From Dillenia suffruticosa (lineage: Eukaryota > Streptophyta > Magnoliopsida > Dilleniales > Dilleniaceae): DNA of 64,000 nucleotides. A program made the translations under genes and the position numbers. Below, in pieces: positions 1 to 64,000 of this stretch. The stretch is taken from positions 496,001 through 560,000 of the forward strand of contig JAVTVX010000010.1 in assembly GCA_033439265.1 (NCBI GenBank), in the 5' to 3' direction. Every line of letters starts with the position of its first letter. Within the stretch, counting starts at the first letter, position 1. Below the pieces are notes generated by a model. It saw nothing but the letters and a program-made list of their open reading frames with translations, ran no database searches and was not told the DNA's origin.

Positions 1-2163
1 AGCCTTACACCCCTTAAAGGGCTGTTTGGCCACGTTTTTTAAAGGATTTTAGTTTAGTCGCCCACTTTCCCGTAGATTGCTGGAAAGAGAAACATGGAAC
101 TAATAGTATGTTTGTTTCTTCATGCAATGTCAAGACAGCAACTTCATAAGATTACGCAGTTGCTCAAGTAGTCAACTAGTCACTGACCCTGAGGTAATAA
201 ATCTATGCACTACCAAAAGGGCACCTCAGATGTTGTGCCATTAAGTTAGTATGTGACCTGGTGTTCCTAAGTCCTAGACACCAGAACAACCTGTATTTGC
301 ATGTTAAGATTACACACGTTCAACTCTTCCCAAACCAGAGAGAGAGAGAGAGAGAGAGAGCCTTGTGCGCCTGCTAGACTACCCTTTAAGATATTTGAGG
401 ACTTCCGTTAATAATCAAAATGTTGTGGTATCATAAAAAAATTAAATAAATTATTTTTTCCTTTGAATGATTTGATCGAAAATCACATACTTTCTTCTGT
501 AGTGAAAAAAATATCTAATTATCCTTTGTGATTTTAAAAGAATATTACAAGTGACAAAAATAATTAGAATTAACGGAAATTGAGATCCGCGCGTCAAAAA
601 TGCTGAGTTAACTTATAAAATTAATTTTTCTTTATAAAAAATATGCCAATAGAGGGACGAAGAATCTATGGCTTATGGGCTTAGTAATTAATAAAGTGAC
701 TGATGGCAACCTCATTGGCTGAAGAAATGTTTACAGGCTTATGAGCTTAGCAAAGTGTGGCATCTACCATCATCTACTCATTAGTCCAGACGAAATAAGC
801 TATTATTTTGTATTTTTATTTTTCTTATCAACTTAGTATTATTGTATTTCTATTTTATTTTATTTATGAAAAATATAAATGATGTAATGTATAGTATGGA
901 GGATGTATTGAATGGATTTATATTTTAATTATAATGTATATACATATATATACACGTGCAATATATGGTACAAATAGCATCCGGATGATTGCCAACTTCC
1001 GTGGCCAACAACCAAAGCATCCGCCATTGTTGGGAAAAAAGCAAGCCTTTTGCCAGTTTTCAGGAACGAGTTCAATCGGAAAACACAGATAATTCATATC
1101 CGCGATTCATTCTGTAATCCTTACCCGCTTTTGATGATCAACATAAGGAACCAAATAACCTCCTTGTGAAGAAGACAAATCTGAGGCCGAAACTTGGTTG
1201 TGACCCACATGAAACATATTCCATGGAGGACGAAACCGCAAAGTTCATTGGCATTGTCCATGTCAGTCGGGATTAACCAAGACCGACAAGGATACCGAAA
1301 GAAGCACCGAGAGCTTCCACGCCTGATTCTCTTACAGAGACAGAAAGTCAGAGAGAGATTGCATTTAGCTTGGGAATGGCAATTTATGTCCCTTAAATAA
1401 TCAAGCCAATTGCTTGCTGGCAATCAACAGCTCCACACAAACATCGTTTTGCAGTAACATTATGAATGAATTCATCCTAATAATTAAATGCATCTAATGT
1501 AGTATTTACTTAATATCATTAGTAGCAAAATGAACCAGCGACCAATGTCAACACAATCAAGTATTAAGTCACAAACTAGTTAGGATCCAATATACAAATC
1601 CACCTTTTTCTCAATGAGATCTATTATTAGTTATACAGTGGTTTTAAACATAATTTATTCATATTCATCACTGTTCGAGTTAATATTTTACATTGCTAAA
1701 CAAATGCAACCTCCCTTTTTCCAGGCTTTGGACTCTCTAACCGAAGGTAATGAATAGGCACAAACGTACGCTAAGTTGAATTAAGGAAAAGTGAAACACA
1801 ACAAAGTTACAGGGGAAAAAAATGCTTGAAACGATTGGGGGCACCAACCCATTCAAATTAGTTTGAAAAGGAAGTGACAGAGCACAACATAAGTTCTTGG
1901 TGGAAAAAAAACTCAACAATTGGGAAAGCTTTTGATTATGAATTAGATAGCAGTTAATCACTACAACCAAATCCAAAGGCAAAATATATCTTTGATTCAA
2001 ATGTCGAAGTTACTGTCACAATTTGAAGAGGTGGAGTTCAGTCTTACAAAAATAAAACAATTTGAACTCTCAATGAGCTACATGGAGAACTAAGGCTAAG
2101 GCATGTAAGTTGATAAGTCAATAGTCCTACCTTCCAGATCTGCAAATAATTTTCAACTTGCTT
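1..2163. other. Gene-free flank with GA microsatellite
   Basis: No reading frame here resembles a known protein; the longest frames (about 60-100 codons) are low-complexity or lack recognisable motifs. A (GA)n tract lies at 337-360 and AT-rich sequence at about 780-960. The part nearest 2163 should include the 3' UTR of the receptor kinase transcribed from the minus strand. A gene reaching in from the left of the window cannot be excluded. Confidence 0.5.
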
Positions 2164-4611
2164 TCATGTATTCTCTTCAATCTCAACTTGAGCTCCCTCC
2201 ACCATTTGAGCAAAAATCGATGGAGGCCTATCCACTGAAAGTGTACCTTCAAGTACCTTTACAACTTCACCAATGGAAGGTCTTAAGAATGGCTGCCTTT
2301 GCATACACCAAAGCGCTATTCTAACTACTCGTTCAACTCCCTCCTTTACCTCACTATTCTCTACATTTTGCACTTCATAGGCAGAGTCTATTAATTTCTG
2401 CAAATCATCCACCAAAATGTCCCTCTTCTGCATCACTATTTGTAGCAACATTTCCCCAAACATGAAGATATCTCTCTCCGGCAAAGACTCAGAAGAAGAA
2501 GCTACCTCATTTTGGAGCAGGCTCCGAACCCCAAAATCCGTGAGTCTAGGAACCAACTTCTCATCTAGCAAGACATTTTCTAGCTTCAAATTTCCATGAG
2601 CGATGCATCTTTGGCACTCCAAGTGCAAATAAGCAAGAGCTCTTGCCACTCCAATGGCAATTTCAAGCCTCTGCTGCCAGTTTCTTTCACTTTTCTCCTC
2701 CTTTGTGCTAAATAGCCACTTATCAAGAGAGCCATTTGGAAGATACTCATAAAGAAGAACTTTGTGTTCTGATTCGAAACAGAACCCTTTGAGAGGAACA
2801 AGGTTCCGATGATGAGTCCCTCCCAAAGTAGATGCTGCAACTCGGAAATCCTTTTCAGAGGCAACAATGTCATTTAACACCTTAACAGTGATGTTCACTT
2901 TGTTTGGAAGAACACCCTTGAAAGTAGAGGGTCCAAGTTGACATGAGAAATCAGCAGTCAGCTCTTTTATCTCCCCAAATGATAATCTAATAAGAAAACT
3001 ATAATGTGGGTTCATTTGAGCATCTTTTCCAAATGGAATCCTTGTCATAGCTTTAACTTTTCGTCTTGAATAAACATACCAAAGGACAGACATCTCGATA
3101 GTCACAACACAGGCAACAGTAACCAACACTATTAAAGCTATAGCTCCTACCAGTTTGCTCCGGTCATCACCATGAGCTATGAACATCTCTGATGGGAATG
3201 GAACCTTTTGTGCATAGCCATGCGGACTAACTCCTACAGCAAAAGCTGCTTGAGGGACCAAACACACCTTCAAGAATGATGTTGCAGGGATAGATGGGTG
3301 CCTACGCCCACTAACAAAGCTAGTTCTTTTGATTGTGCAAAGACCAGAACCATCATTCTTTGAAGTTGCTGCAATGCATGTTGTATCATTGTCACAGTAT
3401 TTTTTGCATGCTTCCTCACTTAGCATGACATTGACATCATGAGGGGGATAAAGCCCATAAAGATCTGCATGTTTCAGCACCACCATACTTGTATTCATCT
3501 TGCAGTTTCCCAAGTCTATCATCTTCTTGCAGCCAGCACCACCAGAATCCATCCCAACAGAACCATTTCCGGCACTTGCAGAATCTTCATATAAACAATC
3601 ACAAACAGGACCATTAGAACTGTATCTGCATAAGCTATACAACCCGCAAGAACCAAATACATCACATTGGTTCTCAACTGCCTGCCATGACACTTTCCAC
3701 ACAAGAAGCACACCATCCCATGAGTAAATTCTCAAATTACCATCTGAATCAATCCTAAGATGCCTCAAGACCTGAGATTTTTCTTCAAAATCCATACTCG
3801 ATCTATACCATACAACAGTATCAGTAACATCAAAAAGCTGCAACACACCATTGTAACTAAACCTTGCTTCCTTGATCACAGCAGAGGAGCTCAAATGACT
3901 CCTCCAATAAGTCACATTGTTTTCCCAAACAAGAGCTAGCTCCCCAGAACGCCGGATCTTAAGACTGTAATAGCTCGAAATAGTCCTTGTTGAAGGGGCT
4001 CTAAGGGATTGAGGAAAATGAAGAGACTGACCAGGCAAGAGAGTGTTAGTTGGGCTATTATAGCTCTCCCAAAGCACTTTATCTCTATCGTCCAAAAGCA
4101 CAAAATTGCCGTTGTTCATAAGAGTAGCTTTTTGAACACCTATACTAGAAGTGTTACTACTCCACACTGTTAACCCAACAGGGTTTTCAACCAAAACCAA
4201 CCTTCCATCCATAGACAGTCTAAAAGTGGAATTTTCAGAAACCCTAAGCCCACCACCAACAGTCCAAACAGGTACATTGGCCTGACTATTTCCTAAGTTA
4301 TACCTAATACCGACAACAAACCCATAATCATCATCATCATTGCCATCATCAATACCTTTTGGAAACCCATCCAAAAACCCAAATGCAAAAACCCCATTCT
4401 GAGAAACCCAAGTTTTACTTCTTTCAAAACCAGAAATTTCAAAGCCAAGAGGAACAGACACCATCGGAGATTCATCACAAAACCCACAAATAGCAGAGCC
4501 CAAGCAAACAATTAAAGCCAAAATGGGACTAATTCTTCCACAAAAGTAGAATTTACAATTCTTACCTCCAATTGCCTTGATGGGTAACTCCATTTCAACA
4601 GAAAAAAGCAA
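2164..4611 (-). CDS. SD3-1: G-type lectin S-receptor-like kinase (SD3-1 type), likely pseudokinase
   Basis: Single-exon gene of 815 codons. In order it shows an N-terminal hydrophobic signal segment (about residues 28-45), a bulb-type lectin domain (about 50-190), a Cys-rich PAN-like region (about 340-450), one membrane segment (about 490-515) followed by basic residues, and a protein-kinase fold (about 545-800). Family members sit in the plasma membrane and read extracellular cues. The closest remembered relative is Arabidopsis SD3-1 (At2g41890). The kinase domain looks inactive: the Gly loop is degraded to GPSTFKG, the HRD motif is HGNLKLEN (672-679), so the catalytic Asp is Asn, and no APE motif follows DFG (692-694). 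The beta-3 Lys (VKVL) and DFG remain. A second in-frame Met lies six codons downstream and may be the real start. A CT-rich leader (sense strand) lies at 4690-4800. Confidence 0.9.
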   Translation of the reverse strand: MLFSVEMELPIKAIGGKNCKFYFCGRISPILALIVCLGSAICGFCDESPMVSVPLGFEISGFERSKTWVSQNGVFAFGFLDGFPKGIDDGNDDDDYGFVVGIRYNLGNSQANVPVWTVGGGLRVSENSTFRLSMDGRLVLVENPVGLTVWSSNTSSIGVQKATLMNNGNFVLLDDRDKVLWESYNSPTNTLLPGQSLHFPQSLRAPSTRTISSYYSLKIRRSGELALVWENNVTYWRSHLSSSAVIKEARFSYNGVLQLFDVTDTVVWYRSSMDFEEKSQVLRHLRIDSDGNLRIYSWDGVLLVWKVSWQAVENQCDVFGSCGLYSLCRYSSNGPVCDCLYEDSASAGNGSVGMDSGGAGCKKMIDLGNCKMNTSMVVLKHADLYGLYPPHDVNVMLSEEACKKYCDNDTTCIAATSKNDGSGLCTIKRTSFVSGRRHPSIPATSFLKVCLVPQAAFAVGVSPHGYAQKVPFPSEMFIAHGDDRSKLVGAIALIVLVTVACVVTIEMSVLWYVYSRRKVKAMTRIPFGKDAQMNPHYSFLIRLSFGEIKELTADFSCQLGPSTFKGVLPNKVNITVKVLNDIVASEKDFRVAASTLGGTHHRNLVPLKGFCFESEHKVLLYEYLPNGSLDKWLFSTKEEKSERNWQQRLEIAIGVARALAYLHLECQRCIAHGNLKLENVLLDEKLVPRLTDFGVRSLLQNEVASSSESLPERDIFMFGEMLLQIVMQKRDILVDDLQKLIDSAYEVQNVENSEVKEGVERVVRIALWCMQRQPFLRPSIGEVVKVLEGTLSVDRPPSIFAQMVEGAQVEIEENT

Positions 4612-7600
4612 AATTTTTTAAAGTAATACCCAATGCCTGTGGGTTGTAATGCAAGAAGATGAAGTGGGTTTAAATTCTGAGGTGGAGATAAAATCGAGAA
4701 AGAGGGAGAGAGGGAAAAAAAATAGAGTGCTTTTTCCTTTTTTCTGCTTAAAAACCTCTTTTTGGAGAGAGAGATAGAGAGAGAGAGAGAGAAGAGGTCT
4801 GAGAAATTTTGAATCCTAGAAAGTGGATTCGGGAATAAGAGCAGATATGGATTTTGGAATAAGAGCAGATATACAAAATTGAATATCTTTTTTTTTTTTT
4901 TTGAGGAAATCGAGATTTGTGTGTGGGTTGTTTTCTTCCGCTGGCCACAGTCCCGAGAGAATTTTGCTCTACTTTTTTAAAAACTTTTTCTTAGGCTTAT
5001 GATTAAATGTAGCTACTAAGATCCTCCAGAGGGATTATTATGTGGTCCTCTCCCCATGGTAAACCCCATATGGACCCAAATTATACAATCTGAGTTTGGT
5101 CAAATTGTAATTTCCTTCAAAAAAAAAATTGATATTCAAAATTCCACTATGATTTAGTGTTGGCTCAAATCAAATGCGCTTGCAAGTTATGATACTCTAT
5201 TCCCCAAAATTCAAATTTCATTTACAAACAGTTTCACAACTTTAAAATTCACAATAAAAATACAAATCTCTAATCTTGAAATACTATTTTCTAAATAAAC
5301 CAATTTATAAATTTTCTCTTCATAAAAAATCATTGATTATGTCTCTAATGTGAAAATCCCTAAATTATTAAGAAAATACAAAGTTTACATCTCTATGATC
5401 CCTCTAATCGAATTTTCTTTGGAACATGAAGGCTCCAAAGGAAGGACAAATGGACTAATGGAATCCATTGCAACAAGGTACTATAATGACTAATGTTTTG
5501 GCATATTATGCGAAAAGTGAAATGAAGAAAATAGGTTAGTCTGATTATAATTAGATCTAGGATATGAAAAAAGGTCTACATATGCAAATGATTAAAGGAA
5601 AGAAAGGAGACATGAAAAGAATGGAATTTTTGAAGAATTAAAAAAAAAAAAAAAAAAAAAGAATAATTAACAACTGGGACCAAAAGGGAGCGGGGTGTTG
5701 TGGGGAACAGCCCAACAAAGTTTGTTTGTAAGTTACTACATTGGAGACTTGTGCCTAGAAATAGAAAAGGAAAAGTTTTGTAATGAGCAATTTTGGGGGA
5801 ATGCCAAAAGACAAAGCCTAAAGCAAATTGGGTGTGTGGTGATTGTAGTGCCATATGGGTATATCTATGGGAGGGTGGTGGATTTTGAAGGCCTCGACAT
5901 ATAGTCACATTCTCATATTCTCCTCTGGAAAAATCATGCAAGTCTGTCGTCCCATTCTCCAGCACCAACCCCACCCTACTTAGATCCATATCATTTATTT
6001 TAACATTTCTTATTCCCCCCCCCCCCCCCCCTCATTGTGCCCTTTTCTTGATTCTGCAATTACTCTTTGGGCTTTCATCACACTCCCATTTTGTGTTTTT
6101 CTCGGCCTACGCCCCAAAACTAAAGACTGAGTTACCAATAGAACTTTTGTGATCCAAAAGTTTTTTTTTTTTTTTTTTAATTTTCTTTGTGGGTGCACCA
6201 AGCCTACGTAACAGTGCAACACAAGATGACACACGAAGGCCCAAGTAGCTAGCTACCTTGATTGGTCTTCTCCATAAAAAAATTAATTTAATATCATGTA
6301 GGGCCAATGACATGATAATAACATATATGACACTCGATCTTAGCCAAGTCCGAGAAAGGTATGTGAATCTCAAAACCCTGAGTGATGTAAAATTTTCTTT
6401 TCTCAAGAGATAATAGAGAGGAAAATAAATGAGCTTAATAAGCTTAGCTTAGTCTCGTTTTCTAAACAAGATAAATAATTTTGTTCCATCCTCGCTTTTT
6501 TTATTATTATTTTGATAAATTAAAAAACGATAACCTCAAATCTCATTCCTAAATAAAATTAAAATATTTTCTAAATCTAACTTATCTAACTAATGGAAGG
6601 AGTAAAGTTGAAAATTACACAAAAAAAGGTCTGAAACTAATGTTCAAACCCAAGACTTAAAATAAATAACTGAAGTCTATATGTCTATATTCATTTGCTA
6701 TTCCAAACCTACAACACCATGACTTAGCACCAAAAAAGAAAAATATATATATAATACTATATGCAAGTATCCCACGCTCATGAGTTCTGACTATTTCAAG
6801 TACGAAAGTTGGGCTTCCAGAAAAATCATCAAGTTTGGGACAGAGGAAGGAAGTCCCAATTGTGATTTTTGACAATATAACATGGAAAAACATGTTTCAA
6901 GGACAATGACTTTTCTCAATGTTTAAAAAGGAAGCAACCAAACTTGTCTCTGCACCCCAGGAATGGGTAATGTAATTTGAAGATGAGACACCAAGTTTCT
7001 TGGGCACTTCCATGTCAAAAATCTGGAAAATGTGACTAATTTAGTTGACAAGTCAATTTCAAAATAAAAACTGACAAGGAAAACCGTCTGGATGAGAACT
7101 CAGAGTGTGATGCATGCTTACCTTGCCAACCACTAACTTGGCTTTCTCAATCCCTTGCCCTATACCTTATTACTTTCTTGAGCAGTGTGGGTTGATCAAT
7201 TCCTTCCCCCACTCGTTTTTGGAGACTTATCTCCCGCCTCGTGCTAAAATATTTTCCAAGTCTTTATATAGAAGAGAGAAAGAGAGAGAGAGAGAGAGAA
7301 TGTTTTTTGTGCGAAAGATCAAGTCAATCCAACCCGGGTACTGGTTTTCCATTCTGGTAAGGTCAAGTGATGAAAGACCAGTTACATAAAAGAAGATTAG
7401 AAAAATATATTGCATTAAAGATGATTATTACCATGACTGGTAAAATCTCTTGTTTTCTATATGTCCGAAAGCGGCGAGGAATGCCTATTGAGCCCTATTA
7501 TTAAGATTTCTGTTCATCATAAAGTAGCACCTAAATGTCTTGTTTAGATCAAGGCTGTAGCATAACCCCCGCAGAAATCAGGTGGAGCCAAGAACATGGT

Positions 7601-7860
7601 GCGAAAAGTCCTAACAAAATGGGGAAAAAAAAAAGGATTTTGCTTGTGCATTATTAGGGCTCATTACCCAAAAAACTTTACAGGCCACAAATAGCTCAAA
7701 GAGATTAAAAATAAATAAATAAAAATACAAAGAAAAAAAAAAACTTGTACATGAATGAATTCAAAATAAAAAAAAAAAAGCAAAGAATTCCTGTATCTTT
7801 TCTGTTCACATGAAAGAATAGATCAACTAGGAATCTAATCTAAACTCATTCATGCTTAAG
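4612..7860. other. Intergenic region between receptor kinase and IQM gene
   Basis: The first 200 bases hold the CT-rich 5' leader and promoter of the receptor kinase. The rest is AT-rich, with poly(A)/poly(T)/poly(C) tracts at about 5640, 6015 and 6160 and a (GA)n run near 7277-7299. The frames present are antisense, low-complexity or without recognisable motif. The bases next to 7860 probably form the 3' UTR of the IQM gene. Confidence 0.5.
4764..4792. repeat. (GA)n microsatellite in receptor-kinase leader
   Basis: A slightly interrupted GA run, CT-rich in the sense of the minus-strand gene, lies 150-180 bases upstream of its start codon. Such pyrimidine patches are common in plant core promoters and leaders. 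Confidence 0.7.
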
Positions 7861-10267
7861 TTAGCTATTTGCAGTGACCACTGTTTCGGTTTTCCACAAA
7901 GAAGAGGATTGTATCCTAGACTGGTGAATGCTTGCTTCTGACAATTTCGAGATCAACCCGCTTCTGATCCTAGGAGAAAAGTAGGATTCACATCTCAAAC
8001 GGCTTGCGCTTCTCGGAGACAAGTTAACTTTCTCCAATGCACGAGCTTGGAGCTCAGAGGGATAGTCCCTCACGCATCCTATTCGAGGTCCAGCTCCTGT
8101 TGTCCATTTACAAGACAATTGCTTCCCCAGTTGAAATGACTTCGTCCCTTTATGGGAATTTATCCTTTGCAGGATAGATTCTTCTGGAATGCCGTCCTCC
8201 ACAATTTCTTCATGTTCTTCTGCATCCTCAAACAAGTTTTGTTTTGGACCCAAGTAGTCTTCATCTGAATTAATCCCCTCTTCAGCCGTTTCATAGTTGT
8301 CTAACTGAGAATCACCTGCAGAATTGTTGCAACTTTGTTCAATGTTTAGATCAGTATTTTCACATCTCTCAAACAAATCATCCCTTTTAGGGATTTCAAT
8401 TTTTGACAAGTTTTTGCTAAGACGCCATAACATCCTTGATTTGGGAACAACAGAGGCAGCAGTATTCTCTTGTTCCATTGAATCGGTCATCTTTGAATTC
8501 AAGTCTCCAACACCAGTCAGATCTGCCTGTGAGGTGGTTTCTACCCGTGTCAAGACTTCTACAGACAAGCTGCTTATGAGGCAAACACTGCTGCTTTTTC
8601 TCCTAATAGAGTCATCGTCATCATCCACGGGACTCATCTGAAATGAAGAAAAACTGATACATCAGCATCTTACCATTTACTTTCTTAATCTAATTTAGTG
8701 CAGAAGCATAGGGGATGTGATATTACCTTGACATCTGTGAGATCCACATTGTTATCCCTGAGGAATGATAAGAATTCCTGGAAATTTTCTTCTGTTGGCC
8801 TATAATGACCACTGTGAGGCCAAACCACCTTAAGAGCTCCATTTTCAACAACTAATCTACCGGCGGCAGATGTGGCACCCCCGGCCAAGAAGCTAGAATG
8901 TTGAAAGGTACCCTTCTTCTTCTTGCCAACATACAAGACCTTGGATGTGCTGAGAACAAAAATCCACTTGGAATCTTTGTGTTCCTCAGTGGTATTGATA
9001 AGCTCACCGGATTGCTTATAATACATTTTACCGTCTTCTACTACAACTTCATAAGCCTTCCTTTCCATCTGTAATAATAAACATTTATCAGTAAGAATGT
9101 TCTGTGCAGCCTAAGAATGGAAGTACCAAAGAAAACAGCAACTGAAGCTTACCGGACCAAGGTACTTGATGCACTGTTGCTGAAGTTTTGATCGAGGGCA
9201 TTTTTCAACAAGATTCACTTCTTTCCCTTCTCCAATATCCAGCCTGCATTTTTCAATTATTATCATTAATTATGCCAATTATGATAAGATGATGAGAACT
9301 TTTTTTTTTCCCTTTCTCTCTGCAAAACAAAGGGAGATGTAAATTACCAGTAAAAGAAGGGTTGTCTGCTTTGGCAGTGGAGCCACTTAACATAATAGAA
9401 GTGAAGGTTATGTCCATAACGATGGCGTGGATCAATCTGTACAAAGGAACCAAAAGTCAGAACCTGTCAAATTGAGCTTTCTGTTAACAAGGAAGGTATA
9501 TATATATGCTTTTCAACTCACCGCTTCAAGCCAATGTTGCAACGCGAGTTTCTGAGCTTTGCCATTTTTTGATAGGCCTTTTCCAACCTGAAATGAATAG
9601 CACAAAAGCATTCAGCATCAAACTTTAATAGAAAGTAATCACAAAAAATCTAAACCATTATAGCTTTAGATTTTACCTTAGCAGCTCTGGTTCTTGCTCT
9701 TGACCATCTTGAAATGGCACTTTCATGTTTTTCAATATCAAAGAACGATATAGAACTTCTCTTAAGCTCAGCAAAATCTAGCAGCTTCCACCAGCTTTGC
9801 TCAACTAAAACCGCACAATCTGCAAGCTTTCTTCTTGTTCGAAAGCTTTTATACACTTTCTGCAACTTTAATGCAGCCTCATGCTTGAAGTCACCCAAAT
9901 CAAATAAGGGTAACTGAGAAACTATACTTAGACAATCTGATCTTGGAGACAGGGTAGTGATTTCTCTGCTTTCCTTGGTGTTTGATTTACTTGAAATATC
10001 CTGTTCCTCATTCAAGGTGTGAACTTTAACTGGGACCATTTTCTCCAACTCTTTGCTTATAAAGCTAACAGATCCTTCGAGGACCATCTCTCCAGAGTGG
10101 GAGGACTGCATTATAGTGGGTTCAGAATCTTGACGTTTGAAACTGATAGATCGCAACGGAGTCCTCCACTCATCATCTCCCAAGCAAACAGATTTTACGA
10201 TAACAGATTTGAGCCCACTTTCTAAATCGCTTAATGATGCAAATGGGCATGACAAAGAAACCCCCAT
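7861..10267 (-). CDS. IQM2: IQ-motif calmodulin-binding protein, IQM family (IQM2-like)
   Basis: Six coding exons join in frame with GT-AG introns: 9677-10267, 9522-9587, 9348-9436, 9153-9243, 8727-9068 and 7861-8637, giving 651 residues. The first exon carries the IQ motif ([17 protein letters not shown], about residues 137-153) that binds calmodulin without requiring Ca2+ in this family. It is followed by the plant-specific core ([45 protein letters not shown]). The last exon has an acidic tail and the motif [19 protein letters not shown]. The pattern matches Arabidopsis IQM1-IQM3, with IQM2 (At3g13600) favoured by gene neighbourhood. Family members act in calmodulin signalling in stress, stomatal and growth responses. 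A 5' UTR intron (10301-10967) is likely, with donor and acceptor both visible. No defect is seen. Confidence 0.93.
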
Positions 10268-10300
10268 TCACTAGAATACAATTCCACAGTTACTGATTAC

Positions 10301-10967
10301 CTGTTAAAAATTCAATTAAGCAATTAACACTTATGATACTAATTGCAGATGAGCATGATTTGTTTAAAACAACAAACAACCAATAAATGTGGCAGACAGA
10401 TCCATTAATGAGAGAAATGGGTCTCTATCCAGATCTGGGGCATCAACATGAACTGCAACAATTTACTAAATCCTCAATAAATCTAGGTTGTGGAGACATC
10501 ACAACAAGAATAAAGCAATCTACGTGGTGTATGAGCTGTAAAAACCTACAATGATAGATCGGATCAGGCATTGCAGACATAATCAAATTTCCTCCAACCA
10601 TACCAAATTGAATACAATAAACCAACACATGGAAAATCAAACTGAAGACACAAATTGCCGAAAACCCGCTTCATTAGAATAGCATAGTTCATGTGATTAA
10701 AACAAACTAAACTTACATAAGCATAAGACAACCCAAATTTCTGCACATTAAAACAAATTCTAAAAAAAAAAAAAAAAAACCATTTGAGACAGTCCAAAGA
10801 CCAAACAAAAGGAAACAACGAAATGTCAACTACATCACAAGAATACCCGGTTCATGTAAGTTCAATCAAATCCAACATTCCTACAGATAAACAAACACCA
10901 TTGTAGCTCAAGACATGTAACAGAGCAAAACTCATCAAAAAACAAAGGCAAAGAACAGAGCTTTTAC
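10301..10967 (-). other. Predicted 5' UTR intron of the IQM gene
   Basis: On the minus strand an AAG|GTAAAA donor at 10968/10967 and an AACAG acceptor at 10302/10301 bracket non-coding AT-rich sequence. This would place the 5' UTR exon at about 10968-11130, just below a TATA box. It is inferred from splice-site quality and position only. Confidence 0.5.
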
Positions 10968-11155
10968 CTTAAAAGAGCTAACAACCCCTAAAGCCAATGA
11001 AGGAGTTGATGGGTTTAAATGACAAGAATAGCCGAATGGGTTTGCGATTATTCTCTAGAGTTGATAGGGTAAATGCAGAACGATATCTCTTTCTATTTCT
11101 CCCTCTTTTAGAGGCAAAAAATGAAACGTTGCCGAACTCCTCTGTTTGCTGCTCG

Positions 11156-11162
11156 CTTTATA
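11156..11162 (-). promoter_or_regulatory. TATA box of the IQM gene
   Basis: TATAAAG on the minus strand, at a suitable distance upstream of the predicted 5' UTR exon. A long G-run and (GA)n tract lie immediately upstream on the same promoter. Confidence 0.5.
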
Positions 11163-11164
11163 TT

Positions 11165-11178
11165 GGGGGGGGGGGGGG

Positions 11179-11214
<36 letters not shown>
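11165..11214. repeat. G-run plus (GA)n purine tract
   Basis: A run of about 17 G followed by about 17 GA dinucleotides forms a continuous 50-base purine strand directly upstream of the IQM TATA box. It reads CT/C on the sense strand of that gene. Length is probably polymorphic. Confidence 0.85.
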
Positions 11215-11217
<3 letters not shown>

Positions 11218-11359
11218 GGAGTTCAACCACGTGGAATGGACTGCGGGAAGGAGGTTTCGTTTTTGTCTCACCGTAAATTTCAATCTCCATGGCGCATGGC
11301 CCATTGACGGATTGACCCAGACCCAACCCCACTTATTTCTTTATTTACATTTTTCTCTG

Positions 11360-11360
<1 letters not shown>

Positions 11361-11397
<37 letters not shown>
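11361..11397. repeat. (AT)n microsatellite
   Basis: Uninterrupted AT dinucleotide repeat of about 18 units, self-complementary and able to extrude as a cruciform. It lies upstream of the IQM promoter. Confidence 0.9.
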
Positions 11398-11400
<3 letters not shown>

Positions 11401-12088
11401 CAATTTTTTCTTTTTTATCTTAATTATTTTTTTTAATTCAAGTGCTTCCATTTTTTTCCTTTTTATTAATAAAGGATAATCTGTGACAGTCACCCAAAAC
11501 TATGTCAGTGACTTGAATTTATTGCTAATTCTCAAAAAAAATAAATAAATAATATTGATTAATTCTTTTTAATTCGTACAATTTTTTAAAAAATAGTATC
11601 TGAAATTTGGAATTAAAAGTTATATATAAAATTCACAGGAAGAGGGTCATTCCAAAAGAATTGGATCACCAAAACTTTTAAAATAAAAGATTTGCATTTT
11701 GGGGGGGGGGGGGTAGTTTCCATATACCAAATGTTGTTTCAAAATTGCAAAAACTTCTATTTGTTTGTGTTGATGGCGCTTTCATTATATTCATACGAGG
11801 ACCATTGTACCATCAAAATATTAATATAAAAATGCAAATAAATATCTATTTCACTCTATACAATGAAGACAGAGAGAGACATTTGTATTAAAAAAATTTA
11901 TTACACCAATAAATAAAATATATGTGCAATTTTGCAAATATTAATAAAACATTTGGAACTTTTTCATATCTTCATATAATAATGTTTGTAAAATGTTTCA
12001 CCCACTAACTCTACTCTCAACAAGGAAATTGTAAAAATGTTTTAGTTAAAAAGTTCTCCTTATGCAAAATATAGATTAACTTTTGCAA

Positions 12089-12092
<4 letters not shown>

Positions 12093-12182
<90 letters not shown>
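12093..12182. repeat. Long pure (GA)n microsatellite
   Basis: About 45 uninterrupted GA units, the longest simple repeat in the window. The apparent SLSLS protein on the minus strand is only a translation of this tract. Confidence 0.95.
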
Positions 12183-12187
<5 letters not shown>

Positions 12188-13929
12188 TTTTCTCAGAAAT
12201 TATCCATTTTGTCATTCTACAAATATCAATGAGCAAAGAAAAGTAGCCACGTTCACATGCAGACACGCTCATTTGTAAATTAGAAATGACTAAAGAGGAT
12301 GACCGTCAGTTGCAATCGCCACCACTTATGTCACAGAGGTAAATTCTACCACCCTCCCAAGTAATCCCTAACGTAGCTTACCCCCCCAAGTTTTCTCTCT
12401 CTCTCAATTTATATTAATAATAAAAATAATCACTTATCCTAAGCAAAAGAAAAGTAAAAAAAGTGAAAGTGGGGACACACCAGGCTGACGTCCAACTGTC
12501 ATGTCAGATCTCTATGCAATGGATTGGAGGAGGTACAATCACACCGTACAACAAACAAAGGCTCTGCATTTCATCTCATGCCACCTGTCGGTTAATAATG
12601 CACCAACGTTGTCGTTGCCTGTCATTCGTGGTACACAACACCGTACCCAACCTTGCATTTACGCACTCAAATCCCTACAAACTCGCTGCTCTCGTCTTTA
12701 AATAACCTCAAATTTTAATTTATAATAATTACATAACATTGCATGATGAGAGTTCATTACACTTAATCTTATATTTATATTTTTATTTTTATTTTTATTT
12801 TTTGAAGAATAAAAACATTGTATGAGAGATGAGAAGGGGGTTTGGTGTTTTGATATGGATCTGATATTTCCACGTGCCTCCTTGCTTTTACTTCTTCTGA
12901 TCACTGGAGGCAACCAACTGATGCTGTCGGGGTGACGCCCACTGTTCATGCATCACAAACTAACAACAATAATTAGGTTAGGATTTGTTAACAAATCAAA
13001 GGTTAATGCTTAATAATTCCCCCCCCCCCCACCAAAAAAAAAATCATTGAGATACATTTTTCCATAATTTTATTAACATATTTTAAAAGGAATCATTAAG
13101 TGCACGAATTTGCAATATTGTGAGATGATTGGATGCAATTACAGTTCTAATGGCAAAAATAAAGCAAAACTTGGAAATATCCGAACAAAATCTTTCTTCT
13201 TCTCTTCTACATCTGGGCATGGGTTGAATGGGTATTCCCAGTTGGAAGATGTTCAACCTGGGTTCAGTTTTAAAAGCAAATGTCGTTTCTTGTTTCTTAA
13301 TGAATCCAAAAGACGCGTTTAAATTTGATCAATTTAATTAATTGAACAAGTTGATCGAAACTTTTAATGGCATTATCCATATAAACAAATTAATTGTCAT
13401 ATTCAATCTTTGATTGTTAATAAACAAATGATGGAATTATATCAAAGTAAACAACAATGGCGGTGTCAAGGGGTGTCATGACCTCCTATAATGTTAAAAG
13501 TATTTTTTATTATAGAAGGCGTATGTGGTTCTTTAGAAATAAAGTAAGGAAAAGAAGGTGTTTGGAATCCCATTAAATTTTTTAAAATTTCTCTTATATT
13601 ATATATACTTTTAAAAGGAAAAAAAGGGGACCGACACAGGTAAACAACCCCTCCCAAGTAAGCATAGAGAGAAGAATATTGCAGTGTGAACAAACAAATT
13701 GATTAATTTGCTAGTCTTTTATTAGCAAGTTGATTAGAGGACTTTTAAGTTTAAAATCAAATGAGTATTTCATATCAAAATGTCTGATTTCATGAATGCA
13801 CGTGTTTTGGTGTCTATGATTTGTTTCAATGGCATGGCCTTCCCCCATCACAACATGTTTGCATCTCATCTCAATAAGCCTTCCTTCGTCTTCATCCAAC
13901 ATTTAATTTAATCCTCCTCCAATGAGGGG

Positions 13930-14095
13930 ATCAAATTTCTTTAAATTGAGTGATCAGTCACTCTATCGCCTTAATCAGAAATCTTGAGTTTGATTCCTGA
14001 GAATTACAAAAAAGAATTTGAAAGAGTCAACCCCTAAAATAAGTCTTACGGTACTCGAACCGGATTAATCGGATAAAAACTAAATATCAATAATG
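13930..14095 (+). mobile_element. Degraded tRNA-type SINE
   Basis: This segment aligns by eye with the SINE at 23195. Both have a CTATCG...CTTAATCAG stretch, then a B-box-like GAGTTTGATTCC, then a 3' block ending in CCGGATTAATCGG. It is more diverged than the 23195 copy, and I cannot see target duplications. Ends are approximate. Confidence 0.5.
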
Positions 14096-15979
14096 AAAAC
14101 AAAAAATGGAGACATTTAAACCTGTCTGTATAGATTATGAAAGCAGACCAAAAATCCTAAATTTTCTCTTTATCCCTTCATCTCATTTTATTATTTTTTT
14201 CACACCATTATTATCGGACATAGTTTTGTTATAAAACCATTATCTTTTCACTACTAATATTGTTTTGTTTCTTTTCTTTCACTCCCCCGTGGCTAAGCTA
14301 TAAACCTTAGGCCTGATTTGATCCAAAATTTCGTATTATTCCTGCAACAACAAATTAAAATCTTTGCTAATTCATACAATATTTAAAAAGAAAAATGCTC
14401 ACTGCTGCGGTGTTTGGATTATGAGATCTAGTCCTACTTTAAGAACAAAATTATCTCGTTTATTTATTTTTTATCTGATTTTAACGGTGTTATTGTTAAT
14501 ATATGTGCCAAAATTTTGCCTTTATGAAAAACTTTATTATAAGAAATATGTGATTATTAATTTTGACCGAATCAATTATGATTTGACATTATTTTTATCA
14601 TTCTTTACCACTCGAAAATACCTTACTAAATCTCTTAACTCCCGACATTATTATTATTAGTATTATTGCATGAAAAATTCTATTATTAATAATGTAAACC
14701 CCAATTTAATATCTAGAATTTTTTTCATAATTGACACGATACAATTAGCTTTAAGAATTCAATATAAAATAGGTATTACATATTAATATAACACACGAGG
14801 AAAATGCCCACTCCATCTTTTCACATTTTGTTATCAATTCATATATATTTAAAAGTCCAAATTATCCGACTCAACATGTATAATTCGCCATCTCACGCAA
14901 AAGAAAAATTGTGGCGGAGGAAAAGAGAGAGGAAACGACGTCGTCCAGGGAATCCCTCGTTGGTCGGCGGCGGGAGACCAACCGTCAAAAGAGCAGCTGG
15001 AGAGCAGGAGAGCCCAGCTGGAACGCAACCATTCATGGTATTAATTAATTTATTAATTAATGTTGTTTGAATTTTATGAGAAACGAAAAACGCGCTTTTA
15101 AGGTCGAATTGAAGCCTTAGATCTCATCCGTTCCTTTTGTTTGGATCGTGCGGCACCGACGCTCCGTAACATAGAAATACTCGCATGAAACCTCAAAACC
15201 CCACCCCACCCAGTCCACACGTGACAGACACTTTTCCCCGACACAGACACACAAAGTCAATCACCCCCGTAAAAGGGTTTTTGCACTTTTTACTAGTATA
15301 CCAGTCACATTTTTGTTTTTGCTTATGTTGACCGGTCACTTTTGGGGGTTGGTGTTGGCATTGCCAAGAACACAATTTAAAATATGCTTTAAACCATTCA
15401 ACACTGCTTTGATTACCATCTATCATAAATACCACACATATTATCCTATCAGATAAAATGTACCATCATTATGAATTTCATGTCACCATCAACTTTTCTT
15501 CTTTCTTGGTCAGTGAGGTAATAACTCATCAACATTCTTATACAAATTTATCTTATGAATACGATTATAGTTCTAAATTGAGTCACATTGTGAGATTATT
15601 AAACATTATGTAATAAATTATTCAATTACATAATGTTGCGTTAATCCTTAAGCAACATTAGGACTGTTTGGCTTTGACAAACACAAAGGGGGAGAGGTCT
15701 AGAAACTATGTATCCTCATCCGGGGGGGCCATTGAAGTAAATTACCAAGACTGTAAATGGAAGCTGGATAATTACAGTAATATCCGGAATTTTCAAATTG
15801 GCCCCACGTTTGTGGAAAAATTTTGACAGGAGTGGAAGTGAGTGATAAGTTTGAATTGAAGTAAGAAGTGGGGAAAGATCTTTATGATGCCGTCCAAAGC
15901 TGGGCAGGTGAGGTGAGGTCGTTCCTCCTAATTGTTCTTTTCATGTTCCAAAGCGACCTGGTCTAGAACTGACCTATTC

Positions 15980-16150
15980 CGCATATATATATATATATAT
16001 TTTCAACACCGATATTCAATTTTTACTCGATTAATCCAGTTCGAACACTGGGTGACCTATTTTAGAGTTTAACTCTCTCAAATGTTTTTTCGTTATTTTC
16101 AGGATTTAAACTTAAAATTTCTGATTAAATAAATAAAATCTCTAACCGTA
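15980..16150 (-). mobile_element. Degraded SINE of the same family
   Basis: On the minus strand the block GTTCGAACTGGATTAATCGAG followed by an AATATCGGTG tail region matches the 3' part of the SINE family seen at 23195 and 56589. A TA-rich tail lies at 15984-16003. The 5' part is too diverged to delimit. Confidence 0.4.
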
Positions 16151-17834
16151 CAATTTAAAAGAGTTTGATATACTACTTCTGCGACTACACTTTTCCACAA
16201 TACCTTAGACCATATTCCTAATTTATCAAATTATTATTTATTTCGTCACGTAATTCCATACTTATACATATTATGACAAAACCCAAATAAAAAAATAAAA
16301 AAATAAAAAAATCAAACACCCCGAATAAAATTTCTTAACACAAAACTTATGTAATTCTGTCCAACAAGCCTATTCAATTTATTAAATACACAATAAATGC
16401 ATTGAATTAAAGTTTCACTTTAGGCTATTAACTCTCTAAAGCCTCCCTTGACAGTCACACATGCACTTCTTTCTCCAACTCATTTGACCAAACAACCTTA
16501 GACATTGTTACCCTTTATAAACGAACAACTTGCCTTACTAAGTAAATTGATTCACTTTTTTAATCAATTTAATAATTTATCTAATAATTTTTTATACTTT
16601 TTTTTTAATTTTTTTATATATTTAGATTGATTCAAAACATACAATTCCTTTTGATGACTAGAAGAGAGGTAGACCCTGCGTGCAAATCTAAGGCATGTAT
16701 CATTTTATAAAAAATAAAATAAAATTAAATATCTAAATTTTGATTTTCTTTTTTAATGAATATGAGATCTTTTAAAAAAAATGGTGTAAATTGTGATACT
16801 AACTTGTTATCACATTAGCATTTGAAGCTTACACCAGAGAGATTATGACGACAGAATGTAATGTATAAACTATTTTTTATATTTAAAAAGTCTATAAAAT
16901 AATATATTATTAAAAAAGAACAAAAAAAATAAAGAGGGGGCGTCGAAAAGGTCCACGCAGGTCATAAAGCCCATAAATGCTGTCAGCATCACCGTCATTT
17001 TCAAAAAATGCACATAGCAATGGTGGTGATGATGACGATGACAAAATGAATTTATATCCAACGGCTCAGCTAGTCAAAACCCTACACAACTAGTGCAGGA
17101 CATTTTCTAGAAGTGTCCACCGCCCCCCCCCCCCCCCCGGCAGCCCCGGGGTTTGGCTGTCTACTGTCGGCGTTTTGGTCTTCCTTCCATCCCTCCATCC
17201 AAAATGACGCGGTTAAAAAAAGATAAAAAGGTTCAAACTTAAAATTTTAAATTAAAATAAAATATTTTAATATTATTAAACATATTCATTAACAATATAG
17301 GTATAACCAAGAATGACCGCCTGCCATTTTGGTTTTGGTCATCCTCCTGTTGACAGGATTTATTGGTCGCTAGTGAATCGGTCGTGTGATGTGTCATTGA
17401 TGATATTCGATTAAATTCACACTCACTCTAATATTTATATACAAATATATATATTTTATAAACGATCTCACAATTCCATCATCATTTGTCATATTTCTCT
17501 CTCTTTAGTATCATATGTCAATTTGTGTTTTCCAAAATTGTTAATATACACTTTATCTCTAAAAACTTTTTACTCTGAAACACTTATACGAGACATTCTC
17601 TTTAACTTCTCACATTTAATATTCTCATAATTCTCTCTCATTATTTACTCATTTGCTATTTGGTGAGTAGGAATGTGTTGGACCAGAATACTGTGATAAT
17701 TTTTCTAATCTCTCTTTATTACAAGGACCAAAAAACCAGGATTTATATTTCTCTCTCTCTATAAATGGGGTAAATGGACACGTAATTTTAGTGTATTGTA
17801 TAGATTAGTTAAGGAGAATGGTACATATTAGTTG

Positions 17835-20185
17835 AGATGACCGAATACCAACCAATTCTCAAAACTATCAAAGAGCAAATACCAATACTTTGTGATTAAG
17901 ACGACAGAGTATTGAATAGCAAAATATCAATACTTTGTGACTTAGGTGATAGAGCACCAAATAGTAAAGTATCAGTACTTTGTGACTGAGACAAACAACC
18001 GAACACCGAAATAACAAAATATCAATACTCTGTCACCGAGACAATCGAATACCGATCAATTCTCAAAACTACCGAAGAGCAAAATATCAGTATTTTGTGA
18101 CTTAGACGATGAACCATCGAAGAGCAAAGTACTGATACTTTGTGATTGAGGTGACCGAATACTGAATAGCAAAGTATCGGTATTTTATGACTCCAATGAC
18201 GGACCACCGAAGAGCAAAGTATCGGTACTTTGTGATTGAAGGGCAACCGAACAACGAATAACAAAGTACTAGTATTTTGTGACTGAAATGACCAAACACT
18301 GACTAATTCTCAAAGCTCTTGCAGTTGCAGAATGTCAATATTTTGTAACTCAAGTGACCTAACACTGAATAGTAAAATACCAGTACTTTCTGACTGAGGT
18401 GATCTAACACTGACCAATCCTCAAAGCTATTGCAATTGCAAACTGCCGGTACTTTGTGATTCAAAATATCATCCTTGATTGTTTAATTTATTTCTAATTG
18501 ATATCAATCAAGTATAATTGTCTTATTAATATATTTTTTAGTCACTATTTCAAATTTTTATAATTATTAATTGTATTAATTAATGAAATATTTGTCATTT
18601 TTTAACGGATTTCAATTTTCTGATTTATATTAATTTAAATCTTCATAAATTTTTTCATAATAACGTTACTATTATTTTTTTATACTTATTTTCAATAGGT
18701 ATATAATCCTAATATTTTAAACAAAATTCAAACTCCATAACGTGTACACGGGTGAAGTACCGGTATCTTATGATTCAAGCGAGACCATCGAATAGCAAAG
18801 TACTAATATTTTGTAACTCAGGCCACCGAATACCAACCAATTCTCAAATCCATGCAGTCGCAGAGCATCAGTATTTTGTGACTCAGGCCACCAAACACCG
18901 AATAACAAAATATCAATATTTTGCGACTCAGGCGGCCGAACAACGAATATTGAAAAACTAGTACTTTGTGACTCAGGTGACTAGCATCGTCGCAGAGTAC
19001 CCATACTTTATAACTAAAAAATCATGATTTAGTCTTTGATTGTTTAATTTATTTTTAACTGATATCAATCAATCGTAGTTCTCTTATTAATGTATTTTTT
19101 AGTCACCATTTCAATTCTTTATGATCATTAATTATACTAATTAATGAAATATTTGTCTTTTTTTTCAACAAATTTCAATGTTCTGATTTATATTAATTTA
19201 ACTTTTCACAAATTTATTCATAACAATATTTTAATTAATTTTTTATGTTTATTTCCAATGGGCATATAATTTTAATATGTGAGACAAAATTCAAACTACA
19301 CAATGTGCACATGCGATGGACCACCGAATATTGATATTAATCCTCAAATCTCTTGCGGTCACACAGCATCAGTACGTTATGACCCAAGCGACCGAACACC
19401 AAATTGTAAAATACCAATACTTTGTAACTGAGACGACCGAATACCAACCAATTCTCAAAGCCACGGAAAAGCAAAGTACTAGTATCTTGTGACTCAGGTG
19501 ACAGATCACCGAAAAGCAAAGTATCAGTACCTTGTGATTGAGGGACGACCGAACACCAAATAGCCAAGTACCAATATTTTGTGACTGAGGCGACCGAACA
19601 CCAAATAGCCAAGTACCAATACTTAAAACTCTTGCAATCGCAAAGTATCAGTATTTTGTGATTCAAGCGACTAAACACCGAATAGCAAAGTATTAGTACT
19701 TTGTCACTCAGGCGACCAAATAGCAAATAGCAAAGTACCAATATTTTGTGACTCAAGCAACGGACCACCAAATAGCTAAGTGTCCGTACTTTGTGACTGA
19801 GACAACCCAACATCAACCAATTCTCAAAACTCTTACAATCATAGAATACCAGTATTTTATGACTCAAAATTTCATGATTTACTCTTTGATTGTTTAATTT
19901 ATTTCTAATTGATATCAGCCAATCGTATTTCTCTTGGTAATATATTTTTAGATACCATTTCAAATTTTTATGATTATTAATTGTACTAATTAATGAAATA
20001 TTTGTCATTTTTTAACAAATTTCAATTTTCTGATTTATATTAATTTAACTCTCCATGATTTTTTTATAACTATGCTACGATTATTTTTTTTACGCTTATT
20101 TTCGATGAGCATATAATCTCAATATTTTAAATAAAATTCAAACTTTACGGCGCGCACACGCACGATGCACTCCTCCTAGTATACA
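17835..20185. repeat. Three-module array of ~45-bp repeats, each with a small palindrome
   Basis: Three arrays (about 17835-18470, 18741-19015, 19311-19870) of a unit of roughly 44-47 bp are each followed by an AT-rich spacer of about 270-310 bp (18471-18740, 19016-19310, 19871-20185). The spacers are clearly homologous. Most units contain CAAAGTA-N4-TACTTTG, a 7-bp palindrome with a 4-base loop, followed by GACTGAGGCGACCGAACACC-like sequence. The minus-strand frame at 19337-20008 is just this repeat in translation. The last spacer ends in a GC-rich stretch and CTCCTCCTAGTA, which resembles a Helitron-type CTAG 3' end. That link is a weak inference. Confidence 0.85.
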
Positions 20186-22546
20186 CATATATATAATTAG
20201 CAGAGTTACAACATTACTTTAAACCATCCAATATGTACATGTAAAATTTGGGTGCGAGTCTTTTTCGCTGACTTTAAGAGTTATTTAACACGTAAATTTA
20301 ATTGAAATTGAATAAAAAATTCTAAAATATCTGTCTTTATTTCTAAAACTCTTCTCTTACCATATCTTTTTTTTACAGATTTTTTTTTGTGACAAAATTG
20401 TTCTCCCTTGTCCTTTATTTATCATTTCCATTTTATTGCATTTTATACAGTTTTAGGGTTTCATGTTCATAAATTTTGGCATGGCATGGCATGGCTCACG
20501 TAAGGCGGCAGTATACTTAAACTTGATAGATTTTCCAAGATAAACGCCACTATATGTCCAATGGGAAATGGTTTTTCTAAGTTTGTTTTCATATGATCCA
20601 TTTAATTTTTTTTTCCAAAAGGGTTAAAAAAAAAGAATAATTAACATCAACATATTGATGACTTTGAAAGAAACGTTATTGTCATTCATATACTTTGAGG
20701 AAGTCAGATTTACCATATTTGTAGTCACAAGTGCAAACCATGCTTGGATATATGCTATGACTTTGACTCATCTGTCACGATCTGGCCCACTAACTTGACA
20801 AAAGGTCGAGCTGTGCTTGTTATTTATTATATGATTTACGGTGGTTTTAATTCCAAGAGCTGGACGGTGAACAAAACACTCCGCTTCATGCAAACGTGAG
20901 ATGTGAGAAAATTGGAACATAGATGATATGTATGTCTCAAGCACCTACTACCTACTACAGCATAAATAAATATGCCAAGGATGGAAAAGAAAATGTAGCC
21001 AACGCGTTTGTGACTTACCCTTTTCCTTTTTCTTTTTCCATTTGGTGTTGTAATGTTTGATATCAAAGGGACCTGATTGCATTAATGATTTCAGGTTATG
21101 TACTTTGTTGTGTGTTCTATCCTCCACTATCGTCACTCTTTCTTGGTCTCATGCTTCTCCTTTTAGTGGGTAGAGACACCCCAGTACTGTTTCCCTTGGC
21201 AGGAATGCTTCGTATGCTTGTCCAATAAAAGGGCGCCTCACTTTGTTGGAGGAATAGGTCATTATTTATCCCCAAACTCTATTCAGGATCAGTCAATATA
21301 TAGAATTGAAGCATTTCACATCACATTCACAGTGTAATTTTTAAAAATAAAAAATAAAATGGAATGCTAATTTCAAGTGGTGCTTTAACAAACGCGAACA
21401 ATTTTCCTAAAAAATAGAAAAAGCTAGGACCCACAAAATCCAGAATGTCACTCGGGAAGGTGGGGGGATGACTACAAATAAGTCGGTTTTGGGTGCAGTC
21501 CAATGTCGGCGTCCTTTGCGCGTTGAGATTTGATTATTTACCCCCCAAAACCAATTCTAATATTAAATGAAGCATGACCTTTTGGTCTCGTCAGACAGAA
21601 AGCAACATGTTTCATCTCATTTTTTTTTATTATATTAATGGATCTCCACCTAGAATCATGTTTCGATTAATTTTACCTGACATTTATAATGATTTATTTA
21701 AGAGGGATGTCCTCCTAACATATTCTGTTTCATACTCAAGTTACAAATTAAACTTATGATCTTGATTAAGAAATTTAATATCATATTTCACTAAACTAAT
21801 TGATATTTGATATCCCATCTTATTTCCAAAATAAAACCAAATCACTGTTTTCTAACGTTACCCCTCTCTTTGGAATCAGACTCAAAATTCATTTTTAAAT
21901 TTTATAGCATGCAAATTTTTTTATATATTTACAAGACGCATACAAATATATTTTATTCACTCTGTTGCTAAATGGTATTTATAATATTTCCAACCATATT
22001 TGTTTAAATATTGTAAAAAAATATACAAATCAATATTTTTTTTAAATATAATTTGGGGGGAAATCGCCCCTGCCTGGACTTTTGCCACTCGTGTGTGTAT
22101 GTATGTATGTACGTGTGTGTGTGTATATATATATATTCAAGGGTAATGAATATTCTTCCTGTTCCATATACAGTAACTTTAAAGAAAAAAAGATAATTAA
22201 AAAATAATAATATTAAATGGGCGGTGCGTCTCTGGTCTGGGTTGATGACGTAAAGCTGGGTATGAAGAAATGGTCCGAAATTGGGATAAAAAATAGAAGC
22301 AGTCAAGAAAGGGTTGTGTGAACCTCGTCAAGCAAGTTTTATTTTGGAGTCAATCTGTCGTCCGAGACCAGAAACAAACTGTATTAATTTTTTTTTTCAA
22401 ATTAATACAAAAGAAATTGTTTGGTCTACAATGATAAGTTTCTTTTTTTTTATTATTATTATTATATAGTAATTTGAATTTGATATTTTTAAATTATAAA
22501 AGTGGGTTGTGACTATTGAATTATTCCCTTGTACATTACGTGGACA

Positions 22547-22591
<45 letters not shown>

Positions 22592-23180
22592 ATTGACCCG
22601 CCAAGCTTAAGATGGGGTGGATGGTTGAAACGAGACAAAGGCGGCATTTACCAGCTTGATTACCATAATGAGGTAGGCGTTGGGCACCTTTGCACTATGA
22701 TTTGATTTTTGGGGTTCATTAATTTCATTGCATATCAAAGAAGCAAGCATTCAATATCTCCGTATATCGCGTTTTTTTTTCCTTTTTTTTTTTTTTTAAT
22801 TCAGACATCTTCAAGCTAGGTCTTATATGAAAGGGTTTAAGTTAGTCTTAATCGAAATTAAGTAGGTTTTTTAATGCAAAAAAAAAAATTACTATAATAA
22901 TAATTATTAAAATTGTTTTACAAAAAAAGCAATTACTAAAGTCATCATTAAATTTATAATCGAAAATCTCACATAATGCTATTTGAGTTCTTTCTTCAAA
23001 CAGACCTACATCCTCCACTATACAATCAGAAATCTTAAGTAGTCAATGAAAGTTTTAAGTAAATTCTGGGGTGGTGTCGTAATGTGGAAGCACAAGAAGG
23101 AAATGAATCCCATGAACACTTTCCTTATTAAGACACCATTTCTAACTTGACCCAAATATATGTAAGATTAGTTTAACCAT
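20186..23180. other. Gene-free region with simple repeats
   Basis: No supported gene. Features are a short GGCAT repeat at about 20480-20500, a GT/AT mixed microsatellite at about 22090-22135, (CT)n at 22552-22589 and several poly(T) tracts. Frames present are short and lack recognisable domains. Confidence 0.5.
22552..22589. repeat. (CT)n microsatellite
   Basis: About 19 uninterrupted CT units in gene-free DNA. Confidence 0.9.
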
Positions 23181-23397
23181 AAAAATAAAATTGGACCAAC
23201 ATTTGTTCACGTAGATGCGAAGGGTACTATCGTCCCTTAATCAGATCAGGAGTTCGATTCCAATCGGGTACAGAGAAAACAATGTTGGGAGACTTTCCCT
23301 TCAAATAAGGCCCAAGTCGATTCCGGATTAGTCAGGGCAAAAATCGGGATACCGGAAGGTTCATATATAAAAAAAATAAAAATAAAAATAAAATTGG
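23181..23397 (+). mobile_element. tRNA-type SINE with 14-bp target duplication
   Basis: A body of about 189 bp (23195-23383) carries a RNA polymerase III B-box-like GAGTTCGATTCC (23250-23261). Its 3' block reads CGATTCCGGATTAGTCAGG, and the tail is A-rich. The flanks AAAAATAAAATTGG at 23181-23194 and 23384-23397 are identical, as expected for a target-site duplication, although part of the match is A-rich. Related copies lie at 13930, 15980, 55577 and 56589. SINEs of this kind do not encode proteins and depend on LINE enzymes. Confidence 0.75.
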
Positions 23398-26300
23398 GTG
23401 TGGATAAATATTAATATGCCTGAACTAAAAAGGAGAGAATAACCTTGTTGTCATAATTTTTCTTCCCAATCTAATGATCACGAACTCAAATTTCAGTATA
23501 ACAAAAAAAAACAAAAAACCGTTTACAATTCTTTATTACCAACAATCTAAATATTAGCTGGGATTGGGATCTCATAGCCATAAACATTACTAATTGTCTC
23601 TTTCGGCCTTGCCGTGGAGTCCATTCATGAAACCTAACAAAACCATAATGAGCCTTTTTTTGTCTCAGCTGGGATTTTTTCTTCTTTACCCACTACCCAA
23701 ATCTCAACCCTCAAGCCTCATCCTATCCTTAAGCTACTAAGTACTAAAACAAGATTAATCAAATCATCCTAAAAATGTCAAAAGTGTCTTTAGTGCCAAA
23801 AGTGCTCAATTTCTTAATCCCCTCTTTTCATCCTTTTCGATGCTCAGCACGACAACAACTTGCAAAACGGAGCGGCATGGGCACCACCATCACCCACCCC
23901 CCCCCCCCCCCCCACCCCAAAAAAAAGAGTAACGTTGTGTTGACTTTCTCTTCATTTAACAAGTGTTTGACCATTTCATTATTCGCATTAGAATTTAGAA
24001 ACTTGTTTTGTATGAAACATACTCTATGAAGACAAAACTTAGACCACATTAATTTAACTCCACAGATCAAACCTAGTAAGGGAATTTTTCAGCTAGTTCC
24101 ATTTCCAACTTCACAAGCATAGAATAATGCCCAGTGTGAATTGGGTTGACAACCTAGCATTTCGACGTCAACCACGATTAGAATTAACATTTAGACGGTG
24201 GCGTTGGAAATAAAGCAAGCTAAAGAACAAAAAAATTGTCGAGAGAGAGAGAGAGAGAGAGAGAGAAGGTTGCAGAACAGCGAAGCAGCGCCTGGCAGTA
24301 GATGTAGAGGGTCATCTAAAACCAAGTTCATATGCTCAGACTAAGCATGCAGCATTAACTTCTAATGCCCATCTCAAAAGCTCATCCTAACATTCATTAA
24401 GAATGCCCCACTTGCACGAGGACAGACCACCAAACAGATGAGAACTGAAAAAGAAAAAAAATGCAGAGAAAGAATAAACAAATGACAAATAAAGCAATGA
24501 CTCCTCTGACTAATCACATTGTATTATGCAAATGATTCTTCCTTGTTTTCTAGACAATTGAGTAGGAAACAAGATACAACAATTAAGGAATCAGCAGTTA
24601 AAAGTTGTGCTGCTAGAGCGCACAGGATGGCATCCAGAGTCGCAGAATACCTACTGGCTAGCAAGCTGGCATCTGAAACTCAAACCCAACCTACCCTACT
24701 CTTATCCTCTTTGCATTGATTCAACATTATTAAAAACACATTATTTGTTTTTGTAATCAGTTTGTCACATGCTTGAATTAATAATGCATTATGTTTAGTT
24801 ACTTAAGGAGCAAAAAGTCCCAAAAAAGAAAAGCAAATCTCACCACACATCAATCTAGGGGTGCGTCTAGTTCGAGGACAAACAAGGGTCATATATAATT
24901 CTACAATGAGAACTAACAAGCTGGTTGTGCAACACAAGCTTCTAACGTTGTGTAAATACTGATAATTATAGACAATTCCAACCACAGAAAGGCATTTTTA
25001 TCTTCTCTCAAAGTTCTCGGAGAAAAGAAACAAACACGAATCAAAAAACCATCTCGGGAAAACAAGAGATCAACTCCTCTGTTCCTTTTGGTGCGTGTCC
25101 CAGTGAATCAAAATAGATCAACCCAGCTACATAATTTTGAAAAAGTTAGAAAGCTGACTTTTATAGCATCATTACAACCTTTTCTTCCCAAATTGTGAAA
25201 CTAATAGCATCAGATACACAACAATTTTCCATCTTCTCCGTTTCAGGTTTTCCTACGCTCATGGATGAGCATTAGTGGAATTAGGATTTGGGTAGGTGGG
25301 CTGGCAAGATTGGGGCACTCTTACCTAAGCCAGAATAGGTCAAGAGTTTATTGTTTCCTCATATGAACCCCCACCCATTCCTTCCAGCTCGGTTTCCATT
25401 TACTTTACTTTCCCGTGTTTGCAGACACCAGACAACTCACTGTGCAGCGACCCCATTCATGCCTTCGAACGATTTGACTTTTCATCATTTTTCTAGTATT
25501 CCACCGTCATTTTCTGGGAACTCGCCTACCCCAAAAGCCAGCAATTTAATACTTTCGGTTTCAACTTGACTCAGCTGACAACCTGAGGTGACTAGGGCGG
25601 ACTGAATTATATGAAAGGTCAACTGTAGTTTTTAACTTAGTCACGTTTTTGTCTATGATGAATAGAAAAATGCACACAGTGCAGCAGGCAGCATCCGAAA
25701 GCACATTGTTGGTTTCCGACTATTAATCTTTCTGACCTTATTGCGGGCATTAATAATAATCTACTTGCTCTATATAAACTTATTAAACCTGAGAATCAAA
25801 TGACAACAAGAATAACTTGAATATGTAAATGCGAGCGTAAGACAAGCCACTATACATAGTAATTCAAAAATTCCATCACATTTGTTCTTAGCCCTACAAT
25901 TTATTGATAAAAAGTTTTTGATGGCCAACCAAAGCCATACTTCAAGGAAAGAAGTTAACTAATTTGGGTAACTTGGTAGGAAAGATGTCAAAGAATTGTC
26001 GGCTATGATTAGAAATTACAGTATGGCATGCACAACCAAACCAACATTACAAGCTGGCAATCTTAGCAAGATCAACAACCCTAGCACACGCTTCTTGCAT
26101 CCCAAGATTTCAAACTTCAATATGATATTATAATGACCTCATTCATGTGCTTCACGAGATGGTTATCAGAAGAAAAATAAGATGAAGACTTTACTGACCT
26201 TTAACGATTCTATATGCACAACATACCCCAACACCCAGTGGGCTGCTACCAGATCAACCTCTCAATAGATTTTCATGATGTGTTCAAGGGCCAGCTCCTA

Positions 26301-26951
26301 TGGCTGCAGCATGAGCAAAAACATTATATTAGAACTTAGTTAAAATGGTGGAACTAACAGCAAGAATGCATTTGAGTTCAGACTACATTTTATCGAATTG
26401 AAATTTGCTCAATCATCAGGGGAAGTTCGTGGAAGCAAAACACGACAGTAAAGACTAATATCACTCTCATGAAAGGAGGAAACTGGATATCGAATTTATG
26501 CACATCCTATTGTAACCCAAATCTTTCAATTGTACCAGGACGTTTTTACTTCAATCGAGTCCTGCACTTCCCTCCTACCTGCTACTTCCTCCAACCGACT
26601 TACAAATGGGAGCCATTCAGGACGCAGAACGGAAGTCAAGTCCAGCAAGAAATCAACTAAAACATGATAAAAGCAAATGGCTTCCCTTGTGCAAAATACA
26701 GAAAAGCAATTCTAGGTAACAGAGCATCTGCAAGCCTCACAGTAGGTATAAACACAATTTATATCACTCTGAAAATTGCAAATGAGCACCCTGATCTTTA
26801 CGATTGAAGGCCCATATTGATGTGTGAGAGTTGTTACAAACTTTGAGTAATTTTCTTGCCTAGCCAGCTAAAAAAAACAGCCAAGCTAAAAAAAACAGCC
26901 AAGCTTCCATGTAAAGCATACACAGTTCTTATTATACATTGGGTTTTGGGA
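23398..26951. other. Gene-free region upstream (plus sense) of TAF7 3' end
   Basis: No coding sequence recognised. (GA)n lies at 24240-24266 and a C-run at about 23896-23914. The last few hundred bases should contain the 3' UTR of TAF7. A non-coding transcript in this space cannot be judged from sequence alone. Confidence 0.45.
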
Positions 26952-29921
26952 TTAAATTGAATCATCCGATTCATCGGAGTCACTTCTATCAGGCTCTGCA
27001 GCATTTGTTCCCGTCTCCGGAGCATCAGGTTTGACAGCAGGAGCAGATGCAAGTTTTTTGCTGATCTTTCGAGCATTTTCCTCTCCGTCTTCCTCTTGCT
27101 CAACAACTTCGGCATGTACACAATTTAGTCAAGGAATACATCATTGCAAAGCGCAAAATAAAAAAAAAAATTAAAGCCCTTTTCGCACTAGACGTCCTAA
27201 TGTTCCAGACTACGTTGGACATCACATGGAGGCAAGCAGGCATGTCTGTCAATTTTAATTTATTTATGTATTTTAGAGCAATATCTTATGAAAAATTCAT
27301 AGCCCATTTCAATAGTTTGTAGTGTCTGTGAACTACAGTGCTATGTGCGATCCATGTCTTGAAGTGATTATCCCATAAGGTGTAAAACATACTTCACAAG
27401 GTTGAGAAAGTAAATAACGCATAACTAAAAGTTCAAGCAAACAGTGATAGCCTCTGTGCCATCAGCCATGGGCATTCAGTCACAAGATGTGCAATGCAGT
27501 TGCAACAAGACACTTATTAATGAAGCCCCAAAGCCCCATCAGCATATCTTTCCATGGTTGTGGGAGATCCTGTAATATGATTTCTCCTGTAGTAATGAAA
27601 ATACACATAAAAAAGGATATCCGCATTCTCTGCTGTTCCACCAGCCATGATATTCAGCAAATCTTTCTCAACACGTCGAACAAGCTCAGGCTACAACAGG
27701 AACACAGTCTAAATCAGCACTAATTTTACAAGGAAAAGATGAGAAGGAATGCAAAACTATATAGGAAAAGGAGGAGACAAGGAAATCAAATAGAGCTAAC
27801 TTCTCATTTAATTAAGTTTGCATGGGCTTTAGCATAAGTTAAGAATTGTTCAACACCTCTTTAAATAGAATTTGCCACAAAAATATATAGAAGACATAAG
27901 AAATCACCATACATTAAGATCCGGCTCCCTACGAAATCTTCGCCTTCGAGCATCCCTCATCGGAGGGGTAAGGCCATGTCTGTATTCCACTACATCTGGG
28001 GCAGCATCACCCTCCTCTCTTACCATGATCATCTGTCAGAATCCAATAACTCATATAATGAAAATGACAAAGGATAAAGAGTATAGCCATTATAACCAAG
28101 CACTCTACCTGACCAATGTCAGCAGTTTTGATTAGCACGCTATCATCATATGTTTTATATGATTCCACAATACAAGGAAGATCCAGGAGAGAAGCAGGAA
28201 AACGATCATTCCCAATGACAAATGTGCCGCTTCTTCCGTCCTCTGATACACGGTAGTTTCAATTCTAGTTAGTCTATTACAGAGTTCACAAATCATAAAA
28301 GATGAAGAGCTATTCTTCAGTTTATATTTTTTTAATCAGTGTAGAATGTCCTGAATCAATGTAATCGAAGTTACTAATTCTGAAATTCCAGTAGACAGAA
28401 GAACATAAATTAACATCCATTTTGGCTAGTGTGAAGGAAAAATATAAACTAGCATTTCATTTACAATCCAATGTCCATGGAATACTGAATCATGCATCCC
28501 ACAGTGGGACTTTCTATCCCACCCAAAGGAATTCTCTTAAAGCTTCATCCAGTTAAAAGTTAGATAATAAATGGAATGCGACTCTTTATAGCCAATATGG
28601 CAGAAAGAGAATAATTAAATTATTGACCAACCAAAAGGGCAATGCTGGCTCCAGACATTCCATTACAAAAGTGGGCATCAAATAACTATCAAGAACCAGT
28701 AATTATTAAGACCATGTGAGAATCTCATTGCAAGAAAAGAAATTTGAATGGGATGCTCAAAGCTAACCGAGTGTCTCCACCACCTCATAGTGACACTATG
28801 ATTTGACTCATCTCCCATACGATCCTACTTCCATGTGAGTATTTAAGCAAAAATATGATATATGAGATTCCGGGAGGGGGGAACTTGGGGATGCAATCAG
28901 ATATTCATCGGCAAAGGAAAAAATTCAGTTTTCATTTGGTTAGAATTTTAAACTTTGTCTTTAAAATTTAAAATTTAAATGAAATCCTTTTGCTTGAAAT
29001 GATCAAAAGGTATGCGAGTTCAATCTTAAAGTTTGTTACTTGTAGTAACTATGAAGTAATGATGAGGGGCCCACAAACTCTGCTACATATAATTTTCCAA
29101 ATGCTTTATTTTTCAATGATTTATATGAAATGAGAATTAAACTCCACAATTTTTTTACGGGCATGATCTTTTACAAGATCTTCAATTGTGGTTGGTTCAA
29201 GACCTTGAACAACATTAAATTAAACCTCACCAAAACTGCCCATTGAATCTCTCTTACATCACCATGCTTTCATCACCATTGAATCTCTCATATTGTGGTA
29301 TATAAATATCGATGAATTTTGTGTTTTGACACTCAAGTGGACAGTCTTTTGTAGAAAGAATGACAGCAAACAATTGTTCACAGCTGTACATCGAATTCTT
29401 ATGTCCAGAAATCTAGGAAGACTATCTATTTTTTGTCACTAGCCCTCCATCCACAACAGATGAACCATATTCTCGCTATTGACAAACTTAGCCAAACCAT
29501 TTTTGCCTCCTGTGGAGTAAACGAGCTCTCTAAATGGCACAGGCACACAAAATTAATGTTAGAATAACAAGAAAACAGGGCACATGAAATGAAAATGAGA
29601 AGGAAAACAAAGAAGCCAATGCAAACAAAGTAATTGTGATTTAGCCCTGCATGATTCTGGTACCTCATGAGCTTTTCTCAATAAGACCAGTGGGCATATG
29701 AAGAACAAATATACAGAAACAAAAATAAACACCCAACAATTCTCATGATTCAAGATATAACGTGAACTCAGAATGACCCCAATATTAGGGTTTGGTAAAA
29801 TCTTACCAGAGAACGACAGATCCAAAGATTTATCATCAGAAGAGGACGCATTCTCATTTAATAACTGCTCAATCCTCTCTGCCACCGAAGGTGGAACTCT
29901 GAGTATGAATTGCTCCTCCAT
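26952..29921 (-). CDS. TAF7: TFIID subunit 7 (TAF7), with a U12-type AT-AC intron
   Basis: Five coding exons: 29807-29921, 28109-28242, 27913-28032, 27621-27690 and 26952-27115, giving 200 residues, close to the plant family length. The protein opens MEEQFILRVPPSVAERIE and carries the TAF7 core (DGRSGTFVIGNDRFPASLLD; KTADIGQMIMVRE; YRHGLTPPMRDARRRRFR). It ends in an acidic DSDESDDSI tail. TAF7 is a TFIID component in the nucleus that contacts TAF1 and gates its activity at promoters. Four junctions are ordinary only in part: introns 1-3 are GT-AG, but intron 4 (27116-27620) starts ATATCCTTTT and ends AC, with branch site TTCCTTGAC. Using these ends restores one open frame. A 5' UTR acceptor (CTTTCAG) sits at 29933. 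Gene order with the SR factor matches At1g55300-At1g55310 as I recall it. Confidence 0.94.
27116..27620 (-). other. U12-type (minor spliceosome) AT-AC intron of TAF7
   Basis: On the minus strand the donor is ATATCCTTTT directly after GCGG. The branch-point consensus TTCCTTGAC occupies 27128-27136, and the intron ends in AC at 27117-27116, 13 bases after the branch A at 27129. All three signals match the U12 consensus, and no GT-AG pair nearby keeps the acidic C-terminus in frame. Confidence 0.9.
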
Positions 29922-30329
29922 GATACCAAGCACTGAAAGATGCAAAAGAAACAATTTACAAAAGAAAAAAATTTCATGCGAAAACTGAAACGTATTCTTT
30001 CTGTAGCAATTGAAACTAGGATCATACAAACAAAGAAAAAAAAAAAAAAGAAAAGAAAGCCTAAAAGATGAAAACAGAAACCCCGCCCTGAATACAAAAC
30101 TTCAATTCAAGATCATCATTGCCACGGAAAGAGAAAGGGGGAGATTGAAATGAAAAATGGGATCAGAAATGGAGTGACAGGAATCCAACGACTATTTGTG
30201 GATTTATTTCGGATGGCAATTTGAGTGACATCGCCGCCTAGTATGGCGGTGTCAGAAAGAGAAGAAAGTCCACGCAAATCAATCGGGCCTAGGGAAGTTG
30301 CCAGTATAGACCATCTTGGCAGAAGCAAA

Positions 30330-30555
30330 TAGAGATGACAATGGATCGGTTATGGTTTAGGTCACATTAATACCATATCCAACCCTAGATTCTTACTCCA
30401 ATATCCATATCCGACCCTAACCCAATTAGAGTTAAAAAATAGAAAACCATATCCGACTCTACGGATTTTTCTAAAAATCCGATCCAATATATTACATGCA
30501 TTTAAAAAAACCGAACCGATCTGATCCATACACGACACATACCCGACCCGAGTTT
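30330..30555. mobile_element. hAT-like terminal fragment, degraded
   Basis: The stretch starts TAGAGATGACAATGGATCGG, like the ends of many plant hAT non-autonomous elements. It continues with repeated CCATATCCGACCC-type words. The opposite end and target duplication are not visible, so this is probably a truncated remnant. Confidence 0.35.
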
Positions 30556-31515
30556 CAAATATTGTTTTGCCAAATGATACAGCAGCAACAGAAGGGAGGA
30601 ATAAATCAATGAATGGATGTTGCAACATGTCATTGGTAGATTAATTTGCTAACATGAATGGATGTTAATTGGGTTAATAATAGAAAAATACAATACATTA
30701 ATTAATCAAAGATTCATTCATCATCACATCCAATCCAATCATTAGAAAGTGTGAAAAATAAAATAAATTGAACCATACAAATCGAGAATAAACCAAACTG
30801 TTAGTGGGAAGGAAGCAAAGGACAAATAAAATGAAGAGAGGGAATCATGAATGGTGCGTTGAATGTTTGGATTTGAATAGAACACACAGGACATGAATGA
30901 TTAATGGTAAAAAATATTGAATGTACATGAACATGGACATGGGTATGGAAGATTTGCTATGTGGGAGTGCAGTAAATTAGTAGATGATTCGATGGAGATG
31001 TGGTAGTGTCAGAATTTGGTCTCGTTCCTCTCAAATGCAGTCCACTTCCCATCAGAATATTACCCTTAACACAGACAGTAGAGTTACGTTGGGTGTTAAC
31101 TGAATTTGGTCAGCCATTTTCATAGTTCCAGGTTTCAACACTACCCAATTAAACATACTTTGCAATAAACAAATCCAGATGAATTTGGACAAATAAACAA
31201 ATCCAGATGAAAATCTTCAAGACTGAAAGGAACAGGACAAAATAACAATAAAAATCAGCAGGATACAAGATACACAGCATCAAGATCAGAAACTCAAAAC
31301 TAAACATGAAAACAGAAATTCAGAAATTCGAGGAAAATCACAGAGACTGCAAAAATTCAGAAATTAAAAAAAAAAAAACAATTAGAGAAGGGTTGCAGAG
31401 TCCACACTCACAGTCACGGAGATGGGTTAACTACAGGGAGGTCGGCAATGAAGGTCGGTAAGGTCGATTAAAGGATGCGGCAGAGAGACGAGACGATTAT
31501 GAGTATGAAACAATA
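30556..31515. other. Intergenic AT-rich stretch between TAF7 and the SR gene
   Basis: No coding sequence recognised. A short direct repeat (AATAAACAAATCCAGATGAA) occurs twice near 31165-31210. If TAF7 uses the mirrored leader in the palindrome at 31516, this region lies inside its 5' UTR intron. Confidence 0.4.
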
Positions 31516-31935
31516 AAGAGAGAGAGAGGGAGGGGAGAGAGAACCTGGTACCGGCGGTGAAGACGGCGAGTGGTGTTGGTTGGAAAAACCCTAGCTCTCC
31601 CTCTCGCTCGCTCTCGACGGGTTTGAACGAAATAATACGAAGAGGGACCTCAAGGTCATGCCAGACGCGTTTTATCATTGAGGTCTTAAGAAATTACCTA
31701 CTTTGCCCTTGCCTTTGCAATCAGTCAGTCCGTACTGATACAATGCAAGGGCAAAGTAGGTAATTTATCACGACCTCAATTATAAAACGCGTACCTTGAG
31801 ATCCCCCTTCGTATTATTTCGCTCGAACCAGTCGAGAGCGAGCGAGAGGGAGAGCTAGGGTTTTTCCAACCAACACCACTAGCCGTCTTCGCCACCGGTA
31901 CCAGGTTCTCTCTCCCTCCCTCTCTCTTTCTCTTT
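31516..31935. promoter_or_regulatory. Imperfect palindrome forming a divergent promoter/5' UTR
   Basis: The left arm (about 31516-31712) and right arm (about 31745-31935) are reverse complements at roughly 90% or better by eye, with one 8-base indel, around a 32-base centre. The right arm holds the SR gene's predicted 5' UTR exon: telo-box-like AAACCCTAG (reverse CTAGGGTTTTT), then CCGGTACCAG|GTTCTC as a splice donor at 31904/31905. The left arm keeps the same donor on the minus strand (31545/31544), pointing towards TAF7. Both arms have purine/pyrimidine-rich outer ends. Confidence 0.85.
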
Positions 31936-32551
31936 CGTTTTCCGGCACTCGATCTGATGTGTCTCAGTTTGCAGCTTTTTCTCTATTTCACACGATTAGG
32001 GGTCTCACTTTTTTAAGTACAAACGAGCAGACACTCACGTACACACCGTCTCTTCTATCTTTGTGATTATCTCCGTGAATTCCTTCATGTGTGCAATTGC
32101 TCTGTAAAGTTATAGTGTCAGTTGTTTTGAAGTTGCGAGGAGCATGTTTTTTGGAATTGTTATTGGTGGGCTTTTCAGAGTAATTGGGGTGATTTTGTGC
32201 ATCTAGGTGTTTGATACTATATAGTTAATTCAAATTAACCGCTCAAGTTTCTCTAAACTCGGCCACATCTTCTTCTTCATTTGTTAGCCCTCATTTTGCG
32301 TGGTCCAAAGTGAAAACTGGAGGAACTTCTGTTCATTATTTCTTGTTTTTTTGGGGGGGGGGGGAGGAGGGGTGGCTCTTGTTAGAGAGTGTATCTCTAA
32401 ATATTTCGAGAATTTTAGTCTAAACAAGTCCCCTTATTTTGCTTCCTGCATTCTGGGTCTTGCTGTTACTTAGCTTTTTTTTTTAATAAATATATATAAA
32501 TTCATATAGTGTGTGGTTCGTGGTCATAGATCCATATTTTGTGATGCGCAG
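31905..32551 (+). other. Predicted 5' UTR intron of the SR splicing factor
   Basis: Donor CCAG|GTTCTC and acceptor GATGCGCAG|AGGTCAG bracket a pyrimidine-rich, non-coding stretch that ends 21 bases before the start codon. Leader introns are usual in this gene family. Inferred from splice-site fit. Confidence 0.5.
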
Positions 32552-32572
32552 AGGTCAGTCGTATCTTCACAA

Positions 32573-39585
<7,013 letters not shown>

Positions 39586-40881
39586 TTGTGGTACATCTAC
39601 TGTTTGTGATTTCTTTGGTAGGCTTCATTTCATTGAAAGCAGGATTCTGTAATATTACCTTGGATTTAAAGTTTGATGTACTTGTGGTACATTTGAGTTC
39701 TCTTGAGCTACATGTGGATTTCCTGTGACCTCGGTGCTTAAGATCATTAAAATGTTGTGGGTCAGCTTAGCCCTGTTTAACTGTATGAATGGTGGATAGT
39801 ATCTGAACATTGTGATCTAATGCGCCCATTGGGTTGGACTTGAGTTCTGCTTTTGCAATTTTAGTTTATTCTCTCTTGGTTTGTGTTTACCCTATTTTCA
39901 GGGGTTCAATAAGGGTGTCGGGGACCCAGTTGAATGCCAGAGAATTTTTATTGCCAGTTTGTAATGTTTTTAGGCACTGGAGAAAGGTAAGTGAAAGGTT
40001 CAAAACGAGAATCGAATTCTTTTGATGAGTAGCTGTCCATGGCTTCTCACTTTCCACCTAGGCAGTGTTTGCAATCCCCCCCCCCCCCCAAACAAAAAAA
40101 AAGTTTCTTCCCCTGCCCCCAAATTCTTTTAACCAAGGAAAAATCAGTTGGAAATTTCGTTCTTCTTGTGGGAATGGGATCACAAAAGAGTAGCGTATTG
40201 GGGCATGGTTGAATAATTTTCTTTTAGGACGGCTTTTACAACTTGGATTTGGATTTATATGTATTTCAAAGAATGCACTCAATTAAAATCCTACAATTGC
40301 GAATATGTTGTGTGGAATACATTATGGGACAATTAAAATTTTTGTCAGATAATTATATTTATATTTCTAATGATAACTATGTGCAATGAAAATACTCCCA
40401 CCAAGTAATATAGGATACTTGGGATATAGAAAAAAATTGCCCACATTTTTTTTTTATTGATTTTTAGCTAGAAAAAGAGAAGTCCAGGGTGAAAGTGGAA
40501 GAGAGAGAGAGAGACCGAAAAGTTAAATATTTTCTGTGAAAGGATTAAAAAGTTGAGTTATTTTTATAGAGGCATGTAAGGAAAATAGTTATTCACAATT
40601 ATAAGTTAGATTGCATGACTTACAGAATTCAAAGTTTAGAAATGTATATATTCAATCACCTGAAATGAAATACTCCTAGCTCTTTTTTGCCCCATTTTCT
40701 TTATTAGGAAAAAACCATTGTACAAGACAAATGACCGAGGAGAGGACAGACCATCGCGTGTTTCTTTTGCCTCAACTCTAAACGGCACTAATATTAACAT
40801 TATCATTTACGAGAAGTTTGGTGCCGAGGTAGTCAGGTTCTACGCAGGTTCATTTTCTCCCTCCCTCTGGGAAGTTGGGTG
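39586..40881. other. Region between the SR gene and COP10
   Basis: The first part is the SR gene's 3' UTR (no polyadenylation signal could be chosen with confidence). A C-run lies near 40076-40089 and a short (GA)n near 40501. The final 100-200 bases should be the COP10 promoter and leader. No other gene recognised. Confidence 0.5.
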
Positions 40882-44807
<3,926 letters not shown>

Positions 44808-46750
44808 ATCATGAGTTGGTGATGTTCAAGGGTAGCACATATGCCCGTAAGCGAATTAACATTTAGATTCATTATAGTTCCTGAAAGAGATGCAAAGTCG
44901 TGCTCTTTCATTGCTATCCTGTGAATCTATTCATATGTTTTTTTCTCTTTTTATTCTTTCTTTATTTTTATTTTATTGTATTTTCTTTTTCTTTTTCTTT
45001 TTCTTTTTTTCTTTTAGGAGGGGATGTTTACAATCTGATGCTACTGAATATGAACCATAATTGGGATTTGCTGGCCTTTATGGATTTACTTTACGGTGCA
45101 AATTCTGCAATTTTTTTCAGATCCTTTCACTCGGCCTGATCACTGCCAATTCTCATTATCCATTATCTGATCAATATATATACCCACCAATAGAAAAAAA
45201 AAATAAAATTGATAATTACATACAAAGTTTTAAATACTTCACACATTTTTGGATTTAATTCTAAATATTTTAATTTTCTTATAAGTCTTAAATATTTAAA
45301 TTTAATTATAATTCTAGTTCTAAGACGAAATTACAAACAAAATAAAAATTCTATTGTTAAATAGGTTATATGATATTGTACATGATATTGACGTTATTGT
45401 TATGAAAATTTCGTATGACCATATTATTTTTGAAAATTTATGTACCTACTTTTTATAAGATATTATCTATTCAGTACCATAATTTAGACAGAAATACAAA
45501 ATATTAGCGTAATTTTATTAATTTGGTATAAAAATATTATTATAATCTACACGTCAATACTATAATTATAATGTAACGTGGTCTATTCGATTGTGGAAGG
45601 TCAAATTATTTGATATGAAAAATTAAAAGATTTAATATTAAATTAAAAATGGGTAGAATGTTTAAGACTTCTAAAAAAAAAACCTAAATTAATTAGGAAA
45701 TATAAATATACTAGACAAGATCTAGGGTTAATTTTTTGATAATTGCGAGTCCATGTATATGGTTTTTGTGTTTTCAGTTGTGCTCGATGGAATTATTATT
45801 ATATACTCAAAAGTCAAATGTAGTGACTTAAGTTTTGATTAAAAACTTGACCATTTATTCATTTGACTTGGGAAATAAAAAAAAAAAGGTTTTCTGCTTT
45901 TATTTTCTGAAAATAGATTTTATTTTTATGATTTTTAAAATTCAGAAAATATATTTGGTTTGTAAGGTAGAAAACAAGTTTGATTTATTATGCATGTTTT
46001 CTGTTTTTATTTATGGCAAATTAAGAGAGAAAATGAGAGAAAAGAGGATTTTTTATTTTAATTATTATTACGTCATCGTGTTTACAAAAACGTTTTTCTT
46101 TTCTGTTTTAATAATAATAATAATAAAAGCATCTTTATTTTCGATTTTAATTTTATTTTCAAAAAATTTTTATTAAAAATAAAAAAAAAAATTATAACCG
46201 AACATGTTTTTATACTTAATTTTCAATAAAAATAGAAAATAAAAACAAAAAATGGCCCAACCAAACACACCTTACGTTTTCAAAACATGTTTTCATAACC
46301 AAACGTGTTTTTATTACGCATGTTTTTGTTATAATGTTAAGGAGAAGAGAATTTCTAATAATTAATTTGGTATTACCTCATTAATAATAACTATTAACTA
46401 TTTACAAACATCATCGTACACAGCGTTTTTGTTTCTACGGACTAAGGTTATAATAATTATTTAATTACATTATTATTTTTTTTGCATAAATACAATTACG
46501 AAGGCAAAAAAAAAAAATACCAGCATACAAAAATGCCGTCAAATTTGACAAACGAGGGAGGTGGTTTGGTGAAGGGTAGTATGGTAAATTCGAGTCCAAA
46601 TTTTGAGAGAAAGTACTCGCCACTTGACGTAGCCCAACAGCTCCCCCCCCCCTGGCCAATGTGCTCTGTTTCTCACTCTCTTTTGTCTACGTCTCTGTCT
46701 CGGTCTCTGTTTCTGTTTCTGTTTCTGAGGAGAGGGAGAGACAGAGAGAG
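44808..46750. other. Region between COP10 and the acyl-activating enzyme
   Basis: Very AT-rich. Begins with the COP10 3' UTR. The stretch about 45880-46290 reads as an imperfect inverted repeat (TTTTATTTTCTG... on the left, AGAAAATAAAAAC on the right), which may be a decayed MITE. The last 100 bases form a CT/GA-rich leader of the next gene. Confidence 0.4.
45880..46290. repeat. AT-rich imperfect inverted repeat, possible MITE
   Basis: The left edge (TTTTCTGCTTTTATTTTCTG) and the reverse complement of the right edge (TTTTTGTTTTTATTTTCTA) are similar. The interior is AT-rich and non-coding. Low complexity makes chance matching a real alternative. Confidence 0.3.
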
Positions 46751-49700
46751 ATGGAGAGAGAGACAAAGAGAGTGCGAGAACTGGGAGTGGAAGACTTCAT
46801 TGGAACTGGTTTGTCTGCAGAAGAAGCGAGAGCGTTGGAAGAAGAATTGAAAAGGGTAATTGATGGAGTGGATGAGTCGAACCCAAAGGAGCTATGGCGC
46901 GAGATTACCGCTCGGAAATTGCTGAAGCCGTCGTATCCTCACTCCCTTCATCACCTTTTTTACTACTCTGTCTACTCTTCTTGGGATGAGTCCACCACTG
47001 GTCCTCCTCTTTACTGGTTCCCTTCTCTGTTAGTCTCTCTCTCTCTCTCTGGGAGCTTGACTTTTGGAATTGATGATTTCGATACGTCTTTCGTCGTTGC
47101 TTCTCTTAGTCTGTGATGGTATATACGCTGGATTAGGGATTTTCTGAGATTATGCCTGTTTGATTTGTTGGTTTTATTGATTTTGAATTTAAATTAACGG
47201 GGACGTTTTTTTTGGGCGTGGGGGACACAACTACAGGAACTAGACTATTTGAAATGAGAAATCTGCGTGCGTTGTTTTTGGCCATCGCCTTAGATCTTCT
47301 GTGCTATATTGTAATTTCAAGGCTTTTCTTTAATTTTCATTTTCCAAATTATTCATGAGGTTGGTTTCCTATGACTGCTCGTCCTCACTGCTTTGAGTTC
47401 TCTTGTTTTTTTCTTTTTTTTTTCTCCCTCAAAAGAATAAATCTATACAAGATTAGGTGAGTTAAAGGAATGAAAATGGCTAAATCTTAATTATGGTGTT
47501 AAAAATATAAATAATCTCATTATCAGGTCATCTTCCACCTATTTCTAGTAAGGGGGTTTGACCGGTTAAACTGTCGTATATAGTGCTGAAGGGATTTTAC
47601 AATTTATATCATCCCGCTGTTAAGATTAGCTGGCACTGGGTCAAATAGTTCGTATATAGTCACAGAACACTAATTTAATAGCTTGTAGAATGAAGTTCAT
47701 CGTTTATGTTTTAACTTCCTGCTGATTCCTGTACCTGTTATCTGTCAGATATGAAGCCCATAATTCAAACTTGGGACGCATATTACAAACTCATGGTCCA
47801 AACCTTCTAGGGTCATCATACAAAGATCCTATAACAAGTTATAGTCTCTTTCAGAAGTTCTCTGTTCAGAATCCTGTGGTAATCCCTTGATTTTTATGGA
47901 CCATTACCAAGTAGCTAATGGTAGGCTGTGGATCATTAACGAGGATCCTTTTATTTTGCAGGTCTATTGGTCAATTGTTCTAAAAGAGCTTGCAATCTCA
48001 TTTCGTGAGCCTCCGAGGTGCATTCTTGATACAACAGACGAATCAAAACCAGGTGGGACATGGCTCCCAGGTTCAGTTTTAAACATTGCTGAAAGCTGTC
48101 TGTTGCCCACAAATTATCCAAGAAAATCAGATGATGGCATAGCTGTTGTATGGCGAGATGAGTGGTCTGATGATTCCCCTGTTAATCATCTGACATTAAG
48201 AGAGTTTAGGGAACAAGTAATGTATGCTTTTCTTTCACTCCCCTTGTCTCCATTTTGCAACTTGAACCTTGAATATATTTCTGGGAATGTGAAGGACTTA
48301 CAGTTCGATTTTAAAGACAGAAAGCTATCTACGTTCTTGTCATTTCTGCTGTTTTGTCTTTACTTTTGCTAACATTTTGTTACTTATTTTACAGGTTGGT
48401 AGCAAACGCACTGGATGCAACATTCTCAAAGGGTGACACAGTTGCGATTGACATGCCCATGACAGTCAATGCTATTATTATATACCTTGCAACTGTACTA
48501 GCAGGAATGGTTGTTGTTTCAATAGCTGATAGCTTCGCACCTAAGGAGATTGCAACTCGCTTGCGTGTGTCTAAAGCAAAGGGGATTTTTACTCAGGTTA
48601 GTTCCTAATTCTAATTTTTTGAAACCTTGTGCAACCCAGAAAGCAACCATTTTGTCCCACTGATAGTATCTCTCAACTCTCTGCAGTTTGTCGAAAACTA
48701 TATAAAATTTGTTTTCATTTGAAACGTAGAAGAGGAGCACTGCAGTAAAATGACAAAAAGTACACAGATAGGCACTTTACCATACTTAGAATTTTTATAC
48801 TTACTTTCAGAACTGCAAGAGGCCTTGAATGCTGCAAAGCCCAAAAAATGTGGATATTTAATTCTTGGATATTTAATTCTTCTATAAAATTATCTAAACT
48901 TCCATATGTGTAGCATCTCTGTTGTGTGGTGTCTGAACTCTTGAACATATGAATAGCTGGAGCTTGTGGTGTTTCACACCACCTTGATCAATCACCTATT
49001 GGACAACATTAATTTGGTGATGTAATCTACAACAGGATATCTACTTTGGTGATCTAGTACTATACAATCAAGTCACATAATTTGGGTATACCTGCATTGC
49101 GTGCTCATTGAGTGCTTCAACATGATAGATTGACATTCTAATATTTATGTTTCATTTCATCAGTTCTTTTATTTCAGTTACTTCTCACATGTTAACCTGC
49201 TTTGATTTCTTTTTGTACTATATTACTCTCCCTGGAAGTAATGTACATCTTCTACTAACAGGATTACATAGTGAGAGGAGGTCGGAAGTATCCATTATAT
49301 AGGTAATGATTACTCAGTCCCTTCATGTTTGTGATAGATTTCCAACATGTCACTTGAAGTTCCCATGTTAACCATGAAAAAACTGAAGATTGGTCATTTT
49401 TTATTCCAAGTTATTGTACTGTAGCTGTAGATTGCATTTTTCAGGAGCAGTATTTATAAACCATAGGTGTCTTAGAACTGCTGCCAATGGTAGGCCATAT
49501 AAATTCATTTGCCTTTTTTTTTTTTTTATGTAAAATGCTAAGATCAAGAAATCAGGTTCATGTCATCTGTGGAATTTGTTTGAATAATTATTACACATAA
49601 CAGCATATGAAATTTTATTAGAACATATTTGAGGATATTCTCCAGAGCAGAAGTATCATTTTGTCTTTTAAACAATGGAAACAATCTGAAGACAGAAATG

Positions 49701-52700
49701 TTTTCTCATCCTGAAAAGGATTTCGAATGAACTTCGAGGTAGAAACTAGAAAGTATAGATTCAATATTATGGGTCAGCGGAGCAGCTGGGTGATAGTACT
49801 CATTCCCAAAAAATGTCTTCTGTGAAGGCTCTAAATATCTTGGCTGTCTTAACTAAAATAACTGGAACATCATGTAATTGAAGATGATACTCTGTAGATC
49901 TTTGCACTTCTATCTTATCTCCCTTTTCAAATTGTATAAATAATCAGGCATGATACTCATGTTGTTTGCCAGCTTGTAACTGTTTCATTGTCCCTGAAAA
50001 AATAACAATACAGTCACTTTCATTCCTATTGGTTTTACCTATTTGTTGATATGTGGACATAGACCATGAGATTTTTGCAATATGGATGAGTATGACCTAG
50101 TTTGTAGAATGCTATGATTTTTCCCTTTTTGATTACCTTCCTATTTTAAGATAAACAAAATCTGTACTTAGACCTAATTTGTAGAATGCTATGATTTTGC
50201 CCTATTTGATTACCTTGCTATTTTAAGATAAACAAAATCTGTACTTAGAACATCTGTGGAGATGTAAAATCATCTGGAAAAGCAGTAAGGAACAAGTGAC
50301 TGATTTGTGGCATAAATGCTGAAGTAATATCCGCATATCACATAAGGACATTGTTATATGTGCAAAGCCACAATTGCAATGATGAAGATCCTGTGAATTT
50401 CTAAGTGTATCCTGCCAAGATGCTATTGAGTGAGTTTCACCCTTTTCATCTTTTTGCAAGAAAGATCCATGTAAAGGGCTTAACATTAGTGAGTTGGACT
50501 TATTCTATAACCTAGTTCACTATCTATACTGGATGCTTCTATTTGAGCCGAGGCTTTGTATTACTATTGCCCGTGAACTGGAGCAAACTTTGATTAACTT
50601 CTGAAAAGGCTTTTCATTCAATGAATTGCCAAAAGTGTTCACTGTCTAGTGTATGACTGCTGCATAAGTAATAAACATACTCATTTCAGGATTTCCATCA
50701 CTGGAACATATCAACAACATGCCTGTACAACCTTCTTTTCTATTTTCTGACACAAAAATTTGGTTTTTATAGCATGGTGGCTACTGTTTTTATTTTGCAG
50801 TCGAGTTGTGGAGGCTGGTCCGCTTAAAGTTATTGCGCTTCCTGCAATCGGAAAGAACTTAGACATTCAAATAAGGAAGCAGGATATATCGTGGAAAGAT
50901 TTTCTTTCAAGAGTTGAACACCTTCCGAGGTAATGCCAGCAATCAAATCAGAAAAAATAATTTGAAACTACCATGAAAAGATTAATTATATATCAAACTT
51001 TTCAATTGTGCAATTATTATCTTTTTCCCCCATACAGCAGTAGTCGGATCAGCATTCTAAATTTCTTTTCATTTTTCGCTTATTTCTTTTTCCTTTTCCT
51101 TTTTTTAATTTATTCTGGGACAGACCAAATCACTATTCTCCTTTCTACCAACCAATAGACTCTTTGACTAATATTCTCTTTTCATCGGGAACAACGGGTA
51201 AGGATTGCCATAGTTCTTTGCATTCGGTTACTGATGCCTTCCTTTTTGAGGTTTTTGTAATGGTTTTCTTTATTTTTCATGTAATTAGGAGATCCCAAGG
51301 CAATACCCTGGACACAACTTTCTCCAATGCGGTCTGCTGCTGAATCATGGGCACACATGGATGTACAATCTGGAGATGTTCTCTGTTGGCCCACAAGTCT
51401 AGGGTGGGTGACGGGACCAAGTACACTCTATATGTGCTTTCTTACTGGTGCAACTTTAGCTCTCTATCATGGCTCTCCTCTAGGGCGTGGGTTTGGAAAA
51501 TTTATACAGGTACTCCTTGAGTACCTACTGTCCTAACATGGACAATTTTTCTGAGAAGATATTGAATAAATTAATTGATCTTGTTCTTCTTCTTGATAGT
51601 GCACATCAAATTGGCTTGTCTAAGAAAATAAAAGGGGTTCATTAATCCAATTTTCGGAATTATTCATGAGCATCAAAATCAGAGGAACTTGGCCTCTAAT
51701 TCTCGGTCTGGAAAGAAAAAATAGAGGAATATTTTGGCCAAACAACTATTTTCTCTGTTCCACTTGAAGTGGATTTAAGGTAATTATACAAGGATTAAGG
51801 AAATTTTTGAATCACCGAAATTTTAGACAAAAATAGTTTTAATCGACTAAATAACCCTTTGAAAAGTCAATTTTATCATACCGAATTTAAGTATTTAGTG
51901 GAGATTACAAGTTATATCGGTAAAGCTGGAAAAAAATAATTAGTGCTTTCTTTACTTTCTAAATTATCACGTGAAGTGGAACCAAAAACTTTTTTGAAGT
52001 GGAAGAGAGGGAGGAATATAGACCATACAGGGAGCTTTACCCAACATTACAGTTGTATCATTTGTGTTTGAACCGTAAGCTTCTAGTGTTTGTTTGTCTC
52101 TTTATTTTCAGGATGCTGGTGTGACGATTTTGGGTACTGTTCCGAGCTTAGTGAAGACCTGGAAGAATACACAATGTATGAAAAGCCTAGACTGGACAAA
52201 GATACGGTACCTACTCTCTTTAAATTTAGTTATATGCCTCATCATTTCAATTGAAATAGCAGTAATAAAAATGAATTTGCAGGTCATTTGCTTCTACGGG
52301 AGAAGCCTCAAATGTGGATGATGACCTGTGGCTTTCATCAAGGGCTTATTACAAACCCGTTATTGAATGTTGTGGAGGTACAGAGCTTGCATCGGGTTAC
52401 ATTCAAGGATGTAGGCTTCAACCACAGGCTTTTGGAGCATTTAGCACTGCATCAATGACAGTAGGATTTGTCATCCTCGATGAAAATGGTGTTCCATATG
52501 TAAGTCTTGAACTGGAAATTGGTAATACCACATTATTTCTTCAGAAGAATTTTATACTTATTACTTGGTCCTTCACTGCAGCCTGATGATCAAGCTTGTA
52601 TTGGTGAAGTTGGTATATTTCCCCTGAACATGGGAGCAACTGATACATTGCTGAATGCTGATCATCATAAAGTTTACTTTGAGGGCATGCCAGTTTATAA

Positions 52701-53530
52701 AGGCAAGGTATGATAATTAACTTTTCATGCTTATTTTGTAAGGCATGATAATTAACGAAGTCCTTTTTGTTTATGTCTGGCAATGCCGATGATGGATCAT
52801 AAACTAAAACAAGGCCTTGTAAGAATTTTTTGCCTTCTAACTTGGCATGCTATGCGTTTTGCAGCGCCTGAGGCGACACGGAGACATCCTTAAAAGAAGT
52901 GTTGGAGGATTCTTTGCTGTGCTGGGCCGAGCTGATGATACAATGAATCTTGGTGGTATCAAGGTACATAACACCCTAGTCTCTCTCTCTCTCTCTCTGC
53001 AAAACCATAAATCCTTAATCTGCCCCCTGCGGAAGTTGGCTACTCGTTTTACTGTGTTTGTGTAGTTATTATCTTGCTTCCACATGGTAACCTTGAACCA
53101 TTTCTGGTAAAATATGCAGACAAGTTCTGTGGAAATTGAGCGAGTTTGTGATGGTGCTGATGAGAGTGTATTAGAGACTGCTGCAGTGAGTGTTGCACCA
53201 TCACGGGGTGGTCCAGAGCAGTTGGTCACTTTTGTTGTCCTGAAGAATGGATTCAATAGCAAGCCAGACGAGCTAAAGATGAAGTTCTCAAAAGCAATAC
53301 AAACCAACCTCAACCCTTTGTTCAAGGTTTCACCATCTCACCATTGGTCACTGATTTGTGTTTTGTGTGTGGGTAAGGTCACTTAAATCTCAAATTTATG
53401 TTGATTTCATTGTCAGGTCAGCATTGTTAAAATTGTCCCAGAACTTCCTCGGACTGCTTCAAACAAGTTACTGAGAAGAGTTTTGAGGGACCAAATAAAG
53501 AAAGAGCTTTCTGTCCGGAGTAGAATGTGA
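46751..53530 (+). CDS. AAE18: Peroxisomal acyl-activating enzyme (AAE17/AAE18 type)
   Basis: Fourteen exons keep one frame and give 730 residues: 46751-47028, 47749-47878, 47962-48221, 48395-48596, 49262-49302, 50801-50929, 51124-51197, 51289-51509, 52112-52206, 52283-52499, 52582-52707, 52865-52963, 53120-53326, 53417-53530. This is an AMP-forming ligase: it adenylates a carboxylic acid with ATP and then passes it to CoA. The P-loop-like motif [16 protein letters not shown] spans exons 7-8. Later motifs are [17 protein letters not shown] and [13 protein letters not shown], with the C-terminal catalytic Lys in [11 protein letters not shown]. The N-terminus has the long extension of the AAE17/18 branch (about 727 residues in Arabidopsis, as I recall). 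The chain ends SRM, a peroxisomal targeting signal type 1. AAE18 of Arabidopsis activates the pro-auxin 2,4-DB; the natural substrate is unsettled. All introns are GT-AG. Confidence 0.95.
50094..50249. repeat. 77-bp tandem duplication in AAE intron
   Basis: Two adjacent copies with period 77 (starts 50094 and 50171) both begin GACCTARTTTGTAGAATGCT and end ATCTGTACTTAGA, with only a few mismatches. They lie in the intron before exon 6, and no coding effect is expected. Confidence 0.9.
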
Positions 53531-54177
53531 TGGGATTGGCAACACCAAAAGGGGTTTACAAGTCATCAAGCTTGTGTTATGTGAAAAGTAATAAATTTGA
53601 AACGAGAAATTTTGTTTTCGCTTCTAATTTTATAGATTTTTGCAAATAGACTATGCAGCTATATTATGATAAATGTAACAGATACTTGTATTAGTTATTA
53701 GAATTCTATAACATGCATAAGGTTTGAAGTGAAATTATGCCTCTTAAGATAGAGAGAGAGAGATGATTCAAATTGGTAACATTTTTATCATGAGGAGCAT
53801 TATACATCTAGAAAATGTGCCCAACTTTGCCCCACCTCCAAAAATCTTTTCAAGCTTCTTGTCAACCCCTTCATTGGAGCTCTTTTGGGTTTTCCTAATG
53901 CACTACATCACTTTTCATTCAAATCATACATTTTTGGAACATCAAATTCATCACGAGGCACAAAACGTGCAAAAACTTGCTTTAATCCTTTTTTTCCTGG
54001 ATGTCCACCATCAAGTATTCGGAGCTTTGCTCCGATTAATCTCGGTTGAGTTGCTGTCGGGTCTCAATTCGGACGGAGTTTTTCCAACATTGTTTTTAGT
54101 CTAGCGAAGGAGAGAGAGTGGCGAACGAATTTTAGTACAAATTGCCCACTAGAAGGTAAGCATTTATCATGAGACCA
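53531..54177. other. Convergent 3' region between AAE and the kelch gene
   Basis: Holds the 3' UTRs of two converging genes. The plus-strand frame at 53763-54104 has no recognisable domain and is likely spurious. No other feature seen. Confidence 0.5.
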
Positions 54178-55185
54178 TTAAATCTCCACACAACGTCCGG
54201 ATTGAACAAACCCAGGAAACTCTTCTGGAACATCAATCTTCACCGGCTTCACGCTATTGTTCTGCAGAATACTCCCCGTGTCAACCACATAGAATCCCTG
54301 TGGTGCACCCTGATACGCGGACCCAGTGACCAAGGTCCGACTGCCTAGCGCAAGCCCAAACGTCCCAACTCGGACCACAGACTCCGACTCGGCCCAGTTT
54401 AAAAACCTCCCATCCTTCCCTACCCCGACACAAGACCTCGGATTCCGACCCGCCTCCGACGCCATGTCAACCCGCTTCCACTGATCCGACCCGAGATCAT
54501 AAGCCTCGGCGCTTGTCCCAAACACTCCTTGACTGTCGGTTGTGTAGCCACTCACAACCCAGAACTCATTCGCAATCATCACTCCTTCGCACTCATCTCG
54601 CTCTTCACTCATTTGACCCAACTCAATCCACTGGTCTTCTCTCATATCATAACACCAAAGAGACTTCAATGCATTCTTGTTCTCATCGTGCCCTTCCGCC
54701 ACATAAACCCGCCCGTTCAACGCCCCGATCGAGAAAAAGGATCTCTTGGACGGCATATCCTTCCCTTGTCTCCATAACCGGCTCACAAATTCGTACAAAA
54801 AACGTCCTGAACCGGTTCGTAGGTTGCCGGATTCCACCCGCCCATAAGAACCAGTTTTCCTTCCAAGCTCGCCAATTGACAGAACATAGGCAGCCCATCT
54901 GGATACTTAGGGACCGAGTGTACTCCCTCCCACGTACCCCGAAAACGCTGACTCCGTAAACCGGCGATCGAACCGGTTTTTCCCGTGTCTGAACTGGAAG
55001 TAATTGAACCAAACAGGCCAGTTTCCGGGTGTGACCCTTTCGCTTCTTCTGGTTATAGAATTCTTGACTCTCCAAAAGTTGTTGCCAACGCTGACAAACA
55101 CGGGAAGCGAGCCGGTGTGCGGTGTAGGGCAATCGGGTCACTCGAGTCCGATATCATCGGGCGGACCCGGAATGAGCTCCCCCAT
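54178..55185 (-). pseudogene. F-box/kelch-repeat gene (KMD/SKIP20 type) with three frameshifts
   Basis: The start codon at 55185 opens MGELIPGPPDDIGLE, the F-box beginning of this family, and is followed at once by a stop. The F-box continues in another frame as TRLPYTAHRLASRVCQRWQ to YGVSVF. A third frame gives TWEGVHSVPKYPDGLPMFC through MGGWNPATYEPVQDVFV. The fourth runs open from YEFVSRLWRQGKDMPSKRS to SGRCVEI, with kelch repeats such as DENKNALKS and SEERDECEG. The whole is one intronless gene of about 335 codons with three small indels in its 5' half. Intact relatives are SCF substrate receptors that degrade phenylalanine ammonia-lyase or type-B response regulators. The long intact 3' half means the damage is recent or is a consensus error. 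Confidence 0.85.
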
Positions 55186-55312
55186 TGATGGACTCGAAAA
55201 GAGAAGGAACTGAAAACGTTGTTTTCTGTGTTTCAAGAAACTTTGTTTTCGATGTTTTGTGTGTGTGATAGGAGAGGTTTCCTTTCTTGGGTGTTCTAGA
55301 CACACTGCCTCA

Positions 55313-55319
55313 ATTTATA
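55313..55319 (-). promoter_or_regulatory. TATA box of the kelch gene
   Basis: TATAAAT on the minus strand about 130 bases upstream of the start codon, a normal distance for a plant gene with a leader of about 100 bases. The promoter therefore looks intact although the coding part is frameshifted. Confidence 0.55.
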
Positions 55320-55575
55320 CAAACCCTTGCATACGAGTTTCACAGAAGAACCGAGTTACCGCATCCATTTGAGTGACACGTGCTCCCGAGAGTGTGGATG
55401 ACATGTCAACGTAGTGTCGTAACTAAGCACCGTTAATGGATAATTGAAAGTCAGTGCAATCATTGAACAGTGATTTATAAAATAAAAAAAAGAAAAAAGG
55501 GCACTTAGAACCATGAGAAAGCACAGTCTGGAGTGAGACAGAGGCACTGCTTTTTTTCCCCTTCGCCTTTTTTAT

Positions 55576-55576
<1 letters not shown>

Positions 55577-55615
<39 letters not shown>

Positions 55616-55800
55616 CCATATCTCGTACACCGTCCAATATTTAAGATTTTAGCTTGACTAATCCGAACCGATTGCTACAGTGGCTCCTTTTGAAGGGTAG
55701 GTCTCCTAACGGAGAATGTTCCATACACATGAGTGTCCGATATTCCTTACGAGAGTCAAATCTCGATCATATTTAAAAATACTAAACTCCACGTTTAATT
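55577..55800 (-). mobile_element. SINE-like copy with long poly(A) tail
   Basis: On the minus strand the block GGTTCGGATTAGTCAAGC, an upstream GAGATTTGACTC box and a 3' tail (poly-T of about 32 bases on plus at 55580-55612) fit the family seen at 23195 and 56589. The long, nearly pure tail suggests a fairly young insertion. Target duplications could not be fixed because the tail hides one edge. Confidence 0.55.
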
Positions 55801-56571
55801 GAGTCAACCTACGTTAGTCTTTTTTTATCTTTTCATTTCCCTTTGGACACCCTTTTGCTTTTGGAGGGAGAATCTTACCTCTTTTTGTTGTTTTATTTTA
55901 ATTTTTTTCCCCATTTTGTTTTGGAGAAGGATCATGTTTAAGGATAGAGATCGAGTCTAATGGAGTTTTAAACAAGTTCATTTTTATAAAAAATTAAAAT
56001 TTAAAGCTTAAATTCAACTTGTTTAGTGAAATGAACAAATAGAATAAAAAAATTATATATATATTTTTTTTGTTTTCATCAATCACCGATATTCAAAGTT
56101 TATCTGATCAAGTGATGGGGAGTCATATCGTGGAAAACACCTTCTCCTTGTCCTCATAAAAAAAATAGGACCATGATTGCGACAACATTTTCCTATTGAG
56201 GTCACTTCATAAATGATTCAATATCGTAGAGTTTTTATCTTTGATTTTTTATTTCTAATTTTATGTATTTTTCAAGAAAACATTATTTTTGAAAAAAAAA
56301 ATTGTTCCCTTCATTTTGTATTGATCAATGGCATGCAGTTAATATGCATTAAATTCAAGGAAATCTTAATATATGTTTGTACGATATTTACATATTCATT
56401 TCGTAATTTTGAGAATTTACGTCTCATTTTTTTTTATATTTATTTATTTATTTTGAGCGATGATGGAATGCTAATTCAATGTTTCATTTGCGATTAAGGT
56501 CTTTTGTTAACGGCAGAAGAAGACAAAACAAAACTATTTCTCACACCTTAGGTTGCACCTGAAAAATTAGT
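55801..56571. other. Gene-free stretch between SINE copies
   Basis: AT-rich, no coding sequence recognised. The part about 56055-56165 on the minus strand carries a short SINE-like fragment (GAATATCGGTGATTGATG). Confidence 0.4.
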
Positions 56572-56747
56572 TTAAAAAGGTTCACTATTTTTTTTTTTTT
56601 TGTTATCTTGATTATTCAGTATTCAGAATTTCGAGTCGATTAATTCGGATCGATAAATTTGTCACATCTCAATCGAAAGAATACTCTTTTAACAATATTT
56701 TTTTCATACCAAGTGGGAATCGAACTCCCATTAAAAAGGTTCACTAT
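56572..56747 (-). mobile_element. SINE with perfect 17-bp target duplication
   Basis: A 142-bp body (56589-56730, minus) starts GGGAGTTCGATTCCC, a B-box-like element. It continues to a GATCCGAATTAATCGACTCG block and ends in poly(A) (T-run on plus at 56588-56601). The 17 bases TTAAAAAGGTTCACTAT occur at 56572-56588 and again at 56731-56747, an exact target-site duplication that fixes both ends. No coding capacity. Confidence 0.85.
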
Positions 56748-57685
56748 CTGGTTGGTTGTAGACACTTGCGATAGTTATAGACAAGTTGTTTTCCTCACTA
56801 GAGGTTTGAAAAATAACAAGTAAAATGTTTGTCATTTCTTTTTGTAATTGGAGATGTAGTTTTCTTTTGAAATAAAAATATACAAAATAGAGTTCTCAAC
56901 TCTTGTGGGATAGAACGTTAATCAAGCATTACCCCCAAATAAAAACTAATCAAGCAAAATTAAATAAAAATTGCAAAGGTATATCTCATTTTTTTAGTAT
57001 TTTAGTAAGTTACAATAATTTAATTTAACGATGATAATTATTTAACTCGAATATTTTATAGTAAAAAAATTATGACAGTTAAAAATACTAAAAAATAAAA
57101 GTCAAAAACTATTTTGTTGATATTAAAATGATCATAAAAAGAAAAGAAACGAAAACTATTTTTTTTATTTTGTGGATAATGATCTTTTAATGACAAATTT
57201 TTCGCTTACCCTAATTTTTTTTTTTTTTTTTTTTTTTTTTTTGGTAATAAAGGAGAGGAGAAGACTAGCAATTGAGCCACTTAGTGACAAACATGTTCTT
57301 AATTTGAACAAATTAATTAGGATAATAATTAACCCAAATGTCAAACCAATATTCATTTCACATATTGATTAGGCTCCCACCTCAAACATCAAACTCTCAA
57401 TTTAATTCCTTTCTCCTTTTTCTTTTTCTCTAACTCATTAATTAGGTCCCAATGAAGAAAAATTGATACAAAAATTTTATTTTTTTTTTATTTTTTTTTA
57501 ATAATTTTTTTGGTATAGCCCTGGATTCACTTATATGATATTAGCACAACCGACTCAAATTCATTTTATTTTGTTTTATTTTTTTGAAACAAATATATCA
57601 AATGTCTAGTGGTTTTGCTATTTAATTTGGTTGTACCATTTATGTATAAAAATTGAGTACAAATCCAATCTCCAATAATTCTACC
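56748..57685. other. Gene-free AT-rich stretch
   Basis: No coding sequence recognised; a poly(T) tract lies at about 57217-57242 and another T-rich stretch at 57480-57510. Short frames translate these tracts. Confidence 0.45.
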
Positions 57686-58163
57686 CTCCAAAATAGACAT
57701 GTAACCGGGCCGGGCCGGGCCGGGCCCGGTCCGGTTCAAGGGCGGTTCCAGGAACCGCGGGCCGGGCTGGCTGCGGTTCCTAGGTCAGGCCGGGCCGGGC
57801 CGGGCCGGTTCCAAAATTTTTTTTGCTTGAACCGGCCCGGCCCGCTGAACCGGAACCGGCGGGCCGGTTTGGCCAAGCAAGGAGGGCGAAAATTTTTAAA
57901 AAAATTCAAAAAAAAAAAAAAAAGGTCAAAGAGCAGTTGGAACCGGCCGGGCCGGGCCGGTTCCGGGCCGGTTCCATATCCGGGCCGGTTCCGGGCCGGT
58001 TCACGGTTCCAAAAACCCTTGAACCGGCCCGGCCGCTACAGTACCCGGTTCGGTCCGGTTCGGGTTACTGTAGCACCGGGCCGGTTCACGTGCCGGGCTT
58101 TTTCCGGGCCGGCCGGGCCGGTTTTCGGGCCCAAACCGGCCCGGGCTCTTCTCTACTCCAAAA
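57686..58163. mobile_element. GC-rich non-autonomous hAT-like element with 8-bp target duplication
   Basis: The 462-bp element (57694-58155) is bounded by CTCCAAAA at 57686-57693 and 58156-58163, an exact 8-bp duplication as hAT transposase makes. Its ends are TAGACATGTAACCGGGCC and, reverse-complemented from the right, TAGAGAAGAGCCCGGGCC, an imperfect terminal inverted repeat. The interior is packed with GGGCCGG and CCGGTTCC words, very GC-rich against AT-rich surroundings. The Pro/Gly/Arg-rich frames inside it are translations of this repeat and not genes. Confidence 0.85.
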
Positions 58164-60236
58164 CACAAAACAAAGTTTCTAAAAAATAATTTAGTATTCA
58201 CAACTCTGTTTCTCCAATCCTGTAATACAAAGTTCAAATATCGTCTAACAAAAAGAAAAAAAAAACCATGAAACAGACCTGTGAAATTAGCTTGTCTTTC
58301 CTCACATGTCATTTGTATTTGAGAATATGATGTTTATCCTCACTCTCCTTTTTTTCTCTTTGGTTACACTAAAATTCGAATCCCATATCACGAGATTGGT
58401 GAGGGAGTAGTGTCTACTGGGCTGTACCCTTGAGAACTCACTCTCGTTGATATTTCAGCTCCACATCTCTCTCTCTCTCTCTCCCCCCCCCTCCAAACAC
58501 CATAATCAATGATTAAATTAAAAATAAATTATGTAGGTTAGAAGAAGAAAGTGTTGATGATGATTGAAGTTCTCCTGACAATTTGAGACCTTATGGGTAC
58601 TAAGAATTAAATTATAACCAAAGTTGAGGTAATGCTGACAATCATATGTTTGTCAAATAAAATTAGGGCCAGTGGTTACACCCAAGTAGTTAGAATATGA
58701 CAAAACTAAATAAACAATGAGAATATAATACCACAACTTGCTTCGAAGCAGTCTGCATCTGAAGCGTGGACCGCCTTTTTCAGTCTTCCCCCTCCTCTAT
58801 AACACCACAACCAGCTGGGATGAACAGGTAAAGATAATGTGAACCAACAAAATGGAGTATTGTAATAGCGAAGGCAAAGGTAGTGCCATAAACTTTAGTA
58901 GTTGAAGACAAACCTACAGAGAGTAGTCACCTCAGTTAATATTCAAACGTAAAGGTGTTCTATCCGGAGTTGCCATGCTTAGGCACGGTAGCTTATTTCT
59001 TCTTTTCAAAGTTCAAATCACTCAAAAGACAAAAGGTTATTAAATTGAAGTCTAGAGGTATGAAGAAATAAGTTAAAAACAAAAATCATTACAAGCTGCC
59101 GAATGAGGAATCATCCCAGAATGCGGCAACTCTTGATACAAGAGTTTCCCACATCCCGACACTTGTAAAGCACCTGTATAATCAGATAGTCATACATTCT
59201 TATTGTAACTCAACTAGTGAATGTTTAATGCCACAAATCACATTGAAATGATTTGGCTAATCGGCGTGGCTTTGTAAAATTCATTTTCTTCTACTTATGG
59301 TGCATCCATTCTGCTCCTAAAATTTTTAGACAAGTCATTTTCTTCCAGAGATGGCAGAAACATATAGGACTGCTGGCAGAAGGGTACTCTTTGATTGGAC
59401 AATGCGATAATCTGAGGACCCAATGTCGGCCCTTGAAAAGAAGAGACAGAAATCGAGAGGTATGTATACCTAATTTTGCTTCTGATTCATGGTTTAAGTT
59501 GTTGGGTATTTCCATCAAGAAAGTTGGGTGAATTTAGCTTGGATATGCATGGCAATTTCTGTTGAACTGAAAAGGGTTATTGTCAGTCAACAAACCGGCT
59601 AACCGGTGAATTCAAGTGTCTCAGATATCCAAATAACACCCTTTAGAATGGGAAAGCTATTCTTATGAACATTCCAGTGCCATAAAAAGCAAGAACATCA
59701 GCTGGCTAGCAGAGGTTAAATGCAACAAATCAGATTGAATTCATTCTCCCATCAGCACAGCTTGAAAAGAAATCCATATTCTTCCTTCTATTGGTGCATC
59801 TTTTATTCTTTTTATGCATTTGGAAAGTCATTTTCTACAACAAAACCACTCAAGAATAAAGAAGCACGGTCAGAATGCTAAGTTGTTTGGGGGCATCAAT
59901 ATACCTGTTGACATAATGGAAGTTTAAATCATTCTGACATGGTAAATGAATGCTTTTACAATAAATCGAGGCTGCTTACATCACGGTTCATATTCCATTG
60001 CCGTTCATAGAGGACCAATAAATGAATTCTGTAAAACAAATATTTTTCTACATCAAATGCTTCATATGATTCACTGCTAAAGTACATCCAATGCTTGTTG
60101 AATTTTCTCCAGCAGTCCCTATACACAGAAAACACTATACCTATTTCCGCTATTTGGGAACAATATCGTCTCCAAGGGCGGCTTTTTCTTTACAACAGTT
60201 CCTAACGACTAGGTTATTGTTGAGAGCGGGCCTTTT
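58164..60236. other. Gene-free region downstream of the polyamine transporter
   Basis: The part next to 60236 should be the transporter's 3' UTR. A short CT run lies near 58467. The minus strand at about 59100-59165 has small frames open in all phases but none that I recognise. No supported gene. Confidence 0.4.
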
Positions 60237-61661
60237 TTACTCAAAATCATCAGCGTCATCTCTATCTATGACACTGTTGAACTCGAACCACATCTTTGAT
60301 TTGCAAAACTTGATGAAAAAATACCAACCAATTGCGAATAAAGTCAGGACTGCACTGATTAAATAAACAGTTTGGGAAGCAACAACCATCACATAAACCA
60401 AAAACCCTGATGGAATCAAGCACATGATCACCAACCCTGGCAACTTCATTGGCACTCTATATGGTCTCTTCAAATCCGGCATTTTCCTCCTCAACCAAAG
60501 ATATGAAGCAAATTCCAACAGCATACCTAAACTATACAAGAAATTGACACATGAAATTATGTCATCAAAGTCCAAATACGACACCACAAGTGCTATAACA
60601 GTTGATACCAGAATTGCGAGCCAAGGAGTATTAAACCATTTTGACCTGCACCCAAACACCCGTGGCAGTATCCCTAAATCAGACATGCCCAGAACCTGAA
60701 AAGCCGAACTACTTAACTGTGCTTCAAATAGTCCAATTGCTGATAAAACAGCACCAACCTCAATCCAATACTTCAACCAAACCCCAGCAATCAATTCAGC
60801 GGCATCGGCAAAATAACCATCGACCCAATCCTCCTGATCAAGGGGAATTGCTCCAATAGCAGCCAAAAGGGGTATCAAGTAAGCCAAACATGTCAAAATC
60901 CCAGCTGAAAAAAGTGCCCTAGGGTATGCCCTCTGTGGCTGATCCACTTCAGCAGCTAAGGTACTAGCATTGTCCCAAAAATTCAAGTTCCAAAACAATG
61001 TGTTAAAGAACAAAGCCCAATCTTTAGAAACACCACTCTCACCCAAACTAAGCCACCTACTAGGCTCAATCTTAGGTATAGCAATCAAAGTCATAACCAA
61101 AAATGGCAAAAGTGAAAGAACCCCCAAGCAAACAGCAGTATACCCAACTATAGTCAAACCAGTGTAATTCAAAAAAGAAAGCACCGAAGTGGATAACAAA
61201 ATAGCAATATACCTAGGAAAACCAGAAGAGAGGGCGGGGAAAACAAGTTCCATATAGTCAATGCAAAGAACAGGATAAGAAGCAATATTTATTACCCCAG
61301 AAAGGAATTTCCAAGAGCCCATAAGGGAGCCCCAGAAAGGACCAAACGCCTGATGGGCCCAAATGACAAAACCGCCATTTCCAGGAAAAGCAGTGGCTAA
61401 TTCAGCAGTTACAAGTGCTTCAGGAATGCTCCAAATGAAGGGGAAAATGAGGAATCCCAGAATGGCAAAAAGAGGTCCGACGGCTCCCACGGCAGATTCC
61501 TCGCCGTAGGGGCCGCCGGCAACTTCAAAGTAGATCAGGAATATCAGTGGGATTAGGGCTAGCTTTTTGGGGTCTTGGTTGGTTGTGTTGATTTGGCGCG
61601 ATTCTTGTTCTTCTTCTTGGAGTAGATATTGGGTTTTTTGGGAAGATCGAGAAGATCCCAT
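60237..61661 (-). CDS. Polyamine/H+ symporter, PUT/LAT family of the APC superfamily
   Basis: Single-exon gene of 474 residues from the Met beginning MGSSRSSQK. The upstream in-frame Met at 61718 adds 19 residues and lacks support from relatives. Twelve hydrophobic segments are expected. Family signatures are [20 protein letters not shown] in the first membrane helix, then [40 protein letters not shown] and [14 protein letters not shown]. The protein imports polyamines with protons, and some relatives also carry paraquat. It is closer to At3g13620 than to the RMV1 group, as I recall, because of the EVAGGP(Y/F)GEE(S/P)AV motif instead of EVSGGPFGVEDSV. No frameshift or missing segment is seen. 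Confidence 0.93.
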
Positions 61662-61718
61662 TTTGGGCTTTTCACTGATCCTTCGATCTGATATTGTTTT
61701 GTGATTCTTGGGGAGCAA

Positions 61719-62232
61719 TGAGAGATTTCGAGGTTGAATTTTGGAGATTCGTGATTGGGGATCGGACGGTATAGAATATTCTAGGCCAAACTAGAACAGA
61801 GGCGAGACACTGGAACATAATTTGAATTAAGGTTACATTTTTTGAGTCACGCAACTAACAGGGGATAGGGAGAGTGGACGAAATGACTAATGTACCCCTC
61901 TATCAAAGGAAAAAAAGAAGAGACGAAAAGCCTGTCTCCCCCCTTTTCTCCGACCCTAGAACATTGCTGTTGCCGTTGATTGGCCGCTGCCTCTGCCGTC
62001 GCTGTAGCTGTAGCCTGCATGACGAAGAAAGAGACGAAAAGCCTCTCTCTCCCCCCTTTTCTCCGACCCTAGAGCATTGCTGTTGCCGTTGATTGGCCGT
62101 TGCCGCTGCCGTCGCTGCCGCTGTGGCCTGCATGCCCCACACCACCTCCGACCCTTGCTATTCGAAAACCACCGAGAAATTTCATTCTTAACAATCACAA
62201 ATCAAACCCCAAATCCCAAATGAAATAAAAAA
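61719..62232. other. Divergent spacer between transporter and DUF1264 exon
   Basis: Contains leader and promoter sequence for the transporter (minus) and perhaps for the exon at 62233 (plus), and a 111-bp tandem duplication listed separately. Frames on both strands translate that duplication. Confidence 0.5.
61915..62137. repeat. 111-bp tandem duplication, GC-rich
   Basis: Two copies with period 111 both run GAGACGAAAAGCC, then CCTTTTCTCCGACCCTAGA, then GCTGTTGCCGTTGATTGGCC, with a few differences near the end (GCTGTAGC against GCTGCCGC). They lie between divergently placed genes. Confidence 0.9.
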
Positions 62233-62323
62233 ATGGCAGCTCCAGTGCCCGGCCAGCCCACTCAGACCGGCACCGCTCTCCTGGGAAAAGCTACCACCAT
62301 TGTTCAATCCTTTGTTCCTATCA
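62233..62323 (+). CDS. First exon of a DUF1264 oil-body-associated protein, rest not seen
   Basis: ATG opens MAAPVPGQPTQTGTALLGKA and TTIVQSFVPI, which matches the N-terminus of oil-body-associated proteins (OBAP, DUF1264; P-G-x-P-T-x-T-G-T start, then QSF-x-P-I). A GT donor follows in phase at 62324. OBAPs attach to seed oil bodies and help keep them small. The next exon should encode a conserved HQHLCAFHFY stretch, and I find nothing like it up to 64000. Either a long intron runs past the window or this is a fragment. Confidence 0.45.
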
Positions 62324-64000
62324 GTAAAATCCATTGATTTCTCTTAGGATATGAAGAGATAAAAAAAAAAAAAAAAATAGCACATTTGGCAGGCTAATGT
62401 CATTGTAAGTTTGTCCAACCCCACCGCACACTTTTTTAGTTAAGATTTGACAATTTTGAGATGGGTTTCTTTTATGGGCATTTCTCATTTGCTCAGAACC
62501 TGGGTCTGGTTGAAGGAACAAAATAAAAAGGGAGAATTTTGGCTGATCGGATGTTCTTCTTTTCCGTATATAGATGAGAGAGAGAGAGAGAGAGGCTTAA
62601 GAGGTGAGAGAAATTTGAGGACTTGATTGTAGTGAGAGAGAAGCGAGAGGAAGCGAAAGTGGAGGTGGAACTGGGATGTGGGGGAGTGATGTGCGATGAG
62701 AGGGAGAGTGCGAGGAGACGAGTCTATCGGGTACATTCGTCATTCCGTCCAAAATCAAATTTTCTCTCTAACTCAAAATCACATCAACTCAAATTATTTT
62801 CTATTTTGTCGCCTCTGCTCTAATTTGGCCCAAATTCCATGGAGGAAAGCTGAATCACATGTCACTGGATTAGTAGCTTAAAAATATTAAATTTCATTTT
62901 GTCTTGTGTTCGCTTAAAGGGTAAGACACCAGAGTGAACCTTTCCTCTTTTCCATTTCTTATTTAATTTTTAAATAAAATTAAAATATTTAATTTGAATA
63001 AAAAGAAAAGATGAGTTCATATACATTATATTTTGTCACAAGACTTCTCTGCTACATTTTAATAAGTTTTTTTATTTAGTTTAATGATTTACTGTTCTGC
63101 ATCCGACGTTCGTGGGTGAATACTAGCCGCAGATATTAAATAATTGTGAGAATGATAATAGTACTATGTGTCAAGTGAGGGATTTAGTTGATATAAAAGA
63201 TGGGGTTGGGGATTGAATATAAAGCGAGTGAAATTGATGAGAAAATCTTAATTTTGATGTTGAAGTAAAAAATTGAATTTCGGAGCTTTTGTAAAATTAT
63301 TGTTGGTATTGGGTTTGACCAAACCAATCAGATCAACATTGTACTTGTGTAGCAATATTTTTTTCATCAATATAATTAAAAATTAATATTCTAATTGATG
63401 ATACATAGTCCAAGTTATGTGGCATGCGAAGGCAAACAAAGTCATTAACAACAACAAATCCTCCTGGTATTTACCGATCTCTCCTCTCTTGATAGGCCAA
63501 CCACTTAGCATCTCAACTGGTCGGCCCATAGGTCTCCTCGATACTCAGTCTCAACCATTCAATTTATTAAGAAAATATTCATTTCTCTAAAAAGATAAGA
63601 AAAATCATACATAAATGAAAAGGAGATCTACAACTGTGGTCGATAAGGAAAAAAACTTTCGTGACAAACTAGACTTCCTAAATGAGTGAAATTTCGTAAT
63701 CTTTGAGAATCCTATGATCGGATTTTTCAAAATCTCGAGACACTTTTATAAGAAAATTATGATTTTATTACTCCGCATGCACACGATTCTTACAAGTGAA
63801 AAATATATAAATTTCAATACGTCTACTATCTAAGTAAGTCTCCTTGACCTACACAGTGCACACAAGCTTACAAAGCTTTCTGATTCTTTTTCGATATTAG
63901 TCTGTTTCATTTCTTTCGAAAATAGCTATCTAATTTGAGTGCCGGAGTCTCTCACGTCGAAAAATTCCGGCAATCTTTTCATAGATCTCATCAATCGAGA
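62324..64000. other. Right-hand flank, no gene recognised
   Basis: A poly(A) tract lies near 62360-62376 and a short (GA)n at about 62574-62594. The remainder is AT-rich, with no coding similarity that I can recognise. If the exon at 62233 is real, part of this is its first intron. Confidence 0.4.

Follow-up and report, generated by a model that had tools for sequence, protein, structure and literature searches.

In a 64,000-nucleotide stretch of the Dillenia suffruticosa genome, which we call the window, a TAF7 gene and an SR splicing-factor gene are divergent, and between them the SR promoter and its leader are repeated in inverted orientation, pointing at TAF7, as a preliminary description of this DNA had suggested. 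This arrangement raises two questions: how a promoter came to be mirrored, and whether TAF7 makes use of the mirrored copy. The window lies on contig C10 (38.4 Mb) of a 596 Mb assembly, which was used for all genome-wide searches. Both gene identities had been assigned correctly. On the minus strand, the TAF7 coding region with its introns (26952..29921, ATG at 29921-29919) was delimited by exon matches and reading and carries a TAFII55_N domain (PF04658), while the SR coding region with its introns (32573..39585, plus strand) carries an RRM_1 domain (PF00076), with exons, start and stop read directly. We take the SR gene to be SCL33/SCL30A-like, and its Arabidopsis counterpart is presumably also a neighbour of TAF7 (At1g55300 and At1g55310); a literature search on TAF7 and SCL33 together found no paper.

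Global alignment of the reverse complement of the left arm (31508..31727, minus strand, as cut for alignment) with the right arm (31728..31940, plus strand) gave 91.8% identity over 207 aligned positions, with 190 matches and 17 mismatches, of which 10 are transitions. Its score of 146.8 far exceeds the maximum of 6.2 obtained from 500 mononucleotide shuffles of one arm, and the near-perfect inverted copy of the SR leader region is thus real. Two arms exist, as had been described; their length is about 205 nt and not about 190, and together they span 31508-31940. They also differ by two indels, one of 8 nt at 31657-31664 and one of 1 nt at 31535, and are asymmetrical at the centre. A repeat search resolved the palindrome into nested inverted repeats at 31533-31656/31793-31916 (124 nt, 94%), 31665-31715/31742-31792 (51 nt, 90%) and 31508-31534/31914-31940 (27 nt, 85%). 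When the 64 kb were scanned without gaps for inverted repeats with loops shorter than 60 nt, the 51-nt inner stretch scored 36 and the two runners-up 18 and 16. The outer ends of both arms are blurred by a CT-rich run. RNA folds predicted for the palindrome, at -339 and -355 kcal/mol, only restate it.

From the centre outward, each arm presents a TATA-like box, a leader with a telo-box-like motif, the splice donor CAG/GTTCTC and about 35 further bases. The right arm runs on without interruption into the SR gene and comprises its resident promoter, its 5' UTR exon and the first bases of its leader intron; the left arm repeats the promoter and that exon in inverted orientation, together with about 35 nt of the intron. 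We recovered in both arms the telo-box-like motif and the shared donor that had been reported, the latter at 31544 (minus) and 31905 (plus). The TATA-like box differs, reading TTATAAAAC on the right (31780-31788) and TGATAAAAC on the left. Scored with an approximate plant matrix, the putative SR leader donor GTTCTC (31905..31910, plus) reaches 1.10 bits, third among the 58 GTs in 31800-32560, and is kept in the SR paralogue described below; its mirror image (31539..31544, minus) has the same score and ranks seventh among 101 minus-strand GTs in 29990-31700. This is a weak donor when compared with seven coding-intron donors of TAF7 and SR, which score 1.35 to 6.60. Five of the six GTs that outscore the left-arm donor lie inside the transposon-like element of the left flank (30373, 30495, 30542, 31063 and 31158), and the sixth, at 31697, precedes the leader within the left arm.

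The arms meet at TCAGT-CCGT-ACTGA (31725..31738), a motif that had been placed at the centre and is indeed present there, both on direct reading and in the alignment. Symmetry reaches inward to a loop of 4-8 nt. The resulting hairpin is imperfect, with an extra CAGT and some differences, and a second TCAGT overlaps it at 31721-31725; in a hand alignment, differences were not significantly denser at the centre than elsewhere (Fisher p = 0.16).

Genome searches with the arm, which skip very common words, returned only a partial copy, in the leader of an SR paralogue at C10:31429026, where a single arm is found. The paralogue conserves 31813-31940, and similarity stops at 31813, inside the arm; the inner part, 31655-31812, had no match outside the palindrome in the genome search. 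A repeat origin of the arms is not supported, as these searches found them only here and in part at the paralogue. One extra short match, at C13:5835597, is a CT-rich run in the first exon of an unrelated gene (presumably MOB1-like) and was set aside.

The paralogue belongs to a duplicated SR/TAF7 block on C10, made up of L007 (31.424-31.434 Mb), which holds the SR copy, and L019-L021 (to 31.484 Mb). TAF7 fragments at 31.46-31.48 Mb are divergent from the SR paralogue, with long insertions between; this TAF7 copy is split by insertions and gave no match to exon 1, and a further TAF7-like fragment lies at 31.54 Mb. In L007, the exons matched by a 128-aa query are still open. A segment of the SR intron in the window (33951-36474), which by our reading may be a LINE-like sequence, shares about 72% identity with C10:31463715-31466254, next to the split TAF7 copy. 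LINE-like coding sequence, recognised by eye, also lies upstream of the paralogue's arm similarity, and the upstream sequence of the paralogue gave no convincing match to the window. Because similarity ends at 31813, the sequence upstream is LINE-like and the TAF7 neighbour lacks an exon 1 match, the paralogue is silent on the ancestral state of the locus.

As an outgroup, the paralogue could nevertheless polarise 6 of the 17 substitutions, once seven upstream sites with unreliable alignment and four sites in the CT-rich end had been excluded. The derived base lies in the left arm at 31619, 31568 and 31558, and in the right arm at 31822, 31825 and 31894. Both arms appear to be changing, six sites being too few to rank the constraint on them. 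At 91.8% the arms are more alike than the paralogous SR-gene segments longer than 100 bases (79-83%), which suggests that the inverted copy arose after the block duplication, unless the similarity of the arms is due to gene conversion. Another SR relative, at C13:278017, was rejected as an outgroup, since its coding exon alone aligns besides low-complexity matches; upstream of it (L034, 6400-6850) runs a long CT-/C-rich stretch with repeated GCGGCACTCCTC-like units.

New beyond the preliminary description is the nature of the left flank, which is a truncated hAT-like transposon stopping about ten bases before the left arm. In the genome search, 31385-31510 matched at least 15 other places in at least 14 loci, and 14 matching loci were retrieved and compared with the window. 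The stretch 31351-31428 is common, whole or in part, to 12 of them, and eight contain part of 30327-30552, with seven of these eight reaching to within five bases of the left end. Members of this family start with TAGGGATGGCAATGG and end with ATTGCCATCCCTA. A motif search found both terminal inverted repeats (TIRs) in order, as TAGGGATGGCAAT, in two of the 14 loci (L050 and L056, one stray right-end motif in each being ignored), and their 8-bp flanks are alike at 7 of 8 positions. The TIRs together with these flanks give the anatomy of a non-autonomous hAT element, so that TIRs and an 8-bp target duplication are seen at the level of the family. The copy in the window (30330..31497, plus strand) keeps only the left TIR, TAGAGATGACAATGG at 30330; its right end is missing, and no right TIR was found in 31400-33500, where the best match is 9/13. 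With no right TIR between the arm and the centre, nor onward to 33500, the arm was rejected as transposon cargo.

Three of the 14 loci (L045, L046 and L051) follow the window to 31496-31497 and none continues beyond, so that the exact junction at 31497 is set by these three loci. L045 clearly belongs to the family: it has 31268-31496 in common with the window, with a gap, and beyond that resembles the right part of L050, where the right TIR forms the end. L046 and L051, in which only 49-55 bases are common with the window, may represent another element. Between the element and the left arm lies a filler of about 10 nt (31498..31507), unmatched in the 14 retrieved loci and, by eye, in the right flank of the palindrome. 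An internal segment of the element (30671..31156) is absent from all 14 loci and matches C18:7070680-7071186 (83%) and C4:7813149-7813647 (77%); no left TIR lies in the 1.8 kb around the C18 match, and the segment may be host DNA captured by the element. Five of the retrieved copies (L045, L049, L050, L056 and L057) have a GC-rich, gene-like internal segment whose length varies among them.

We posit that a single double-strand break, upstream of the SR gene, left the palindrome as its scar when it was repaired by fold-back of the broken end and end-joined to a broken transposon, a reading to which we assign a probability of roughly 0.6. It would account for a left arm that starts about 10 nt from the end of similarity to other loci, for arms symmetrical down to a small loop, and for a paralogue with one (partial) arm. 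A short inverted microhomology enclosing a small loop marks the point where the inverted copies join, as fold-back predicts, and the distal end of the inverted copy is joined non-homologously, passing from the arm through about 10 nt of filler into the transposon interior. Counting against this reading are the few loci that define the stop at 31497 (L045 plus the doubtful L046 and L051), the imperfect central hairpin, and arms longer than the products known from yeast.

Starting from what can be read directly, namely the arms, the truncated transposon, the filler, the centre and the partial arm of the paralogue, we infer an order of events and a repair pathway. The hAT-like transposon would first have become lodged between TAF7 and SR. 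Its right half, along with anything between it and the SR promoter, would then have been lost in a break, followed by resection. The SR-side 3' end would have folded back on TCAGT-CCGT-ACTGA and primed the copying of about 205 nt of its own sequence, comprising the promoter, the 5' UTR exon and the start of the leader intron, before the copied end was joined to the transposon stump near 31497 with about 10 nt of filler. The product would be a mirrored promoter whose right half drives SR and whose left half is probably able to start minus-strand transcripts into the transposon, with TAF7 most likely keeping a start of its own within about 30060-30329.

The strongest competing view concerns this last step. 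In it, the left arm is the main or an alternative promoter of TAF7, with 31544 spliced to 29932, so that TAF7 and SR mRNAs carry a near-identical 5' exon. We consider this unlikely. The first coding exon of TAF7 (29807..29932, minus strand) begins at an acceptor that ranks 28th among 3699 minus-strand AGs in the window on a crude, home-made score; the preliminary description was right to call it good, and its position is corrected here to the 29933/29932 boundary. As donors, the 18 GTs in 29950-30335 score -1.52 at best. A strong acceptor with no good donor nearby means that the missing first exon of TAF7 could be distal, and the lack of any higher-scoring GT in that interval makes an intact local first exon less likely. 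TAF7 exon 1 was matched only once in the genome, the left donor has been kept at its seventh place among 101, and the leader with its telo-box-like motif is well preserved, all of which favours a shared leader. Opposed to it, a transposon of 1.17 kb separates the left arm from TAF7, the donor is weak, being outscored by six GTs, the TATA-like box of the left arm is changed, and a promoter-like candidate adjoins TAF7 itself.

That candidate promoter or leader (30060..30329, minus strand) is marked by a GC content of 0.36-0.52 over 30071-30320, against 0.22-0.30 over 29951-30080 (50-nt windows), and by a minus-strand AGGCCCG at 30284-30290; elsewhere in the genome nothing matches 30060-30329. 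It may represent a TAF7 leader that is spliced weakly or not at all. Pyrimidine richness was discarded as a mark of the TAF7 start, for the value of 0.74 at 30111-30160 compares with 0.76-0.88 in several other windows; stretches in the element and in the left arm are equally pyrimidine-rich, and in this respect the candidate is not distinctive. Use of the left arm would put the two transcription starts about 180 bp apart, a TAF7 start near 30180 about 1.6 kb.

A stronger version of left-arm use, which we regard as distinctly improbable, is promoter donation in one step, the repair having destroyed a distal first exon and promoter of TAF7 and at once supplied the mirrored SR promoter and leader. 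If true, the TAF7 of the window, the only one found with a first exon, would have been rewired to the expression programme of a splicing factor.

A different origin becomes attractive because a hAT-like element is the palindrome's neighbour. A hAT transposase may have cut beside the element and left a hairpin-capped end on the SR side, which replication would then have turned into a palindrome, as in Tam3-like events. Kat1, a domesticated hAT transposase, is reported to generate hairpin-capped breaks (PMC4763223), and Ac/Ds transposition can yield flanking inverted duplications and Tam3 flanking rearrangements (PMC3744419). Such an event would be expected to leave the target duplication, by position GAAGCAAA, at a loop-free centre; the duplication is absent from the centre, the best match in 31700-31760 being 5/8, and the centre has a 4-8 nt loop. 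Moreover, the element is cut internally and not at its terminus. The SR leader intron does contain a perfect GAAGCAAA, at 32445 on the minus strand, which we attribute to chance. On this evidence we rate a hairpin-capped origin as improbable, below left-arm use by TAF7 and above one-step donation.

Still less probable, at very long odds, is an ancient symmetric promoter common to both genes, with arms homogenised by gene conversion. The arms of palindromes can undergo mutual gene conversion, and the duplicated block also has a divergent gene order; against this, the paralogue has one arm as far as similarity reaches, and the left arm abuts a truncated transposon, so that a breakpoint is needed there. 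Finally, palindromic chimeras are known from long-read and amplified libraries, but an assembly or library artefact is almost certainly not the explanation, as the preliminary description had argued, because the arms differ by 17 spread mismatches and several indels and each has derived bases relative to the paralogue.

Returning to fold-back repair as the preferred origin, the resulting geometry bears on the RNA that the locus could produce. It had been suggested that any read-through would give a long hairpin RNA, an idea that the geometry does not support. Since both promoters face away from the centre and their transcripts would carry the leader in the same sense, RNAs initiated in the arms are not complementary and cannot pair with each other. 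A hairpin RNA would need a start outside the palindrome, either a plus-strand start within the transposon or an antisense one in the SR intron. No Rfam family reached its gathering score in 31400-32050.

Taken together, the locus shows how break repair beside a transposon could mirror a promoter and leader exon, a single step that would yield a candidate bidirectional promoter. Should TAF7 use the left arm, the locus would exemplify promoter capture by fold-back repair in nature; otherwise, the palindrome would be a repair scar in which two copies of a promoter are changing side by side. No natural mirrored or inverted promoter duplication like this one was found in the largely non-subscription literature searched. 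A comparable case is the niv-525 allele of Antirrhinum, reportedly a Tam3-associated inverted duplication of about 200 bp of the chalcone synthase promoter. It is said likewise to have a promoter and transcription start duplicated in inverted orientation, at a similar size and beside a hAT element; it is said to be a mutant allele with an effect on expression in trans, whereas the arrangement described here is diverged and part of an assembled genome.

Plant bidirectional gene pairs, as defined in PMC2648788, have transcription starts at most 1000 bp apart, and TAF7 and SR resemble them as divergent genes that face one intergenic region. They differ from the pairs described there in that the symmetry is a literal inverted copy and that, with a proximal TAF7 start, the transcription starts would be about 1.6 kb apart. 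In the inverted-duplication model of plant MIRNA birth (PMC3237417), part of a gene is likewise copied in inverted orientation; unlike in that model as outlined there, the promoters here lie inside the palindrome and point outward, and a hairpin would not be transcribed through from them. Among human inverted duplications attributed to fold-back, 13 of 21 sequenced junctions are reported to have 2-8 bp of inverted microhomology (PMC3907307), and a few base pairs of inverted microhomology are also found at the turn of our palindrome; the human cases as reported differ in their spacers of 766 bp to 70 kb, their very large copies and their dicentric intermediate. The proposed mechanism resembles yeast events in which an end folds back at a short inverted microhomology and the other end is captured by end joining, with inverted insertions reported at 2 to about 150 bp (PMC11724301). 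There, as proposed here, inverted microhomology primes self-copying and leaves a short inverted repeat; the locus in Dillenia differs from those insertions in its arms of about 205 nt, in its occurrence in a plant, in being old and diverged, and in the accompanying loss of part of a transposon.
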